Assembly (NCBI GenBank): GCA_009738435.1
Contig: CP046522.1
Span: forward strand, 279,249-343,248
Length of the DNA stretch: 64,000 nucleotides
Source: Clostridium bovifaecis
GTDB lineage: Bacteria; Bacillota; Clostridia; Clostridiales; Clostridiaceae
Direction: 5' to 3'
Below are positions 1-64,000 of this stretch, piece after piece; positions within the stretch are counted from its first letter, which is position 1, and every line of letters begins with the position of its first letter. The position numbers and the translations under genes are program-made. A model generated the notes under the pieces. That model had not been told where the DNA came from. It ran no database searches and saw only the letters and a list, made by a program, of their open reading frames with translations.

Positions 1-1449
1 AGTTTGCACCCATTCAAAAGGCATTTTGATATTGCCTGCCTTAATCCAGCTATCTGAAGCAGGGCCATCAAATAAAGCTTTAAATCCCTTATCTGACCAA
101 GTACCTTCACCAACAAATTTCTTTAAACCTTCTAATAACCAAATAATTCCCATAAATAATCTTAATGGAATAAGCCATAATCTATTTCCTTTAGAAGATA
201 AGTGACCTCTCATTATACTTCTTTTATCTTCCATTGAGAAGAATTCGTGAATTAGATAATGATAACAAGCATTAATTCCGTTTACTCCCCATAGGTAGTG
301 GAGGTTAACTAAGTGTTTCATAAGCATAGCGAAGAATCCAGAAAGCTTCATACCAGAAAGATTAGCTACACAATATCTTCCACCAATTGAAACCATAAAG
401 CCATGATAGTTAGATTTAAATTTAGACATTTCCTTATTTTCTATTGATGCAGCTATATTACTGATTATTGTATCTCCAGTTTGAAGAGCTGCTTCAACTA
501 TTTGAGGAGTCCCTTTGCCAGGTTCCTCTTCATAGTAAGTGATATCACCAACTACAAAGACGTCCTTCTTTCCTATAGCTTGCATATATTCATTTGAAAG
601 AAGTCTTCCAGCTCTACCTTTTTCTAAGCCGTATTCAGAGGACTCCTGATTAGCTTGTATACCACAAGTCCAAATAAGAGTTTGAGTTGGAATTTCTTCT
701 CCACTCTTCAATTTTATACCGCCCTTAGTTACTTCGACAATAGGAGAATCTTTTAATATTTCCATGCCATGTTCAGACATATAAGCTTCAGCTTTAGCTG
801 CTTGTTGTCTATCAAGCATATTTAAAATGGTAGACATTGCTTCTACTACTAAGAGTTTAACTTCTTTTTCATCTACATTATGCTCTTTGGCTAATTTGCT
901 CTTCCATTCAAGAAGCTCTCCAGCCATTTCAATTCCAGTAAATCCAGAACCTGCTACAACAAAAGTAAGCATTTCTTTTCGTTTTGCTTCATTTCTTTCC
1001 TTTGCAGCTAAGGAGAACATAGTCTGAATATGTTTTCTTATTCTCATTGCATCTTCAAAAGACCAAAGTGTAAATCCGTGTTCTTTTATTCCTGGGACAC
1101 CGAAGAAGGCAGGTTCAGAACCAGTACCTACAACTAGGTAATCGTATTCATACTTTCCGTATGAAGTAGTTACTGTTTTATTATCTGTATCTACCTTTTC
1201 GATGTAATCTGTAACGACATTGACTTTAGTTCTACTGAATATTTTGCTTAATTCGATTTGAACTGATTCAGGATGAACTCTTCCACCAGCAACTTCGTGA
1301 AGTTCTGTCATTAAAGTATGGAAGGGATTTTTATCGACTAATGTTATCTGTATAGAATCATTTTTCTTGTATTTTTTCGCTAGTTTTTTTGCCACATGCA
1401 CACCGCCGTAGCCTGCGCCTAAAATCAGTATTTTTGTATTTCCTGACAT
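1..1449 (-). CDS. ndh2: Type II NADH dehydrogenase with C-terminal membrane region (partial, runs off left edge)
   Basis: The first 483 residues are present and the 3' end lies outside the window. The start is ATG at 1449 with an AAGGGGTG ribosome site. The N-terminus has the FAD dinucleotide motif ILGAGYGG, and a second nucleotide-binding motif VVAGSGFTG lies near residue 160; this is the classic NDH-2 layout, which oxidises NADH and reduces quinone at the membrane face. After about residue 400 the chain continues past the normal NDH-2 end into a hydrophobic, DoxX-like stretch (LWLIPLRLFMGIIWLLEG). An NDH-2 with an extra C-terminal membrane domain is a hallmark of the Listeria FLEET locus. 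It is divergent from the FMN lipoprotein, ApbE and UbiA genes on the right, which supports a shared electron-transfer role (inference). Confidence 0.9.
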   Translation of the reverse strand, partial: MSGNTKILILGAGYGGVHVAKKLAKKYKKNDSIQITLVDKNPFHTLMTELHEVAGGRVHPESVQIELSKIFSRTKVNVVTDYIEKVDTDNKTVTTSYGKYEYDYLVVGTGSEPAFFGVPGIKEHGFTLWSFEDAMRIRKHIQTMFSLAAKERNEAKRKEMLTFVVAGSGFTGIEMAGELLEWKSKLAKEHNVDEKEVKLLVVEAMSTILNMLDRQQAAKAEAYMSEHGMEILKDSPIVEVTKGGIKLKSGEEIPTQTLIWTCGIQANQESSEYGLEKGRAGRLLSNEYMQAIGKKDVFVVGDITYYEEEPGKGTPQIVEAALQTGDTIISNIAASIENKEMSKFKSNYHGFMVSIGGRYCVANLSGMKLSGFFAMLMKHLVNLHYLWGVNGINACYHYLIHEFFSMEDKRSIMRGHLSSKGNRLWLIPLRLFMGIIWLLEGLKKFVGEGTWSDKGFKALFDGPASDSWIKAGNIKMPFEWVQT

Positions 1450-1803
1450 GTAATCACCCCTTAAAATTATATTAAAACTTTAATAAAATTATAACAATTT
1501 ATTAATCCCACAATAAAATTTTATATGCAAACTTAAAATATGTCTATAGATATAATAAGTAAAAAAACGTGCATGTTAGAACTTGAAGAAGGCCTTAAAG
1601 CCTGGGGATGCTGAGGTAGATGAGATCTTATAGCAAATTTTGCCATAAGGAAATTGAATCCAATATTAGAATTTTAACTACCACAATATATGAGAATTAT
1701 AGTATAATTAAGAAGACAAAAATTTAATTTAAATTAATATTATTAAAAAATTTTATTCAACTTGTTTGATATTTAACAAACAAATCGATGGGGGGATTAT
1801 AAA
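1450..1803. other. Divergent promoter region with unassigned leader-like sequence
   Basis: This 354-base gap separates the leftward NDH-2 gene from the rightward FMN lipoprotein gene. TATAAT hexamers at 1551-1556 and 1703-1708 face right. If the first is used, the transcript carries about 240 bases of leader, including the inverted repeat AGGC-CTTAAA-GCCT near 1592-1605 and a second palindrome, GCAAATTTTGC, near 1632. I could not match the leader to a known riboswitch class. Confidence 0.4.
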
Positions 1804-2694
1804 ATGAAAAGAAGATGGTTATCAGTAATACTTGCAAGTGCTATTGTAAGTGCAGGACTATTTGTTGGATGTGGTTCTAAAGAAGAAGCAGCTCCAACAA
1901 ATACAACTAAAACTGAGACGACTACAAAAACTGAATCAGCTTTAAAGGATGGAAAATATAAAGCGGAAGCATCAGATTTTGATGAAAGAGGATGGAAGCC
2001 ATTTGTTGAAATGGAAATTAAGGATGGAAAAATAGCAACAGTTAACTTTGATTATATTAACAAGGATGGAAAGTTTAAATCAGAAGATGCTGAGTACAAC
2101 AAAAACATGGAGGCTAAGGTAAAAACAGGCCCAGCTAAATATACTAAACAATTAGAAGATGCATTAGTTGAAAAACAAGATCCAGCTACAGTTGATACTA
2201 TAGCAGGAGCAACTCACTCTGTAGATAACTTCAAGAAACTTGCTGGAAAAGCATTCGAAAATGCAAAAGCTGGAGACACAGCAGTAGCAAAAGTTGTTAT
2301 GGGAGAAGAGAATGCAGCAGCTGCTTTAAAGGATGGAAAATATAAGGCAGAAGCTAAAGACTTTGATGACAAGGGATGGAAACCATTTGTTGAAATAGAA
2401 GTTAAAGGTGGAAAAATCGCTGCAGCTAACTTTGATTACACAAATAAAGAAGGAAAGTTTAAGTCTGAAGATGCTGAATATAATAAGAACATGGAAGCTA
2501 AAGTTAAAACAGGCCCAGCTAAATACACTAAACAATTAGAAGATGCATTAGTTGAAAAACAAGATCCTACTAAAGTTGATACTGTAGCAGGTGCAACCCA
2601 TTCTGTAGATAACTTTAGAAAACTTGCTGGAAAAGCACTTGAAAGTGCAAAAACTGGAGATACAGCAGTAACAGCTGTTAACATGGCAGAATAA
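1804..2694 (+). CDS. pplA: Lipoprotein with two tandem FMN-binding domains (PplA-like)
   Basis: A 296-residue exported lipoprotein: basic N-terminus, hydrophobic core and lipobox LFVGC with Cys23 as the lipidation site, then a Thr-rich linker (31-45). Two nearly identical FMN_bind repeats follow (about 46-155 and 174-292). Each carries the flavinylation motif AGATHS after Asp-Thr, with acceptor Thr137 and Thr265. In this family FMN is attached covalently by ApbE, encoded by the next gene. Two FMN domains on one lipoprotein is the architecture of Listeria PplA, the surface electron carrier of flavin-based extracellular electron transfer. The repeats are almost identical, suggesting a recent internal duplication. 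The symbol is by analogy. Confidence 0.85.
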   Translation: MKRRWLSVILASAIVSAGLFVGCGSKEEAAPTNTTKTETTTKTESALKDGKYKAEASDFDERGWKPFVEMEIKDGKIATVNFDYINKDGKFKSEDAEYNKNMEAKVKTGPAKYTKQLEDALVEKQDPATVDTIAGATHSVDNFKKLAGKAFENAKAGDTAVAKVVMGEENAAAALKDGKYKAEAKDFDDKGWKPFVEIEVKGGKIAAANFDYTNKEGKFKSEDAEYNKNMEAKVKTGPAKYTKQLEDALVEKQDPTKVDTVAGATHSVDNFRKLAGKALESAKTGDTAVTAVNMAE

Positions 2695-2740
2695 TTACTA
2701 GACAATTAGTTGGAATTTGATATAATTAATTAGAATATGA

Positions 2741-2770
2741 CCTTAGGTTTATGCAGCCTAAGGTTTTTTT
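2741..2770 (+). terminator. Intrinsic terminator between FMN lipoprotein and apbE
   Basis: Perfect 7-bp stem CCTTAGG / CCTAAGG with a 9-base loop, followed by seven T residues. It should end most transcripts after the lipoprotein, allowing excess lipoprotein over the downstream enzymes. Confidence 0.85.
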
Positions 2771-2800
2771 CCTTAACTTATGCAAAGGAGGATCCCCTTA

Positions 2801-3873
2801 ATGAATAATATAAAAAAAATATTGGTAATGTTAATACTGCTTATATTTAGTGTGAGTATGGTTGCTTGTACAAAGAATGATAATCAAAATATTCCTAAGG
2901 ATAATAATTCAAAGGTCTCTAGTGATCCAATAAGTGAAACGAATTTCTTTATGGGTACAGTAGTTAAAATTTCATTATATGATAAGAAAGATCCAAATAT
3001 AATTAGTAGAGGTTTTGACAGAATTAAGCAGATTGAGAACGAAGTAAGTATAAATATTCAAGGAACAGAACTAGACAAGGTCAACAATTCAGCTGGAAAA
3101 TCGCCAGTAAAGGTGAAGGATGACACATTTACAATCACGCAAAAAGGACTAGAATATTCTAAGTTAACGCAGGGAAGTTTTGATATAACTGTAGGTCCTA
3201 TAGTAAAGCTTTGGAGTATAGGCCTTCCAGAGGCTAAAGTTCCAGCTCAAGCAGAGATAGATGAAAAAATCAAACTTGTAGGACATGAAGATTTGCAGAC
3301 GAATGAGAAGGATAAGTCCATATTTTTAAAGAGGAAAGGTATGCTTATTGACCTTGGGGCTATTGCAAAAGGATATACAGCAGATGCTGTTGCAGAGGTT
3401 TTAAAAGAAGAAGGAGTAAAAAGTGCAATTATAGATTTGGGAGGAAATATACTTGCGCTAGGTACAAAACCTGACGGGAATTTGTGGAGGATAGGAATTC
3501 AAAATCCTTTTGAACCAAGGGGTGAGATTACTGGAACTATTGAAGTTGAGAATAAATCTATAGTTACATCAGGTATATATGAAAGATTCATAGAAAAGGA
3601 TGGCAAAAAGTATCACCATATTTTAAATCCATTTACAGGGTATCCTTACGATAATGAAATTGCAGGAGTGACCATAGTAAGTGACAAATCCATAGATGGG
3701 GATGCACTTTCCACTTCTGTATTTTCCAAAGGACTGAAAGACGGAATGGATTTTATTGAAAAAATTCAAGGCGTTGAAGCTATTTTCGTTACTAAAGATA
3801 AAAAGTCTATGTAACTAAAGGATTAAAGGATATTTTTAAGATTACTAATGATGAATTTAGCCTTATGAATTAG
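2801..3873 (+). pseudogene. apbE: ApbE, FAD:protein FMN transferase, frameshifted near the 3' end
   Basis: Start at ATG 2801 with AAAGGAGG at 2784-2791. This is an exported lipoprotein (signal peptide with VAC lipobox near residue 30). ApbE attaches FMN from FAD to Thr in AGAT motifs, so the upstream lipoprotein is the obvious substrate. Family motifs are present: DLGAIAKGYTAD, GGN and HHILNPFTGYP. The open frame stops at 3814, after TKDKKSM. Adding one A to the A5 run at 3800-3804 restores the expected C-terminus (KKVYVTKGLKDIF), which stops at 3873, just ahead of the next gene's ribosome site. Only about 22 terminal residues are affected, so this is either a sequencing error or a mild truncation of a working enzyme. 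Confidence 0.85.
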
Positions 3874-3886
3874 AGGGAGGTAAAAG

Positions 3887-4834
3887 TTGCTATTACGTGG
3901 TTTTTTTCAATTTGTTGAGATACAAACTAAGGTTGCTAGTGTCATTCCATTTACACTAGGAACGCTTTATGCTTTACACAGATATGGAGATTTTAGCTTT
4001 AAGAATTTTATAATTATGTTTATATCTCTAATAAGCTTTGATATGGCCACAACTGCTATCAATAATTATTGTGACTATAAAAAGGCTCATAGTAATGGAG
4101 GATATAATTATGAAATCAAGAATGCTATTGAAAAGTATAATATAAAAGAATCTATAGCATTAACTATAATATTTACTTTGTTAGCTATTGCAACAATATT
4201 TGGAATTTTATTAGCTTTAAATACAAGTTTAGTTGTTCTCCTCATAGGAGCAGTATGTTTTATAGCAGGAATTTTTTATACTTTTGGACCTATACCTATA
4301 TCTCGTATGCCATTAGGAGAGGTTTTTTCGGGTATATTTATGGGATTTATAATTACTTTTTTGTCTATATACATCCATATATATAATGAAGGAATAATGT
4401 CTGTAGTATATAAAAATGATATTTTAGGCATCAGCATGAATATAAAGGAGCTAGTATATGTTTTCTTAATAAGCATACCACTTATAAATGGAATTGCTAA
4501 TATAATGCTTGCAAATAACATTTGTGATATTGAAGAAGATATCGTAAATAAGAGATTCACCTTACCTTATTATATAGGTAAAGAAAATGCACTAAGGTTA
4601 TTTGAGGTCTTATATTATATTGGGTATATAGATATAGTGATATTAGTAATTTTAGGAGTATTCCCAGTGACATCGCTTTTATTACTAACCACTTTAATTC
4701 CAATAAGTAAAAACATAAAGGCGTTCCAAAATAGGCCAAGTAAAGGAGAAACCTTTGTCTTGGCAGTTAAAAATTTTGTTCTGATGAATGTATCTTATGT
4801 TATATTAACAGGAACAGCCATATTAATAAACTAA
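3887..4834 (+). CDS. UbiA-family prenyltransferase (MenA/DmkA-like)
   Basis: A 315-residue polytopic membrane protein with about eight hydrophobic segments. It contains the first Asp-rich UbiA motif (NNYCDYKKA, about residue 58) and a second polar motif, NNICDIEED, near residue 209. Such enzymes prenylate 1,4-dihydroxy-2-naphthoate to make demethylmenaquinone. TTG start at 3887 with GAGGGAGG at 3873-3880, overlapping the restored apbE stop, so it is probably translated from the same message. In Listeria a dedicated UbiA enzyme, DmkA, makes the quinone that links NDH-2 to the flavin lipoprotein; the context suggests the same role here (inference). A general menaquinone-synthesis MenA is the alternative. 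Confidence 0.8.
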   Translation: MLLRGFFQFVEIQTKVASVIPFTLGTLYALHRYGDFSFKNFIIMFISLISFDMATTAINNYCDYKKAHSNGGYNYEIKNAIEKYNIKESIALTIIFTLLAIATIFGILLALNTSLVVLLIGAVCFIAGIFYTFGPIPISRMPLGEVFSGIFMGFIITFLSIYIHIYNEGIMSVVYKNDILGISMNIKELVYVFLISIPLINGIANIMLANNICDIEEDIVNKRFTLPYYIGKENALRLFEVLYYIGYIDIVILVILGVFPVTSLLLLTTLIPISKNIKAFQNRPSKGETFVLAVKNFVLMNVSYVILTGTAILIN

Positions 4835-4874
4835 GGTCACTTGGAGAAATATTGTATTCATAATGTGATAATGC

Positions 4875-4911
4875 AAATGAAGCCTTGTAATAAGTTACAA
4901 GGCTTCATTTT
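4875..4911. terminator. Bidirectional intrinsic terminator
   Basis: A perfect 16-bp stem (4875-4890 with 4895-4910), a TAAG loop and T/A-rich flanks on both sides. It separates the convergent UbiA and DUF4363 genes; the DUF4363 stop codon lies inside the stem. Confidence 0.85.
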
Positions 4912-5270
4912 GATAGTTCGTTCCAATTTTCGATAAGCTCATAGAGCTCAATAAGAGCTGATGATTTATCCTCTGATGTAAGTGCACCTTTTAGTCTAGC
5001 TATATTTATTCCTATGTTATATATCTCGTCTCTCTCGACACTGAATTGAATTCGAGGTGCAATCCTATTCCAAGCATGCTCAAGATTATACACATCTTCT
5101 TTGACTTTAGTCCAGTCTTCTACTTTGGTATCTTCTATAGTAGTTGATACAAAGCTCATTACATCTTCAGAAGCATCTAGAGGTTTCTTTAAATATTCTC
5201 CACTTAACATAATGACTACAAAAATAGCTAAGCCAGCAATAGGTATAAAGTAACGAAAAAGTTTTTTCAT
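4905..5270 (-). CDS. DUF4363 family membrane-anchored protein
   Basis: A 121-residue protein with one N-terminal membrane helix (about residues 7-25) and a helical, charged C-terminal domain outside the membrane. Start ATG 5270 is set by AAAGGAGGAG just upstream; an in-frame extension to 5351 would lie inside the neighbouring gene. It follows the DUF421 gene by 16 bases and is surely co-transcribed with it. DUF4363 proteins of unknown function are commonly encoded next to DUF421 proteins in clostridia (family knowledge). Confidence 0.75.
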   Translation of the reverse strand: MKKLFRYFIPIAGLAIFVVIMLSGEYLKKPLDASEDVMSFVSTTIEDTKVEDWTKVKEDVYNLEHAWNRIAPRIQFSVERDEIYNIGINIARLKGALTSEDKSSALIELYELIENWNELSK

Positions 5271-5286
5271 ATACAACACTCCTCCT

Positions 5287-5979
5287 TTATTGCATATGAT
5301 CTTCATAAAGATCAATGTAAATTGAATTAGGTGGAGTATAAGTAGCCACAAAAACTTGGGAGATTTCTCTTACATTGTGAGCTTTAAGTTGCTGAATCAG
5401 CCAATCTATATCTTTATTAGCTTTCTTTAAATTTTCTTCAATAACTACTCCGTCATAGATTAATTCTGAACTTAAGGATACTGGGGAAGGAGTTAAGTTC
5501 AAGTCTTGTGGAGTTACAGGCTGATATTCAGCTTTTTTTAATACAGATAACTGGCCATCCTTTTCTAAAACTGCAAAAGCTATTTGAGTTAAATCAAATA
5601 CGCCTTTGTCTCTCAACTGTTCAAGGAGGTCACCAAGTCTATATCTTAATTTTTTCATAGAATCTTCTAATATCTTTCCATTCATAATTACTACTGTAGG
5701 CTTATCGTCGAGATAATCAGAAGCCCGCTTAGACTTTAAGGTAATAAATTGTAATACAAGAGATAAAGCTGTCCATGTAATAAGTCCAATCCAATGAGGC
5801 CAAGCTCTGCTTGTTAAATCTGTTGTTAAGGTAGAAGCTGTAGAACCAATAGTTATGCCCAGTATATAATCGAAAAAGGTAAGCTGGCTGATTTGTTGTT
5901 TACCTAAAGTACGAGCAAAAATTAATAGGCTAAAAAAGCTTATTATTCCTCTAACAAGAACTATGAGAGCTTCATTCAT
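5287..5979 (-). CDS. DUF421 family membrane protein (YetF/YcaP-like)
   Basis: A 230-residue protein with three N-terminal membrane segments (about residues 5-85) followed by the soluble DUF421 domain. The family motif region DKPTVVIMNGKI sits near residue 98, and LRDKGVFDLTQIAFAVLE is typical. The start is ATG 5979 with GAGGTG six bases upstream; an earlier in-frame GTG overlaps that ribosome site and is unlikely. The family is widespread in spore formers and some members influence spore membrane properties; no specific activity can be assigned. It is operonic with the DUF4363 gene. Confidence 0.8.
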   Translation of the reverse strand: MNEALIVLVRGIISFFSLLIFARTLGKQQISQLTFFDYILGITIGSTASTLTTDLTSRAWPHWIGLITWTALSLVLQFITLKSKRASDYLDDKPTVVIMNGKILEDSMKKLRYRLGDLLEQLRDKGVFDLTQIAFAVLEKDGQLSVLKKAEYQPVTPQDLNLTPSPVSLSSELIYDGVVIEENLKKANKDIDWLIQQLKAHNVREISQVFVATYTPPNSIYIDLYEDHMQ

Positions 5980-7296
<1,317 letters not shown>

Positions 7297-7298
7297 AG

Positions 7299-7333
7299 AA
7301 AAATGTGTGTCGAAAAGGCATACATTTTTTTTA
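7299..7333 (+). terminator. Intrinsic terminator after the LacI-type gene
   Basis: Stem AAATGTGTG / CATACATTT (one G-T pair) at 7301-7309 and 7319-7327, followed by a T run. Confidence 0.75.
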
Positions 7334-7433
7334 TACCCATTATTGCCAGTATATGGTATAATCATAGATAATTAAGGTAAAAAATGTAAAAAATAAAATC
7401 AAATGTAAATCATTTTGCATAGGGGGTATGCCT

Positions 7434-10400
7434 ATGGATGCAAGAGAGAAGCTGCTTAGGGTGGTTTCATATCTAATAAGTATAAGAGAACTTAATCCAA
7501 AAGCCGGTAAAGCATGGAGCAAAGAATTAGAACAAATTGCAACTAAAATTGATCATGGGGGATATATGCCGCCATCCATACAAGCCTTAGTTGATGAAAG
7601 TTATGTAGATGAAGATAAAGTAAATGTAGAAGAATGGGAAAATACTGCACAAAATATATTATATCCTCTTTCATACAGCAATGAACAAAGAGAAATTGCT
7701 AGAAGATTAGCAGAAAGCTTTGGGGTTGTGGTAGAGGGACCGCCGGGAACAGGGAAAAGTCATTCAATAGCAAATCTGATTTGCCACTTGTTAGCACATG
7801 GAAAAAGGATTTTGGTTACAAGCGAAAATGATAAGCCGCTTAGAGTGCTACTAAACAAGATACCTGAACCGATAAGACCTTTATGTGCTAGTATAACTAA
7901 AAGTGATATAGAGGCTTTAAAGGAACTTGACAATTCAATAAATAAAATAGTTGAAAGCTTAGATATCAATCTAGAAAGTTTAGATATGCACATTAAAAGT
8001 ATTAGCGAAAGCTTGGAAGAGTGCAGAAGAAAGCAACAGCTATTACAACAGAATCTGAAGGAAGCAGGAACAACTGGGGATAAGGAAATAAAGTATTGCG
8101 GCAAGAAGTACAAGCTGTCAAGTGTAAAGGTTTGGCTTGAAGAAAATGAAAAGCAGTATTCATGGATAGAAGATGATATAAAGCCTACTCAAAAGCCACT
8201 TATAACAGACGCAAAGTTCTCTAGATTAGTTTATCTTATCAGCAATATAAGTAAAGACGAAATAAGTCAGTTTGATGCTATGGGTGGGCTGCTTTATAAT
8301 ATACCACCTTGTGATGAACTTATAGCTAAAATCCAGAGGATGATGGATATAAGAAAGAGCTATCGAGGCTATCAAAAGGCAGTAAAAGATTGGTGCATTT
8401 CATATAACTCTGATTATGATTATGATTATATTATGAAACTATTAGAGAATGCACAACGGTTTCTAGAAGATATAAAGGAAACTTGGCTTCAAAATATTTT
8501 AGAAGGTACTAGAAAAGGAGAAACAGCTAAGTTAGTGCTTCAACAGACTATATTAAAGAGTAACTATTATATAAAAAAGATAGGAAGTATTGTAAAAGAG
8601 ATAAGTGGACATAACATTCAGATACCTAAGGGTATGGATATTTATTTGTTAGCTAATGATTTTGATATCATTTATAAGCAGTATGAGCAAAAAGGAAAAG
8701 TAAGTAGATTATTTAGAATTTTCCATAGCCAATGCCAAAGTATCTTAGAGAAATGCTTAGTAGATGGAAAAGCTGTAGAAACAAAGGAGCAGGCTAAAAT
8801 AGCTAAGCTGTACATTGAGCAGTGCTCTATTGAAGAAAGCTTAAAAAAACTATGGAACAATTCAATGATAGAATATGGGGCACAAGAAGTAGGCAGCATA
8901 AACTTAAATACTTTAACGGATTTAGAGGATTACATCAATAAAATAGACGTGATTATAAATTGGGACAAGAGGATCAAAGAAAGAATAATTGATTCTATGA
9001 GAAAAATTGTATTCTTGAATGAAATAGATTGGTATAGCGTAGAGACTTATTCAAACTTACAATATGGAGTCTTAAGCATAAAGTATATAAGCGAATATGA
9101 AAATTTAAAAAGCTATATTAATAATATCGAAAAGCTTATTTCAAATATTGGAGGTTTTGAAGAAATAGTAATAGCTCTTCACAAAATGGATATTTTATCA
9201 TTAAGACAATCATATAAAAAAGTTCATAGGCTTAAAGAAATAGCGCCTAATATTAGAGAACTAGAGTATTTATTAGAGAAGGTAAATAAAGATTGTCCTA
9301 AGCTAGTCCAAAGACTAATTAATGAAAGAGATAAATTAAATATGCTAATAAAATATAAGAACTTCAGTATAGCATGGTCTTGGAGACAGTTGCATAATGT
9401 TTTAAATGAGGAGATTGGAGAATTCCAGATTGAGAACATTAAAAAGGAAATCGAGTTAGAAGAAGAGAAAGAAGTTTATTTAGTAAAAAGCTTAGTTAAG
9501 AAAGGGGCTTGGTTCAATACTATAAGCAAAATTGGAGAAAGTGAAAAAAGAAGTTTATACGCTTGGAAGGAAGCTGTAAGAAGAATTGAAAAGTCTTCTG
9601 GCAAGAATAAGAGTAGTTACATGAAGTTAGCTAAAAAGGAAATGAAGAATTTTAAAGATGCTATACCAGTGTGGATTATGCCAATTAGCAAGGTGATAGA
9701 AAACTTCAACTTGTCTGAAAAACCTTTTGATGTAGTAATAATAGATGAGGGAAGTGAAAGCAACATTTTTGCAATATCGGCTTTAATTAGGGCTAAAAAG
9801 GCAGTAATAGTTGGAGATGACAAGCAAGTAAATCATGAAGCTTCAGAAAGCAGTAGAAGAGAAGTTCAGAATCTTATAGACAAACATTTAAATGGAATAC
9901 CACATTCAGAATGGTTTGATATGTGGACAAGTATTCACAGTACGGCACTTAGGGTATTTCCTGCTAGGGTTATGCTAAGAGAAAATTTTAGATCTGTACC
10001 GGAAATAATAGGGTTTAGCAATAAGCTGTATTACTCCAATCAGATTGTTCCAATAACGAACCTCTTTAATAATGGAGTATTAGAAGGCGCAGTAAAGACT
10101 GTGAAGGTTGAAGGAGAGAGAGATAAGGTAAGAACTATAAATATAAAGGAAGCTGAAAGCTTAGTGGATAAGATATCAGAATGCTGTAATGACCCTAAAT
10201 ATAAAGGGATGACTATGGGAGTAATTTCTCTTTTAGGAGATGCTCAAAGTGAGATAATAGAAAGTTTAATAAAGCAAAGGCTTGAGGAAAAAGAAATAAG
10301 TAGTAGAAAGCTTATCTGTGGCAATCCGAATTCTTTTCAAGGAGATGAAAGGGATATAATCTTCTTATCTATGGTTATAGCAAACAATGTTAAATTTGCA

Positions 10401-10601
10401 GCATTAACTAGGGAAGGAGATATAAGGAGGTTTGCTTTAGCAGCAAGCAGGGCAAGAAAGCAAATGTGGCTGTTTCATTCTGTAGAGCTGCAGGATTTAA
10501 AGGCGGATTGTGTAAGAGCTAATCTGTTAAGATACTGTATGAGTTTTAATGAAGAAAGTAATAAAAACATAAATTTAAAGAATATTTATAAAATCGCTTA
10601 A
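7434..10601 (+). CDS. Large superfamily 1 (COG1112, UPF1-like) helicase/ATPase
   Basis: About 1,055 residues. Walker A GPPGTGKS lies near residue 103 and Walker B VVIIDEGSES near 770. C-terminal SF1 motifs include REN FRS-like MLRENFRSVPE, the GDERDIIFLS region (about 970) and the arginine finger motif AASRARKQ (about 1005). A roughly 650-residue, largely helical and charged insert separates Walker A from Walker B, typical of COG1112 helicases. ATG 7434 is preferred over ATG 7428 because the GGGGG ribosome site ends only two bases before 7428. The DUF488 gene follows 29 bases later, making a two-gene operon. Related helicases occur in defence systems, but no nuclease domain is visible here, so a defence role is only a possibility. 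Confidence 0.8.
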   Translation: MDAREKLLRVVSYLISIRELNPKAGKAWSKELEQIATKIDHGGYMPPSIQALVDESYVDEDKVNVEEWENTAQNILYPLSYSNEQREIARRLAESFGVVVEGPPGTGKSHSIANLICHLLAHGKRILVTSENDKPLRVLLNKIPEPIRPLCASITKSDIEALKELDNSINKIVESLDINLESLDMHIKSISESLEECRRKQQLLQQNLKEAGTTGDKEIKYCGKKYKLSSVKVWLEENEKQYSWIEDDIKPTQKPLITDAKFSRLVYLISNISKDEISQFDAMGGLLYNIPPCDELIAKIQRMMDIRKSYRGYQKAVKDWCISYNSDYDYDYIMKLLENAQRFLEDIKETWLQNILEGTRKGETAKLVLQQTILKSNYYIKKIGSIVKEISGHNIQIPKGMDIYLLANDFDIIYKQYEQKGKVSRLFRIFHSQCQSILEKCLVDGKAVETKEQAKIAKLYIEQCSIEESLKKLWNNSMIEYGAQEVGSINLNTLTDLEDYINKIDVIINWDKRIKERIIDSMRKIVFLNEIDWYSVETYSNLQYGVLSIKYISEYENLKSYINNIEKLISNIGGFEEIVIALHKMDILSLRQSYKKVHRLKEIAPNIRELEYLLEKVNKDCPKLVQRLINERDKLNMLIKYKNFSIAWSWRQLHNVLNEEIGEFQIENIKKEIELEEEKEVYLVKSLVKKGAWFNTISKIGESEKRSLYAWKEAVRRIEKSSGKNKSSYMKLAKKEMKNFKDAIPVWIMPISKVIENFNLSEKPFDVVIIDEGSESNIFAISALIRAKKAVIVGDDKQVNHEASESSRREVQNLIDKHLNGIPHSEWFDMWTSIHSTALRVFPARVMLRENFRSVPEIIGFSNKLYYSNQIVPITNLFNNGVLEGAVKTVKVEGERDKVRTINIKEAESLVDKISECCNDPKYKGMTMGVISLLGDAQSEIIESLIKQRLEEKEISSRKLICGNPNSFQGDERDIIFLSMVIANNVKFAALTREGDIRRFALAASRARKQMWLFHSVELQDLKADCVRANLLRYCMSFNEESNKNINLKNIYKIA

Positions 10602-10630
10602 AAAATTTTTCATAAATGGAGGATTTACAA

Positions 10631-11245
10631 ATGATATGCTATACAATTGGACACTCAACAAGAAAGCTAGAGGAGTTTATAGAAATAATCAAAAGATATG
10701 GGATTGACTGTGTAATGGATGTTAGAGATAGTCCTTATGCTAAGAACAATTACAGCAAAGCTTTTGATAGAGAAATACTGGAAGAAAATGTTAAACGATC
10801 TGGTATTAACTATATATACATGGGTAAGGAGTTAGGGAGCAAAAAATATGAGTTGAATTTAGATATGGCTATAGAAGACGAATTATTTAAAAAGGGTATA
10901 CGTAAAATAGTAGAAGGAATTAAAAGGGGACATAGTATTGTTCTTTTGTGTTCAGAAAGAAATCCTTTTAATTGCCATAGGAGTATTCTTTTGGGATATG
11001 CCTTAAAAAGCAATGGAGTTGAAATGGAGCATATAATTGACGAAGACAGCTCGAAGACTCAAATGCGTATAGAAGAAGAGATTTTTATAACCTATGAGCC
11101 AGTCCTAAAAGAAGATTTCATTCAGTTAACTCTCCAAGATGTTTTAGATAATGATAACTATGATATGATATCCGAAAAAGAATTAAAGGAAAAAATTATT
11201 GAAGAAGGATATAGAAGGCGATTTAGGGGTTTTGGACCAGTTTAG
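10631..11245 (+). CDS. DUF488 domain protein, helicase partner
   Basis: A 204-residue DUF488 protein. The family signature YTIGHSTRKLEEF opens the chain, VMDVRDSPYAK follows near residue 35, and the Cys-containing segment LLCSERNPFNCHRS lies near residue 105. ATG 10631 follows GGAGG at 10618-10622; the earlier ATG at 10616 overlaps that site. DUF488 is a small fold of unknown activity with conserved Asp, Arg and Cys/His residues suggesting nucleotide or nucleic-acid chemistry (inference). A distant paralogue lies at 40661-41290 without a helicase. Tight linkage here suggests it acts with the helicase. Confidence 0.8.
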   Translation: MICYTIGHSTRKLEEFIEIIKRYGIDCVMDVRDSPYAKNNYSKAFDREILEENVKRSGINYIYMGKELGSKKYELNLDMAIEDELFKKGIRKIVEGIKRGHSIVLLCSERNPFNCHRSILLGYALKSNGVEMEHIIDEDSSKTQMRIEEEIFITYEPVLKEDFIQLTLQDVLDNDNYDMISEKELKEKIIEEGYRRRFRGFGPV

Positions 11246-11428
11246 GTGGTAGAGAAACTATAAAATTTAGTGCTGATTTATGATTAGAAGTAGGTGTAAA
11301 GAATTCTAAAATGAGTTCTTTGCGCTTGCTTTTTTAGTTAGGAATATTAAGTTATGGTGTGAAGTATGATTATAGTGAAAAATATTCCAAGTTGACAAAG
11401 GGAAGCAAATATAATAAAATTATCAATG

Positions 11429-11443
11429 TACCCCTATGGGGTA
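11429..11443 (+). promoter_or_regulatory. CsoR/CstR-type operator palindrome
   Basis: A perfect palindrome, TACCCC-TAT-GGGGTA, about 25 bases before the Fe-S protein start. This G/C-rich dyad in AT-rich DNA matches the style of operators bound by CsoR-family repressors (copper, persulfide or nickel sensors). No CsoR gene is visible in the window. Confidence 0.5.
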
Positions 11444-11468
11444 TATAAACCAAGGAGGATGATTGAAA

Positions 11469-12104
11469 ATGATATTGAAATTTTGGAAGAAGTACTCATA
11501 TATGTTGCTATTTGCATTTGTGGTAGCTGGATTATTTGATTTAAGAATAGCTTTAGCAGCGATAGTTTGTATGCTAGCGCCTATAGGTTTTGCACTTGTA
11601 GGTAAAGGAAGGTTTTGGTGCGGGAATATATGCCCTAGGGGAAACTTTTATGATAATATAATAGGAAAAATAAGCAGACATAAATCTGTACCTAGAATTT
11701 TAAAATCACCAATATTTAGATTTGCTGTTATTACATTTATGTTCTATATGTTTGGGACAGGCCTTGCTAAAAGCTGGGGAAGTCTAGCTGATATGGGAAT
11801 GGTGTTTTATAGAATTATAGTTATAACGACGGTGGTAGGGATAGCGCTATCGCCATTCTATCATGAGAGAACTTGGTGTAACTTCTGTCCTATGGGAAGC
11901 ATATCTGCCTTTATATCAAGTTTTAAGAAGGATAAAAAAGTCTTAAAAGTAAGCTCAGCTTGTGTTTCATGTAAGCTGTGTCAAAAGAAATGCCCTATGG
12001 GAATAGTACCTTATGACTACAAAGGAGACGTTTTAAGCCATCCAGATTGTATACAGTGTAGTAAGTGTGTAAATGTATGTCCTAAAGATGCTATAGGATA
12101 CTAG
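11469..12104 (+). CDS. NapH-like membrane 4Fe-4S ferredoxin-type protein
   Basis: A protein of about 211 residues with four or five membrane helices, two Cys pairs on membrane loops (WCGNICPRG and WCNFCPMGS) and two C-terminal 4Fe-4S motifs (CVSCKLCQKKCP and CIQCSKCVNVCP). This is the NapH/MauN/RdxH layout: electron transfer between membrane quinol or ferredoxin and a partner. The partner is unknown because no oxidoreductase is adjacent. AAGGAGG at 11452-11458 is four bases from TTG 11463 and ten from ATG 11469; I prefer the ATG, but both are possible. A CsoR-type palindrome upstream suggests control by metal or sulfur stress. Confidence 0.75.
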   Translation: MILKFWKKYSYMLLFAFVVAGLFDLRIALAAIVCMLAPIGFALVGKGRFWCGNICPRGNFYDNIIGKISRHKSVPRILKSPIFRFAVITFMFYMFGTGLAKSWGSLADMGMVFYRIIVITTVVGIALSPFYHERTWCNFCPMGSISAFISSFKKDKKVLKVSSACVSCKLCQKKCPMGIVPYDYKGDVLSHPDCIQCSKCVNVCPKDAIGY

Positions 12105-12207
12105 AAGGCAGTTATAAATTAAATGGTTAGAATATTAGAGAAGAAGGTTGAAGAGTAAAGTTTAAAGAGGAAAAGGTAGAACTGTCGAGACGAGAAAAAG
12201 GTCAACT

Positions 12208-12282
12208 CACTAGTCTCTAATCGCTAGTCGAAAAAAACTCAAAGTATATAAATTAGGGATTAGTGACTAGAGATTAGTGATT
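12208..12282. repeat. Imperfect inverted repeat of CTAGTC/GATTAGTGA units
   Basis: The left arm at 12208-12229 and the right arm near 12258-12281 are about 80% complementary and separated by about 30 bases. The units resemble the GATTACT tandem at 32289. The repeat lies between the Fe-S gene and the cls remnant. Confidence 0.5.
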
Positions 12283-12291
12283 AAAAATAAA

Positions 12292-13836
12292 TTACATTAA
12301 AGGTGCAAATACCCTCATTAAGGTACGCATGAATTTGATAGGCCATTTTATTTTGTTACACTTTTCTATAGTAATCATCTCACATTGTTCTAATGTGCTA
12401 ATAAAGTCTTCTTTAATTGAAAGAACTACTTTGGACTGATACATCCAAGTTGCACATTCAAAGTGAAGGTATAGACTTCTGTAGTCGAGATTGATCGTTC
12501 CGACAATAGCCAACTCGTTATCAGAGACGAAAGTCTTTCCATGGATAAAACCTGGCGTAAATTCATAAATTTTCACACCATTTTCGATAAGTACAGGATA
12601 GTAACCACGGGTTACCATATGAACATACCATTTATCAGGTATATGTGGAGTAATAATTCTTACGTCTATTCCCTTTTTGGCAGCAAGACATAAAGCTGTT
12701 ACAGTTTCATTGTCTAAAATGAGATAAGGAGTAGTAATATATACATAATCTTCTGCCTGATTTATTATATTCAAATATGCCATTTCTCCTACTTTCTCAT
12801 TACTTAAAGGAGAATCACCGTAAGGCAATACAAATCCATCACTATGAAATCTTTCCTTGCAATTATTGTTAGGTAAAAAGTTATTATAATTTTCTGAGCT
12901 GCCATTATAGTAATCCCAAACAGTTAAAAACATAACTGTAAAATTCCATACCGCATCCCCTTTAAGTATAACCGCAGAGTCTTTCCAATAGCCATATTTT
13001 TTAAGCGTTAATATATTCATCAGCCAGATTAATACCACCGTTAAATGCAATATGTCCATCAATCACTACAATTTTACGATGATCACGGTTATTCATTTTG
13101 ATTGACATAACAGGAATGAAAGGATTAAATACTTTGCACTTTATACCGTAACCTTCAAGGACTTCATTATATTATAAGGTAATGTTCGCAGACATCCAAC
13201 ATCATCATATAGTACCCGAACATCAACACCTTGCTTTACTTTTTTAATTAAAATATCAAGTATTGTATTCCACATAATACCTTCTTCAATGATAAAGTAT
13301 TCAAGAAAAATATAATGTTTTGCTTTGAGTAATTCTTCTTTTAGCCGGTTAAATTTCATTTCACCAGAACTTAGGTATTCTACCGTTGTATTTTGATAAA
13401 TTGGGTAATGGGAAGCGTTATATATATAGTTTGCTTGGTTGGCTATTCCAATATCTTGATTTCTTAACTTTTGAATAATTGTAATATCTTGAATCAACAT
13501 GGAGTTGGTTTTAATCTCTACTTCCTTCATTTTTTTGATAACACGCTTGTTGACCTTTTGCATGCCAAATAATAAATAAAAGGATATTCCTAGTATAGGG
13601 AAAATTAAAATAGGTATAATCCATGCAAGTTTATAAGCAGGATTTTGCCTATTATTTACGATGCATAAAACAGCTATTAAGCTAACTACTATACTTCCTA
13701 AAATAAAGTAAACGGAATAGTTACTAAATTTCAAGATTAAGATTACAAATGTAAATAACTGAACTAAAATCAAACTTCCAAATATTACTGCTCGACTTAG
13801 CAATATGCTTATCAGCTTTTTCATATTACTGTGCAC
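12292..13836 (-). pseudogene. cls: Cardiolipin synthase, disrupted by two frameshifts
   Basis: Three frames join into one cardiolipin synthase of about 510 residues. The N-terminal part (from 13836) has two membrane helices and the PLDNc segment (VNNRQNPAYKLAWIIPI-like). The middle part, in another frame, carries the first HKD motif, HRKIVVID. The C-terminal part carries the second, HGKTFVSD. Shifts lie near 13152-13160 (one base missing, SLEGYG restored) and near 12995-13010 (two missing or one extra, in an A-rich run after DEYIN). Both catalytic HKD motifs are intact. The enzyme condenses phosphatidylglycerol into cardiolipin. Two lesions make real decay more plausible here than for the single-shift genes, but error in AT runs is not excluded. 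Confidence 0.8.
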
Positions 13837-14125
13837 CTCTTCCCCATATCATAATTCATAAATACTTATCGAAATATTATCTAAGCATGAACTAGATTAC
13901 ATATGATTCATTGTAGTTAGAAAGGATTATATTGTCAATTAAAATTGACTTAGCCAATAAATAGGTAAGTTAAATGAAATTAAGAATATAAACCTCTTAA
14001 GTGGATTTTGTGAGCAATGTAAAAGATGATATAATGGAGCTGTTTAGTAAAAAGTACACAAGCTATAAACTATTATTAAGGTTATTTTTGACAAGAATAA
14101 AGTTCCAAGGAAAGAAGGGGTTAAT

Positions 14126-15043
14126 GTGTCAGCGATTTTACTAAAGGCATTAGGATTTATTTTTATAATCATTTTAGGATATACATTAAAAAAGTTGGAG
14201 TTTTTTGAATCAAAGGATTACAAACTTATCTCGAAAATTATGCTGAATATCACTCTGCCTGCTGCGGTTATTACAGCATTTGCAAACTTTGAAAAAGGTA
14301 ATTTACTGGTCTTTGTGGCTTTATTGGGTTTAGTATGCAATATAATTATGTTGTTAGTAGGATTTTTAATGTCTAGAAAAAAAGATGATAGCACTAAGGT
14401 GCTTTATATGCTTAATTTTCCAGGGTACAATATTGGTTCTTTTGCCATGCCCTATGTGCAAAGTTTCCTTGGACCTTTTGGTGTTGTAGTAACCTGTATG
14501 TTTGATACAGGAAATGCTATTATGTGTACTGGTGGGACTTATGCAGCTACATCTGGTGTTGTTAGTTCTGGGGAGGGAATTAGCATTAAAGGAGTTATAA
14601 GAGAATTAATATCCTCTGTTCCATTTGATACTTATATGGTAATGATGATTTTATCTTCAGCAGGACTTAGTTTGCCATCAGGAATTAATACAATTGCCTC
14701 TACTATTGGCGCTGCAAATGGATTTCTTGCAATGTTGATGATTGGTATGATGTTTGAAATTGATTTAGAGCTAAGCTATGTTAAACAAATTACTAGCATA
14801 TTGCTGATTAGATATTCCTTTGCCGCAATTTTTGCTTTGTTGTTTTACTTCTGCACTCCATTTTCTCTGGAGATCCGACAGGTGTTGGCGATTTTGGTAT
14901 TTGCTCCAATATCAGCGTTATCTCCTGTATTTACGGAAAAGTGCAAAGGAAATGTAGCATTATCAAGTCTTATAAGTTCTATATCGATTCTGGTTAGTGT
15001 CCTTATTATGACAACATTATTAATCATTATGAATATAGGGTAA
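14126..15043 (+). CDS. AEC-family (auxin efflux carrier) permease
   Basis: 305 residues with about ten membrane helices split by a central polar loop. The segment NFPGYNIGSFAMPYVQSFLG near residue 95 is typical of the bacterial AEC/BASS-like permease family. GTG start at 14126, with an AAGGGG ribosome site at 14115-14120. Relatives export or exchange organic acids, including malate; the substrate here is unknown. It is monocistronic, with a terminator directly downstream. Confidence 0.75.
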   Translation: MSAILLKALGFIFIIILGYTLKKLEFFESKDYKLISKIMLNITLPAAVITAFANFEKGNLLVFVALLGLVCNIIMLLVGFLMSRKKDDSTKVLYMLNFPGYNIGSFAMPYVQSFLGPFGVVVTCMFDTGNAIMCTGGTYAATSGVVSSGEGISIKGVIRELISSVPFDTYMVMMILSSAGLSLPSGINTIASTIGAANGFLAMLMIGMMFEIDLELSYVKQITSILLIRYSFAAIFALLFYFCTPFSLEIRQVLAILVFAPISALSPVFTEKCKGNVALSSLISSISILVSVLIMTTLLIIMNIG

Positions 15044-15113
15044 TACTCTTTTCTTGAGATAATTACGCTCTAAGTAGTCATATGTCAATAAAAAATACTG
15101 TATAATGAAGATT

Positions 15114-15135
15114 CACCCTCTTGGGGTGTTTTTTT
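15114..15135 (+). terminator. Intrinsic terminator after AEC permease
   Basis: Stem CACCC / GGGTG followed by seven T residues. Confidence 0.8.
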
Positions 15136-15429
15136 AGTATTTAAAAAATTATTTACATGCAGACGTATACATTGATAAATTGATAATTGACAGTATTTAT
15201 AATTAATAATATAATAACAAACATACAGAGTTTATTATTAATTTATCAATATAAACAGTTACACGTTAACAAATTAATAAAAGCTAAAAATTACAAGTTG
15301 CTCAGTTGAAAATTCACAGCCAAGTTCATGGTTAGATATAGTGCTCAAGCTTTCTAAATACAGCTTTACTGTATAAATAGAAACTTGAATACATTAATTT
15401 ATAATGCAAATTATTAAGGGGGTTATTTT

Positions 15430-16719
15430 ATGGACTTAACGAAATTAGTAACATCGATTGACACAGTTTGGACTTTAGTTGCTACTGCATTGGTATTTTT
15501 TATGCAGGCAGGATTTGCCATGGTAGAGACAGGATTAACTAGGGCTAAAAATGCAGGAAACATTATTATGAAAAACCTTATGGATTTTGTCATAGGATCT
15601 TTAATCTTTTGGGTTTTAGGTTTTGGTATTATGTTTGGAGGAGACATTGGTGGAGTTATAGGAATGCCGGATTTATTTACAAGAGGAAACTATGAACACT
15701 TAGGACTTGGAATTCCGCTAGAAGCTTTTTTGATATTTCAAACAGTATTTTGTGCAACAGCGGCGACCATAGTCTCGGGTGCAATGGCGGAAAGAACAAA
15801 ATTTAAATCATACCTACTCTACAGCTTTATTATAAGTGCAGTAATTTATCCTATAGCAGGCCACTGGATTTGGGGCGGTGGATGGCTTTCAAAACTAGGA
15901 TTTCATGATTTTGCAGGTTCAACAGTAGTTCATTCTATAGGCGGCTGGGCAGCTTTAATAGGTGCGTGGACTATTGGACCTAGAATAGGAAAGTATTCAA
16001 AAAATGGAAAACCCCAGGCTATTCCTGGACACAATATAACGCTAGGTGCTTTAGGAGTATTTATATTATGGTTTGGATGGTTTGGATTTAATCCAGGTTC
16101 GACACTTTCTGGTACAAATATAAATGCAATATCTCATATATTTGTAACAACTAACTTATCAGGGGCAGCAGCAACATTAGTAACACTAATGATTACCTGG
16201 CTTAGATATAAGAAACCAGATGTAAGCATGACATTAAACGGTTCTCTAGCGGGGCTTGTAGCAGTTACAGCAGGTTGCGACTTAGTTACTCCTACAGGAG
16301 CAGTTATAATAGGAATATTATCGGGAGTTGTAGTTGTGTTTGGTATAGAATTTGTAGATAAGGCTTTAAAAATAGATGATCCAGTGGGAGCAATAGGAGT
16401 ACACTGCTGCAATGGGGTATTTGGGACGCTTTGTGTAGGATTGTTTGCAGCTAGTGGAGAAAATTTAGGTTTATTTTATGGTGGTGGATTTAAGCTTTTA
16501 GGAATACAATTGTTAGGCATAATAGCTGTAGCAGGTTGGACAATAGTAACTACAGTTATAATGTTTAAAACTATGAAGACTACCGTAGGATTAAGGGTAA
16601 GTAGCGAAGAAGAGATTACGGGATTGGATTTAACAGAACATGGAATAGATAGTTATGCGGATTTTGGGCCTAAAAGAACAGTAAGCTTTAAAGCTGACCC
16701 AATTGACTTACATTTATAA
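15430..16719 (+). CDS. amtB: Ammonium transporter
   Basis: 429 residues, eleven membrane helices. Amt signatures include FFMQAGFAMVETG at the N-terminus, AGHWIWGGGWL and FAGSTVVHSIGGWAAL (pore His region), and GAIGVHCCNGVFG (second pore His). It transports ammonium into the cell. ATG 15430 follows AAGGGGG. The P-II gene begins 37 bases after its stop, the usual amtB-glnK pairing in which P-II plugs the channel when nitrogen is plentiful. The roughly 290-base upstream region is AT-rich, and I saw no recognisable riboswitch in it. Confidence 0.93.
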   Translation: MDLTKLVTSIDTVWTLVATALVFFMQAGFAMVETGLTRAKNAGNIIMKNLMDFVIGSLIFWVLGFGIMFGGDIGGVIGMPDLFTRGNYEHLGLGIPLEAFLIFQTVFCATAATIVSGAMAERTKFKSYLLYSFIISAVIYPIAGHWIWGGGWLSKLGFHDFAGSTVVHSIGGWAALIGAWTIGPRIGKYSKNGKPQAIPGHNITLGALGVFILWFGWFGFNPGSTLSGTNINAISHIFVTTNLSGAAATLVTLMITWLRYKKPDVSMTLNGSLAGLVAVTAGCDLVTPTGAVIIGILSGVVVVFGIEFVDKALKIDDPVGAIGVHCCNGVFGTLCVGLFAASGENLGLFYGGGFKLLGIQLLGIIAVAGWTIVTTVIMFKTMKTTVGLRVSSEEEITGLDLTEHGIDSYADFGPKRTVSFKADPIDLHL

Positions 16720-16756
16720 TCTCATATGGGCAAAATCAAATAAGGAGGATATATAA

Positions 16757-17116
16757 TTGGTGAATAAAATTACTAAAATTGAAATAATAACGAGAACTGA
16801 AAAATTTGAAGCACTTAAAAAAGCATTGAACGAAATAGGAGTCACAGGGATGACTGTATCACAAGTGCTTGGATGTGGAATGCAAAAAGGGTTTCCAGAG
16901 TATTACAGAGGAGTGCCGCTTGAGATTCACTTAGTTCCAAAAGTGAAAATAGAGACTGTAACTTGTGAAGTACCTGTAGAATTGGTCGTAGAAGCAGCTA
17001 AGAAAGTTTTGCACACAGGCAAAATTGGTGATGGTAAAATATTCATATATGATGTAGCTAATGTTGTAAGAATTAGGACAGGAGAAGAAGGCAGAGCAGC
17101 ATTACAAAATGAATAA
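16757..17116 (+). CDS. glnK: P-II nitrogen regulatory protein (GlnK-like)
   Basis: A 119-residue P-II protein. The T-loop region spans about residues 37-55 (GCGMQKGFPEYYRGVP) and the family C-terminal motif GKIGDGKIFIYDV binds ATP and 2-oxoglutarate. It controls AmtB and other nitrogen targets as a trimer. TTG 16757 is eight bases after AAGGAGG; the adjacent GTG at 16760 is the alternative. The T-loop is unlike the enterobacterial RGAEY uridylylation site and nearer to the variant P-II proteins of clostridia and archaea. Confidence 0.88.
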   Translation: MVNKITKIEIITRTEKFEALKKALNEIGVTGMTVSQVLGCGMQKGFPEYYRGVPLEIHLVPKVKIETVTCEVPVELVVEAAKKVLHTGKIGDGKIFIYDVANVVRIRTGEEGRAALQNE

Positions 17117-17190
17117 TGTTAAGCAAATTTTTCATATATTTCACCAGATTCTAATACCTTTTTGTATTTAAAGGATTTTTGCTTATATGT

Positions 17191-17242
17191 ATGATTACAC
17201 CTCGCACGTTGACCATGTGATCAATGGGTGAGGTGTAATCAT
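17191..17242. repeat. Long hairpin after glnK
   Basis: A perfect 13-bp stem (17191-17203 / 17230-17242) with an inner near-palindrome, TTGACCATGTGATCAA. There is no T tract, so it may be an RNA-stabilising hairpin, weak terminator or protein site rather than a standard terminator. Confidence 0.5.
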
Positions 17243-17327
17243 TTCATAATAAGACTTGGAGTTTTTCAAGATAAGTTTGTCAATAATATGGTATGATATA
17301 TAGGATATTATTGAAGGGGGAACTAAA

Positions 17328-18185
17328 ATGAATAATAAGTCCAAAGCAGTTTTATTTATGATAATATCAGCCTTATCCTTTGCTTTTATGGCTGCCATGG
17401 TTAAGCTGTCAGGAAATATTCCAACCATGGAAAAGGTGTTCTTTAGAAATCTTATAAGCTTATTTGTAGCCTTTAAAGTCCTAAAAAAAAGTGGGGGAGT
17501 CATGTTTGGGAGAAGAGAGAATCAGAAGTATCTAATAGCAAGATCTTTACTTGGACTTATAGGTATATACTTAAGCTTTTATGCTATAGGCAAGTTATAT
17601 CTTGCAGATGCATCAATGCTAACTAATCTTTCTCCGTTTTTCGTAACCTTATTTGCGATTGTTTTTTTAAAGGAGCAATTGACTCCTATGAAAATTATCT
17701 CTATGATGGTTGCTTTTGTAGGAGCACTTTTAATTATAAAGCCTCAATGGGATTTAACTATTATCCCAGCATTATTAGGATTTTTATCAGCAGCCTTTGC
17801 AGGTGGGGCTTATACTCTAGTTAGTTTTTTAAAAAATAGGGAGAATCCTTCTACTATAGTATTTTATTTTTCCATGGTATCAGTGCTGGGAACTCTTCCT
17901 TTTGTAATAGTAAACTATGCAGCCCCAACTAAAATGCAATTTCTATATTTAATTCTTACAGGAATTTTTGCAGCTATTGCTCAATTTGCTTTAACCTATT
18001 CTTATAAATATGCTCCAGCGTCAGAAGTAGCAATTTATAATTACATGAATATAGTTTTTTCAGCTGTACTAGGTTTCTTCATATGGTACGAAGTTCCAGA
18101 TATTATGAGCGTTTTAGGCGGTAGTATGATAGTAATTATTGCAATAGTTGTTTATATACAAGGACAAAGAAAAATAACTATGTAG
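17328..18185 (+). CDS. DMT-superfamily (EamA) permease
   Basis: 285 residues with ten membrane helices in two EamA repeats. The repeat ends SPFFVTLFAIVFLKEQLT and NYMNIVFSAVLGFFIWYEVP match the conserved fourth/fifth helix segments of the family. ATG 17328 follows AAGGGGG. Members export metabolites or amino acids; the substrate is unknown. A cstA remnant begins directly after its stop codon, suggesting a past deletion that fused this gene to the middle of a neighbouring cstA. Confidence 0.8.
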   Translation: MNNKSKAVLFMIISALSFAFMAAMVKLSGNIPTMEKVFFRNLISLFVAFKVLKKSGGVMFGRRENQKYLIARSLLGLIGIYLSFYAIGKLYLADASMLTNLSPFFVTLFAIVFLKEQLTPMKIISMMVAFVGALLIIKPQWDLTIIPALLGFLSAAFAGGAYTLVSFLKNRENPSTIVFYFSMVSVLGTLPFVIVNYAAPTKMQFLYLILTGIFAAIAQFALTYSYKYAPASEVAIYNYMNIVFSAVLGFFIWYEVPDIMSVLGGSMIVIIAIVVYIQGQRKITM

Positions 18186-19128
18186 TAAACATTTGCAGGT
18201 TTAGGTCCTATATTCAGTGCGTTACAAGGGGCGTTGTACGGACCAGTAGCTTTCCTGTGGGTAATTGCAGGTTGTGTTTGTTTCAGGATCAGCAAATTTA
18301 CTAGCGCAACTAACTCCAGGACGTTTAGATGCTCGTTTTTGGATAGGAGTTATATTTATATATTACTTTTTGGCGACTATTCTTCCTGTCGATGTAGTTA
18401 TTGGTAAAATATATCCTTTGTTTGGAATATGTTTATTAATAATGGCTGTAGGAGTTGGAGGAGGAATACTTATAAGGGGATATAATATTCCAGAAGTAAG
18501 TTTTTTTAATTTACACCCATCTAATATACCAATGTGGCCGATGATGTTTGTTACTATTGCTTGTGGTGCAATATCTGGATTCCACGCTACACAATCACCT
18601 ATGATGGCAAGATGTCTTAAGTCTGAAAAGTTTGGTAGACATTCATTTTATGGGGCTATGATAGCAGAAGGAGTTATTGCGCTTATTTAGGTAGCGGCAG
18701 GACTTGCGTTCTATAATGGGGTCCCTGGCCTTAGTAAAGTAGTACTTGGAAAAGCCGGCGCCGCTGGTGCAGTATTTGAAATAACCAAAAGCTTATTAGG
18801 GCCTGTTGGCAGCATACTTGCTATACTCGGGGTTATAGCGTGTCCAATAACTACAGGCGATACTGCGTTTAGAAGTGCAAGGCTCGCGTTAGGAGATATA
18901 ATTAAATATCCACAGGATAAAGTCAAGAATCATTGGATATCAACACTTCCTGCTGCATTCATGCCAGCTGTATCTATAAGCTATATAATGCAAGCACCAG
19001 AAGGTTTTAGGATTAATGCTTTAGTATCAAATGTAACAGGAATATTTGCGGCATTTATGCTCTTAGGATTATTTTTATATAAAACAAGAGGTGAAGGTGA
19101 ACCAGTGGTAGCAGTCTACGATAAATAA
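18186..19128 (+). pseudogene. cstA: Remnant of carbon starvation protein CstA
   Basis: Decayed peptide transporter of the CstA family. The first segment (18189 to about 18270) encodes TFAGLGPIFSALQGALYG, an early CstA helix, in one frame. The sequence then jumps to a later part of the protein (GSANLLAQLTPGRLDARFW) in another frame, so the N-terminus and a large internal portion are lost. The later part has the family block ACGAISGFHATQSPMMARC. A TAG at 18688-18690 replaces the expected Trp codon (ALI-stop-VAAGLAFY); the frame then continues to 19128 without other damage. Deletions plus a nonsense codon make this a true pseudogene. Confidence 0.85.
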
Positions 19129-19235
19129 TATAAAGTTAAAACCCTAGAATTAAAAGATAATATAGAATTGAAATGTTTTGAGGAACAAAGTGTTTCTGAG
19201 CGGGAAGTTGAAAATAGAAAATAAATGAGTTTTGA

Positions 19236-19263
19236 GAAAATTGCGTCGCAATTTTCTTTTTTT
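19236..19263 (+). terminator. Terminator-like palindrome of the TTGC-N3-GCAA family
   Basis: Perfect 10-bp arms GAAAATTGCG / CGCAATTTTC around one T, followed by seven T residues. It is also a member of the dispersed palindrome family described in the findings. Confidence 0.75.
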
Positions 19264-19336
19264 GTGAATAAATTGGAAACATTTGCTCAATAATAAGAAA
19301 ATGTAGGCTTATGTTTATAAAAGAGGGAGGAATAGT

Positions 19337-20275
19337 ATGAAGGTCGGAATTCCCAAAGGATTGCTATACTACAAATATTATCCTTTTATCCATACATTTT
19401 TAGAAGAAGTAGGAGCAGAGATTATCGTTTCCGATGACACTAATAAAAGAATACTTAACGAAGGAGTTAAATACGCTGTAGATGAAGCATGCCTTCCTAT
19501 GAAGGTTTTTCATGGGCATGTGGTAAGTATAAAAGATAAGTGCGATTTGATGATTGTGCCTAGAATTATGTGCATTAGGGACAGGGAATACATTTGCCCT
19601 AAATTTTGTGGGCTTCCTGAAATGATTAAAAATAGTATACCAGGTATGCCTAAGATTACAGAAATACCGCTATATATAAATTCAGAAAAAAACCTTTATA
19701 ATTGGTGCAGAAAGATAGGATTTATGATAACCAGCAACTTATATATGGTAGATACAGCATATATAAAAGCTTTAGCAGTGCAAGGAAACTTTAAAATGGG
19801 AATAAATGATGAAGGCCAAAATATAAAGGTAGCCTTATTAGGACATCCATACAATATATACGATAATTTCATAAATATGGGTTTAGTAGATAAACTTCAT
19901 AAGTTTGGAGTTGGCGTTATCACAGAGGAGTTTGTTCCAGAAGACGACATAGATAAAGAAGTAGACAATTTATTTAAAAGACCTTTCTGGAGTTTTGCTA
20001 GAAACTCCTATGGCGCTGCAGCAAATCTTTTTTCAAAGAATAAAATAGATGGAATTATATACATTTCCTCTTTTGCTTGTGGAATTGACTCTGTAGTAAT
20101 AGAGCTTATAAAGCATAGGATTGGCGATTTCCCTTTTCTTGTTCTAAAAATAGATGAACAAACAGGAGAAGCTGGATTTAATACAAGAATAGAAGCATTT
20201 GTAGATATGATAGAAAGGGGGAATAAAATTGAAGGTAACATTTCCGCACATGGGGAATGTGTACATTGCAGTTAA
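19337..20275 (+). CDS. COG3580/DUF2229 acyl-CoA dehydratase-activase-related protein
   Basis: A 312-residue protein opening with KVGIPKGLLYYKYYPF, the standard start of the COG3580/DUF2229 family. Conserved Cys residues occur in DEACLPMK, CIRDREYICPKFCGLPE, SSFACGID and a terminal GECVHC. These proteins are related to the Fe-S subunits of 2-hydroxyacyl-CoA dehydratases and benzoyl-CoA reductases. ATG 19337 follows GAGGGAGG. It overlaps the next gene by 47 bases, so the two are translated together. In many bacteria this domain, COG3581 and the activase are fused in one giant protein; here they are three genes. The substrate is unknown. Confidence 0.8.
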   Translation: MKVGIPKGLLYYKYYPFIHTFLEEVGAEIIVSDDTNKRILNEGVKYAVDEACLPMKVFHGHVVSIKDKCDLMIVPRIMCIRDREYICPKFCGLPEMIKNSIPGMPKITEIPLYINSEKNLYNWCRKIGFMITSNLYMVDTAYIKALAVQGNFKMGINDEGQNIKVALLGHPYNIYDNFINMGLVDKLHKFGVGVITEEFVPEDDIDKEVDNLFKRPFWSFARNSYGAAANLFSKNKIDGIIYISSFACGIDSVVIELIKHRIGDFPFLVLKIDEQTGEAGFNTRIEAFVDMIERGNKIEGNISAHGECVHCS

Positions 20276-21326
20276 GATACTTTTTGATGGGTTAGGAATA
20301 GACTATGTGATTCCTCCAATAAACAACAAAACAGCTCTTGAAATAGGGGTTACCTATGCACCAGAAGAGATGTGCCTCCCCTACAAGATAATGATAGGAA
20401 ATTATATTCAAAGTATAGAGCAGGGAGCAGATACTATACTTCTAGTTGGGAGCTGTGGGCCTTGCAGATTCGGAGAATATTGTGAGCTCCAAATGAAAGC
20501 TTTAGAAAAGTTAGGGCATAATCTAAAGTTTATAGTCATGGATTATCCTAAAGATATAGGGAAAAGAGAGCTTTTAAAAAGAGTAGAGTACTTAATATCG
20601 GAAAGCCCTAAAAACGCTGGAGAGAAGGCCGTAGCAGCGTTAAGAGCACTTAAGGCAATAAATTTAATCGATAAGATTGAAGAAAGAGCTCATTATTTAG
20701 CTGGATACGAGATAAATAGAGGAGATTGCAAGAAACTATTAAATCAATGTAAGAGAGATGTGTTTAAAACCAACGATCCAAACGAAGGAATAAAAACTTT
20801 AGAGAACTATAGAAAAATGATAGAAAAAGTTGAAATTGATAAAAGCAGGAATCCCCTTAAGGTGGCCGTAATTGGAGAAATATATACGGTTATAGATCCG
20901 TTTTCCAATCTCAACATAGAAGATAAGCTTATGGATTATGGGGTGTGCAGCAAGAGAAAACTAACTCCTAGTTGGTGGGTTAAGGATGCAGCTATGAAGG
21001 TGTTAAAGTTAAACTCTCTCGATCTTAGAAGAGCATCAAGAGAATACTTACCTTACTACATAGGTGGGCATGCAAGAGAGTGTATAGGAGAAGCAATGAT
21101 AGCACAGAAAGAAAACTTTGATGGAGCAATTCAGATATTCCCCATGGGATGTATGCCTGAAATTATAACTAAAGCTATACTTCCATCAATATCAAGAGAT
21201 AAAAACTTTCCTATAATGAGTCTGGTAGTTGATGAAATGACTGGAGAAGGCGGCTATATCACCAGAATAGAAGCGTTTTTAGATTTAATAGAGAGGAGAC
21301 AGAAAGATGTATCATATGGGTGTTGA
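20229..21326 (+). CDS. COG3581-type 2-hydroxyacyl-CoA dehydratase-like protein
   Basis: A 365-residue partner of the preceding gene. Cys motifs include EEMCLPYK, GSCGPCRFGEYC, HARECIGE and FPMGCMPE, consistent with ligands for one or two Fe-S clusters. The ending MSLVVDEMTGEGGYITRIEAF mirrors LKIDEQTGEAGFNTRIEAF at the end of the upstream protein, so the two are homologous subunits. TTG start at 20229 after AAAGGGGG, inside the previous gene; it overlaps the activase gene by 20 bases. It probably forms the electron-accepting catalytic half of a system activated by the next gene (inference). Confidence 0.8.
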   Translation: MKVTFPHMGNVYIAVKILFDGLGIDYVIPPINNKTALEIGVTYAPEEMCLPYKIMIGNYIQSIEQGADTILLVGSCGPCRFGEYCELQMKALEKLGHNLKFIVMDYPKDIGKRELLKRVEYLISESPKNAGEKAVAALRALKAINLIDKIEERAHYLAGYEINRGDCKKLLNQCKRDVFKTNDPNEGIKTLENYRKMIEKVEIDKSRNPLKVAVIGEIYTVIDPFSNLNIEDKLMDYGVCSKRKLTPSWWVKDAAMKVLKLNSLDLRRASREYLPYYIGGHARECIGEAMIAQKENFDGAIQIFPMGCMPEIITKAILPSISRDKNFPIMSLVVDEMTGEGGYITRIEAFLDLIERRQKDVSYGC

Positions 21327-22263
21327 CGTAGGTTCTGTTAGTACAGATTTTGTGCTTTTAGATAAAGATATGAATGTAGTAGAAAAAATATACTTGAGAA
21401 CAAAAGGTAGACCAATACAGGCAGTACAGCAGGGATTAAAGATGCTTAAAGAGAAATACAGCAATGGTACAATTGATTCCGTAGGTACAACAGGAAGTGG
21501 AAGACATATAGCAGCAGCTCTCCTTGGCGGAGATGCTATAAAAAATGAAATTACTGCGCATGCTATTGCATCTCTCCACCTTGACGAAGATGTACGTACA
21601 ATAATAGAGATAGGTGGTCAGGACTCAAAGATAATAACATTAAAAGGAGGAGTTGTAACAGACTTTGCTATGAATACTGTATGTGCAGCAGGAACAGGCT
21701 CCTTTTTAGATAGACAGGCGGAAAGGTTAGAAATTCCGATAGAGAGATTTGGGGATTATGCCTTAAACTCTAATGTACCAGTTAGAATTGCAGGTAGATG
21801 TGCTGTATTTGCAGAATCTGATATGATACATAAGCAGCAGTTAGGTTACAATGAAGCTGATATAATAAGAGGACTTTGCGAAGCTATGGTAAGAAATTAT
21901 CTCAATAATGTAGCAAAGGGAAAGGATATTCAGCAAAAGGTATTTTTTCAAGGTGGAGTTGCAGCAAATAAAGGTATAAAGAAGGCATTTGAAGATACTT
22001 TAGGATTTAGAGTTTATGTACCAGAACACCATGATGTTATGGGGGCAATAGGCGCTGGCATTATAGGTGCAGAGGCAGTTCAAAGAAAAAAGAGTACAAA
22101 TTTTAAGGGACTTGGAGTAGCTGATGCAAAATTTGTATCTAACAGTTTTGAATGTAATGGATGCCCAAACAGATGCGAAGTTGTAAACATAAAGGATTCC
22201 GCAGAAGTAGTTGGGTGTTTTGGTGATAGATGTGGTAAATGGAGCGAAAAAATGATTGTGTAA
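21307..22263 (+). CDS. Acyl-CoA dehydratase activase (BadF/HgdC family, COG1924)
   Basis: A 318-residue ASKHA-fold ATPase. The phosphate motif GVDVGSVSTDFVLLD opens the protein and EIGGQDSK is the second. CAAGTGSFLD and GRCAVFAESD carry the two Cys that bridge a 4Fe-4S cluster between two activase monomers in HgdC. A C-terminal Cys-rich tail (FECNGCPNRCEV and GCFGDRCGKW) is extra compared with short HgdC and resembles the link region of the giant fused family. It uses ATP to inject one high-energy electron into its partner. The three overlapping genes form one operon. Confidence 0.88.
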   Translation: MYHMGVDVGSVSTDFVLLDKDMNVVEKIYLRTKGRPIQAVQQGLKMLKEKYSNGTIDSVGTTGSGRHIAAALLGGDAIKNEITAHAIASLHLDEDVRTIIEIGGQDSKIITLKGGVVTDFAMNTVCAAGTGSFLDRQAERLEIPIERFGDYALNSNVPVRIAGRCAVFAESDMIHKQQLGYNEADIIRGLCEAMVRNYLNNVAKGKDIQQKVFFQGGVAANKGIKKAFEDTLGFRVYVPEHHDVMGAIGAGIIGAEAVQRKKSTNFKGLGVADAKFVSNSFECNGCPNRCEVVNIKDSAEVVGCFGDRCGKWSEKMIV

Positions 22264-22344
22264 TATATTTTCCCCAATTTAAGAAGTTTGTGTTATAATC
22301 TAACTTGCAAATAGGATTATAATGGAGTTTTGGAGGTTCATGAC

Positions 22345-22977
22345 ATGGGTGAGCGTATTGAGATGCCCAGATATGTTAAAATATCAGTAGATGTGGCAGC
22401 AAGAATTTATAAGGGAGAATTATCTGAAGGGGAAAAGCTAAGAGGACGGTCAGTTCTAGCAGGAGAGTATAATGTTTCTCCAGAGACCATAAGAAAGTCT
22501 ATGAAGCTTTTAGAGGATAAAGGAGTTGTAGATGTAAATAAGGGGAGCGGAATAATAATAAAGTCTCCTGAAAAGGCATATCAATTCGTTGAAAGCTTTA
22601 AGGAAAAAGAAAGCATAGGAATGTTGAGAAGTACAATGAAAAAGCTTCTAGAAGAGAGAAATATTTTAGAGAAACAAATACAAGATGTAAATGAAAAGAT
22701 TATAGACTATTCGTATAGATTCAAAAATACGGATTTGATAGAGCCTATAGAGGTTGAAGTGCCTGATGAGTCTCATATAATAGGGAAGACTATAGGAGAA
22801 AGTGAATTCTGGCATAATACGGGAGGGACAATAGTTGGAGTAAAAAGGGAAGAAGAGATATTAATATCCCCTGGTCCTTACCTAGAGTTTAAGAAAGGCG
22901 ATAAAGTCTTAGTAGTAGGAGATGAAAGCCTATCTCATAGAATAAAAAGATATCTGGAAAATGAAAATATAAAATAA
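22345..22977 (+). CDS. busR: BusR-like regulator: GntR winged helix plus RCK_C (TrkA-C) domain
   Basis: A 210-residue protein with a GntR-type winged helix (about 1-75; LAGEYNVSPETIRKSMKLLEDKG is the recognition region), a coiled-coil linker (about 85-125) and a C-terminal RCK_C domain (about 130-205; DESHIIGKTIGES). This is exactly the BusR architecture, in which RCK_C binds cyclic di-AMP and the protein represses the osmolyte transporter genes. ATG 22345 is eight bases after TTGGAGG. The downstream genes are such a transporter, with paired palindromes in front of it. c-di-AMP binding is inferred from architecture and context. Confidence 0.85.
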   Translation: MGERIEMPRYVKISVDVAARIYKGELSEGEKLRGRSVLAGEYNVSPETIRKSMKLLEDKGVVDVNKGSGIIIKSPEKAYQFVESFKEKESIGMLRSTMKKLLEERNILEKQIQDVNEKIIDYSYRFKNTDLIEPIEVEVPDESHIIGKTIGESEFWHNTGGTIVGVKREEEILISPGPYLEFKKGDKVLVVGDESLSHRIKRYLENENIK

Positions 22978-23024
22978 CAACACCCCTGGGATAAACTCCT
23001 TTGCCCAGGGGTGTTGTTATTTTT
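22973..23024. terminator. Strong bidirectional terminator after busR
   Basis: A perfect 18-bp stem (22973-22990 / 23004-23021) containing ACACCCCTGGG, then T residues; the busR stop codon lies in the stem. It isolates busR from the transporter promoter. Confidence 0.9.
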
Positions 23025-23078
23025 GATTAGACTTGAAAAAATGCTTTTTTATCTTATGAACTTGAATATAAGGTTAAT

Positions 23079-23150
23079 TTGACAATGTAACAACTTATAT
23101 GTTAACATAAAGTTGTATTAACAAACAACTTTGTGATGTAGATAAGTTGT
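23079..23150 (+). promoter_or_regulatory. Transporter promoter with two BusR-type operator palindromes
   Basis: TTGACA at 23079-23084 is followed by a weak -10 (TAACAT, 23103-23108). Two palindromes share arms ACAACTT / AAGTTGT: 23090-23116 (13-base spacer) and 23125-23150 (12-base spacer). The first overlaps the promoter spacer and -10; the second lies just downstream. Two sites at a fixed distance fit the bipartite DNA binding described for BusR. Confidence 0.65.
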
Positions 23151-23227
23151 CTTGGATAATGAATGGAAATTCATTAGTAAAGATAAGAATCTCTAGTGCA
23201 AAAATCTTAATAAAAAGGAGGATGTAC

Positions 23228-24363
23228 ATGATAGAGTTAAAAAAAGTAAAAAAGGCCTTTAAAAACGTTGAAATCTTAAAAGGAATTGACCTAACGATAA
23301 ACAAAGGAGAGTTAGTTGTGCTTATAGGTCCAAGTGGATGTGGTAAGACTACTACCTTAAAAATGTTAAATAAACTTATAAAGCCAACATCAGGTGAGAT
23401 TTATATTGATGGGGAAGATATAAGCAAGAAAGATACTATTGAGCTAAGAAGAAATATTGGATATGTAATCCAGCAGACAGGATTGTTCCCACATATGACT
23501 GTAGGAGACAATATAGGACTAGTACCATATTTAAAAGGCTGGGGGGATGAGGAAATAGCAGAAAGAACTAAAGAACTGCTGCAGATGGTTGGTATGAATC
23601 CAGAGGAATATATAGATAGATATCCCAGCGAACTAAGTGGAGGGCAGCAGCAGAGAATAGGAGTTGCTAGAGCCTTTGCCACAGATCCGAATATAATATT
23701 AATGGATGAGCCTTTTTCAGCTCTTGATCCTATAACCAGAAATCAGCTTCAAGATGAACTATTTAGTTTGCAGGAAAAGCTTAAAAAGACTATAGTTTTT
23801 GTCACTCACGATATGGATGAAGCACTAAAGCTTGGGGATAAAATATGCATAATGAAGGACGGACTAATAGTGCAGTATGATACCCCTGAGAACATACTTA
23901 AAAATCCAGCTCATAACTTTGTTGAAGAGTTTGTAGGTAAAAACAGGATTTGGAATCAACCGGAATTTATAAAGGCTGAAGATATAATAATAAAGAATCC
24001 TGTAAAAGCAGTAGGAAGTAGAACACTTCTTCAGGCAGCAGAGATAATGAACGAAAGACATGTAGATAGCATTCTAGTTGTAGATGAAAAAAGTAAGCTA
24101 GAAGGAATAGTTACACTAAAGGACATAAGAAAAATAGAGAAAAAAATAGCAAAGCAAATCTTAGGGATATAATTGAGAAAGATGTTATATGCGTTAAAAA
24201 GGATGAATCCATAGTGGATATATTAAAAGTTATAAATGAAAAGAAGGTCGGATATATACCAGTAGTTGATGATGATAAGACTCTAGTAGGACTTATAACT
24301 AGAAGTAGTTTAATTAGTGTTTTAAGCGGGCAATTCTTAGATGAAGAGGAGGTAGGTGCATAA
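23228..24363 (+). pseudogene. opuCA: Glycine betaine/carnitine/choline ABC transporter ATPase, frameshifted in CBS region
   Basis: OpuA/OpuC-type ATPase. Walker A GPSGCGKT (about residue 33), signature LSGGQQQRIGVARA, Walker B IILMDEPFSALD, H-loop VTHDMDEA, then a CBS domain pair that senses ionic strength or nucleotide in this family. ATG 23228 follows AAAGGAGG. The open frame stops early at 24172. Adding one A to the A7 run at 24140-24146 continues the second CBS domain (DIIEKDVICVKKDESIVDIL) to TAA at 24361-24363, which overlaps the next ATG as TAATG. That natural coupling shows the restored frame is the real gene. ATPase motifs are intact, so this is probably a sequence error. Confidence 0.88.
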
Positions 24364-25952
24364 TGAGAGAATTTTTTATGTATTTCTTAGAGAGAAAAGA
24401 TCAAGTTATAAGCTTACTGCTGCAACATCTTGGACTTACCATTGCATCGGTAATTGTAGCAATACTAGTGGGTGTACCATTGGGAATATTAATAACAAGA
24501 AAGAAAAGTCTGTCAGGACCTATAGTTGGGTTAGCTAACTTGGTACAGGCAATACCAAGCTTAGCCTTACTTGGATTCTTAATTCCGGTTTTAGGTATAG
24601 GGAGTACTCCAGCTATAGTCATGGTATTTCTCTATTCGCTGCTTCCTATTCTGAAGAACACATATACTGGACTTAAAAATATAAATCCAGATATGCTAGA
24701 AGCGGCAGAAGGAATGGGACTTACGTCAAGACAAAAGCTTCAAATGGTTCAGCTTCCACTGGCTCTTCCAGTTATAATGGCAGGTATTAGAATTGCGGCT
24801 GTTACAGCAGTTGGACTTATGACTATAGCTGCCTTTATAGGAGCAGGCGGACTTGGATACATGGTATTTACAGGAGTTCAGAGGGTTGATAATTTTATGA
24901 TACTATCTGGTGCGATACCAGCATGTATATTAGCTCTTTTAATGGACTTTATCATAGGAAAAATAGAAAATGAAGTAGTCCCTGAAGGAATAAAGTTAAA
25001 TAAAGAAGGTAAAAGAAGAAAAGTGAAAAGAAGAACAAGACAGAATGAAAGAAGAAATAGAGCTATAGCAATCACAGCTGCAGCAGCCATAGTTATTAGT
25101 ATTATAGGTGGCATAGGATATAAAGCCTATAGCAATAACAAAGAATTTGTAGTAGGATCTAAAAACTTTACTGAGCAGATTATCTTAGGAAATATGTTTG
25201 CAACCTTAGTTGAAGAGAATACAGACTTAAATGTAAAGAGAACTGGCTTAAACTTAGGTGGTTCTAGTGTAGCATGGGAAGCACTAAAATCTGGAGATAT
25301 AGATATGTATGTTGAGTATACTGGGACTGGTTTGGTTAATATTATGCAGCAAAGTGTGGTAAGTAACCCTAAAGAAGCTTATGACATAGTAAAAGAGCAT
25401 TTTAACAAAGAGTATGATATAACCTGGCTAGATACATTAGGATTTAATAATACCTATGTCCTTGCAGTAAGGCAGGATACGGCTAAGCAGTATAACCTTA
25501 AGAAAATATCAGACTTAAAGATAGGAGAAAAGAATTTCATATTTGGTCCAACCATGGAATTTACAGATAGAGAAGATGGGTATTTAGGAATGCAAGACAT
25601 ATATCATATTAAGTTTGATACTGTAAAACCTGTAGACGGTGGATTGAGATATACAGCTATTAGTAATAAGGAATCAGATGTAATAGATGCCTTTGCAACA
25701 GATGGGCTTCTAAAGGCATACAATCTTGTGACTTTAGAAGACGATAAAAATATTTTTCCGCCGTATAATGCAGCACCTATAGTTAGAAACGACACGTTGA
25801 AGAAGTATCCAGAACTAAAGGAACTTTTAAACAAGTTATCAGGACAGATAGATGATGAAACTATGAGGGAGCTTAATTATAAAGTAGATAAACTTGGAGA
25901 AGATCCGAGAACTGTTGCAGATGAATTTTTAAAAGAAAAAGGGCTTATATAG
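24363..25952 (+). CDS. Osmolyte ABC permease fused to substrate-binding domain (OpuC/BusB type)
   Basis: 529 residues. Residues 1-210 form a six-helix permease with the EAA loop [21 protein letters not shown] basic linker (about 212-236) and another membrane helix (237-256) lead to an extracellular OpuAC/OpuCC-type binding domain (about 262-529, opening [15 protein letters not shown]). Permease-binding-protein fusion is typical of BusB and related importers for glycine betaine, carnitine or choline. The start overlaps the ATPase stop. The KNFTEQ type of binding domain favours the OpuC group (choline/carnitine). Confidence 0.9.
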
Positions 25953-26041
25953 TCAAAGTATCCTAGAGGCGAATTTAAGCCTTTAGGATGCGTTTTACTC
26001 TAATTAGCTATAGTATTAGAATGATTTTATTCTAACTAGTT

Positions 26042-26074
26042 ACACCCCTGGGGTATATTTCGCCCCAGGGGTGT
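26042..26074. terminator. Convergent hairpin between osmolyte operon and Cys/His-rich gene
   Basis: A perfect 12-bp stem ACACCCCTGGGG / CCCCAGGGGTGT with a 9-base loop. T tracts are weak on both sides. Its core repeats the ACACCCCTGGG stem after busR. Confidence 0.65.
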
Positions 26075-26079
26075 TATAA

Positions 26080-26352
26080 TTAACAGCAGAACCAATCGAA
26101 GAATGAGCAGCCTCTGTTATAAGGCTGATGACAAGGGCTTATTGGATAGCATTGACAACAACATTCTTCGTGTTTATGGTGTTTATGATGTTTATGATGA
26201 TGATCATCACAGCAAGAACAAGGATTACAGCAGCGGTTATATTGGGGAGTACATCCACAACCGTATCCGCCATAACCACCATATCCGCGTCCAAAACCAC
26301 CGCGGTTAAATCCGCCTAAGAATAATAAAGGAAACAAGAATGAACCTAGCAT
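26080..26352 (-). CDS. Small Gly-, Cys- and His-rich protein
   Basis: A 90-residue protein of unknown function. A hydrophobic N-terminus (MLGSFLFPLLFLGG) is followed by a Gly/Tyr-rich part (GGFGRGYGGYGGYGCGC), Cys-rich CCNPCSCC, a His/Lys run DDHHHKHHKHHKHEE, then CCCQCYPISPC and a terminal FDWFCC. ATG 26352 has GGAGGTGG upstream, so it is a real gene. Composition suggests metal binding and/or disulfide cross-linking, as in spore coat or exosporium proteins (inference). The 5' leader holds a short hairpin, ACTCCTC / GAGGAGT, near 26380-26403. Confidence 0.65.
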   Translation of the reverse strand: MLGSFLFPLLFLGGFNRGGFGRGYGGYGGYGCGCTPQYNRCCNPCSCCDDHHHKHHKHHKHEECCCQCYPISPCHQPYNRGCSFFDWFCC

Positions 26353-26546
26353 ATTGTAACCACCTCCATTAATATGAAACTCCTCCTCTTGCCGTCAGAG
26401 GAGTAAGCGTATCGCCAAATTATAGATTTGGGATATCTGCTTAGGATTGTGTAGCTTGTCTAAGTTGGAGATATTGTGGACTTAATATAGTATATTATCA
26501 TTGGAACAAAAGTGTTAATATAAATTTAGATTTTTTATTTTTAGTA

Positions 26547-26574
26547 TTGACATGGAACCTAATAGTGGTATAAT
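26547..26574 (+). promoter_or_regulatory. Strong sigma-A promoter of the aromatic operon
   Basis: Consensus TTGACA (26547-26552), a 16-base spacer and TATAAT (26569-26574) with an extended TGG element. Predicted start near 26581, ahead of the leader peptide. Confidence 0.85.
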
Positions 26575-26626
26575 TTTCACAATAACAAAATAGGATTAAA
26601 AAATTTTTTGTTTGGAGGAAAAGCTC

Positions 26627-26764
26627 ATGAAAGGCCTTATTAGAAAAGGAATGACAAGACAATATAGCTTTTACTTTAGAAACTGGGGTTATTTTTATAA
26701 CGCTGGTTATTTGTCTTGTGAAAAATTTAAAATTCCTAATTCTAATGAGTTAATTAATACATGA
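26627..26764 (+). CDS. Tyr/Phe/Trp-rich leader peptide of the aromatic operon
   Basis: A 45-residue reading frame starting at ATG 26627 after GGAGG (26614-26618). Residues 13-28 read YSFYFRNWGYFYNAGY: nine of sixteen are Tyr, Phe or Trp. Such enrichment is the mark of an attenuation peptide whose translation stalls when charged aromatic tRNAs are scarce. The stretch lies between complementary segments ACAAGACAA (26654-26662) and TTGTCTTGT (26711-26719), so a stalled ribosome would break this stem. A terminator follows at 26817, then DAHP synthase. No similar named leader in clostridia is known to me. Confidence 0.75.
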   Translation: MKGLIRKGMTRQYSFYFRNWGYFYNAGYLSCEKFKIPNSNELINT

Positions 26765-26816
26765 GAGAACATTTTAAGTAGGTTCAAATCAATAGTGTAT
26801 TATTATAAGTATATCT

Positions 26817-26848
26817 AAGAAGGCTCATTAATGAGTCTTCTTTTTTTA
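26817..26848 (+). terminator. Attenuator terminator before aroF
   Basis: A 12-bp stem (26817-26828 / 26831-26842, one G-T pair; the real loop is probably larger) ending in a T tract, 29 bases before aroF. The segment TAATGAG at 26743-26749 can pair with CTCATTA at 26824-26830 in the terminator 5' arm, offering an antiterminator. Confidence 0.8.
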
Positions 26849-26877
26849 TAAAAAAATTTAACTAGGGGGTTGTTTAT

Positions 26878-27891
26878 ATGATTATTGTAATGAAGCACAA
26901 TGCATCAAGAGAAAGTATTGAAAGAATTAAAGAGGATATTAGTGAAATGGGAGTTCAGGTACACGAGGTCGAAGGAGAGAAGTACTGCATACTTGGGCTG
27001 GTTGGAGATACAACTGTCATTGACCCAAAGCAGATAGAAGCTAATGAAGAGGTTGAAAAGATAGTTCATGTTCAAGAACCTTACAAAAAAGCTAATAGAT
27101 TATTTCATCCTCATGATTCAATAATACCTGTAGGAAGTGAGCTTATTGGGGGCACTAAGCTAGCGGTAATGGCAGGTCCTTGTTCAGTTGAGAGTGAAGA
27201 ACAGATAGTAGAACTTGCAAGACAAGTAAAGAAATCAGGAGCTACATTCTTAAGAGGAGGAGCATTTAAGCCAAGAACTTCTCCATACAGCTTTCAAGGC
27301 ATGGGATTAGATGGGCTTGAGCTATTAAAGATAGCAAAAAAAGAAACAGGACTGCCAATAGTAACAGAGATAATGTCTCCGAAAATGGTAGAGAAGTTTG
27401 TGGAGGATGTTGATGTAATTCAAGTAGGAGCAAGAAATATGCAAAATTTTGATCTACTAAAAGAGTTAGGGAAGACAAACAAGCCAATTCTCTTAAAAAG
27501 AGGATTAGCTGCCACTATAGAAGAATTCTTAATGTCAGCAGAATATATAATGTCTGAGGGAAATGAAAATGTAATATTATGTGAAAGAGGAATAAGAACT
27601 TATGAAACTTACACAAGGAACACGTTGGATTTAAGTGCTGTACCAGTAATAAAAAAACACAGTCATCTACCAGTAATTATAGATCCAAGTCATGCAGGAG
27701 GAATTTGGTGGCTTGTAGAACCATTAGCTAAAGCAGCTGTGGCTGTAGGGGCGGATGGACTCATGATAGAAGTTCATAACAATCCAGCTAAGGCTAAAAG
27801 TGATGGGTCTCAATCACTTAAACCTGAAAAATTCCACAGTCTTATGGAAAAACTATCTATGGTAGCAAAGGCTGTGGATAGGGAAATTTAA
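26878..27891 (+). CDS. aroF: 3-deoxy-7-phosphoheptulonate (DAHP) synthase, type I-beta
   Basis: 337 residues. An N-terminal ferredoxin-like regulatory domain (about 1-70) precedes the TIM barrel, as in Thermotoga and many Firmicutes enzymes that are inhibited by Tyr or Phe. Motifs include MAGPCSVES, GATFLRGGAFKPRTSPYSFQG, LLKRGLAAT, CERGIRTYET and IIDPSHAGG. It condenses phosphoenolpyruvate and erythrose 4-phosphate, the first step of the shikimate pathway. ATG 26878 follows AGGGGGTT. It is the first gene of a nine-gene operon under leader-peptide attenuation. Confidence 0.95.
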   Translation: MIIVMKHNASRESIERIKEDISEMGVQVHEVEGEKYCILGLVGDTTVIDPKQIEANEEVEKIVHVQEPYKKANRLFHPHDSIIPVGSELIGGTKLAVMAGPCSVESEEQIVELARQVKKSGATFLRGGAFKPRTSPYSFQGMGLDGLELLKIAKKETGLPIVTEIMSPKMVEKFVEDVDVIQVGARNMQNFDLLKELGKTNKPILLKRGLAATIEEFLMSAEYIMSEGNENVILCERGIRTYETYTRNTLDLSAVPVIKKHSHLPVIIDPSHAGGIWWLVEPLAKAAVAVGADGLMIEVHNNPAKAKSDGSQSLKPEKFHSLMEKLSMVAKAVDREI

Positions 27892-27912
27892 AGATATTAC
27901 TGGGGGTTAACA

Positions 27913-28764
27913 ATGAAGGGGTTAGATTTAAATATAACTATTGTAGGGTTGGGGCTTATAGGGGGCTCATATGCTCTAGCACTAAAAGAATTACAACCAA
28001 AAAAGCTTTATGCAGTTGACAAAGATGAAGAAGCTATAAAGGTTGGCGAGGAAATGGGAATTATTGATAAGGGCTTTATAAGCCCTGAGATCCCTCTAAA
28101 GGAATCTGATTTAATAATAATTTGTATATATCCAAAGGATATAAAAGACTTTGTTAAAAATAATATTGATAACTTTAAGTTAGGTTCAGTAATAACTGAT
28201 GTTACAGGAATAAAAAGAGAATTTGCAGAAGAAATAAATGCAGGGTTAAGAAAAGATATAGATTTTGTATTTGGGCACCCTATGGCAGGAAGAGAATTCA
28301 CTGGGGTAAAATATGCATCAAAGGAAATATTTAAAGGAGCAAACTATATAATAACTCCTACAGAAAGAAATAAAGAAGAAAGCATAAAACTTATAGAAGA
28401 TATTGCAATAGGACTTGGGTGCAAAAATGTAGAGAAGGTGACTGTGGAAAAACATGATGAAATTATAGGATTTACAAGCCAACTTCCTCATGTTATAGCA
28501 GTATCTTTGGTAAATAGCGATAATCTAGGAGTAGATGTAGGAAAATTTACTGGTGACAGCTACAGAGATCTTACAAGGATAGCTAGAATTAATACAAAGC
28601 TGTGGACTGAACTATTTATGGGGAATAGAGAAAATCTGATTAATCAAATAGAAGAGTTTGAGAAAAATATAACAGATGTGAAAACTGCTTTGATAAATAA
28701 AGATATGAAAAGTTTAAGTGAGATTTTAAGTAAAGCTAGCAAAAAAAGAGAGGAGATGTCCTAA
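27913..28764 (+). CDS. tyrA: Prephenate dehydrogenase
   Basis: 283 residues. The N-terminal Rossmann motif VGLGLIGGSYALAL binds NAD; HPMAGREFTGVKYA (about residue 117) holds the active-site His; and HDEIIGFTSQLPHVIAVSLV is a conserved helix. It converts prephenate to 4-hydroxyphenylpyruvate for tyrosine. No C-terminal ACT domain is present, so feedback control would come from DAHP synthase or attenuation. Its stop abuts the aroB start. Confidence 0.93.
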   Translation: MKGLDLNITIVGLGLIGGSYALALKELQPKKLYAVDKDEEAIKVGEEMGIIDKGFISPEIPLKESDLIIICIYPKDIKDFVKNNIDNFKLGSVITDVTGIKREFAEEINAGLRKDIDFVFGHPMAGREFTGVKYASKEIFKGANYIITPTERNKEESIKLIEDIAIGLGCKNVEKVTVEKHDEIIGFTSQLPHVIAVSLVNSDNLGVDVGKFTGDSYRDLTRIARINTKLWTELFMGNRENLINQIEEFEKNITDVKTALINKDMKSLSEILSKASKKREEMS

Positions 28765-29850
28765 TTGAGAGAACTTAGGATAAATCTTAAGGAAAAGACT
28801 TATCTGCTCTATATAGAAAGAGGTCTTTTAGATCGAATAGGAAAAAAAATAAAAAGCATATATACTGACAATGGTATAAAAGATGTATCCGCTAATAAAA
28901 AGGTGATTATTGTAACGGATAAGAATGTAGATAAGTTTTATGGAAATAAGGTAAAAGAAAGCTTAGAAGAGTCAGGCTTTATGTTTTTTAAGGTAGTTAT
29001 AGAGCCTGGAGAGAAAAGTAAGTCTATGGAGGAGCTTATAAAATTATATAATGAGCTTTTGGACATAGGGGTTACAAGAGGAGATCTTATAATAGCACTT
29101 GGAGGAGGAGTTGTTGGTGACTTAACAGGCTTTGCAGCTTCTACATTTTTAAGGGGAATTCCCTATATTCAAATTCCCACTTCGCTTTTAGCTCAGATAG
29201 ACAGCAGCATAGGGGGAAAGGTTGCTGTGGATTTACCAAGAGGTAAAAATTTAGTAGGAAGTTTCTATCACCCAGAGGCAGTGTTTATAGATCCCAATGT
29301 ACTAGATACCTTAGATAAGAGGTTTTTATATGATGGCATGGGAGAGGTGATAAAGTATGGATGTATAAAAGATAAAGAGTTATTCTATAATCTGATTCAG
29401 TATGATGATAAAGAACTACTAAGCAATATGGAAAATATAATTTATACTTGCTGTAGTATAAAGAAAAAGGTAGTTGAAAAAGATGAAAAAGATACTGGAG
29501 ATAGAATGCTTCTAAACTTTGGACACACTATAGGTCATGCTATTGAGAAATATTATAATTTTGAGAAATATACTCATGGAGAGGCTGTTGCTTTAGGAAT
29601 GTATATCATAACTAAGAAGAGTGAAGAGATGAAATTAACTAAAGAAGGAACAGCTGCGTTAATAGCTAAGGTGCTCAATAGACATAATCTAGAGCACGAG
29701 ATTAATTTAGAAGATAAGGATAGTATATTGTCAGCAATATCTTTGGATAAGAAAAATAAGGGAGAGTTTATAAATATAGTTCTTCTTAGAGATATTGGAG
29801 ATAGCTTTATACACGAAATAAAAAGGGTAGAGATGATTGATTTTATTTAA
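28765..29850 (+). CDS. aroB: 3-dehydroquinate synthase
   Basis: 361 residues, NAD- and metal-dependent. Motifs: IALGGGVVGDLTGFAAS, QIPTSLLAQIDSSIGGK, MGEVIKYG and NFGHTIGHAIEKY with the metal-binding His residues. TTG start at 28765 immediately after the tyrA stop, with GAGAGGAGATG upstream. Cyclises DAHP to 3-dehydroquinate. Confidence 0.94.
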   Translation: MRELRINLKEKTYLLYIERGLLDRIGKKIKSIYTDNGIKDVSANKKVIIVTDKNVDKFYGNKVKESLEESGFMFFKVVIEPGEKSKSMEELIKLYNELLDIGVTRGDLIIALGGGVVGDLTGFAASTFLRGIPYIQIPTSLLAQIDSSIGGKVAVDLPRGKNLVGSFYHPEAVFIDPNVLDTLDKRFLYDGMGEVIKYGCIKDKELFYNLIQYDDKELLSNMENIIYTCCSIKKKVVEKDEKDTGDRMLLNFGHTIGHAIEKYYNFEKYTHGEAVALGMYIITKKSEEMKLTKEGTAALIAKVLNRHNLEHEINLEDKDSILSAISLDKKNKGEFINIVLLRDIGDSFIHEIKRVEMIDFI

Positions 29851-29874
29851 ATAAATAGAAGAGGAGATGAGAGG

Positions 29875-31153
29875 GTGGAAAATGTAAGGATTACACCATC
29901 GCCTTTAAGAGGAGAGATAAATATTCCACCTTCTAAAAGCCTAGCTCATAGGGCGGTTATATGCGCTGGACTTTCGGAAGGGATAAGCAATATAAGCAAT
30001 ATTATATATTCACAAGATATTAAAGCTACCATTGAAGGTATGAAAAGTGTTGGAGTAAAAGTTGAGAGCGAAGATAAAAGTGTAAATGTTAAAGGCAAAA
30101 GTCCGTTAGAGCTTATAAAAAACACTATAGATTGCATTGAATCAGGTTCTACTTTAAGATTCTTAATCCCAATAGGGTTATTGACTGGAGAAGAAGTGGC
30201 CTTCAATGGAAGAGGAAAGTTAGTAACTAGACCTCTTAATGTATATTATGAAATATTTAAGAAGCAAGGAATAGAATATGTAACTAATGAAGGAGGACTT
30301 CCTCTAAAAGTAAAAGGTAAATTAAAACCAGATATCTTTTATGTTAAAGGAAATATAAGCTCTCAATTTATAACTGGTCTTATGTTTGTACTTCCTCTAT
30401 TAAATGAAGATTCTAAAATTGTAATGACCACGGAGTTAGAATCTAAGGGATATGTGGATTTAACTATAGATTGCCTTAAAGAATTTGGAGTAGAAGTGCA
30501 GAACAAAGATTACAGGGAATTTTATATTAAAGGAAATCAACAATATAAAAATAGATTATAGAGTTGAGGGAGATTTTTCTCAAGCGGCCTTTTGGATAGT
30601 GGCAGGTATACTAGGCTCAAGTATAAAATGTAAGGATTTAAATATAAATTCCCTTCAAGGAGATAAGGTTATACTTGATATAGTGAGAGAAATGGGAGCA
30701 AAATTAGAAATAAAAGAGGGCTGCATAGAAGTTAAAAACTCGGTTACAAAAGGAATTACAATTGATGCTTCCGAATGTCCAGACCTTGTACCTATACTTT
30801 CCGTCCTTGGAGCAGTAAGTGAAGGAACTACTAAGATAATAAATGCTGAAAGAGTAAGAATTAAAGAATGTGATAGACTAAAGGCTATGGTGACGGAGCT
30901 TAGTAAAATTGGGGCGGAAGTAGAAGAGCTTCATGATGGACTTGTAATTAGAGGAAAGAAAAGTTTAAAAGGCGGAATCGTTGATAGCTGGAATGACCAC
31001 AGAATAGCTATGGCTATGGCAGTTGCATCGATTAAATGTGAGGGAAGTCTTGTAATAACAAATAGCAAAGTAGTTAATAAATCCTATCCTCATTTTTGGG
31101 AAGACTTTAAGATGTTAGGGGGTACAGTAGATGAGTGGAGTATGGGGGAATAA
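29875..31153 (+). pseudogene. aroA: EPSP synthase (3-phosphoshikimate 1-carboxyvinyltransferase), frameshifted
   Basis: The two open halves form one complete EPSP synthase of about 426 residues. The first half (GTG 29875) has PPSKSLAHRAVICAGLSEG and GSTLRFLIPIGLLTG; the second has NDHRIAMAMAVA and the C-terminal YPHFWEDF. The break is in TATAAAAATAG at 30543-30553; adding two bases (AT) gives KNIDYRVEGDFSQAAFW with no loss. Transfers enolpyruvyl from PEP to shikimate 3-phosphate. All other aro genes are intact and aroA overlaps aroC by 23 bases, so a two-base sequence error is much more likely than loss of an essential step. Confidence 0.9.
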
Positions 31154-32207
31154 AATAAAATACTCTATCTTTGGGGAATCTCATGGGAAATCTATAGGAA
31201 TCATTATAGATGGCTTACCTTCAGGAATAGACCTTGACTTAGAAGAAATAGATAGAGAGATGAGAAGACGGGCACCAGGAAAAAATAAGCTAACTACAGC
31301 ACGTAATGAAAAAGATGAATTTGAAATACAAAGTGGATATTTTAACGGAAAAACTACAGGAACTCCTCTATGCATTATGATAAAAAATAGTGATCAGCAT
31401 TCAAGAGACTATGAAAAAACAAAAAATCTTTTAAGACCGGCGCATGCTGACTATACTGGATTTATAAAATATAGTGGCTTTAATGACTATAGGGGCGGAG
31501 GTCATTTTTCAGGAAGGCTTACAGCACCAATTGTATTTGCAGGGGCCGTTGCAAAACAAATTTTGAGGGAAAAGGGGATAATAATTGGAAGTCACATAAA
31601 GAGTATTGGCAGCATTGAAGAAGATTACTTTGATGATATTAATATAAAAGAAGAGCTGTTAAATAGACTAGCTAACAAGGAATTCCCTACTATGGATGAA
31701 GAAAAAGCTTTAAAAATGAAGGACGAAATATTAAAGTGCAAAGAAAAAATGGATTCAATAGGTGGGGTGGTAGAAGGAGCAATTTTAAATCTACCTCCAG
31801 GGATAGGCTCCCCTTTCTTTAATTCTGTGGAGAGTACCATAAGCAGCCTTTTATTCTCCATTCCAGCAGTAAAAGGAGTAGAATTTGGTGCAGGGTTTAA
31901 TATATCTAAAATGAAAGGATCAGAAGCTAACGATGAGTTTTATATTGAAGATGGCAATATTAAAACTTATACAAATAATAATGGAGGGATTTTAGGAGGA
32001 ATTACAAATGGAATGCCGATAGTATTTAGGGTTGCCTTTAAGCCTACGCCATCTATTGCAAAGGAACAGAAAACTGTAGAGTTGGTATCTAAAGAAAATA
32101 CCACTATAAAAATTCAAGGAAGGCATGATCCATGTATTGTACAAAGAGCGGTGCCAATAGTTGAAGCAGCAGCAGCTATAGGAATATTAGAACTAGTTCT
32201 AAGTTAG
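31131..32207 (+). CDS. aroC: Chorismate synthase
   Basis: 358 residues. Family signatures GESHGKSIGIIIDGLPSG, RRAPGKNKLTTARNEKDEFEI, RPAHADYTGFIKYSG, FSGRLTAPIVFAGAVAK and GRHDPCIVQRAVPI are present. It makes chorismate from EPSP using reduced FMN. The start lies inside the end of aroA, so the two are translationally coupled. Confidence 0.95.
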   Translation: MSGVWGNKIKYSIFGESHGKSIGIIIDGLPSGIDLDLEEIDREMRRRAPGKNKLTTARNEKDEFEIQSGYFNGKTTGTPLCIMIKNSDQHSRDYEKTKNLLRPAHADYTGFIKYSGFNDYRGGGHFSGRLTAPIVFAGAVAKQILREKGIIIGSHIKSIGSIEEDYFDDINIKEELLNRLANKEFPTMDEEKALKMKDEILKCKEKMDSIGGVVEGAILNLPPGIGSPFFNSVESTISSLLFSIPAVKGVEFGAGFNISKMKGSEANDEFYIEDGNIKTYTNNNGGILGGITNGMPIVFRVAFKPTPSIAKEQKTVELVSKENTTIKIQGRHDPCIVQRAVPIVEAAAAIGILELVLS

Positions 32208-32288
32208 AAGGTTAGCCGCTGCGCTGAGTTTAGAAGTGGAAAACATAAAGTAATTGATAATGTACAATTGTCAATTTAAAATGGAACT

Positions 32289-32323
32289 GATTACTGATTA
32301 CTGATTACTGATTACTGGTTACT
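32289..32323 (+). repeat. Tandem GATTACT heptamer repeat
   Basis: Four perfect GATTACT units and one GGTTACT unit between aroC and pheA. It is similar in wording to the inverted repeat at 12208-12282. Low-complexity intergenic repeat; no coding or CRISPR character. Confidence 0.7.
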
Positions 32324-32346
32324 AAGAAGATGGGGGACGTTGAGAA

Positions 32347-33537
32347 GTGGATACCTTAGAGAATTTAAGAAATGAAATTGATGACATAGATAGGCAGCTT
32401 ACAGGACTATTTGAAAAGAGAATGGAGACAGTCATAAAGGTAGCACAATATAAGAAGGAAAACAATATACCTATACTAAATAAAAATAGGGAAGAAGAAG
32501 TTATTGAAAAGAATATAAAGTATTTGAAGAACAAAGGTTTTAAGAAGGAAGAAGCAGAATTTCTAAAAAACGTCATGGCTATTAGTAGAAAGGCTCAGGC
32601 AAGGGAAATATTTGAGTATAATGTGGATTTACAAGAAGATAAAAAAAATGAGCTAGAATACACAGTAAGTAATGAAGCTGCTTGCTTACCTAAAAGAAAT
32701 AATATAAATGCAGGCTTTCAAGGGGTACATGGCTCTTTTAGCGAAGAAGCTTTATTGGAGCATTTCGGAGAGGGTGTAATTGCACATAATGTGACGGAAT
32801 TTGAAGATATATTTAAAGCTCTAAAAAATAATGAGATTGACTATGGAGTGCTTCCCATTGAAAATTCATCTACAGGAGGCATAGTTGAGGTATATGATCT
32901 TTTAAGAAAGTATGGATTTTTTATAGTAGGGGAGAGAACCATAAAGGTAAGCCACAATCTGTTAGGAGTAAAGGGAGCTAAAATAGAGGACATAAAAGAA
33001 GTGTATTCTCATCCTCAAGCGCTTCAGCAAAGTAGTGAATTTTTAAAGAATTATCCTAAGTGGAACTGCATTCCATATAGAAACACAGCAGCCAGTGCTG
33101 AGCTTGTAAGAAATGAAAATAGCAAGGAGAAGGCGGCTATTGCTAGTAAAAAGGCTGGGGAAATATATGATTTAGATATAATAAGAGATGATATAAATTA
33201 CAATAAAAATAACTATACAAGGTTTATAATCATAGGAAAAAGTTTGGAGTTAGAAAATAACTATAATAAAATTAGCACTATATTAACCTTGCCCCACAAA
33301 GCAGGTTCACTTTATAATATCTTAAGCATTTTCGCAGAATACAATTTAAGTTTATTAAAAATAGAATCAAGACCAATTATAGATAAGTCTTTTGAATATT
33401 TCTTTTATATTGATTTTGAAGGAAATCTGAATGATAAGGCAGTAAAGGAAGCTATAGGAGAGATAAGAAATAATAGCTATGACTTTAAACTACTAGGAAA
33501 TTATAAGGCACATAATGTTATTGTCCCTATAATATAA
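32347..33537 (+). CDS. pheA: Chorismate mutase / prephenate dehydratase (P-protein)
   Basis: 396 residues in three domains: AroQ-type chorismate mutase (about 1-90, LRNEIDDIDRQLTGLFEKRM), prephenate dehydratase (about 118-295, IENSSTGGIVEVYDLL and the NYTRFIIIG catalytic TRF motif) and an ACT domain (about 305-385) with GSLYNILSIFAEYNLSLLKI and the Phe-binding ESRP motif. GTG start at 32347. It makes phenylpyruvate and should be feedback-inhibited by Phe. Confidence 0.93.
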   Translation: MDTLENLRNEIDDIDRQLTGLFEKRMETVIKVAQYKKENNIPILNKNREEEVIEKNIKYLKNKGFKKEEAEFLKNVMAISRKAQAREIFEYNVDLQEDKKNELEYTVSNEAACLPKRNNINAGFQGVHGSFSEEALLEHFGEGVIAHNVTEFEDIFKALKNNEIDYGVLPIENSSTGGIVEVYDLLRKYGFFIVGERTIKVSHNLLGVKGAKIEDIKEVYSHPQALQQSSEFLKNYPKWNCIPYRNTAASAELVRNENSKEKAAIASKKAGEIYDLDIIRDDINYNKNNYTRFIIIGKSLELENNYNKISTILTLPHKAGSLYNILSIFAEYNLSLLKIESRPIIDKSFEYFFYIDFEGNLNDKAVKEAIGEIRNNSYDFKLLGNYKAHNVIVPII

Positions 33538-33646
33538 GAATTTTAAGCCTTATTTATATAACAATGACTGGATGATTATATCATGGGGCTATTAAAGTCA
33601 ATTTTGCAATGGGATTAGAATCAATGCTTTAGGAAATGAGGTTATT

Positions 33647-34462
33647 ATGTTGAAGGGATTATATGGATTATTAGGAGAAAAGCTTGGACACAGTTTTTCT
33701 CCGGGAATACATTCCTTAATATTTAAAGAATTAGGTTTAGAAGGATACTACCACTTGTTTGAGGTAGATAAAGCACAGTTAGAATATGCAGTCTTAGGAT
33801 TTAACGCCCTTAAGATAAAAGGGGTAAATGTAACCATTCCTTATAAGGTTGATGCTATGAAATATCTAGATAGGATATCACAGGAAGGAAAAAACATAGG
33901 CGCAATTAATACTATTTGTTTTGAAGAGGGGGAGACCATAGGTTATAACACTGACTATTATGGATTTGGAATGATGTTAAATAAATTTAATATAAATCTT
34001 AAATGGGAAAAAGCTGTGATCTTAGGCACTGGGGGAGTATCGAGAGCAGTACTTCAATACCTTTTAGACAATGATGTAAGGGATATTACTTTTGTAAGCA
34101 GAAATATAGAAGAAGTAAAGACTAGATTTAAAGAATTTAACATAATAGAGTATGAAAAGATTAAAGAATTAAGAGATAAAGATATAGTAATCAATTGTAC
34201 CCCGCTTGGAATGTACCCTAAGGTTGAAGTCTCACCTTTAACTAAAGAACAAGTCTCACAATTTAAAATAGTTATAGATTTAATTTATAATCCACAGGAA
34301 ACATTATTATTAAGATATGCTAATGAGAATGGAATACAAGGAATAAACGGACTTTACATGCTTGTTGGGCAGGCGGTAAAAGCACAAGAGCTGTGGAATA
34401 GTGTAAAGATTGATGAAGAAATTGTGGATAAAGTTTATAAACAACTTTCTGATTTGCTTTAG
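33647..34462 (+). CDS. aroE: Shikimate dehydrogenase
   Basis: 271 residues. Substrate site LGHSFSPGIHSLIF, catalytic Lys in GVNVTIPYKVDAM, the NTDYYGF motif, NADP-binding ILGTGGVSRAVLQYL and NCTPLGMYP. Reduces 3-dehydroshikimate to shikimate. ATG 33647 with GAGG upstream; 15 bases ahead of aroK. Confidence 0.94.
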   Translation: MLKGLYGLLGEKLGHSFSPGIHSLIFKELGLEGYYHLFEVDKAQLEYAVLGFNALKIKGVNVTIPYKVDAMKYLDRISQEGKNIGAINTICFEEGETIGYNTDYYGFGMMLNKFNINLKWEKAVILGTGGVSRAVLQYLLDNDVRDITFVSRNIEEVKTRFKEFNIIEYEKIKELRDKDIVINCTPLGMYPKVEVSPLTKEQVSQFKIVIDLIYNPQETLLLRYANENGIQGINGLYMLVGQAVKAQELWNSVKIDEEIVDKVYKQLSDLL

Positions 34463-34477
34463 AAAGGAAAGAAGTTC

Positions 34478-34972
34478 ATGAATAAGTTAAATAAGAATAT
34501 AGTTTTAATAGGCATGCCAGGCTGCGGAAAGACTACCATAGGAAAAAGGCTAGCTAAAAGGCTAAACATAAAATTTTGCGATGTAGATGAGTATATAGTA
34601 GAAAGTGAAGAGAAGAGCATTACTAAAATCTTTGAAGAGGGAGAAGAGCATTTTAGAGAAATTGAAAGTAGAGCAATAAATGAAATATGTAGAATCTATC
34701 CTAAAGTCATAGCTACAGGTGGTGGGGCGATAAAAAGATTTTATAACATAAAAACCTTAAAGGAAAATGGAGTGGTGTTTTTTATAGATAGACCTGTGGA
34801 AGATATTGCAGAAGGAGTAGATATGAAAAGCAGGCCATTATTAAAGGATGGAGTTGAAAAGTTATATAAGCTTTATGAGGAGAGGTATCCTCTTTATAAT
34901 GAATACTGCGATTACAAAATAATTAATTCTAGTATAGAAGAAAGCATTAGTAGAATCCTTTCTTTGATATGA
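34478..34972 (+). CDS. aroK: Shikimate kinase
   Basis: 164 residues. P-loop GMPGCGKTTIGKRLA, shikimate-binding DVDEYIVE and FREIES, ATGGGA, and a lid around SRPLL. Phosphorylates shikimate with ATP. Normal length and no defect. Confidence 0.94.
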   Translation: MNKLNKNIVLIGMPGCGKTTIGKRLAKRLNIKFCDVDEYIVESEEKSITKIFEEGEEHFREIESRAINEICRIYPKVIATGGGAIKRFYNIKTLKENGVVFFIDRPVEDIAEGVDMKSRPLLKDGVEKLYKLYEERYPLYNEYCDYKIINSSIEESISRILSLI

Positions 34973-34985
34973 TTCAATTAGAAAT

Positions 34986-35002
34986 AAATTGCGTGGCAAT
35001 TT
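34986..35002. repeat. AAATTGC-GTG-GCAATTT palindrome between aroK and aroQ
   Basis: A member of the dispersed TTGC-N3-GCAA family, here with 7-bp arms and no strong T tract. Confidence 0.6.
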
Positions 35003-35023
35003 TCATATATGGGGGTGTAAACA

Positions 35024-35458
35024 TTGAAAATATTAGTGATAAACGGTCCAAATATAAATATGTTAGGAATACGAGAAAAACATATTTATGGAACTACAAC
35101 CTATGAGGATTTGTGTAGGTATATAAGAGAAGAAAGTAAAAGTTTGGCTGAAGTGAATATAGTTCAAAGTAATATTGAAGGAGAACTAATTAATTATATA
35201 CAAGGAGCTTATGGTGATTATGATGGAATTGTGATGAATCCTGGAGCATATACCCACTATAGCATTGCTATATATGATGCGTTAGTGGCTGTACAAATTC
35301 CTACAGTGGAAGTACATATAAGTAACATTCATAAGAGAGAAGAATTCAGGCATAAATCTGTTACGGCAGCAGCTTGTCTTGGACAGATAAGCGGATTCGG
35401 AATCTATGGATACATTATGGGAATAATGGCATTAATCAATAATAAGAAGAGCAATTAA
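35024..35458 (+). CDS. aroQ: 3-dehydroquinate dehydratase, type II
   Basis: 144 residues. Type II signature ILVINGPNINMLGIREKHIYG, catalytic Tyr loop at the N-terminus, MNPGAYTHYSIAI, VEVHISNIHKREEFRHKS. Dehydrates 3-dehydroquinate. TTG start at 35024 behind GGGGGTG. Last gene of the aromatic operon; a terminator follows. Confidence 0.94.
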   Translation: MKILVINGPNINMLGIREKHIYGTTTYEDLCRYIREESKSLAEVNIVQSNIEGELINYIQGAYGDYDGIVMNPGAYTHYSIAIYDALVAVQIPTVEVHISNIHKREEFRHKSVTAAACLGQISGFGIYGYIMGIMALINNKKSN

Positions 35459-35484
35459 AGTTTATACTAATCTACGTTATAAAT

Positions 35485-35517
35485 AAAAGGCATGCAGAAT
35501 CTTTGCATGCCTTTTAA
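35485..35517. terminator. Bidirectional terminator ending the aromatic operon
   Basis: A perfect 12-bp stem AAAAGGCATGCA / TGCATGCCTTTT with a 7-base loop and AT-rich flanks, between convergent aroQ and DUF1540 genes. Confidence 0.88.
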
Positions 35518-35518
35518 A

Positions 35519-35695
35519 TTATGCTTCTGGAACGAAAGTTGCACAGTCAGTCTCGTGAGTATTAGATGCATTACGTGGCTGAATTTCTATTTTTGCTGCG
35601 CTGCAATGATCTCCTTGTTCATAATAGTGACAAGTGTTTACAACACATTTAACACCAGAAAGAGGTGTGTTTGATTTTTCTACTCTTCCTTGCAT
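35519..35695 (-). CDS. DUF1540 Cys-rich small protein
   Basis: A 58-residue protein with four spaced Cys (CVVNTCHYYEQGDHC and TDC), the DUF1540 metal-binding-like pattern common in Firmicutes. Start ATG 35695, seven bases after AGGAGGA; a TTG two codons earlier is less likely. Function unknown; zinc or other metal coordination is probable from the Cys spacing. Confidence 0.8.
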   Translation of the reverse strand: MQGRVEKSNTPLSGVKCVVNTCHYYEQGDHCSAAKIEIQPRNASNTHETDCATFVPEA

Positions 35696-35774
35696 AATCA
35701 ATTCCTCCTATAATATAAAGATTACTTTCTTAAATAGTTTAAGCCTTTTAAGAGTATTTATTCTAAGATTAATT

Positions 35775-36185
35775 TTACGGTATAGGTATATCTTTCACAC
35801 TGTTAGATAAGTCAATACTAGTATCGGTTAAGGTACCACTAAAATTATTTATAATGTTTTTAACTTTATCTACATTAGAAGAATCAGTATTTACCATTAG
35901 TTTATAACTGTTTCCAGATGAGACTTCTTTAAAGCTTCCCATGCCACTGGCCATAGGGCTAGCAGCAGCTAAGGGAGAAGATGGGCCATAATCTTCTCCT
36001 GTATTTAAAACAAGGGAAGATAAATTTACTGCTGTTTCTGTTCCTGGAAATCTATGCTGACTATTTACATCTGCTCCATAATGTTCGTTTAAATCTACAA
36101 CGGCGCTAGCAAGACCTGAATTGTTAATAGAATTTGCAGCTTCGTTTGCCTCTTTTATATCATTAAAAAAAACTTCAACTTTCAT
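35775..36185 (-). CDS. Hypothetical protein, general-stress-like alpha/beta domain with Gly/Ser/Pro linker
   Basis: 136 residues, not recognised with certainty. The N-terminal part (MKVEVFFNDIKEANEAANSI) looks like a small ferredoxin-like fold. A flexible Pro/Ser/Ala-rich middle (about 68-85) leads to a second similar half (YKLMVNTDSSNVDKVKNII). The two halves may be duplicated subdomains. ATG 36185 follows AAAGGAG. Monocistronic; no regulatory site seen. Confidence 0.6.
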   Translation of the reverse strand: MKVEVFFNDIKEANEAANSINNSGLASAVVDLNEHYGADVNSQHRFPGTETAVNLSSLVLNTGEDYGPSSPLAAASPMASGMGSFKEVSSGNSYKLMVNTDSSNVDKVKNIINNFSGTLTDTSIDLSNSVKDIPIP

Positions 36186-36425
36186 TTTTTATACTCCTTT
36201 CTGTAAGAATACATAACTGTAGGAGTATTTTATCACTGAATATTTGCATTTATTCGTTATAAAGGTTAAAAGAAAAGCTATGTTTTAAGAAGTTGTCTAA
36301 GATTTATAAATTCGGAAACGATTTTATAAGGCGCATATAAGGTTTAGTAGATTGGAATGAGTAAAATAAGTGTATTATAATATAATAAAATAAATTATTA
36401 ATATTTCAGAAAGCAGGTATTTAAT

Positions 36426-36992
36426 ATGAATGAACAATTAAAAAGATTTCAATACAATGCTCCTGTGACTTTAACTTATACTTTTATGGCATTAGGGGTT
36501 TTGCTTCTTGGAATTGCTACAAATCATGCTAGCACAACAATATTGTTTTCTAATTATAGAACTTCATTTTTTGATCCATTTCAATATATTCGGCTCTTTT
36601 CTCATGTTCTCGGACATGCGACTTGGGAACATTTTAGCGGGAATTTTTTAATAATATTGCTTTTAGGGCCTATGTTGGAAGAAAAATACGGATCAAAGAA
36701 TATGATTGAGATGATTACAATAACAGCATTTGTTACAGGACTCTTAAATACTTTACTATTTGATTCGGCTCTTCTAGGTGCGAGTGGAATTGTATTTATG
36801 ATGATTTTATTAAGTTCATTTGCTAATGCTGAAACGGGTAAGATACCATTGACTCTTGTAATAGTTGTAATTATTTTTCTTGGAAAAGAAGTGGTTAGCG
36901 GGATACTTGTGCAAGACCATATATCCCAGGTTACTCATATAATTGGAGGACTCTGTGGAGGAGCATTTGGGTATAGAAAACTTCATAACTGA
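36426..36992 (+). CDS. Rhomboid-family intramembrane serine protease
   Basis: 188 residues with about six membrane helices. Rhomboid motifs: a conserved His region (HVLGHATWEHFSGNF), the catalytic Ser in LLGASGIVF and the catalytic His in THIIGGLCGGAFG. It cleaves transmembrane substrates within the membrane; targets unknown. Short core-type member without extra domains. Confidence 0.85.
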   Translation: MNEQLKRFQYNAPVTLTYTFMALGVLLLGIATNHASTTILFSNYRTSFFDPFQYIRLFSHVLGHATWEHFSGNFLIILLLGPMLEEKYGSKNMIEMITITAFVTGLLNTLLFDSALLGASGIVFMMILLSSFANAETGKIPLTLVIVVIIFLGKEVVSGILVQDHISQVTHIIGGLCGGAFGYRKLHN

Positions 36993-36994
36993 AA

Positions 36995-37017
36995 TATTTT
37001 GTGGCGCAATTTTCTTA
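36995..37017. repeat. Degenerate TTGC-GCAA family copy after rhomboid gene
   Basis: The right arm GCGCAATTTTC is intact, while the left arm is decayed (ATATTTTGTG). It ends with CTTATAG like other copies. Confidence 0.4.
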
Positions 37018-37096
37018 TAGTATGTAATAAATATAAAATATACGGAAATACTACTATCAAAGGATTTTAATGTTACAAAAATAGGAGGATATAATA

Positions 37097-37276
37097 ATGA
37101 CTTTATTACGTTGGATAGGCGGAATCGTAGTACTTTTTTGGGTTCTAGGTCTTATTTTTAGAATCGGAGGAGGACTTATACATTTACTATTGATAGTAGC
37201 AGCTGTAGTATTTATCTTTGATGCTATAACAGGAAGAGGTAAGGACAACGGAGATGGAAGAAGGGATAGAACCTGA
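37097..37276 (+). CDS. Small lmo0937-family membrane protein
   Basis: A 59-residue protein: two hydrophobic segments around the conserved middle GLIFRIGGGLIHLLLIVAAV, and a charged tail. ATG 37097 follows AGGAGG at 37083-37088. The pattern matches the small Firmicutes family annotated as lmo0937-type membrane proteins. Function unknown. Confidence 0.75.
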   Translation: MTLLRWIGGIVVLFWVLGLIFRIGGGLIHLLLIVAAVVFIFDAITGRGKDNGDGRRDRT

Positions 37277-37462
37277 TAAAGAAGTAGCTATTGGCATGTA
37301 GCTGATCAATTGCTATTTACGCTGCAATTTAACTTACTTAATTTACTTGAAGAGGCTTATTAAAAACTAAGAATATGAGATTGCTTTTTTCTTAATTTGT
37401 GTATAATAGGCTTATAATTCTAAAAGTTAATAGTTGTGATAGATAATATAAAATTTAATGTT

Positions 37463-37585
37463 TTCTAGGGTTCCACAATTTTTAATGGTCTGATCCGAGA
37501 GAAAACCTACAGAATAACTGTAGACACGGAGGGGAAAAAGCCTGGGAGGTATCATTTATGATATTTTCTGGGCCTTTTGTGCTGA
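37463..37585 (+). ncRNA. Guanidine-I (ykkC) riboswitch with terminator platform
   Basis: The aptamer core is recognisable: CTAGGGTTCC (37466-37475), GGTCTGATCCGAGAGAAAAC (37487-37506), the variable stem CTACAG-AATAA-CTGTAG (37507-37523), ACACGGAGGGGAAAAAGCC and TGGGAGG. Sequences from AAAAGCC onward can also pair with GGGCCTTTT near 37569-37578 through TATCAT/ATGATA to form a terminator, so ligand should let transcription through. Guanidine-I is preferred over the ppGpp and PRPP ykkC subtypes, but subtype assignment by eye is not final. Confidence 0.85.
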
Positions 37586-37619
37586 ATAATGAATGTATAG
37601 GTTAATTAGGAGGGTCAAT

Positions 37620-37844
37620 ATGGGTAAAAAGATTGATTTATTGAGTGATAATATTCCAAAGCTACTTGATAGATATTTATCTACAGGAATATGGGGAATG
37701 CTTATGTTTTTCCTGTACATTCTCCTTAACACTATAATTGTTGGACAAGGAGTTGGAAGAGAAGGATTAGTAGCACTTGTGATTATAATAATAGTTGGTA
37801 AATCTGAAGAAAAAAATATAAACGCTTGTTTTAAAGAGGATTAG
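37620..37844 (+). CDS. Small membrane protein under ykkC riboswitch control
   Basis: A 74-residue protein. ATG 37620 is preceded by TTAGGAGG; an upstream in-frame start at 37593 would include that site. The sequence has a polar N-terminus (to about residue 23), two hydrophobic segments (about 24-41 and 45-60) and a charged tail. It lacks the features of SMR guanidine exporters (four helices, conserved early Glu) and is shorter than them. No family recognised. It is the first gene after the riboswitch, so it may have a role in guanidine handling. Confidence 0.65.
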   Translation: MGKKIDLLSDNIPKLLDRYLSTGIWGMLMFFLYILLNTIIVGQGVGREGLVALVIIIIVGKSEEKNINACFKED

Positions 37845-37893
37845 TATGTAACATTGTAAATATACAAAATGTTTATATAAAGGAGAAACGGCT

Positions 37894-38055
37894 ATGGCAG
37901 ATAAGGAAGTACAAATATTATTGCTTAAAGAAGAATTAGAAGATTTTATAGAAAGTATGAAATACCAATATGGAGGTAATTATATGGATTATTCGGAAGT
38001 AAAGGCCAGAATTGAAGTTATAGAGAATATGATAAAGATTTTAGAAGAAAAATAG
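37894..38055 (+). CDS. Small helical hypothetical protein
   Basis: A 53-residue, highly charged, predicted all-helical protein with two amphipathic helices around YQYGGNYMDYSE. ATG 37894 follows AAAGGAG at 37880-37886. It lies 49 bases after the riboswitch-controlled gene and may share its transcript. No family recognised. Confidence 0.6.
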   Translation: MADKEVQILLLKEELEDFIESMKYQYGGNYMDYSEVKARIEVIENMIKILEEK

Positions 38056-38224
38056 TAATAATATAGACTGCAATGCAGTTAGTTATAAGAGGTATGCTTG
38101 TGTAAAGTATATCTCTTTCTTGTAGTGCGCCCAGCATGGTGGGGAAAGTCCACTGTGAGGATTAATTCTTCCCTCCTACTCGATTTTTTAGAATATTTAA
38201 TTTATATATGCAAAGTCTATAATC
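38056..38224 (+). other. Possible structured leader of the CmpB-like gene
   Basis: Contains a stem AGAGGTAT / ATATCTCT near 38089-38115 and a G/C-rich block (GTGCGCCCAGCATGGTGGGG) followed by AAAGTCCACTGTGAGG and TTCTTCCC, which can pair with the GGGGAA segment. The block is unusually GC-rich for an AT-rich intergenic region. It resembles no riboswitch class I can name with confidence. Confidence 0.35.
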
Positions 38225-38635
38225 ATGGAAAAAAGATTTGTTATATATGGACTTGCAGGACTCTGTATGGAAGTAGTTTGGAATGGCTTTTGGTCTTTAA
38301 TGAAAGGAGATATTAATATTGTAGGACAGACTTCCTTATGGATGTTTCCAATTTATGGACTAGCCGTTTTGCTAGAACTTGTGCATAACAGCATTAGAGA
38401 TTTACCCACGTTTGTAAGAGGAGGTGTATATACTTTATTAATTTTCACTATTGAATTTATAAGTGGGTGGATATTTAGAAATATTATAGGAGTGTCACCA
38501 TGGGACTATGGAGAAATCCCATTCGCTGTCTATGGACTAATAAGATTAGATTACGCACCAGCTTGGTTTATAGCAGGGCTTTTGTTTGAAAAGCTGCATG
38601 ACCAACTAATCAGTATGAAAAATAGGATTGACTAG
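38225..38635 (+). CDS. CmpB-like putative ABC permease / uncharacterised membrane protein
   Basis: 136 residues with about four membrane helices. The motif region EFISGWIFRNIIGVSPWDYG and the ending LDYAPAWFIAGLLFEKLHD match the short COG4905/CmpB-type membrane protein family of Firmicutes. The ribosome site is poor (no clear AGGAGG before ATG 38225). Function unknown. Confidence 0.7.
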   Translation: MEKRFVIYGLAGLCMEVVWNGFWSLMKGDINIVGQTSLWMFPIYGLAVLLELVHNSIRDLPTFVRGGVYTLLIFTIEFISGWIFRNIIGVSPWDYGEIPFAVYGLIRLDYAPAWFIAGLLFEKLHDQLISMKNRID

Positions 38636-38647
38636 AAAAACTAGACT

Positions 38648-38742
38648 AGAAATAAATTGCGATGCAATCTATTTCAGGTTAGAGGCTAAAGCCTAACTGG
38701 TACTTGTGACCTAACCTGAGAAAATTGTGTCGCAATTTTTTT
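38648..38742. repeat. Long imperfect inverted repeat, GGTTAG/CTAACC element
   Basis: The left arm carries AAATTGCGATGCAAT then TTTCAGGTTAG; the right arm carries CTAACCTGAG then AAAATTGTGTCGCAATTTT, the reverse complement with few changes. The centre has a smaller repeat, GGCTAAAGCC. The right end with its T tract may terminate transcription of the upstream gene. MITE-like in form. Confidence 0.65.
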
Positions 38743-38820
38743 ATATATTGCAACCTGTAGGCGGATACTGCCGTATTTATAGATGAAGGACTTAAAAAGA
38801 ATGAAAGGAAAGGATATGGT

Positions 38821-39342
38821 ATGGAAGAAGAATTGAGAAATGATAATGAGTTTAAGGCTATATATTCTGAATTATGGTTAAAAGTTTATAAATACATCTA
38901 TTATTTTGTGCAAAATAAAGAAGAGGCAGAAGAGCTGTCTCAAGATGTATTTCAAAAGATATTCATAAAATATAAGGAAAACAAGGTGGAAAAGGGTACA
39001 ATTCAATTTTATATTTTTAAAGCAGCAAAGAATATAGTACTAGATCGATGGAGGCAAAATAGAAGAAGGGTGAAAGTGATTACAATAGAGGATACTAATA
39101 ATTTAGATATTGATAGACATCAAGAAAATAGGATTACCGAGAGTATGATTGTAAAAGATGCTATGAGTAAGTTGGATAAAGATTCAAAAGCGATTATACA
39201 ACTTAGAATAATCCAAGGTTACAGCATAAAAGAAGTAGCTAAGATTATGGATAAGCCAGAAGGGACAATAAAAAGCTTACAGTTTAGAGCATTGAATAAA
39301 TTGAAGGAAATATTAAAGAAAGGAGAGTATGAATATGTTTAA
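38821..39342 (+). CDS. ECF-type RNA polymerase sigma factor
   Basis: 173 residues. Region 2 (YIYYFVQNKEEAEELSQDVFQKIF, about 30-53) and region 4 helix-turn-helix (RIIQGYSIKEVAKIMDKPEG, about 130-150) are complete. The stop overlaps the following gene, a transmembrane protein that is probably its anti-sigma factor. Its target promoters are unknown. Confidence 0.85.
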   Translation: MEEELRNDNEFKAIYSELWLKVYKYIYYFVQNKEEAEELSQDVFQKIFIKYKENKVEKGTIQFYIFKAAKNIVLDRWRQNRRRVKVITIEDTNNLDIDRHQENRITESMIVKDAMSKLDKDSKAIIQLRIIQGYSIKEVAKIMDKPEGTIKSLQFRALNKLKEILKKGEYEYV

Positions 39343-40510
39343 TAAAAGCTTACCGCAGGAAGATAGAGAAAACATGCTTTCAAACTTCATTGATATCTTA
39401 AATGATGAGAGGAAGCCAGAATATGAAACAATGTATCAAACTCAAGATGATGAGTTGATTGAAATGCTTCAAACCGTTTGTGCTGTGAAAAGGTTGAGAG
39501 AAGATGAAGAGCTTGCGCTATTAGATATAGAAGATATTAAGAGAACGGAGATGAAAAATGTGAAGAGACGTAATTCATTTTTAAGGAAGATTTTAGCGAC
39601 AGCAGCGATGGCAGTGATTCTTATAGGTGGAGGGTTTTTATATCAAAATGTAAGCAATGCTAAGAGTGCCAAGAATATTGCTTATGCAATGATACAAAAA
39701 TATGATGACATTCATAGTTTTAAAGGTGTGCTGGAAGAAAAAATAATAGATAAAAATTCTGTATCAAGCCAGAAAATAGACATTCAATATGTTGAACCAA
39801 ATAAATTTTATGCATTACATCATTTAGAAGATGGTAAGACAATCTCTAAGTTATATAATGGCGGAGATACTCTATATGAATATGATAGAAATGATAAGCT
39901 AACTATGACTTCTATAAACGAAAGCAGCTTGCAATTTCAGTTAGCCACATACAGAGCTGATAGAAAAGTTAAGGAAAAAATGGAACAATTAAAAAATGCG
40001 AAACTAATAGGAGAAGAAATGCTAGCAGGAAGAGAAACAGAGGTGTATAAGCTTATCTATAAGGAGAATGAAAATTGGGTTCATAAAGTTTGGATAGATA
40101 AAGGAGCGGGCATCGCTTTGAAAGAATACTTTGAAGATCAAAATGGACTCAAAATTACATCGGAATTTATAGAATTTAAAAGCAATGTAGATGTTAAGTT
40201 TCCAACTATAACAAAAGATGATGAAAACAATGCAATAGATGAAAGATTAACATACGAGCAAAAGGCAAGAGAAGAACAGCTTGAAGATATAAAGTCCAGC
40301 TTTAAAGAAGGGCAAAAGGCTAAAGTTGAATTTGTTGGCTTGGCTGATTCCAATAGTGGAGAGTTTAAGATAGGAGAGGAATTCTTGGTATTTGGAATTA
40401 CGGAAAGTCTCAAAGAGAAGTTTGGTACTATGGATTGTGGAACTAAATTAAATGTAATTATAGGATTTGAAGGCTGGACCACGAATCCAATAATAAAAGA
40501 AGTCAACTAA
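39335..40510 (+). CDS. Membrane protein, probable anti-sigma factor with LolA-like outer domain
   Basis: About 391 residues: a cytoplasmic N-terminus (about 1-82), one membrane helix (LRKILATAAMAVILIGGGFL, about 83-102) and a long extracytoplasmic domain whose middle (IQKYDDIHSFKGVLEEK and EVYKLIYKENENWVHKVWID) resembles LolA/RseB-type folds. AAAGGAG lies nine bases before ATG 39335 but only three before ATG 39329, so 39335 is chosen. Overlap with the sigma gene supports the anti-sigma role; no direct zinc anti-sigma motif is seen. Confidence 0.65.
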   Translation: MFNKSLPQEDRENMLSNFIDILNDERKPEYETMYQTQDDELIEMLQTVCAVKRLREDEELALLDIEDIKRTEMKNVKRRNSFLRKILATAAMAVILIGGGFLYQNVSNAKSAKNIAYAMIQKYDDIHSFKGVLEEKIIDKNSVSSQKIDIQYVEPNKFYALHHLEDGKTISKLYNGGDTLYEYDRNDKLTMTSINESSLQFQLATYRADRKVKEKMEQLKNAKLIGEEMLAGRETEVYKLIYKENENWVHKVWIDKGAGIALKEYFEDQNGLKITSEFIEFKSNVDVKFPTITKDDENNAIDERLTYEQKAREEQLEDIKSSFKEGQKAKVEFVGLADSNSGEFKIGEEFLVFGITESLKEKFGTMDCGTKLNVIIGFEGWTTNPIIKEVN

Positions 40511-40660
40511 AAAGAACTCTATTAATTAGAATGCTTCTAAATAGACAGTGGGAAATGGAAAGTATGAGATGTTTTGATAGCATACACCTACTATTCGCTT
40601 TCCACTTTCAACTTTTTAATAATAAAAGTACTTCTAAAAGTACTTCGCATTTCTATTAGT

Positions 40661-41290
40661 TTATGATCGAATTCTATTTTTCATTTTGCCATTATTTATA
40701 ATGTCTTTATTTCTTAAAATGTAAGCCATGTTTAGCAGCTTATATTTACTATTATCTTGGCTAATTAGATGAAAAAAGTTTTGTTGTGGAGTTTGGGGAA
40801 AATAAAGATTTAAAAGTCTATCTTCAAATTCTTTATGGGTTTCTATTTTACTATCAGGAAGTATATGGGTTACAGAATAGCCTTCTTTTATGAGAGCTGG
40901 AGAAATTAATATGCTCCTATGGCAGTCTAATGGGTCTTTTTCAGCACACATTATAGCTATTTTATAGCCTTTATCAACTCCAATTTTCAACCTCTGTATG
41001 CCTCTTTTAAAGAGTTCAGTTTTGGCCATTTTATTGAAGTCTAGATATCCTTCAGGATGAAACAAGCTTATATCTTCTTGAATTAGTCCAAACTCTTTAG
41101 CCATGTAGATGTAGTAAATGTGATTTAGGCTTAAAAAGTTTTTAAGCTTATCTTTATTAAAATGAGGTACATATTTAGAAAAAGGCACACTTCTTATATC
41201 TACTACTGAATTGACTCTAAACTTTCTAAGTAGATATAAAAAGTAATTTAAATTATGAGAAGAATGCCCAATAGTATATAGTTCTTTCAT
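40661..41290 (-). CDS. DUF488 domain protein, stand-alone paralogue
   Basis: 209 residues with YTIGHSSHNLNYFL at the start, VVDIRSVPFSKYVPHF and AIMCAEKDPLDCHRSILI. Same family as the helicase-linked protein at 10631 but only loosely similar. No helicase or other partner adjoins it. The ribosome site is weak (AAAGG). Confidence 0.8.
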   Translation of the reverse strand: MKELYTIGHSSHNLNYFLYLLRKFRVNSVVDIRSVPFSKYVPHFNKDKLKNFLSLNHIYYIYMAKEFGLIQEDISLFHPEGYLDFNKMAKTELFKRGIQRLKIGVDKGYKIAIMCAEKDPLDCHRSILISPALIKEGYSVTHILPDSKIETHKEFEDRLLNLYFPQTPQQNFFHLISQDNSKYKLLNMAYILRNKDIINNGKMKNRIRS

Positions 41291-41398
41291 GATAGCAAGT
41301 ACCTTTCCAAAGAAAAGTTAAAATAAATATAATCATGTTATTATATTTATCTAAAATTGAAATGAATATGCAGCATAGTATTTTTTTATTTAGAAATT

Positions 41399-41439
41399 AA
41401 AAAATACTGGACATTAAATCTATGCTGCCAGTATTTTTT
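41399..41439. terminator. Bidirectional terminator downstream of YkuS-like gene
   Basis: A 12-bp stem AAAAAATACTGG / CCAGTATTTTTT. The neighbouring CAGCATAG (41371-41378) can pair with CTATGCTG in its loop (41420-41427), giving an alternative fold. Confidence 0.7.
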
Positions 41440-41452
41440 ATAAAGGAAGTCA

Positions 41453-41824
41453 TTAGGATAAAGCTGCATCAATAGCATCTTTTACTTGCTCCGGGGTTCT
41501 TTCATTAGCATAGATTGTTGGCACAGAAGAATGTCTTCTTAAACCAAAAGCATTCTCGTTTAAAAGGCCAGTATTTACAGCATAGTGAGTTGATAATCCG
41601 CCTTGAATATTAAGCAAATCTGAGTTTATTACAGAGGAGCTAGTAATCTCATCTTCTAAGTCAAAGGCATTGTCATCAGTTTTACTTGTAACTATAGCAT
41701 CAAATCTATTAAAAAAGGATGAGTTATTTTTCATATCCCCATGAAATTCTTCTACAGTATAACCAGAATTTCTTAAATAGTTTGCATATTCGTGTAATCC
41801 ACTTTCTACAGCAATATTAGCCAT
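41453..41824 (-). CDS. YkuS/UPF0180-like protein
   Basis: A 123-residue protein whose N-terminus (MANIAVESGLHEYANYLRNSGYTVEEF) matches the YkuS/UPF0180 family, here extended by about 45 residues over the usual 80. The start is ATG 41824 with GAGGTGAT upstream; an in-frame ATG at 41872 has no site. Function unknown. Confidence 0.7.
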   Translation of the reverse strand: MANIAVESGLHEYANYLRNSGYTVEEFHGDMKNNSSFFNRFDAIVTSKTDDNAFDLEDEITSSSVINSDLLNIQGGLSTHYAVNTGLLNENAFGLRRHSSVPTIYANERTPEQVKDAIDAALS

Positions 41825-41987
41825 TTTAATCACCTCTTGTTTAGTATTTGTATGAATGAGATATATATTCAAAAAAAGTAAAAAAAGTTATAAGGCTAAA
41901 AAAATATATATTCTATGAATATTAAAAGTAAATTTGGAAAACATAATAAAGAACAAAGAAATAAAGTGAATTGGGAAAATACGTTTA

Positions 41988-42016
41988 TTGACAAGAAAAA
42001 GTATATATGATAACAT
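41988..42016 (+). promoter_or_regulatory. Cold-shock gene promoter and long 5' leader
   Basis: TTGACA at 41988-41993, a 17-base spacer and TAACAT at 42011-42016. The start codon at 42166 leaves a leader of about 140 bases with an inverted repeat GAACAA / TTGTTC (42074-42096), as expected for cold-shock mRNAs that refold with temperature. Confidence 0.6.
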
Positions 42017-42165
42017 TAGCTTAATGTACTGAGTAAGCTAAAAAGTATTGCCTAATTCATGTTATAAAGAAAAGAACAATATGAACTAGTTTGTTCGCTG
42101 GTTTCCACGCAAAAGTAGAAATCTGTGTACATATATTTTAAGATTTTTTAGGAGGAATTTTTTCA

Positions 42166-42366
42166 ATGAAAACAGGAACAGTTAAATGGTTTAATGCAGA
42201 AAAAGGATTTGGATTCATATCAGTAGAAGGAGAAGATGACGTATTCGTACATTTCTCAGCTATCCAAGGAGATGGATTCAAGAGCCTAGAAGAAGGTCAA
42301 AAAGTTCAATTCGAAGTAACTGAAGGAGCTAGAGGACCTCAAGCTGCTAACGTAACTAAACTATAA
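42166..42366 (+). CDS. csp: Cold-shock protein
   Basis: A 66-residue single cold-shock domain. RNP1 KGFGFI and RNP2 VFVHF are intact; [14 protein letters not shown] opens the protein. Binds single-stranded RNA/DNA as a chaperone. ATG 42166 with TTAGGAGG upstream. Confidence 0.96.
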
Positions 42367-42403
42367 TTAGTATTTAAATAGATTGTTTTAAATACGGTTA
42401 ACT

Positions 42404-42436
42404 AAAAGTGATATTCATTTGAATATCACTTTTTTT
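42404..42436. terminator. Bidirectional terminator between csp and comB
   Basis: Perfect 13-bp stem (42404-42416 / 42421-42433), ATTT loop and T tract. The stop codon of the leftward gene lies in the stem. Confidence 0.9.
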
Positions 42437-43148
42437 GTATTCTTATGGAAAAGGAATTACTATCACATTGGGGAACGATAGGTATAATATCCTTTTTGCA
42501 GCAGTACTCTATGTCCTTTTCAAGTCCTAGATTTACAAGGAAGTTATAATGATTTGCCTTGCTTAAAAAGTTAATCATATCTGTATTTTGAGTATAAACG
42601 TAATGAGCGGTAGTAGCGATGTCTGATAATTTTGTATCAGAATTATTTAAGATACAGTCTATGATATAACCACTGCAGATAAAATCATCCATAGAAAACT
42701 CACCGTGAGTACCAGCATTGATTATGACTAAGTCATTATCTAACTCAATAGCCTTTTGTGCAACGGCTTTTGCATTTATTAGAGCGCCTATTAATATGCT
42801 TTTTGCGCCCAGAGCGCCGTGGATAGCTTTTGTGCCGTTAGTAGTAGTTATTATTAGAGTCTTACCTTTTACAATATTTCTAACATATTCTAACGGTGAA
42901 TTAGAAAAGTCAAAGCCTTCGATCTTTACAGAATTTCTTTCTCCGCCTAGAATGTAGATTTCTCTGTTTATGCTAGCTAGACGTTTAGCCTCTTCTATAT
43001 CTATTACTGGGATTACGTCATTGCAGCCATTAGCTAATGCAGTAACTATTACTGATGTAGCCCTCAGCATATCTATAATTACTACTGTTTTCCCCTTAAT
43101 TTTTTCTTTTTTAATATCATCCACTGAAATAATAATATCAATTTTCAC
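42426..43148 (-). CDS. comB: 2-phosphosulfolactate phosphatase family protein
   Basis: 240 residues. ComB motifs include [20 protein letters not shown] near the N-terminus, [12 protein letters not shown] and [13 protein letters not shown]. In archaea ComB makes sulfolactate for coenzyme M; many clostridia carry a homologue whose role is unclear. GTG 43148 follows GGAGGTGAG; upstream in-frame ATG at 43211 lies in a repeat and is unlikely. Confidence 0.85.
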
Positions 43149-43162
43149 CTTTCTCACCTCCA

Positions 43163-43219
43163 ATTTGCGCTTTAGCGCCTCCGCTTTTCCGCTAAGAAAA
43201 TTGAGACGCAATTTCTTAT
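43163..43219. repeat. Palindromic repeat cluster upstream of comB
   Basis: GCGCTTTAGCGC palindrome (43167-43178), then AAGAAAATTGAGACGCAATTTCTTAT (43194-43219), a member of the TTGC-GCAA family. It lies in the 5' region of the leftward comB gene. Confidence 0.55.
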
Positions 43220-43308
43220 ATGTTTGTTATTTTTATTATACCCAATATTGGACTGATATGGTATAAAAGGTATATAATTAAAAAAGAATAATAGACAGAG
43301 GTGATCGT

Positions 43309-44553
43309 ATGAATAAAATGTTTTTTATCAACAATAGGAAAAAACTGGCTGATGGATTAGAGGATAATTCTATATTAGTAATGTTTGCAGGAAGGGCACC
43401 ATACAAGTCAGCTGATGAAGTATACCCCTTTACTCCAAATAGAAATTTTTATTACTTAACAGGAATAGATAGAGAAAATATTATACTTATGATTACAAAG
43501 AGAAATGGAAAGACTAGCGAAATGTTATTCATTGAAGAAAGTGACCCAGTGCTTGCTAGATGGGTTGGAGAAAAGATGAAGGCAGATGAAGCTAAAGAAG
43601 CTTCAGGAATTGAAAGTATAGACTACATTAAGAACTTTCACGATGCTTTCGGTGGGCTTTTATCTAGATATGAATATGACATTTTGTACTTAGACTTTGA
43701 AAGACAAGAATGGAATATTTCTATGACAGAAGCTCAAAAGTTTGCTATGGAAGTAAGAAATAAGTATTCATATTTTAATCTTAAAAATATTTTTTATAAG
43801 GTTAGTGAATTAAGAACAATAAAAGATAAGGAAGAAGTAGATAATATAAGAACAGCTATAGAAATAACAAAACAAGGTATTGAAAACATGATGAGAAATT
43901 CTAAGGCTGGAATTATGGAATATGAATTAGAAGCTTATTTTGATTACGTGCTAACTTCAAAGGGTGTAAAGGATAAAGCATTTAAAACTATAGCAGCAGC
44001 AGGGAAAAATGCCACGATACTTCATTACTCAGAAAATAACAGTAGATGCGAGGATAATGCGCTAATATTATTTGATTTAGGAGCACAATATAATTACTAT
44101 AGTGCTGACATAAGCAGAACCTTCCCTATAAGTGGTAAGTTCACAGAAAGGCAAAAGCAAGTCTATAATGTAGTTCTAAAGGCTAACGAAGAAGTTATGA
44201 AGGCTGTTAAGCCAGGACTTCCTTTTGCGGAGTTAAATGAAATTGCAAAGAAGGTTTTAGCAGAAGGATGCAAAGAACTTAGACTTATAAATGAAGATAG
44301 CGAACTTTCAAAGTACTATTTTCATGGAGTATCTCATTATCTTGGCCTTGACACTCATGATGTAGGAGATAGAGAAGAAGTGCTTAGGCCAGGAATGATA
44401 TTTACAAATGAACCAGGACTTTATATTCCAGAAGAAGGCATAGGAATAAGAATAGAAGATGATATTCTAGTTACAGAGGATGGATATGAGAACCTGTCTA
44501 AAGATATAATTAAGACAGTTGAAGAAATTGAAGAGTTTATGAGCAAAAGATAA
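43309..44553 (+). CDS. pepP: Xaa-Pro aminopeptidase (aminopeptidase P, M24B)
   Basis: 414 residues. N-terminal creatinase-like domain (about 1-165), then the pita-bread catalytic domain. Metal ligands are visible: LFDLGAQYNYYSADISRTF (two Asp), HGVSHYLGLDTHD (His), NEPGLYIPE (Glu) and GIRIEDDILVT (Glu). Removes N-terminal residues before proline. A terminator follows directly. Confidence 0.92.
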   Translation: MNKMFFINNRKKLADGLEDNSILVMFAGRAPYKSADEVYPFTPNRNFYYLTGIDRENIILMITKRNGKTSEMLFIEESDPVLARWVGEKMKADEAKEASGIESIDYIKNFHDAFGGLLSRYEYDILYLDFERQEWNISMTEAQKFAMEVRNKYSYFNLKNIFYKVSELRTIKDKEEVDNIRTAIEITKQGIENMMRNSKAGIMEYELEAYFDYVLTSKGVKDKAFKTIAAAGKNATILHYSENNSRCEDNALILFDLGAQYNYYSADISRTFPISGKFTERQKQVYNVVLKANEEVMKAVKPGLPFAELNEIAKKVLAEGCKELRLINEDSELSKYYFHGVSHYLGLDTHDVGDREEVLRPGMIFTNEPGLYIPEEGIGIRIEDDILVTEDGYENLSKDIIKTVEEIEEFMSKR

Positions 44554-44579
44554 GCAGGGCAATAGCCCTGCTAGTTTTA
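44553..44579 (+). terminator. Intrinsic terminator after pepP
   Basis: 8-bp stem AGCAGGGC / GCCCTGCT with an AATA loop and T-rich tail. Confidence 0.8.
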
Positions 44580-44597
44580 TACAATCTTTTTCTTTTC

Positions 44598-46093
44598 TTA
44601 ATCTTTAACTTTTTTTTCATATCTTCCATACATTATTAATGAAATTACTGTGAAGAATATAGGTCCGGCAATCATCCAAATTGTAGAGGATATATCTCCA
44701 TTTTGTGCAGGTTCTATTATAGTGAAAAAGTTAGCAAAACCTACAGTAAAGGTAACTATTACTGTAGCTATCAAGGCAGATCCATAGCTTTTAAAAATTT
44801 CAAAAGGTTTTTCTATTTCTTTCTTCTTTTTAAAAGAGGCAAAAGCACCTGATAAAAATAAATATGGTAACGTCATAGCCACATTTGTCATAAGCACTAA
44901 CTTAGTAAAGAATTGAGCAGCGCCTTGACCACCGAAAGATATAAGTAAAATAAATACTGCTACAATAATGCATTGAATCCACATAGCATTCTTAGGCATA
45001 TTATCTTCAATAATTGTCATTCTTTTAGGCCATAATTCTGGGGGAGTTCCCTCAATAAATTGTTTTAAAGGGGCATAAGATAATGTGAAAAACGCTCCAG
45101 TTAGTGCCAAAAACATAGATAATCCAACAAATCTAGCTACCCAAGCTCCGAGACTTAAAGAAGCAGTCTCACTTAGCCCGAAGCCTTGGCCTAACTGATA
45201 GCCTAAGTTTTGCATTACTACATAGGCTACATTACCCATATGAACTTCTTTTGTAGATAAAACATTACTCCAGTTAGTAAATATTCCTGTTAAAAATATT
45301 CCCACAGAGTATCCTATAGCAATAATAAAAGCAGCAAGAGTCAAACCTTTAGGAAAGGTTACTTCAGCATTCTCGGTCTGATCTACTAATCCGCCGACTA
45401 CCTCTATACCTCCATAGGCAAATATAGCAAATACCAAGAATGATAGCATAGAAATAGAAGATTGATAGCTAGGATTTGGAGAGCGTATAAAAGACTGAGA
45501 AGACACAATTGGCTCAGCTAACGCACCACCGTTTGCTATTAGGACGATTATAGACCCAATTAATAATACAATATTTAACAAGGCAACAGCACTACCACCT
45601 AAGGATGTAATTTTAGTGATTTTCTCTAAGCCTCTAGATGCTGTCAAAGTAACTACTGTAACCCAGACAACCCCAAGTAATCCTAAGGTTTGAGTTGAAC
45701 TTAATCCTAAAATGCTCCATTCCGCAGTAGTATCTCTTCCAAATAATCCATTAGACAATGGAATCCATATAGCAGAACTTATATTAACCATCCAAATTAT
45801 ATAAGAGGCATACCACATAAAAGTGCCCACAAATGCATACTTAGATCCTACAGACCATTTCATCCAAGAATAAATCCCGCCTCTTTCACTTTTAAAGGCC
45901 GATCCATACTCTGCCATCATAAATGCGAAGGGTATAAAAAAGTTATAGCAGATAAAATGTACCAAGGAATTGCACCATAGCCCATTAAATAAAAGGACCT
46001 AGGCATATTTGCAAATCCAAATACTGAAGTGAAAATCATTAAAATTAATGCTGTTAAGGTTAATTTTCCAGTTTGTTTCTCATTAGAGTCCAT
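44598..46093 (-). pseudogene. APC-family amino acid permease (YjeM-like), frameshifted near the N-terminus
   Basis: A 12-helix amino acid-polyamine-organocation permease of about 498 residues. The start is ATG 46093 with AGGAGGAG; the first 46 or so codons (LMIFTSVFGFANMPRSFYL) are in one frame and the rest from about 45950 in another. Adding one base to the A6 run at 45936-45941 (T6 in the coding strand) gives AITFFIPFAFMMAEYGSAF without loss. The sequence SERGGIYSWMKWSVG and the overall ordering fit the YjeM/glutamate-GABA antiporter-like group. Probably a homopolymer error in a functional gene. Confidence 0.82.
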
Positions 46094-46337
46094 TTTTCTC
46101 CTCCTATTATATGTAATTAATAAACATAATAATAATCTATAATTCTATATAATTCGACACTAAGAAGATAATTATGCAGTCATACTGTAAAGACTTTAGT
46201 AATTCTACTATAAGTATAAGGGTGTTTCAATGTTTTAAAATGTAAGGCTGTACAATATAATGAATGTATAAGATTTCAAAAAAATAAATTATAGGGTTGC
46301 GATACTAGCACAAAATAGTATTAGGGAGAGGAATTAT

Positions 46338-46979
46338 ATGACATTGATAAATGTTTTGGAAGTAATAGGAACCATAGCCTTTGCTATTTCAGGAGCATTA
46401 ATAGGTACGGAAAAAGAATTGGATTTATTTGGAGTTATATTTCTTGCAATTACGACTTCAGTAGGCGGAGGGATATTTAGAGATGTAATAATAGGGAACA
46501 CACCACCTGTTGCTTTTGTAAAGCCAATTTACTGCCTAATAAGTATGGGGGCAGGAGTCGCTGTTTTTATATTTTATAAGAGAATAATAACATTAAAAAA
46601 TGTTATATTGATAACTGATGCTGTTGGGCTTGGAGTTTTCACAGCCATTGGCTCAAGTACTGCGTTCATTCATGATTTCAATAAGCCGTTTATAGTTATA
46701 TCTATGGGACTAATTACAGGTGTAGGGGGTGGAATATTAAGAGATGTTTTTGTTAAGGACATACCCTTCGTATTTAGAAAGGAGATATATGCTATTGCTT
46801 CGATATTAGGGGCTTTGATACTATACTTTTCATATAATCATGTTCCGCATGTAGCAGCCTTATATATTTGTTTTGCAGTAACCTTTATTATTAGAGTTTT
46901 AGCAATTATACTGAATTTAAATTTACCGGTATTTAGAATGTCTACAGAAGAAAATAAAGAAAATTTACCGATAAAATGA
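46338..46979 (+). CDS. TRIC-family cation channel (UPF0126/YadS)
   Basis: 213 residues with seven membrane helices and two homologous halves. Each half has a Gly-rich pore motif: TTSVGGGIFRDVIIGNTPP and LITGVGGGILRDVFVKDIP. The family forms trimeric potassium/monovalent cation channels. ATG 46338 after GGGAGAGG. Confidence 0.88.
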   Translation: MTLINVLEVIGTIAFAISGALIGTEKELDLFGVIFLAITTSVGGGIFRDVIIGNTPPVAFVKPIYCLISMGAGVAVFIFYKRIITLKNVILITDAVGLGVFTAIGSSTAFIHDFNKPFIVISMGLITGVGGGILRDVFVKDIPFVFRKEIYAIASILGALILYFSYNHVPHVAALYICFAVTFIIRVLAIILNLNLPVFRMSTEENKENLPIK

Positions 46980-46990
46980 CAGACTATAAA

Positions 46991-47010
46991 AAAATTGCAG
47001 CGCAATTTTC
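46991..47010. repeat. AAAATTGC-AGC-GCAATTTT palindrome
   Basis: 8-bp perfect arms, member of the dispersed family, just after the TRIC gene stop; could act as a weak terminator. Confidence 0.6.
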
Positions 47011-47197
47011 TTAGTGGAGCAGTTAAGAATTTGGTATTATGCTATAAAAGAAATTAAGGCTATATGAGTGAGGAATACAGGGTATAGTGGTATAATTTAA
47101 GAAGAAAACTAGTCTAAGCTATAGGGCGTGAAAGCACAGAACGGAGTAAAGTGTTATTAATAAATTTAACATTATATGGTATATAGGAGGAAATATA

Positions 47198-47758
47198 GTG
47201 ACAGAAAGGGAAAAAATGATAATTGGAGAGTGCTATAATGCAAATGATAGGGAGTTAGTGGATGCCAGACAAAATGCAAGGAGGCTTACTAAAATGTTTA
47301 ATGATTCTTTGCCAGAAGAAGGAAGTAAGAGGAAAAGAATAATAGAAAAGTTGTTTGGAAAAACAGGAGATAAATTTTATATAGAGTCTCCCTTTCATTG
47401 TGATTATGGGTTTAATATTGAATGGGGAGAGAATTCATATGCTAATTTTGATTGTATAATATTAGATTGTGCTCCAGTAAAAATCGGGAAAAATGTTTTA
47501 ATTGCTCCTAATGTAAGAATTTTTACTGCTACTCACCCAATAGATCCGAGATTAAGATTACAAGGAGTGGAATTTGCGAAACCTGTAACTATTGAAGACA
47601 ATGTATGGATTGGCGGAGGAACTATTATAAATCCTGGAGTAACTATAGGAGAAAATAGTGTAATAGGATCAGGAAGTGTAGTAACAAAAAGTATTCCGCC
47701 TAGTGTAGTGGCAGCAGGAAACCCATGTAAGGTAATTAAGAATATAGATCACAGATAG
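47198..47758 (+). CDS. Maltose/galactoside O-acetyltransferase-type hexapeptide protein
   Basis: 186 residues. N-terminal mac domain (about 1-58), then left-handed beta-helix hexapeptides (IAPNVRIFTATHPIDPRLR, VWIGGGTIINPGVTIGENSVIGSGSVV). Catalytic His in the TATHP motif. Acetylates sugars using acetyl-CoA. GTG 47198 with AGGAGG upstream. Confidence 0.88.
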   Translation: MTEREKMIIGECYNANDRELVDARQNARRLTKMFNDSLPEEGSKRKRIIEKLFGKTGDKFYIESPFHCDYGFNIEWGENSYANFDCIILDCAPVKIGKNVLIAPNVRIFTATHPIDPRLRLQGVEFAKPVTIEDNVWIGGGTIINPGVTIGENSVIGSGSVVTKSIPPSVVAAGNPCKVIKNIDHR

Positions 47759-47852
47759 GTGCAAATGATGGAGGCATTTTCAATAGGAAAGGTATATAAA
47801 GAAAATATTAATCGAGTATATAAATAAAATTCGTGATTGGAGAAATGTACTG

Positions 47853-48464
47853 ATGAGTAAGACAAAGATTAATAAGATAGAAACTTTAGCGGAAACTAAA
47901 TTTTTAGGTTTATACGATGCAGAGTATGTGAATAAAAAAGGAAACACAAAGCACTGGACTATAGCTTCTAGAAAGACCAAAGAGATCTTGCAAGCTCAGG
48001 TTTTTGAAGGTAGAAAGGAAAAAATCGATGCAGTGGTAATAATTGCTCTGCATAAAGAGCTAAATAAGTTAGTACTATTAAGGCAATTTAGAGTACCTGT
48101 TAATGATTATTTATATGAGCTACCAGCAGGACTTATAGATAAAGATGAAGAGATCTTTACAGCTGTAGAAAGAGAACTTAAGGAAGAAACAGGGCTAAAC
48201 TTAACACATATAGACGAGAGCAAAAAACTAATGCCAATATATGCATCAGGAGGAATGACAGACGAGTCTATGGCTTTAGTTTATTGCTTATGTGAAGGAG
48301 AGCCATCTACTGAGTACTTAGAAGATGATGAAGAAATAGAAATTATGTTGGTGTCTCAGGAAGAAGCTGAAAATATGCTAAAGACAGAGCTAAAATTTGA
48401 TGCCAAAGCGTATCTTGCACTACAGAGCTTCATATCTATTGGGAAAAATATAGTTAGTAAGTGA
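47853..48464 (+). CDS. NUDIX hydrolase (ADP-ribose pyrophosphatase-like)
   Basis: 203 residues. Nudix box GLIDKDEEIFTAVERELKEE is complete (about residues 94-116). The layout, with KHWTIASRK and RQFRVPVNDYLYELPAG before it, is that of ADP-ribose pyrophosphatases. Hydrolyses nucleoside diphosphate sugars. Confidence 0.85.
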   Translation: MSKTKINKIETLAETKFLGLYDAEYVNKKGNTKHWTIASRKTKEILQAQVFEGRKEKIDAVVIIALHKELNKLVLLRQFRVPVNDYLYELPAGLIDKDEEIFTAVERELKEETGLNLTHIDESKKLMPIYASGGMTDESMALVYCLCEGEPSTEYLEDDEEIEIMLVSQEEAENMLKTELKFDAKAYLALQSFISIGKNIVSK

Positions 48465-48469
48465 TAAGG

Positions 48470-48495
48470 AGGCTCCAAGATATATGGAGCCCTCA
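48470..48495. terminator. Hairpin between convergent Nudix and Ada-type genes
   Basis: Stem GGCTCCA / TGGAGCC extended by GAG/CTC, 7-base loop. Confidence 0.65.
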
Positions 48496-48496
48496 T

Positions 48497-49612
48497 TTAT
48501 ACATCTAAGGCCATGGCATGATATGTAAAACTTGCGTCTTCAAAGCTGTAATAATATTTACCTATTTTTTTAAAGCCGCACTTTTCATAGTAATTTATAG
48601 CTTTAATATTGTCCTCATGAACATCTAACCAAACGGTTATAGGAGAGAATTTATTAAAAATATCTTTGCAGCATTCCATCATAATTGTGCCGATACCTAA
48701 TCTATGATAAGAAGATAGCAAGTATATCTTTTGAAGTTGAAGCTGATTTTTCGAGGAATCAATTCCTTCATATGTAGAATCCTCTTTAATTTTTGCATAT
48801 CCTATAGGTTCATTATCTAGGTAAACAATCAAGAAATGATTTTTTGATTGTTCTATGCTTTTTTTTATCTTTTTAGAATTGAATGTGGTTTCCAAGTAGT
48901 TGTCTAGAGTTTTTGGATTGAAAAGATATCCAAAGGTCTCTCTGAAAGTTGTTTTACCAAGGTAGGATATGTGTTCAGAATGTTTAGGTTCGCCTTTAAC
49001 TATTTTTAATTCTTTTTGTGACCCATTTATATTTAATATTTGCATTTTTATTCCGCCTTTCATTTTTCTATATTCTTTTGGTGTAACTTTTATATGTTTT
49101 TTGAAATTAACATAAAAACTGCTCAAGCTATTAAAGCCCGTACAGTAAGCGATTTCAGTTATGCTTCTATTAGTAGTCTTTAAGTATTCCATGGACTTTT
49201 GCAGCCTAATCTGAATTAAGTATTCATGGGGAGTACATCCATAATGTTTTTTAAATAATCTAGCAAGATAAAATTCATTTATAGCAAATTTGCTTAACAA
49301 AGTTTGTATGGATACATTTTTGCTAAAGTTTGTATCAATACTATTCTTAACTTCATTAACTGCGTTTAATATCTGACTGTTTCCGTCTTTAGATAAGTCT
49401 GGTCTGCATCTTTTGCATGGCCTAAAACCATTATTATATGCATCAAAAATGTCATAAAAATATGTTAGATTTTTTGATAGGGGAGTTTTGGATTTACAGG
49501 AAGGTCTGCAAAATATTTTAGTAGATTTAACGCCATAATAGAATATTCCATCGTATTCTGGAGTACATTCTACCACTATTTTGTATTTTTGCTCATTTGA
49601 AAGTCTTTTCAT
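48497..49612 (-). CDS. Ada-type zinc domain + AraC helix-turn-helix + GNAT acetyltransferase fusion
   Basis: 371 residues in three parts. Residues about 1-75 are an Ada N-terminal zinc domain with four Cys (FCRPSCKS and FRPCKRCRPD), which in Ada takes methyl groups from DNA phosphotriesters. Residues 80-185 are an AraC-type DNA-binding domain (IQTLLSKFAINEFYLARLFKKHYG and ITEIAYCTGFNSLSSFYVNFKKH). Residues about 195-371 are a GNAT acetyltransferase (KIYLLSSYHRLGIGTIMMECC binds acetyl-CoA). The usual Ada alkyltransferase domain is replaced by GNAT. Probably a sensor-regulator of alkylation damage with an attached enzyme; the acetylated substrate is unknown. Confidence 0.85.
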   Translation of the reverse strand: MKRLSNEQKYKIVVECTPEYDGIFYYGVKSTKIFCRPSCKSKTPLSKNLTYFYDIFDAYNNGFRPCKRCRPDLSKDGNSQILNAVNEVKNSIDTNFSKNVSIQTLLSKFAINEFYLARLFKKHYGCTPHEYLIQIRLQKSMEYLKTTNRSITEIAYCTGFNSLSSFYVNFKKHIKVTPKEYRKMKGGIKMQILNINGSQKELKIVKGEPKHSEHISYLGKTTFRETFGYLFNPKTLDNYLETTFNSKKIKKSIEQSKNHFLIVYLDNEPIGYAKIKEDSTYEGIDSSKNQLQLQKIYLLSSYHRLGIGTIMMECCKDIFNKFSPITVWLDVHEDNIKAINYYEKCGFKKIGKYYYSFEDASFTYHAMALDV

Positions 49613-49867
49613 TGAAACCTCCTGATTTAAATTAATTAGTTAGTTAAATTGACTGTACAGACTTAAAACTATATATTTATTATAAGATATAATAAAAGTT
49701 TTTTCTTCTTGATTTTTGACTTGTAATTATAGATTTAAGTAGAAGCTTGGAAATCAAATATAAGTCGGTATAAGAGCTAGGTTAAAACATTCGGTTTAAA
49801 AGGGGAGCATAAAATAAATAATATAGTATAATTAAAAATAATAAAAATTTTTTGAGAGGTATAAAAC

Positions 49868-50581
49868 ATGTCAACTTATAGGGAAAATGCATTAAAGGAA
49901 CTAAAGTTGTGGCGGAGTAAGATGGCTAAAAGGCCATCAATTACAGATAAACTATCTAAAGGTATACAAAACAAGACCAATAATTTGATACCAGAGAAAG
50001 TGCATACTATAATTACAGGGGCAATTAAGAATATGGTAAAGGCTGTGATTAGTGGCTCAGAATATACTACAAAAAAGCCCCTTGATCATGGAACGTTAGA
50101 AGAAAGAGAAGCTCTAGTAAGAGAAAAATTAGATTTTTACAAAAAAGCTGCTGCTGTTAGTGGAGCTGGTACAGGAGCAGGAGGAATTTTGCTTGGTCTT
50201 GCAGATTTTCCCATTCTCTTAAGCTTAAAGATTAAGTTCTTATTTGATGTTGCTAGCTTATATGGCTTTGATGTAAGAGATTACAGAGAAAGAATATATA
50301 TTTTATATGTATTTCAGCTAGCATTTTCGAGCCAAGAAAAGCGGAATAAAGTATATAAATACGTAGAGAATTGGGATAACTATATAAAGAATTTTCCTTA
50401 TGACATAAACTCCTTTGAATGGAGAAGCTTTCAACAAGAATATAGAGATTACATTGATTTAGCAAAAATGCTTCAGTTAGTGCCAGGAATTGGTGCTGTG
50501 GTGGGAGCTTATGCTAATTATCAGCTCATGGATAAGCTCGGAGATACAGCAGTGAATGCATACAGAATGAGAGTCCTCTAA
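49868..50581 (+). CDS. EcsC family protein
   Basis: 237 residues. Glycine-rich helix AAAVSGAGTGAGGILLGLADFPILLSLKIKF and the ending VPGIGAVVGAYANYQLMDKLG are typical of EcsC domains. Function in general unknown; EcsC is linked to an ABC transporter in Bacillus, but none is adjacent here. Confidence 0.8.
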   Translation: MSTYRENALKELKLWRSKMAKRPSITDKLSKGIQNKTNNLIPEKVHTIITGAIKNMVKAVISGSEYTTKKPLDHGTLEEREALVREKLDFYKKAAAVSGAGTGAGGILLGLADFPILLSLKIKFLFDVASLYGFDVRDYRERIYILYVFQLAFSSQEKRNKVYKYVENWDNYIKNFPYDINSFEWRSFQQEYRDYIDLAKMLQLVPGIGAVVGAYANYQLMDKLGDTAVNAYRMRVL

Positions 50582-50595
50582 TTTCAGAACTTTAT

Positions 50596-50638
50596 AAAGA
50601 CTAAGGGATATATTGATTAATCTCTAGTCTTTTTTTAT
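50596..50638 (+). terminator. Intrinsic terminator after ecsC-like gene
   Basis: Stem AAAGACTA / TAGTCTTT with inner loop and a T tract. Confidence 0.75.
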
Positions 50639-50645
50639 TTTAAAA

Positions 50646-50673
50646 TAAAACTTTTTTTTATAGTGCATACGTC
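50646..50673 (+). promoter_or_regulatory. Candidate ECF (sigma-V type) promoter
   Basis: TAAAAC followed by a T run and, 18 bases on, CGTC, similar to the AAC-T run / CGTC form of ECF sigma promoters. It lies 56 bases before the sigma gene, as expected for autoregulation. Spacing is one or two bases longer than usual. Confidence 0.3.
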
Positions 50674-50728
50674 TATATAGTGTAACAAGAAGTAAGATAC
50701 GTATCTGAGAAGGAGTTATTTAGATATT

Positions 50729-51208
50729 ATGAGAAGTAAGAGTAAATGTTTAGAAAAGTATATTATGCAAAATAAGGAGTCTCATTACAGAGTAGCCTAT
50801 AGCTATGTGAAAAATAAAGAAGATGCATTGGATATAGTTCAAGACAGCATATACAAAGCTTTTAAGTCTATAAGTGTTTTAGAGAATACAGATAATATAA
50901 ACTCTTGGTTCTATAGAATATTAATTAACACAGCTATAGATTATATAAGAAAAAACAGCAAGATAAGCTTAGTTGAGGATTTTATTTTAGATTCAAATGA
51001 TGACAGTAAAGAAGATAATTATGAAGATATTGATTTACAAAAGGCATTGGATAATCTGCCAGAGATAAATAAAACAGTTATTACGCTAAGATATTTTGAA
51101 GATTTAAGATTAGAAGACATAGCTGACATACTTGGAGAAAATTTGAGTACAGTAAAGACAAGGCTTTATACAGGATTAAGGAAACTTCGTATAGAAATGG
51201 AAGAGTAA
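50729..51208 (+). CDS. sigV: ECF sigma factor, SigV-like
   Basis: 159 residues with region 2 (VKNKEDALDIVQDSIYKAFK) and region 4 (DLRLEDIADILGENLSTVKTRLYTGLRKL). The RsiV-like gene begins 16 bases later, the sigV-rsiV order. In Bacillus and Clostridioides this pair responds to lysozyme. Confidence 0.82.
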   Translation: MRSKSKCLEKYIMQNKESHYRVAYSYVKNKEDALDIVQDSIYKAFKSISVLENTDNINSWFYRILINTAIDYIRKNSKISLVEDFILDSNDDSKEDNYEDIDLQKALDNLPEINKTVITLRYFEDLRLEDIADILGENLSTVKTRLYTGLRKLRIEMEE

Positions 51209-51224
51209 TTATAGGAGGTATAGT

Positions 51225-52094
51225 ATGGATAAGTTAAAAAGTCTTAAACAAAGTTATGATAGTATTCCAATACCAGAAGAACTGGGTTTTGTCGTAAATA
51301 AAGCAATAAAGGAGAGCAAAAATAAAATAAAGAAAAGTAAAGCAACTAAGCTTGCTAAAGGTGCAGTAGCGGCGCTAGCTATTTTAACTGCGGGGGTTAA
51401 TATAAGTCCTACAGTAGCAAAAGCTATGTCACAAGTTCCTATCATTGCGAATTTAGTAGGGGTTATTACTTTTAGAGAGTATGCAATTAATGAAGAAAGT
51501 TATAATTCGAACTTAAAGGTTCCAGCTATACAAGGCTTGAACAATGAAAATTTAGAGGAGAGTTTAAATGAAAAGTATTTAGAAGAAAATAAGAAATTGT
51601 ATGAAGGATTTAAAAAAGAAGTAGAGGAATTAAAAGCAAATGGAGGAGGACATTTAGGACTAGACAGCGGGTATGAAATTAAGACTGATAATGACAGCAT
51701 ACTATCAATAGGACGTTATACAGTTAATACTGTTGGTTCATCTTCTACAGAATTTGAGTATGATACAATAGACAAAAAAAGAGAAATATTAATAACCCTT
51801 CCAAGCTTATTCAAGGATGATTCATATGTAGATATTATTAGTAAGAATATAAAAGCTCAGATGGAAGAGCAGATGAAGAAGAATTCTGATAAGGCTTATT
51901 GGATTAAGAGTAAAGAAGAAGATGGTTTTGAAAAGATTGATAAAAACCAAGACTTTTATATAAATAGTAATGGAAAACTAGTTATATCCTTTGATAAGTA
52001 TGAAGTGGCACCAGGGTACATGGGTGTGGTTGAGTTTGAAATACCGACAGAGGTTATTTCAAAGGGGTTAATTAGCAGTGAGTATATAAAGTAA
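51225..52094 (+). CDS. rsiV: RsiV-like anti-sigma factor
   Basis: 289 residues: cytoplasmic N-terminus with IPIPEELGFVVNKAI (about 14-28), membrane helix AKGAVAALAILTAGVNISP (about 45-63), then an outer region with the DUF3298-type domain ending GKLVISFDKYEVAPGYMGVVEFEIP. In RsiV this outer domain binds lysozyme and is cleaved, releasing SigV. ATG 51225 follows AGGAGG. Confidence 0.8.
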   Translation: MDKLKSLKQSYDSIPIPEELGFVVNKAIKESKNKIKKSKATKLAKGAVAALAILTAGVNISPTVAKAMSQVPIIANLVGVITFREYAINEESYNSNLKVPAIQGLNNENLEESLNEKYLEENKKLYEGFKKEVEELKANGGGHLGLDSGYEIKTDNDSILSIGRYTVNTVGSSSTEFEYDTIDKKREILITLPSLFKDDSYVDIISKNIKAQMEEQMKKNSDKAYWIKSKEEDGFEKIDKNQDFYINSNGKLVISFDKYEVAPGYMGVVEFEIPTEVISKGLISSEYIK

Positions 52095-52125
52095 GAACTA
52101 GGCATTGCCCTAGTTCTTTTTATTT
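52093..52125 (+). terminator. Intrinsic terminator after rsiV
   Basis: 10-bp stem AAGAACTAGG / CCTAGTTCTT followed by T residues. Confidence 0.88.
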
Positions 52126-52304
52126 TCGACTTTGTTTAGAAATAGCTATCTAGAGTCGTAGCCGCCAGACTCTTACCTTGAGAGAATGAGAGTCTTAGGG
52201 CTGGTAGACAGCTGGTAAATTAAAGGTACTGGTATATTGTAACGGATATTACAATATGCTAATATAGCAATATAGGTGAACATATATTACAAAGGAGTAT
52301 TAAT

Positions 52305-52811
52305 ATGGGAAAAATGAATTGGCTTGTTATAAATTATAATCTTCCTACGGAGCCTTCGCGATATAGGGTAGCTGCATGGAGAGCACTTAAAAAACTAGGA
52401 GCGCTAAACATTCAGCAATCAATGTGGGTCCTGCCATATAGTATAGATAATTACTCAGCCCTTCAGAGGATTGATCAGGATATTGAAGCTAATGATGGAG
52501 AGGCGCTTATTATGAAAAGCACGTTTTTTGAAGATAAATATGAAGAAAGAATTATTGCTCTCTTTAATAATATGAGAAATGAGGAATATATGGAGTATAT
52601 TAACGAATGCGATAAGTATTTAAAGGAACTTAAAAAGGAAATTTCAATAAAAAAGTTTACCTTTGCAGAGCTTGAAGAAGAAGAGGAGGAGCTTCATAAA
52701 CTTATATCTTGGTATAAAAAGATTAAAGACAGAGATATATTTAATTCATCAGAAGGAAAGTTGGCTGAAGAGAGAACGCAACAAATAGAAAAGAACTTAA
52801 AATACAAGTAG
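52305..52811 (+). CDS. ChrB N-terminal domain protein
   Basis: 168 residues. NWLVINYNLPTEPSRYRVAAWRALKKLGA and QQSMWVLPY are the ChrB N-terminal signature. An acidic coiled region (AELEEEEEELHKLISWYKKI) follows. ChrB proteins regulate or assist chromate resistance, but no ChrA transporter is present. The frame stops at the point where a YkvA-like frame begins (see the next entry). Confidence 0.75.
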   Translation: MGKMNWLVINYNLPTEPSRYRVAAWRALKKLGALNIQQSMWVLPYSIDNYSALQRIDQDIEANDGEALIMKSTFFEDKYEERIIALFNNMRNEEYMEYINECDKYLKELKKEISIKKFTFAELEEEEEELHKLISWYKKIKDRDIFNSSEGKLAEERTQQIEKNLKYK

Positions 52812-52831
52812 CAACTGTTTATCTTGCATAT

Positions 52832-53080
52832 ATGCATAAAGATGTAAAATGGTACAAGAAAGCATTTTTGTTACTAATACTTGCGTATGCGGCTAGCCCT
52901 ATAGACTTAATACCTGACTTTATTCCAATTTTAGGTACACTTGATGATATTGTGCTAATATCATTGGGTATTATAATAGCTATAAAAATTATTCCTGCAA
53001 CAGTATGGGAAGAATGTACGACTGACGCGGAGAATGGAGTCAGCATTGATAACAAGTATAAAAAATGGGAGCAATATTGA
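52832..53080 (+). CDS. YkvA (DUF1232) protein, N-terminus uncertain
   Basis: 82 residues from ATG 52832, with the DUF1232 signature YAASPIDLIPDFIPILGTLDDI. There is no ribosome site before this ATG. Family-like residues (VATVYLAYMHKD) extend upstream in the same frame back into the end of the ChrB gene, where no start codon exists. One added A in the A4 run at 52799-52802 would fuse ChrB and YkvA into a single protein of about 260 residues. So this is either a fused gene with a homopolymer error or an internal start. Confidence 0.6.
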   Translation: MHKDVKWYKKAFLLLILAYAASPIDLIPDFIPILGTLDDIVLISLGIIIAIKIIPATVWEECTTDAENGVSIDNKYKKWEQY

Positions 53081-53198
53081 TTATACTGATATGGGTTATT
53101 GCTTTGGTAGTAGTAATAAAAGGTTTCAATTAAGTTTTGTATAAATATAAAAGAAACTGTGGAATGTTGTATAAGTACAAAAATAGAGGTGATATGCT

Positions 53199-54944
53199 GT
53201 GTCTAAGTTGAAGATTGAACCTATGAAAGAACCAGATAAAATTATTAATTATTGGAAGAAAGAAAAGGTTGTTGTTGCATGTATTATAATATCTGGAGTG
53301 TCCTTCAATAGCGCGACGGTTTTAGGGCCTATATATCAAGGTAAACTTATAGATTCAATTGTTAATGGGAATGCTCTATCTTCCGTAGCAAGACTTGCTA
53401 TTATCTATGTAGCTATTATTGGAATTATTCAATTAATGCGATATTTTAAGAGATTTTATATAAGACGTTTTGCCAACAGTACTAGTGCTGTTATGCGGCT
53501 TATGATATACAATAATATAATGCACAAAAGGACCTCAGAGCTAGATAAAGAAAATATGGGAAACCTAATGACAAGAGCTGTTTCCGATGTCGACCTATGC
53601 GTGGAAGGTATGCGGAAATTCACCACAGAAATATTTGACACTGGTGTTCTCATGGCAGCTTACCTTATATCAATGCTTTTTTACAATGTAAAAATAACTA
53701 TACTTTCTATTCTTTTTATTCCTATTGCAATGTTCCTTGCTGAAAAATTAAAAAGCATTATTTATAAGTACTCCATTGATTTTAGGAAGAAAAGCAGTGA
53801 GGTAGCAGATATTACTTATGATGTCATTGAAAATTCTATGTTATATCGTATAAGTGGCATGGAAGCTCAAAATAGAGCAAAATATAATCTAGATTTAGAA
53901 GATCTACAAAATAAAGGGATTAAGGCAAGTATATTAGAAAATTCTATGCAGCCTATATATAATGTTATTGCAATGATGGGAATAACTATAGTGATTCATC
54001 TTGGGGGATCAAATGTAGTCGATGGAAGTTGGACTGTGGGCATATTTTCTACATACATTACCATGTTTATTGCTATGGCAAATAAGGCAAGCAAAGCATC
54101 TAAGTTATTTAATTCTGTGCAAAAATCTCAAGTATCATGGAAACGAATTAAGCCATATTTAACAGAATATAAAAATAGAAATACTGTTTCTAATATAAAT
54201 AGCAATAGCACAAGGCTTTCGGTAGAAAATCTTAATTTCTCCTACACATTAGACAAGCATAACACCATTGAAAATGTCAGCTTTGAGGGAAAAGGGGGAG
54301 AAATTATAGGGGTAACAGGTGCTATTGCTGCGGGTAAGTCAACCTTGGGATTATCCTTGCTTGGATTATATCCTTATATAGGCAGTGTTAAAATAGATGG
54401 CAGGGAGTTAAAGAGTTATTCAGAATATGAGAGAAGTCAAATGATCTCCTATTTAGGTCATAAACCTCAACTGCTTTCTGATACCATTTATAATAATATA
54501 ACCCTTGGAGGTGGACAGGATATTTCTTCTGTCCTAAAGGACGTTTGCTTTGATGATGACTTGATAATGATGTCTCAAGGGCAAAATACCTTAGTTGGAA
54601 ACGGTGGGGTTAGGTTAAGTGGCGGCCAGCAGGCAAGGATAGCTCTTGCCAGAGCTTTGATTAACAAAAATAAGATTATAATACTAGATGATCCATTTTC
54701 AGCGGTTGATATGAATACAGAAGAGAAAATTATTAAAAATCTTAAAGAGAATTACAAGGATAGTCTGATCATATTAATTTCTCATCGTTTAGCCATTTTT
54801 CCTAAAGTTGACCAGATTATATTACTACATAATGACAAAGTAATAGAATACGGCACGCATAATGAGCTTATGAAAAGGTCTAACCTTTATGCAACAATAT
54901 TTGATTTGCAATGCACTGAAGGAGGGGAGAATAATGGAAAATAG
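53199..54944 (+). CDS. ABC exporter half-transporter with degenerate Walker B (heterodimer subunit 1)
   Basis: 581 residues: six-helix ABC membrane domain (about 25-315), then the ATPase. Walker A GAIAAGKST, signature LSGGQQARIALARA, Walker B IIILDDPFSAVD with Asp in place of the catalytic Glu, H-loop SHRLA. GTG start at 53199 behind AGAGGTGAT. Overlaps the next gene by 11 bases. The substitution places the degenerate ATP site on this subunit's Walker side. Confidence 0.88.
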   Translation: MSKLKIEPMKEPDKIINYWKKEKVVVACIIISGVSFNSATVLGPIYQGKLIDSIVNGNALSSVARLAIIYVAIIGIIQLMRYFKRFYIRRFANSTSAVMRLMIYNNIMHKRTSELDKENMGNLMTRAVSDVDLCVEGMRKFTTEIFDTGVLMAAYLISMLFYNVKITILSILFIPIAMFLAEKLKSIIYKYSIDFRKKSSEVADITYDVIENSMLYRISGMEAQNRAKYNLDLEDLQNKGIKASILENSMQPIYNVIAMMGITIVIHLGGSNVVDGSWTVGIFSTYITMFIAMANKASKASKLFNSVQKSQVSWKRIKPYLTEYKNRNTVSNINSNSTRLSVENLNFSYTLDKHNTIENVSFEGKGGEIIGVTGAIAAGKSTLGLSLLGLYPYIGSVKIDGRELKSYSEYERSQMISYLGHKPQLLSDTIYNNITLGGGQDISSVLKDVCFDDDLIMMSQGQNTLVGNGGVRLSGGQQARIALARALINKNKIIILDDPFSAVDMNTEEKIIKNLKENYKDSLIILISHRLAIFPKVDQIILLHNDKVIEYGTHNELMKRSNLYATIFDLQCTEGGENNGK

Positions 54945-56679
54945 CTTGGTGAAAAAGTCTATTATTAAAGTAATTAAAAAAAATATTGGAGTAAGTATTT
55001 TATTGGTATTTGCTGTTTGCGGTGTTGTAATAATAAGTCTAGTTCCTCCCCAAATATTAAAGCATATTATTGACTATAATCTTATACCGAAAAGCACCAA
55101 TAGATTACTTCTATTAGCAATCGGCTACATGAGCGCTATATTGCTTATTGGAGTTATTGATTTCATGAAAGAAGCCATACTTACGGTATTGGGCCAAAAA
55201 ATTACAAAGGAAATAAGAATTGCAATGATGGAAAAGTTGGAGAGGATAAATACCATGTTTTTTTCAGCTAATGAGTCGGGTATAGTAGTTTCTCGATTTA
55301 CTAATGATGTTGATGCAATCAATTCTATGTTTACTAGTGGCATTATTGGAATGATAATTGATTGCTTCAAAGTCATCGGCATAGTGATTTCTATTTGGCT
55401 ATTCAGTAGAAGACTTGGAATTATTACTTTGATGCTACTTCCTATAATCTATTCTATAACTCGACTTTTTCAAAAGAGAATGTTAAGGGCTCAAATAGAA
55501 AATCGAATTTTAGTTGGTAAGGTAAATAACCATATTTCTGAGAGTTTAAAAAATATACAGATGATTAAAGCTTACAGCAAGGAAGGTTATATGGAAGATA
55601 AATACATTGAGCATTTAATGAAGAATTATAAAACTATTGAGAAGGTAAATTTTTATGACTCTGTGTTTTCTCCTATTATCCAGCTGATTCGTGCTGCTGC
55701 TATAGGCACTATTGTAGTTTTATCATCTGAACGGCTAAATTATCTGGGTATATCCTTAGGGATGGTTGCGGCATCCATTGATTTAATCTCTAATTTATTT
55801 GCACCAATTGAAAATCTAGGCATGGAACTGCAAAGTATTCAACAAGCAGTATCAGGTATTCATAGGGTAAATGATTTTTACAATGAGAATGAAGAGGAGT
55901 GTAAAAACAAGAGTATGAAAGGGGAGCATATAGTTTCAAATCGTGAAGAGGTAAGAATATCATTTAATGATGTGACTTTTAGTTATGAAGAAGGAGAGGA
56001 TATTCTTCAAAATATTAATCTTGAAATAATCCCTCAGGAAAAGGTTACCTTTGTAGGAAAAACAGGAGTTGGGAAATCAACATTATTTAAGTTGATTATG
56101 GGACTATTAAAACCGACAAAGGGAACTATAACCGTAAATGGAGTAGACGTGTATAGTATATCAAACTCTGAAAAGCGCAAAATTTTTGGATATGTAGATC
56201 AAAGTTTTCATACAATCAAAGGCACAGTAGTAGATCAAGTTAGTTTACAGGACAAAAGCATTACAAGAGAGCAAGTGGAAAAGGCGCTAGACTTTGTAGG
56301 ACTAACGGATTATATAGGAACTTTAGAGAGAGGTTATAATACTGAAGTAGGAAAGGGTAATCTTTTTTCACAAGGACAAAAGCAGCTATTAGCTATTGCA
56401 AGAGCTATTGTAACAAATCCGCCTATTTTGATTCTTGATGAAATAACTGCTAATCTTGATGCCATTACAGAAGAAAAGATTGTGTCTGTGCTACAAAGGG
56501 CAAGCCAAGGACATACAATATTATCTATATCTCATCGATTATCTTCTATGATTGCTAGCGATACCATAGTTATTTTAGAAAAGGGTAGAGTTAAAAATGT
56601 AAGTTCTCCTGAAGAGCTTCTACAAAGCGATGACTGGTATAGAAGTCACATTGCTTTAGAAAAGCTTACTTGGAGTTAA
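54934..56679 (+). CDS. ABC exporter half-transporter, heterodimer subunit 2
   Basis: 581 residues: six-helix membrane domain, then the ATPase with Walker A GKTGVGKST, Walker B ILILDEITANLD with catalytic Glu, and H-loop SHRLSS. The signature is altered (FSQGQ instead of LSGGQ). The changed signature pairs with subunit 1's changed Walker B, so exactly one of the two ATP sites is non-catalytic, as in LmrCD-type heterodimeric multidrug exporters. ATG 54934 after AAGGAGGGG. Confidence 0.88.
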   Translation: MENSLVKKSIIKVIKKNIGVSILLVFAVCGVVIISLVPPQILKHIIDYNLIPKSTNRLLLLAIGYMSAILLIGVIDFMKEAILTVLGQKITKEIRIAMMEKLERINTMFFSANESGIVVSRFTNDVDAINSMFTSGIIGMIIDCFKVIGIVISIWLFSRRLGIITLMLLPIIYSITRLFQKRMLRAQIENRILVGKVNNHISESLKNIQMIKAYSKEGYMEDKYIEHLMKNYKTIEKVNFYDSVFSPIIQLIRAAAIGTIVVLSSERLNYLGISLGMVAASIDLISNLFAPIENLGMELQSIQQAVSGIHRVNDFYNENEEECKNKSMKGEHIVSNREEVRISFNDVTFSYEEGEDILQNINLEIIPQEKVTFVGKTGVGKSTLFKLIMGLLKPTKGTITVNGVDVYSISNSEKRKIFGYVDQSFHTIKGTVVDQVSLQDKSITREQVEKALDFVGLTDYIGTLERGYNTEVGKGNLFSQGQKQLLAIARAIVTNPPILILDEITANLDAITEEKIVSVLQRASQGHTILSISHRLSSMIASDTIVILEKGRVKNVSSPEELLQSDDWYRSHIALEKLTWS

Positions 56680-56754
56680 ACTATATATAAGAAAGTTAAA
56701 TGATAAGTTTTTTAGTAACTATTAATAATTTTAAGTATATCCTCGAATAAAATC

Positions 56755-56803
56755 TATAAAAGACTATTATGTCACAGTTAACGAGACATAATAGTCTTTT
56801 ATA
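56755..56803. terminator. Bidirectional terminator between ABC exporter and LysM-CAP gene
   Basis: Perfect 19-bp stem (56755-56773 / 56785-56803) with an 11-base loop. Confidence 0.9.
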
Positions 56804-56822
56804 ATGTTTAGATTGACTTTAG

Positions 56823-57439
56823 TTATCTTCTAATAAACATTTGAGTCCAGTAAGGAGTTCCACTGCTGTTCTTTGTATACCCTACACCTATTTCAGTAAA
56901 GTTAGAATTTAAAATATTTGCTCTATGTCCTGGTGAGTTCATCCAACCTCTAACTACTTCTTGCGCTGTTCTTTGTCCGTAGGCAATGTTTTCACCTGCT
57001 GCAGTATATTTAATACCAAAGCTCTGCATCATAGTGAAAGGAGAACCATAGGTTGGGGAAGTATGAGAAAAATATCCACGAGTTGCCATATCCATAGATT
57101 TATGTCTAGCCACTCTTGAAAGTTCCCAGTTTTCTGCTAATGGTTTTAATCCATTCTTTGATCTTTCTACATTACATAGCCTAATTACTTCTCTTTCGAT
57201 GACCTTTATATCATCGATATTAGGTACAGTAATTTTTGATTTGGATAAATTAAATTAGGATTTTTAATGCTTGGATTTGCTGCAATTAATTCACTTACTC
57301 CGATTTGATACTTAACTGCAATTTTCCACATACTGTCTCCAGATCTTACTGTATAAGTAATAGATTGAGCATAAGCACTGCTAATACATAGAATTAAAGC
57401 TAAAGACAAAGACGATAGAAATACTTTAAATTTTTTCAA
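56823..57439 (-). pseudogene. Secreted LysM-CAP domain protein (YkwD-like), frameshifted
   Basis: About 205 residues in two frames. TTG start at 57439 after GGAGGTGATC. Signal peptide (FKVFLSSLSLALILCISSAYA), a LysM domain (YTVRSGDSMWKIAVKYQIG to LIYPNQK), then a CAP/SCP domain (HKSMDMATRGYFSHTSP, GENIAYG, PGHRANILNSNFTEIGVGY). The break lies in the T5 run at 57233-57237 (A5 in the coding strand); one extra base gives NQKITVPNIDDIKVIEREV. CAP-LysM proteins bind the cell wall and are common around sporulation in Firmicutes. Probably intact in the organism. Confidence 0.85.
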
Positions 57440-57520
57440 GTTGATCACCTCCACAGTTATTTTGCAGAGGACGTACAATTTTTATGAGTTTTAAATTTTA
57501 ACAATTATGGAACACACTAT

Positions 57521-57748
57521 AAGAAAGTTGTGATCCAATTTTCTTAGGTTAGAGCACAAGTGCTAGTTAGGCGACAAGGTCGCAGTTAGAGAAGCATGTT
57601 AGATGTTAGGAGGTTAAGAGTTAGTTTAAAGTGCAAAGCTTAGAGTTTTCAGCCATTAACTTTAACTTTGTTTTTTAACTTTCTAAGCTTGCGCTTTAGC
57701 GACTAACTCAGGCTTTAGCCTCTAACCTGAAATAAATTGCGTAGCAAA
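57521..57748. repeat. Dispersed repeat cluster: GGTTAG-type inverted repeat with TTGC-GCAA ends
   Basis: Left end AAGAAAGTTGTGATCCAATT then CTTAGGTTAGAG; right end CTCTAACCTGAAATAAATTGCGTAGCAAA, its inverse. The interior holds several smaller palindromes (GCACAAGTGC, GCGACAAGGTCGC, GCGCTTTAGCG). No gene in the 370 bases between LysM-CAP and the permease. Confidence 0.65.
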
Positions 57749-57809
57749 ACATTTCTATCATGAATATACTATTATAAGAATAAGCAGCTATTAGGTGGAG
57801 GGAAGAATT

Positions 57810-58295
57810 GTGACTGCCTTAATTTTATATGGAGTTGCACTTATATTACTTTTATTGTCATATATACATGATAAGGGTAAAACCAAGAAAGCTCTAAGAA
57901 GAGCCTGGAAGTCCTTTGAGAATGTAATGCCGCAATTTTTGGGAATAATCTTTATAATAGGAATAATGTTATCTGTTTTAAAGCCAGAGGTTATATCCCA
58001 TATTATAGGAAAAGAATCTGGGATATTTGGAGTAGTACTTTCTGCAATAGTTGGTTCTATAACTATGATGCCTACTTTTGTGGCGTTTCCAACAGCAGAT
58101 ATGCTTCTTAAAAATGGAGCAGGGTATGCTCAAGTAGGAGCGCTTGTATCTACGCTAACTTTAGTCGGAATAATTACTTTTTCTTTAGAGGCTAAATACA
58201 TAGGTAAGAAGGCTACTTTTTACAGAAACTTTCTAGCTTTTATGTTTTCCTTTGTAGTAGCTTTTGTTATTGGAAAGGCAGTGGGAGGAGCATGA
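57810..58295 (+). CDS. Permease half 1 (YraQ/COG0701-like)
   Basis: 161 residues with four or five membrane helices; SIVGSITMMPTFVAFPTADMLLKNG is the conserved Gly/Pro-rich segment of the COG0701 permease family. GTG 57810 is chosen because GGTGGAGGG sits about eight bases before it; the in-frame GTG at 57795 is part of that site. Overlaps the next gene by ATGA. Confidence 0.75.
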   Translation: MTALILYGVALILLLLSYIHDKGKTKKALRRAWKSFENVMPQFLGIIFIIGIMLSVLKPEVISHIIGKESGIFGVVLSAIVGSITMMPTFVAFPTADMLLKNGAGYAQVGALVSTLTLVGIITFSLEAKYIGKKATFYRNFLAFMFSFVVAFVIGKAVGGA

Positions 58296-58831
58296 GAAAA
58301 AGAATTTTAAAAAGATATTCCTTTTTTATAGGCGCTTTAATTATTGCGGCGATAATTACTATAGTAAATAAGGAAATAGGATTTAAGACCTTTAGTATAG
58401 CAGGAGCAAGCTTTAAACAAATGTTATCTGTACTTCCTCCTATTATGATTTTACTTGGGCTTATGGATGTATGGATCCCAAGAGAATCTATGATGAAGTA
58501 CATGGGGGATAATTCAGGATTTTTAGGCATTGGGCTTGCTATACTCATAGGATCTATAGCTGCTGGACCTATGTATGCTGCATTTCCTTTTACCGTAGTA
58601 TTGCTAAGAAAAGGTGTTAGATTCAGCAATATAATAATATTTATGAATGCTTGGTGCGTAACAAAGATAACTACATTTATGTTTGAAATTACAGCTTTAG
58701 GATATAAGTTTACTTTAACAAGGCTAATGGTAGATATACCAGGAATAATAATAATGGGATACCTAGTACAGTGGCTTTTATCAAAAGACGAGCTTGATAA
58801 CATATATCTGAGTGCTGAAAAGTTGGAGTGA
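58292..58831 (+). CDS. Permease half 2 (YraQ/COG0701-like)
   Basis: 179 residues, five membrane helices. GLAILIGSIAAGPMYAAFPFTVVLLRKG repeats the motif of the preceding protein, so the two are homologous halves that probably assemble into one transporter; most relatives have both in one chain. Start overlaps the previous stop (ATGA). Substrate unknown. Confidence 0.78.
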   Translation: MRKRILKRYSFFIGALIIAAIITIVNKEIGFKTFSIAGASFKQMLSVLPPIMILLGLMDVWIPRESMMKYMGDNSGFLGIGLAILIGSIAAGPMYAAFPFTVVLLRKGVRFSNIIIFMNAWCVTKITTFMFEITALGYKFTLTRLMVDIPGIIIMGYLVQWLLSKDELDNIYLSAEKLE

Positions 58832-58914
58832 AAAGTAAGAGCGTAAGTTAGGAAAACAAGTTAGAAAGCTAGGCTTTAGAGAGTACAGCACCTATATTCT
58901 AACTTGCGAAGCAC
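58832..58914. repeat. GTTAGG / CCTAAC inverted words between permease and GIY-YIG gene
   Basis: Words such as GTTAGG, GTTAGAAAGC, AGGCTTT, TTCTAAC and CCTAACC form loose inverted repeats like those at 38648 and 57521. Confidence 0.45.
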
Positions 58915-59169
58915 CTAACCTTTACAAGGCTGATTACTAATAAGTTGAAGTTTTTCTTTTCTTGTTAATTGTTTTATAGAGTATTCTCTCTTCTGGGCAG
59001 ATATCTTATCTTCATATTCTTCAAAATATACAAGTCTTACAGGAAGCCTGCATTTTGTATATTTTGCGCCCTTTCCTTTAGCATGGGTTTCTATTCTCTT
59101 ACAAAGATTATTAGTCCATCCCGTATACAAGGTGCTGTCAGAACATTCAAGTATATATACATAACACAT
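58915..59169 (-). CDS. GIY-YIG nuclease domain protein (UPF0213)
   Basis: 84 residues with the GIY-YIG core YVYILECSDSTLYTGWTNNLCKRIETH, an Arg and Glu in the expected places, and the short UPF0213 length. Possible structure-specific endonuclease; physiological role unknown. Confidence 0.88.
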   Translation of the reverse strand: MCYVYILECSDSTLYTGWTNNLCKRIETHAKGKGAKYTKCRLPVRLVYFEEYEDKISAQKREYSIKQLTRKEKLQLISNQPCKG

Positions 59170-59273
59170 ATTTAATCACCAGTAATTATTATATAGTAAA
59201 TGTTTAATGATGGACAAGCATTTACTGATGAATACGGAAATAGTTTCAACTCTAAACTTCTCCACTTCTCCAC

Positions 59274-59300
59274 TAGGAAAAATGCTGCGCATTTTTCCTA
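59274..59300. repeat. TAGGAAAAATGC-TGC-GCATTTTTCCTA palindrome
   Basis: Perfect 12-bp arms around TGC, overlapping the stop codon of the leftward PfoR-like gene. Probably acts as its transcript end; related in form to the TTGC-N3-GCAA family. Confidence 0.6.
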
Positions 59301-60320
59301 TAGGTCCAATTTCATGTCTCCATATTTAATCAAACCTTTGGTACGCATAAATTCTGAAATTAGCAAGCTTAAAACAGCAGGTGCTAATATGTGCAATATC
59401 AATATAGAAGGCAGAGAGTGTGCTCCCATAGCTTCTATAGTTGCAAATTGTCCTACAAGACCACTAGTTCCCATGCCAGCACCAGCAGGGGTATTCTTCA
59501 TTTTAAATAAAGTAGAGGCAATAGGACCTAAAATTGCACTAGATAATGTAGGTGGAATCCATATAAGAGGGTTTTTGATAATGTTAGGAACCTGAAGCAT
59601 GGATGTTCCAAGCCCTTGGGCAATTAGTCCACCAAACCTATTTTCTCTAAAGCTAGATATAGCAAATCCGATCATTTGAGCACAGCAGCCGACTGTAGCT
59701 GCACCAGCGGCAAGACCACTGAGTTTTAAAGAAATTGCAAGAGCAGCGCTGCTAATTGGTAAGGTTAGCAGCATTCCCATAGCTACGGAAACAGCTATCC
59801 CCATAGGTAGAGGTTGGAGCTCGGTAGCATAATTAATAACATTTCCAAGATAAGTCATGATTGAAGACATAATAGGGCTTATAAAGATACCTGTAAAGCC
59901 ACCTGCAATAATGGTGACAGCGGGAACTAATATGATGTTTAATTTGGTCTTTCCTTGCACAAGTTTTCCTAACTCAGCTCCTATAAGCGCTGCAATCAAA
60001 GCCCCAACAGGCTCGCCTATTTTTATAGAATAAAGACCTGTATCAGTAAGAAAGAGACTCTGAGCTCCGATGGTACCAGTGATTATAGATGAAAAAATAG
60101 ATAATACAGGAGCTTTGACTCCATAAGCAACAGATGCTCCAATTGCAGGTCCCATTAAAAACTGAGCTGCCTTTCCAAACTCTGTTAGTAAAGTAAATCC
60201 GAGTTTATCTCCAATTTGTTTTAAAATTAGTCCAATGATTAGGGATGAAAATAATCCTTGAGCCATATAATTTAACACGTCAATTAAGTATTTTTTTAGA
60301 GAAAATCTTTCTTTTTCCAT
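59298..60320 (-). CDS. PfoR-like PTS EIIC_2-family membrane protein (COG3641)
   Basis: 340 residues with about ten hydrophobic segments. Gly-rich loops (LMGPAIGASVAYGVKAP, GAGMGTSGLVGQFATIEAMG) match the PTS_EIIC_2/PfoR family. PfoR was named as a regulator of perfringolysin O in C. perfringens, but the family looks like a transporter and no PTS IIA/IIB parts are near. ATG 60320 after AGAGGAGC. Confidence 0.8.
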   Translation of the reverse strand: MEKERFSLKKYLIDVLNYMAQGLFSSLIIGLILKQIGDKLGFTLLTEFGKAAQFLMGPAIGASVAYGVKAPVLSIFSSIITGTIGAQSLFLTDTGLYSIKIGEPVGALIAALIGAELGKLVQGKTKLNIILVPAVTIIAGGFTGIFISPIMSSIMTYLGNVINYATELQPLPMGIAVSVAMGMLLTLPISSAALAISLKLSGLAAGAATVGCCAQMIGFAISSFRENRFGGLIAQGLGTSMLQVPNIIKNPLIWIPPTLSSAILGPIASTLFKMKNTPAGAGMGTSGLVGQFATIEAMGAHSLPSILILHILAPAVLSLLISEFMRTKGLIKYGDMKLDL

Positions 60321-60613
60321 ATGTGCTCCTCTTTATTAAAATTAAAATTTAATCTTCATATATTATGCAGTAAAATTAGTGTTTTACTCAATAGGGTACA
60401 AACTATTTTTATAGATTTATTTTTATATTATATAAGAGAAATAAATTAAAAAAGACTGATCGAATAAAGATGGTTTATTATTTTATGTTAAACATATATC
60501 ATTCAATAATAGTATGTATTATAATTACATTATAGAGTAAATAAGACATTAGATGGAATCGTTTAAATAAGATATATTATACATATAAGAAGAAAATATT
60601 AAGGGAGGTAACC

Positions 60614-61531
60614 ATGAAGGGAAGAATTTTCAAAATAGGTTTAGTAAGTATTGTTACTATTTGGATTCTTATTCTTGGAGCTATAATTTGGCATTGCAAC
60701 TCTATAATAAGCAGCATGGTTAACGGCAGAATAGAAGATAAAGATGGAAAAAAACTGCTAAAGAAGTATGACAAAGAGATAGATAAAGTTGAAACTAAAA
60801 CTTCTGACGGAATTAAACTAAGTGCGTGGAGGTTTAAAACGAATGGTCCAAAAGGGATAGTAATAGTTCTCCATGGGATGCATGGGATGGACGGTGGATC
60901 ATTATTGGACTTTGGTAAGTTTTTCAAAGAAGCTGGCTATGATGCCATTTTGTTGGACATGAGAGCGCATGGATATAGTTCAGGAAATGAAATTGGACTA
61001 GGATATACAGAGGTTAGAGATGTAAATGCTCTGCTAGATTGGATAAAGGAGAAGAAAGAGTATAAGAATAAAAAAATTATAGTTTATGGTTTATCTATGG
61101 GTGGTTCTACAGCAATAAATGCAGCAGCTGTACGAAAAGATATAGACGCGGTAATCAGTGTAAGTGCTTATGAATCCTTTGAAAGTCAAATTATAGACTA
61201 TATGAAAAAAGCTAATGTACCTAAAGCCATGATGAGTATTTACAAACCATGTTTTAGGTTAGTTTTGTTGTTAAAATACGGCATGAATCCAGTAAAGAAT
61301 TCTTCAATAAATACAATAAAAAAGATATCTCCAAGACCTATTCTGTTAATTCATGGAGACAAGGATAGTCAGACTTCGGTGCAGCAAGCTTATCATCTGA
61401 AGGAAAAAGCAGGTGATAATTCTGAATTGTGGGTAGTTAAGGATAAGGAGCATCTAGTGGTAGAAGATATACTTGGTGAAGAGAATGCTTGGTATAGAGA
61501 TAAGATATTAGAATTTATTAAAAAGAATTAA
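60614..61531 (+). CDS. Membrane-anchored alpha/beta hydrolase
   Basis: 305 residues. One N-terminal membrane helix (about 6-26), then an alpha/beta hydrolase. The nucleophile elbow GLSMGGS holds the catalytic Ser (about residue 179); LLIHGDKDSQTS carries the Asp, and KDKEHLVVE the His. HGMHGMDGG forms the oxyanion region. Esterase or peptidase-like; substrate unknown. ATG 60614 after GGGAGG. Confidence 0.85.
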   Translation: MKGRIFKIGLVSIVTIWILILGAIIWHCNSIISSMVNGRIEDKDGKKLLKKYDKEIDKVETKTSDGIKLSAWRFKTNGPKGIVIVLHGMHGMDGGSLLDFGKFFKEAGYDAILLDMRAHGYSSGNEIGLGYTEVRDVNALLDWIKEKKEYKNKKIIVYGLSMGGSTAINAAAVRKDIDAVISVSAYESFESQIIDYMKKANVPKAMMSIYKPCFRLVLLLKYGMNPVKNSSINTIKKISPRPILLIHGDKDSQTSVQQAYHLKEKAGDNSELWVVKDKEHLVVEDILGEENAWYRDKILEFIKKN

Positions 61532-61555
61532 TCATAAACCTAAGGAGGAAAAGTT

Positions 61556-61797
61556 TTGAAAAGACAAGGTAAAACAAATAAAATGGAGCTAAGCAAAGAA
61601 AAAGAGAGCAGATGATAGAAATAATAAAGTCTTATTTTTATGAAGAAAGAGATGAAAATTTAGGAGATTTAGGAGCAACCTTAATATTAGACTTTATATT
61701 AGAAAAGTTAGCAATGGAGTTCTATAATAAAGGGATTTATGATGCATACCAATATATGAATGATAGATTAGACGACATGTTAGGATTGCAAAGATAG
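61556..61797 (+). pseudogene. DUF2164 protein, frameshifted near the start
   Basis: The DUF2164 family body (SYFYEERDENLGDLGATLIL to MNDRLDDMLGLQ) is open from 61612. Its expected beginning (MELSKEKREQMIEIIK) lies upstream in another frame from TTG 61556, which has AAGGAGG before it. Adding one A to the A5 run at 61599-61603 joins them into an 80-residue protein of normal family length. Function unknown. Probably a homopolymer error. Confidence 0.75.
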
Positions 61798-61820
61798 AGT
61801 ATAACGGGAGGAAACATTCG

Positions 61821-63623
61821 TTGAACAGTATAAAAGACAGATACGAAGAAAGAAAAAAGCACTATGAAGGCTTAATTATGAAAGAAAACAGAAGGATAGC
61901 TTTTATTAGTAACTTAAGGCTTGTATTTTTTTTAGTAGGAATTGTAGGAGCATTATTCTATTATTTAATTAAAAACTATTATTTAGCGGTAGCTGTATTT
62001 TTAGCTTTTTTACTGGCGTTTATTATGTTAGTAAAAATGCATAATAAAGCAATAGAAAAAAGAAGCTATATGACTGCATTACATGAAATAAATGATAAAT
62101 CAATAAAAAGAATAGAGGGGGAATGGAAACAATTTATAGATACAGGAGAAGAGTTCGTAGATGCTGAGCATAATTATTCTAAGGACTTAGATATCTTTGG
62201 AAAAGGCTCTCTTTTTCAATGGATTAATACAACTGTTACATATTTAGGGAGAGAAAGATTAAGAGAGATTTTTGAGAAGCCTTCTAAGGAAATAAGCGAT
62301 ATTTATGAAAGGCAAGAAGCTGTGGGAGAACTAGCAGAGAAGCTTGACTTTAGGCAGAACTTTATGGCTGAAGGAATGATAGCTGCAAAGGAAATACATA
62401 ATCCTGAGGAGCTATTCTTATGGGCAAATAGTAGAAAAAAATTTTACTGTAATCCTTTATTAAACTTCATAATTTATATATGGCCACTTATTACAGTGAT
62501 AGCGATATTACTTCCGTTTACAACTAGAACACCATATTATATGGGCGCTTTAGTAATATGTATTAATATAGGTATACTTATGTGGGATAATGAAGATAGA
62601 AGTAGGGTGCTTGGTACGGTGGACAAATATAAAGAAAACATAAGGACTTACTATGGAATGCTTCAAGCCCTTGAGAAAGAACAATTTCATTCAAGGTATA
62701 TAAAAAATATAAAAAGCAATCTAATCAATGATAAAGGAGATACTGCATCAGAGCAGATAAGAAAATTATCAGTCATAGAAGAAAAAGTATCGGGTAGAAG
62801 AAATGTTTATTATTCTATAATTAATATACTTACCCTCTCAGACTATAGATATATGAGGGTTCTTGAAATGTGGAAAAAAGATTCAGGAGAGTGCATAAAT
62901 AAGTGGCTTAATACATTGGGAGAAATTGAAGCTTTAGCAGGTTTATCTATTATAAAGTATGATAATCCAGAATGGGTGATGCCTTCATTTACAGAAAATC
63001 AGTCTTTGCTTTCAGCTAAAGAAATGGGGCATCCTCTTCTTACTGGAGAGAGAGTATGTAATGATTTAAAAATGCAAAAGCCATCTAATATCCTCTTGAT
63101 TACAGGATCTAATATGTCTGGCAAAAGTACACTTCTAAGAACTGCAGGTATAAACTTAGTTTTAGCTTATGCAGGTGCTCCAGTTTGTGCTAAAGAATTC
63201 TCGTGCTCAGTAATGGAAATTTATACATGTATGAGAGTGAGTGATGATCTTGAGAGAAGTATTTCATCTTTTTACGCAGAAATCCTAAGAATAAAAAAGA
63301 TAGTAGAAGCCACAAAAAGGGATAAGCAGATATTTTTCCTTCTAGATGAGATATTTAAAGGTACCAATTCCATGGATAGACATACAGGAGCAAAAGTGTT
63401 GATAAATAGGTTAAGTAGAGAAGGAGCTTTAGGGCTTGTATCAACTCATGATTTAGAATTAGGAGAATTGGAAGAAGAGAGTCAGGGTAAGGTGAAAAAT
63501 TATCATTTTAGAGAGTATTATAAGGAAGATAAAATATATTTTGATTACAAGCTCCGCAGTGGAATTTCAACTACAAGGAATGCGTTATATCTTATAAAGA
63601 TGGCAGGAATAGAGATAGATTAA
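61821..63623 (+). CDS. Membrane-anchored MutS-like ATPase
   Basis: 600 residues. Two membrane helices at about 30-70 and another hydrophobic pair at about 213-255, a helical lever region (about 260-400), and a C-terminal MutS ATPase: Walker A TGSNMSGKSTLLRT (about 430), Walker B IFFLLDEIFKGTN and STHDLELGELEE. No mismatch-recognition domain is visible. Such MutS relatives are frequent in Firmicutes and of unknown job. TTG 61821 after GGGAGG. Confidence 0.85.
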   Translation: MNSIKDRYEERKKHYEGLIMKENRRIAFISNLRLVFFLVGIVGALFYYLIKNYYLAVAVFLAFLLAFIMLVKMHNKAIEKRSYMTALHEINDKSIKRIEGEWKQFIDTGEEFVDAEHNYSKDLDIFGKGSLFQWINTTVTYLGRERLREIFEKPSKEISDIYERQEAVGELAEKLDFRQNFMAEGMIAAKEIHNPEELFLWANSRKKFYCNPLLNFIIYIWPLITVIAILLPFTTRTPYYMGALVICINIGILMWDNEDRSRVLGTVDKYKENIRTYYGMLQALEKEQFHSRYIKNIKSNLINDKGDTASEQIRKLSVIEEKVSGRRNVYYSIINILTLSDYRYMRVLEMWKKDSGECINKWLNTLGEIEALAGLSIIKYDNPEWVMPSFTENQSLLSAKEMGHPLLTGERVCNDLKMQKPSNILLITGSNMSGKSTLLRTAGINLVLAYAGAPVCAKEFSCSVMEIYTCMRVSDDLERSISSFYAEILRIKKIVEATKRDKQIFFLLDEIFKGTNSMDRHTGAKVLINRLSREGALGLVSTHDLELGELEEESQGKVKNYHFREYYKEDKIYFDYKLRSGISTTRNALYLIKMAGIEID

Positions 63624-63630
63624 TTAATTG

Positions 63631-63649
63631 CATATTTATTATAAATATG
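63631..63649. repeat. CATATTTAT-T-ATAAATATG palindrome
   Basis: Perfect 9-bp arms in the gap before the last gene; a TATAAT at 63675-63680 follows. Could be an operator or a weak hairpin. Confidence 0.4.
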
Positions 63650-63740
63650 TAACCCCTTATGCATTAATTTTTGATATAATATATAGAAAGCTTAATTATG
63701 CAAATTTACATATAATACTGCAGAAAAAGGGGCGAATGGG

Positions 63741-64000
63741 ATGAAACTGGTAATATTAAACGGGAAATTAGTTGGAGAAAAGTTAGGAAGCAGTATCTAC
63801 ACAGAAGATGGCGTTATGTTCCTAAGAAAGGAAAGCATTCTTACAGAATCTATAATTAAAAGGCTGAATAAGATAGGAATAAATAGTGTTTATATAGATG
63901 ATGGGAATAGCGAAGTGACACTGCAAGAGGTGTTACCTACCACAATAAGATTAGCACTAGTAAAGTCTTTAAAGTCTGTATTTGATGAGACTAAAAGTAG
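63741..64000 (+). CDS. Probable HD-GYP-type signalling protein, N-terminal part (runs off right edge)
   Basis: The first 86 codons are present. KLVILNGKLVGEKLGSSIYT and RKESILTESIIKRLNKIGIN are typical of the N-terminal DUF3391-like/roof region before HD-GYP domains, which break down cyclic di-GMP. The catalytic domain, if present, lies outside the window. ATG 63741 follows AAGGGGCG. Confidence 0.6.
   Translation, partial: MKLVILNGKLVGEKLGSSIYTEDGVMFLRKESILTESIIKRLNKIGINSVYIDDGNSEVTLQEVLPTTIRLALVKSLKSVFDETKS

What the first reader, a model, noticed from the sequence alone, without database searches (positions are those of the whole stretch)
26547..26877. Ribosome-mediated attenuator controlling the whole Phe/Tyr/chorismate operon
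A consensus promoter, a 45-codon reading frame with nine aromatic residues in sixteen, a stem flanking those codons (26654-26662 with 26711-26719), a possible antiterminator (26743-26749 with 26824-26830) and an intrinsic terminator 29 bases before aroF are all visible. Firmicutes usually use T-boxes or TRAP for aromatic genes, so a leader-peptide attenuator sensing mixed Tyr/Phe/Trp would be unusual.
Basis: partly seen in the sequence, partly recalled or inferred. Interest (0 to 1): 0.8.

Follow-up and report, generated by a model that had tools for sequence, protein, structure and literature searches.

The report
Aromatic leader-peptide switch before aroF
A 45-codon reading frame crowded with tyrosine and phenylalanine codons lies between a promoter-like site and a terminator-like hairpin in front of this Clostridium's aromatic amino acid genes; it likely works as a ribosome-operated switch that would turn those genes on when charged aromatic tRNAs run short, and similar frames precede the same gene in many Clostridia and Negativicutes.

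Summary
A counterpart precedes aroF in the window's genome and all 7 genus relatives, in 86 of 98 distinct family aroF loci examined, in 39 of 80 named loci (sets overlap by 10), and in 26 of the 31 best loci from the class of Acidaminococcus. Three features support a trp-type attenuator. (1) The two ends of the uORF pair (P1) and hide an antiterminator strand; P1 covaries. (2) That strand (ATGAG, facing CTCAT in the terminator arm) is kept as nucleotides in different reading frames or past the stop. (3) Indels in the aromatic core are multiples of three (246 of 247). A hairpin (P2) inside the aromatic codons recurs in Clostridia and Negativicutes. No Rfam RNA reaches threshold here, though the genome has 28 T-boxes. 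No expression data exist, and in this species' own sequence the modelled switch is clear-cut only for a few stall codons. Prior art: PMC6429828 shows two shikimate-gene uORFs with Phe/Tyr; PMC8632094 has uORFC-13-1. New member of a known kind.

The parts
26547..26574 (+). sigma-70 type promoter match TTGACA-N16-TATAAT with TG before the -10; predicted start of transcription near 26581
   Evidence: 12 of 12 matches; a similar arrangement is visible in genus relatives
26614..26618 (+). Shine-Dalgarno GGAGG of the leader ORF
   Evidence: sequence; also in most genus relatives
26627..26764 (+). leader ORF, 45 codons, MKGLIRKGMTRQYSFYFRNWGYFYNAGYLSCEKFKIPNSNELINT
   Evidence: core gap runs multiples of 3 in 246 of 247
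26663..26710 (+). aromatic control codons (Y13 to Y28, 9 of 16 F/Y/W)
   Evidence: composition in relatives
26636..26661 (+). strand 1 (5' side of P1): 26636-26645, 26647-26651, 26654-26661
26712..26749 (+). 3' side of P1, containing strand 2: 26712-26719, 26733-26737, 26740-26749
26681..26708 (+). P2 hairpin inside the aromatic codons (26681-26686 x 26703-26708, 26688-26692 x 26697-26701)
26743..26749 (+). antiterminator strand 2 (TAATGAG)
   Evidence: sequence
26824..26830 (+). strand 3 (CTCATTA): can pair with strand 2 or within the terminator
   Evidence: sequence
26817..26847 (+). intrinsic terminator (stem 26817-26842 and T tract)
26878..27891 (+). aroF (DAHP synthase), first gene after the leader
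27913..35458 (+). tyrA, aroB, aroA (in two ORFs), aroC, pheA, aroE, aroK, aroQ: genes presumed to be under the attenuator
   Evidence: terminator-like site 35484-35516 after aroQ

Best explanation
The stretch 26581-26877 is likely a ribosome-mediated transcription attenuator for the Phe/Tyr/chorismate genes: a 45-codon leader ORF crowded with Tyr and Phe codons whose two ends are predicted to pair with each other (1:2), unless the ribosome stalls between them, when the 3' end would pair with the terminator's 5' arm instead (2:3) and so prevent the terminator (3:4). Inferred working: with enough charged tRNA(Tyr) and tRNA(Phe) (in this species also tRNA(Trp)) the ribosome runs to the stop codon, covers or passes strand 2, strand 3 stays free, the terminator forms and transcription stops before aroF. 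When an aromatic tRNA is uncharged the ribosome stalls in the aromatic core, strand 1 cannot hold strand 2, strand 2 pairs with strand 3 and RNA polymerase reads on. Without translation P1 holds strand 2 and the terminator forms. The P2 hairpin inside the aromatic codons would serve as a pause signal for RNA polymerase or as a roadblock that sharpens stalling. Shown by calls: the parts, their conservation, covariation of P1, compensated differences in P2, and the codon-wise indels of the core. Inferred: the switch itself, the amino acids sensed, the role of P2 and the reach over the operon.
For: uORF in the window's genome and 7 of 7 genus relatives; at least 7/16 aromatics in 86 of 98 distinct non-paralogous loci of the genus and family searches and in 39 of 80 named loci. 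P1: mean duplex energy -17.2 kcal/mol against -11.5 (sd 0.33) with 3' strands swapped between species and -8.9 (sd 0.27) with the 5' strand shuffled, 79 loci; on 14 aligned leaders the P1+P2 structure has 83.6% of cells paired against 35.8-46.5% when slid, covariation score 0.202 and 24 cells changed on both sides, each reached by 0 of 500 shuffles. Antiterminator motif in frame 1 in 44, frame 0 in 30, frame 2 in 1, over or past the stop in 8, absent in 2 of 85 family uORFs, so it is kept as RNA, not as peptide; L297 has TTGAG facing CTCAA, a compensated pair. Core gap runs multiples of three in 246 of 247 against 86 of 253 after the stop. P2: core folds at -8.0 against -4.7 when recoded synonymously (85 family uORFs) and -12.4 against -7.6 (31 others); 536 of 692 P2 cells pair against 512 (sd 2.4) in shuffles on 76 leaders; core Ser is AGC in 125 of 133 against 63 of 229 outside. 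Model on 80 loci: P(2:3) 0.66-0.74 with the ribosome stalled in the core, 0.21 without ribosome. The 30 hits opened of 62 found by the leader-peptide profile all precede aromatic genes: 28 aroF, 1 tyrA, 1 aroB.
Against: No expression data. In the window's own sequence P(2:3) is 0.9 for a stall at Y28 but 0.02-0.5 for the earlier aromatic codons with RNAP at 26830 (0.08-0.73 at 26832), is high (0.72) with a ribosome still at the start codon, and is almost nil once RNAP reaches 26838. On the full transcript the terminator wins in every state (about 0.74), so the switch needs kinetics that were not modelled. The 0.02 for 'ribosome at the stop' is nearly given by construction. Swapping terminator arms between species lowers the 2:3 score only from 15.6 to 14.7 (sd 0.19) because the motif is so conserved (111 loci). 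On the 14 leaders two of five measures are not beyond shuffles (pairs with both sides changed 9, reached by 49 of 500; further pair types 24, by 184 of 500), and 6 of 9 pairs of the main P2 helix never vary. Singly, only 26 of 85 family and 16 of 31 other cores fold significantly better than recodings. P1 is weak in some loci (L130 -3.4, L138 -5.4, L181 -5.7, L019 -6.7 kcal/mol). No terminator was found by the script in 10 of 122 distinct loci. In 17 of 79 loci strand 2 lies 45 or more bases before the stop, too far for a ribosome at the stop to cover, so termination there must rest on P1 refolding. In the class of Acidaminococcus P1 is weaker (-11.7 against -9.5, sd 0.78, 14 of 25 loci) and CTCAT is in 12 of 25.
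Confidence: 0.87

Rival explanations
1. Nascent-peptide sensor: the leader peptide itself arrests the ribosome according to free Phe or Tyr, as TnaC does with Trp (recalled), rather than the ribosome stalling at hungry codons.
For: The core FSWGFYFSAGY is more alike than codon content alone requires, and G-[YF]-[FL] recurs in distant relatives.
Against: F and Y interchange and whole codons come and go in the core; the C-terminal part is read in different frames while its nucleotides stay; the alike non-aromatic residues coincide with P2, where codon choice is biased (AGC 125 of 133).
Confidence: 0.06
2. RNA-only regulator: P1/P2 form an aptamer or protein site and translation of the uORF is incidental.
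For: P2 is a recurring hairpin with different but complementary arms across Clostridia and Negativicutes.
Against: Reading frame is kept: core gap runs are multiples of three in 246 of 247; the aromatic content matches the pathway downstream in the 30 hits opened; no Rfam family at threshold.
Confidence: 0.04
3. The uORF encodes a small functional protein and the terminator merely separates two units.
For: Sources that name such peptides mostly call them hypothetical proteins (120 of 200 listed).
Against: The C-terminal third is kept as nucleotides in several frames; the uORF ends pair with each other and strand 2 with the terminator arm.
Confidence: 0.02
4. T-box type control (tRNA sensed by RNA without a ribosome).
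For: T-boxes are common in this genome (28 over the cut-off) and sit before aroF in L053, L054 and L057.
Against: None at threshold in this leader; none of the 30 genome hits lies here.
Confidence: 0.01

Closest known systems
trp/phe/his-type leader-peptide attenuators (pheL, trpL; recalled)
   Same: Leader ORF with codons of the end products, 1:2 / 2:3 / 3:4 alternative pairings, intrinsic terminator before the first gene.
   Different: Mixed Tyr/Phe (Trp) codons in front of the common pathway plus the Phe and Tyr branches; strand 2 usually lies within the uORF; a recurring hairpin inside the control codons; Clostridia and Negativicutes.
Two candidate uORFs at shikimate genes, Fig. 6b of PMC6429828 (2019; passages, section 13 and the figure legend seen, figure and supplements not)
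   Same: uORFs with Phe and Tyr at shikimate genes; Clostridium novyi was one of the five genomes studied, so one of them may well be this element.
   Different: The text seen does not say which genome they come from, and gives no P1/antiterminator/terminator scheme, covariation test or distribution for them.
uORFC-13-1 motif (PMC8632094; passages seen)
   Same: uORF upstream of aroF, promoter, intrinsic terminator, at least one Phe codon, attenuation proposed.
   Different: 24 representatives, Acholeplasma and environmental sequences only; among 30 loci of the order of an Acholeplasmatales bacterium I see only a few short frames (13-28 codons), not the form with P1 and P2.
His leader peptides of Firmicutes (PMC2965389, PMC9413887; passages seen) and the leucine-rich ilv attenuator of Staphylococcus aureus (PMC5794164; abstract seen)
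   Same: Leader-peptide attenuation in Gram-positive bacteria.
   Different: Other amino acids and genes.
T-box (RF00230)
   Same: Senses tRNA charging and ends in a terminator; used before aroF in L053, L054, L057.
   Different: Not found in this leader; works without a ribosome.

Membership tests
Ribosome-mediated transcription attenuator (trp/phe type) | Translated leader ORF with ribosome site | tested here: met
   ATG and GGAGG present; core gap runs multiples of three in 246 of 247. Translation itself is not measured.
Ribosome-mediated transcription attenuator (trp/phe type) | Codons of the amino acids made by the regulated genes | tested here: met
   Family cores with Y 85, F 84, W 71 of 85; the 30 profile hits opened of 62 all precede aromatic genes
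Ribosome-mediated transcription attenuator (trp/phe type) | Intrinsic terminator before the first structural gene | tested here: met
   found in 112 of 122 distinct loci with the uORF
Ribosome-mediated transcription attenuator (trp/phe type) | Mutually exclusive 1:2, 2:3, 3:4 pairings, supported across species | tested here: met
   compensated pair in L297. Covariation is strong for 1:2; for 2:3 it is mostly conservation.
Ribosome-mediated transcription attenuator (trp/phe type) | Stalling at control codons favours 2:3, completion favours the terminator | tested here: inconclusive
   In silico it holds on average over 80 loci; in the window itself only for some codons, and equilibrium on the full transcript favours the terminator always
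Ribosome-mediated transcription attenuator (trp/phe type) | Expression rises on starvation for Phe or Tyr | not testable with these tools
   needs an experiment
T-box (RF00230) | Match to the covariance model in the leader | tested here: not met
uORFC-13-1 | Match to its consensus (Acholeplasma, upstream of aroF) | not testable with these tools
   the consensus is in a figure that is not held, and no Rfam 15 family matched the leader at threshold; text only
Shikimate uORF candidates of PMC6429828 | Match to the Fig. 6b consensus | not testable with these tools
   figure and supplements not held

The most novel reading that the evidence does not exclude
An old attenuator shared by Clostridia and Negativicutes in which one stretch of RNA is doubly coded: its Tyr/Phe/Trp codons are the sensor, and the same nucleotides form a conserved hairpin (P2) that paces RNA polymerase, while the flanking codons form the protecting stem. 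It would read the pooled charging of aromatic tRNAs and set the whole aromatic pathway in lineages thought to rely on T-boxes.
Probability: 0.45. Interest if true: 0.68.

Novelty: new member of a known kind. Interest (0 to 1): 0.52.

Why it matters
In the papers seen, leader-peptide attenuation by amino acid codons in Firmicutes is reported for few genes (hisS/hisZ and his operons: PMC2965389, PMC9413887, passages seen; ilv: PMC5794164, abstract seen), T-boxes being the usual device. An aromatic attenuator before aroF in much of the family examined and in Negativicutes would explain aromatic amino acid control in many fermenting and gut bacteria, would give a handle for making aromatic compounds, and gives a well-populated case for studying how T-boxes and leader peptides replace each other before one gene.

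Tried and rejected
T-box or other Rfam RNA in the leader: none at threshold; at E up to 10 nine weak hits, the best E 0.05 for a plasmid antisense RNA far below its gathering score. Pfam and NCBIfam on four leader peptides: nothing above a cut-off. Consensus folding of the whole 76-sequence alignment recovered only part of P2 and the terminator, since loop lengths vary; P1 was then tested by duplex energies and on a 14-sequence alignment. The first look at relatives read minus-strand loci unturned and gave meaningless ORFs for five of them; corrected. A strict ribosome-site rule missed L018 and L019 and a wrong start missed L017; corrected. The nascent-peptide reading was considered and put second.

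Rows dropped: one search used 79 of 93 loci (10 duplicates, 4 without the ATGAG/ATGGG motif: L060, L071, L115, L148), so loci with another antiterminator were not tested; one search used 80 of 93 (duplicates and loci without the motif left out); one search used 111 of 112 distinct loci with a terminator; one search kept 76 of 84 distinct sequences; one search kept 25 distinct loci of 31 and tested P1 on 14. Loci without the uORF at 6/16: 56 of 188, among them the 7 paralogues; L174 has only 187 bases upstream, and L067, L095 and L097 under 300. Three loci (L187, L188, L189) were fetched twice and ten named loci repeat unnamed ones; my first count (88 of 108) held the doubles and the paralogues, the count 86 of 98 does not. 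One search examined 16 of the 36 named loci without a uORF. Not in print as an attenuator in Clostridia: by searches; but PMC6429828 shows two shikimate-gene uORFs whose figure and supplements I could not see.

Full report
What is there. The genes that follow are aroF, tyrA, aroB, aroA, aroC, pheA, aroE, aroK, aroQ; aroA is split into two ORFs. The longest terminator-like site downstream lies after aroQ, 35484-35516; two weak ones on the + strand lie inside pheA (33288-33305) and aroK (34877-34892), and the promoter-like hits there (16) are no more than shuffles give (19.5). There are gaps of 139 and 109 bases before pheA and aroE, so internal promoters cannot be excluded.

Is it chance? Nine aromatics in sixteen codons behind a ribosome site came up in 1 of 2000 resampled upstream sequences, in 1 of 200 pieces of T-box loci of the same genome, and in none of seven upstream regions of the paralogous aroF. 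The peptide has a single match in its genome.

Relatives. The window's genome and its 7 genus relatives carry the uORF before aroF. In the family search 187 of 194 genomes have an aroF-like gene. I read the upstream regions of 98 distinct non-paralogous loci from the genus and family searches; 86 have a uORF with at least 7/16 aromatics. Of 80 named loci 39 do, ten of the 80 being repeats of unnamed ones; among the 39 are Clostridium pascui, C. homopropionicum, C. ganghwense, C. magnum, C. tyrobutyricum, an Acetobacterium, Alkalibacter mobilis, a Flavonifractor, Veillonella parvula and an Acidaminococcus (the last two Negativicutes). The more distant ones have other P1 strands, and for a few (L100, L107, L108) no P2 was found, so some may be separate inventions. 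A profile of 19 leader peptides matches 62 of 391 genomes of the class, once each; the 30 hits that were opened lie before aroF (28), tyrA (L213) or aroB (L231). In the class of the Acidaminococcus genome 26 of the 31 best aroF loci have a uORF with 6/16 or more, and four of the other five carry a T-box-like sequence (pattern only). In the order of an Acholeplasmatales bacterium 4 of 30 reach 6/16, as frames of 15 to 28 codons. Of 200 similar proteins in the large database 120 were listed; those with a name are called hypothetical, one also 'MFS transporter' by one source. Pfam and NCBIfam have no model for the four peptides tested.

The RNA logic. The 5' end of the uORF pairs with its 3' end (P1). 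On 79 loci, mostly Clostridium relatives, the mean duplex energy is -17.2 kcal/mol, against -11.5 (sd 0.33) when strands are swapped between species and -8.9 (sd 0.27) when shuffled. On an alignment of 14 leaders, given the window's P1 and P2, 83.6% of cells pair (35.8-46.5% when slid), 24 cells have changes on both sides (shuffled mean 10.8, 0 of 500 as high) and the covariation score is 0.202 (0 of 500); the number of pairs with a change on both sides (9) is reached by 49 of 500 shuffles and the number of further pair types (24) by 184. The 3' side of P1 contains TAATGAG, which is also the complement of CTCATTA in the terminator's 5' arm. Across 85 family uORFs ATGAG or ATGGG follows the core in frame 1 (44), frame 0 (30), frame 2 (1) or over or past the stop (8), and is missing in 2: the nucleotides are kept while the amino acids they would encode are not. 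In the Flavonifractor loci L082 and L087 AATGGGCG, just after the stop, faces CGCTCATT in the terminator; in L297 TTGAG faces CTCAA. Over 111 loci the best helix between this region and the terminator arm scores 15.6, against 14.7 (sd 0.19) with arms swapped between species and 12.5 (sd 0.20) with the segment shuffled; the small gap to the swap control reflects a motif that hardly varies.

P2. Inside the aromatic codons CTGGGGTTAT-TTTT-ATAACGCTGG (window) corresponds to CTGGGGCT...AGCGCTGG in most of the family and to quite different but still complementary arms in Acetobacterium (L062), Acidaminococcus (L112) and loci of its class. On 76 leaders 536 of 692 cells of ten proposed pairs are paired against a shuffled mean of 512 (sd 2.4, maximum 520 in 300 shuffles), although three of the ten (a G-G position, the outermost and the innermost) are mostly unpaired. 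The core folds better than synonymous recodings (family mean -8.0 against -4.7, 26 of 85 singly at p up to 0.05; others -12.4 against -7.6, 16 of 31). Core Ser codons are AGC in 125 of 133 cases against 63 of 229 outside the core. In the 14-leader alignment most P2 pairs do not vary. The role of P2 is unknown; a pause hairpin like the 1:2 hairpin of trp (recalled) is my guess.

Translation. Gap runs in the core columns of the 76-sequence alignment are multiples of three in 246 of 247 cases, against 86 of 253 after the stop codon, as a translated frame predicts.

Does the switch work on paper? With the ribosome's leading edge placed 13 bases past the start of the A-site codon and RNA polymerase just past strand 3, P(2:3) averages 0.66, 0.68 and 0.74 for stalls at the first, middle and last aromatic codon, 0.21 without ribosome, and 0.02 with the ribosome at the stop, the last being nearly so by construction (80 loci). 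In the window itself the effect is clear at Y28 (0.90-0.96) and Y16 (0.50-0.73) with RNA polymerase at 26830-26834, weak at the other aromatic codons, high at the start codon (0.72-0.78), and gone at 26838. On the complete transcript the terminator wins in all states. In 17 of 79 loci strand 2 lies 45 or more bases before the stop, so a ribosome at the stop would not cover it there. The comparative evidence is thus better than the thermodynamic model of this one sequence.

Other mechanisms. The genome holds 30 T-box hits, 28 over the cut-off, none here. Of 16 uORF-less named loci examined, 3 have a T-box directly before aroF (L053, L054, L057). So T-box and leader peptide seem to replace each other before the same gene.

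Prior print. PMC6429828 (2019; passages, section 13 and the Fig. 6 legend seen) reports two candidate uORFs with Phe and Tyr at shikimate genes among motifs from five genomes, one of them Clostridium novyi; one may be this element. PMC8632094 (2021; passages seen) reports uORFC-13-1 before aroF in Acholeplasma and proposes attenuation. His leader peptides in Firmicutes are in PMC2965389 and PMC9413887 (passages seen), a leucine-rich attenuator in Staphylococcus aureus in PMC5794164 (abstract seen). I therefore call it a new member of a known kind; what is added here is the P1/P2/antiterminator logic with its covariation, the frame-independent antiterminator and the reach into Negativicutes.

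Noticed in passing
29875-30561 and 30599-31153: aroA (EPSP synthase) is split into two ORFs that match the N- and C-terminal halves of TIGR01356; either an assembly error or a broken gene. The genome's listed completeness (94.9) is lower than that of its genus relatives (98-100).
   Followed up: no
37454-37550: Guanidine-I riboswitch (RF00442, 70.2 bits) on the + strand, upstream of small ORFs of unknown function.
   Followed up: no
26080-26352 (-): Small Gly/Tyr-rich protein with a His/Cys-rich tail (DDHHHKHHKHHKHEECCCQC), encoded divergently just upstream of the leader.
   Followed up: no
L213 and L231: The same type of leader precedes tyrA (L213) or aroB (L231) instead of aroF.
   Followed up: partly
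L053, L054, L057: A T-box lies directly before aroF in loci without the leader peptide; T-box-like sequences (pattern only) also in L298-L301 and L249, L250, L255, L256.
   Followed up: partly
L268, L271, L274, L276: Tiny Tyr-rich frames of 13-16 codons 164-173 bases before aroF in relatives of an Acholeplasmatales bacterium, possibly related to the uORFC-13-1 motif.
   Followed up: no
26633-26644 and 26814-26825: In this species strand 1 can also pair with the terminator's 5' flank; P1's lower helix drops from 0.97 to 0.03 in the no-ribosome model while RNA polymerase is at 26830-26836 and returns (0.96) on the longer transcript.
   Followed up: partly
L243, L302, L303: Veillonella-type leaders (MTNQISL.AKQYFYWFFIQRTGKELFV) keep an aromatic core and a strong hairpin but have a different terminator arm, and strand 2 was not identified.
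   Followed up: no
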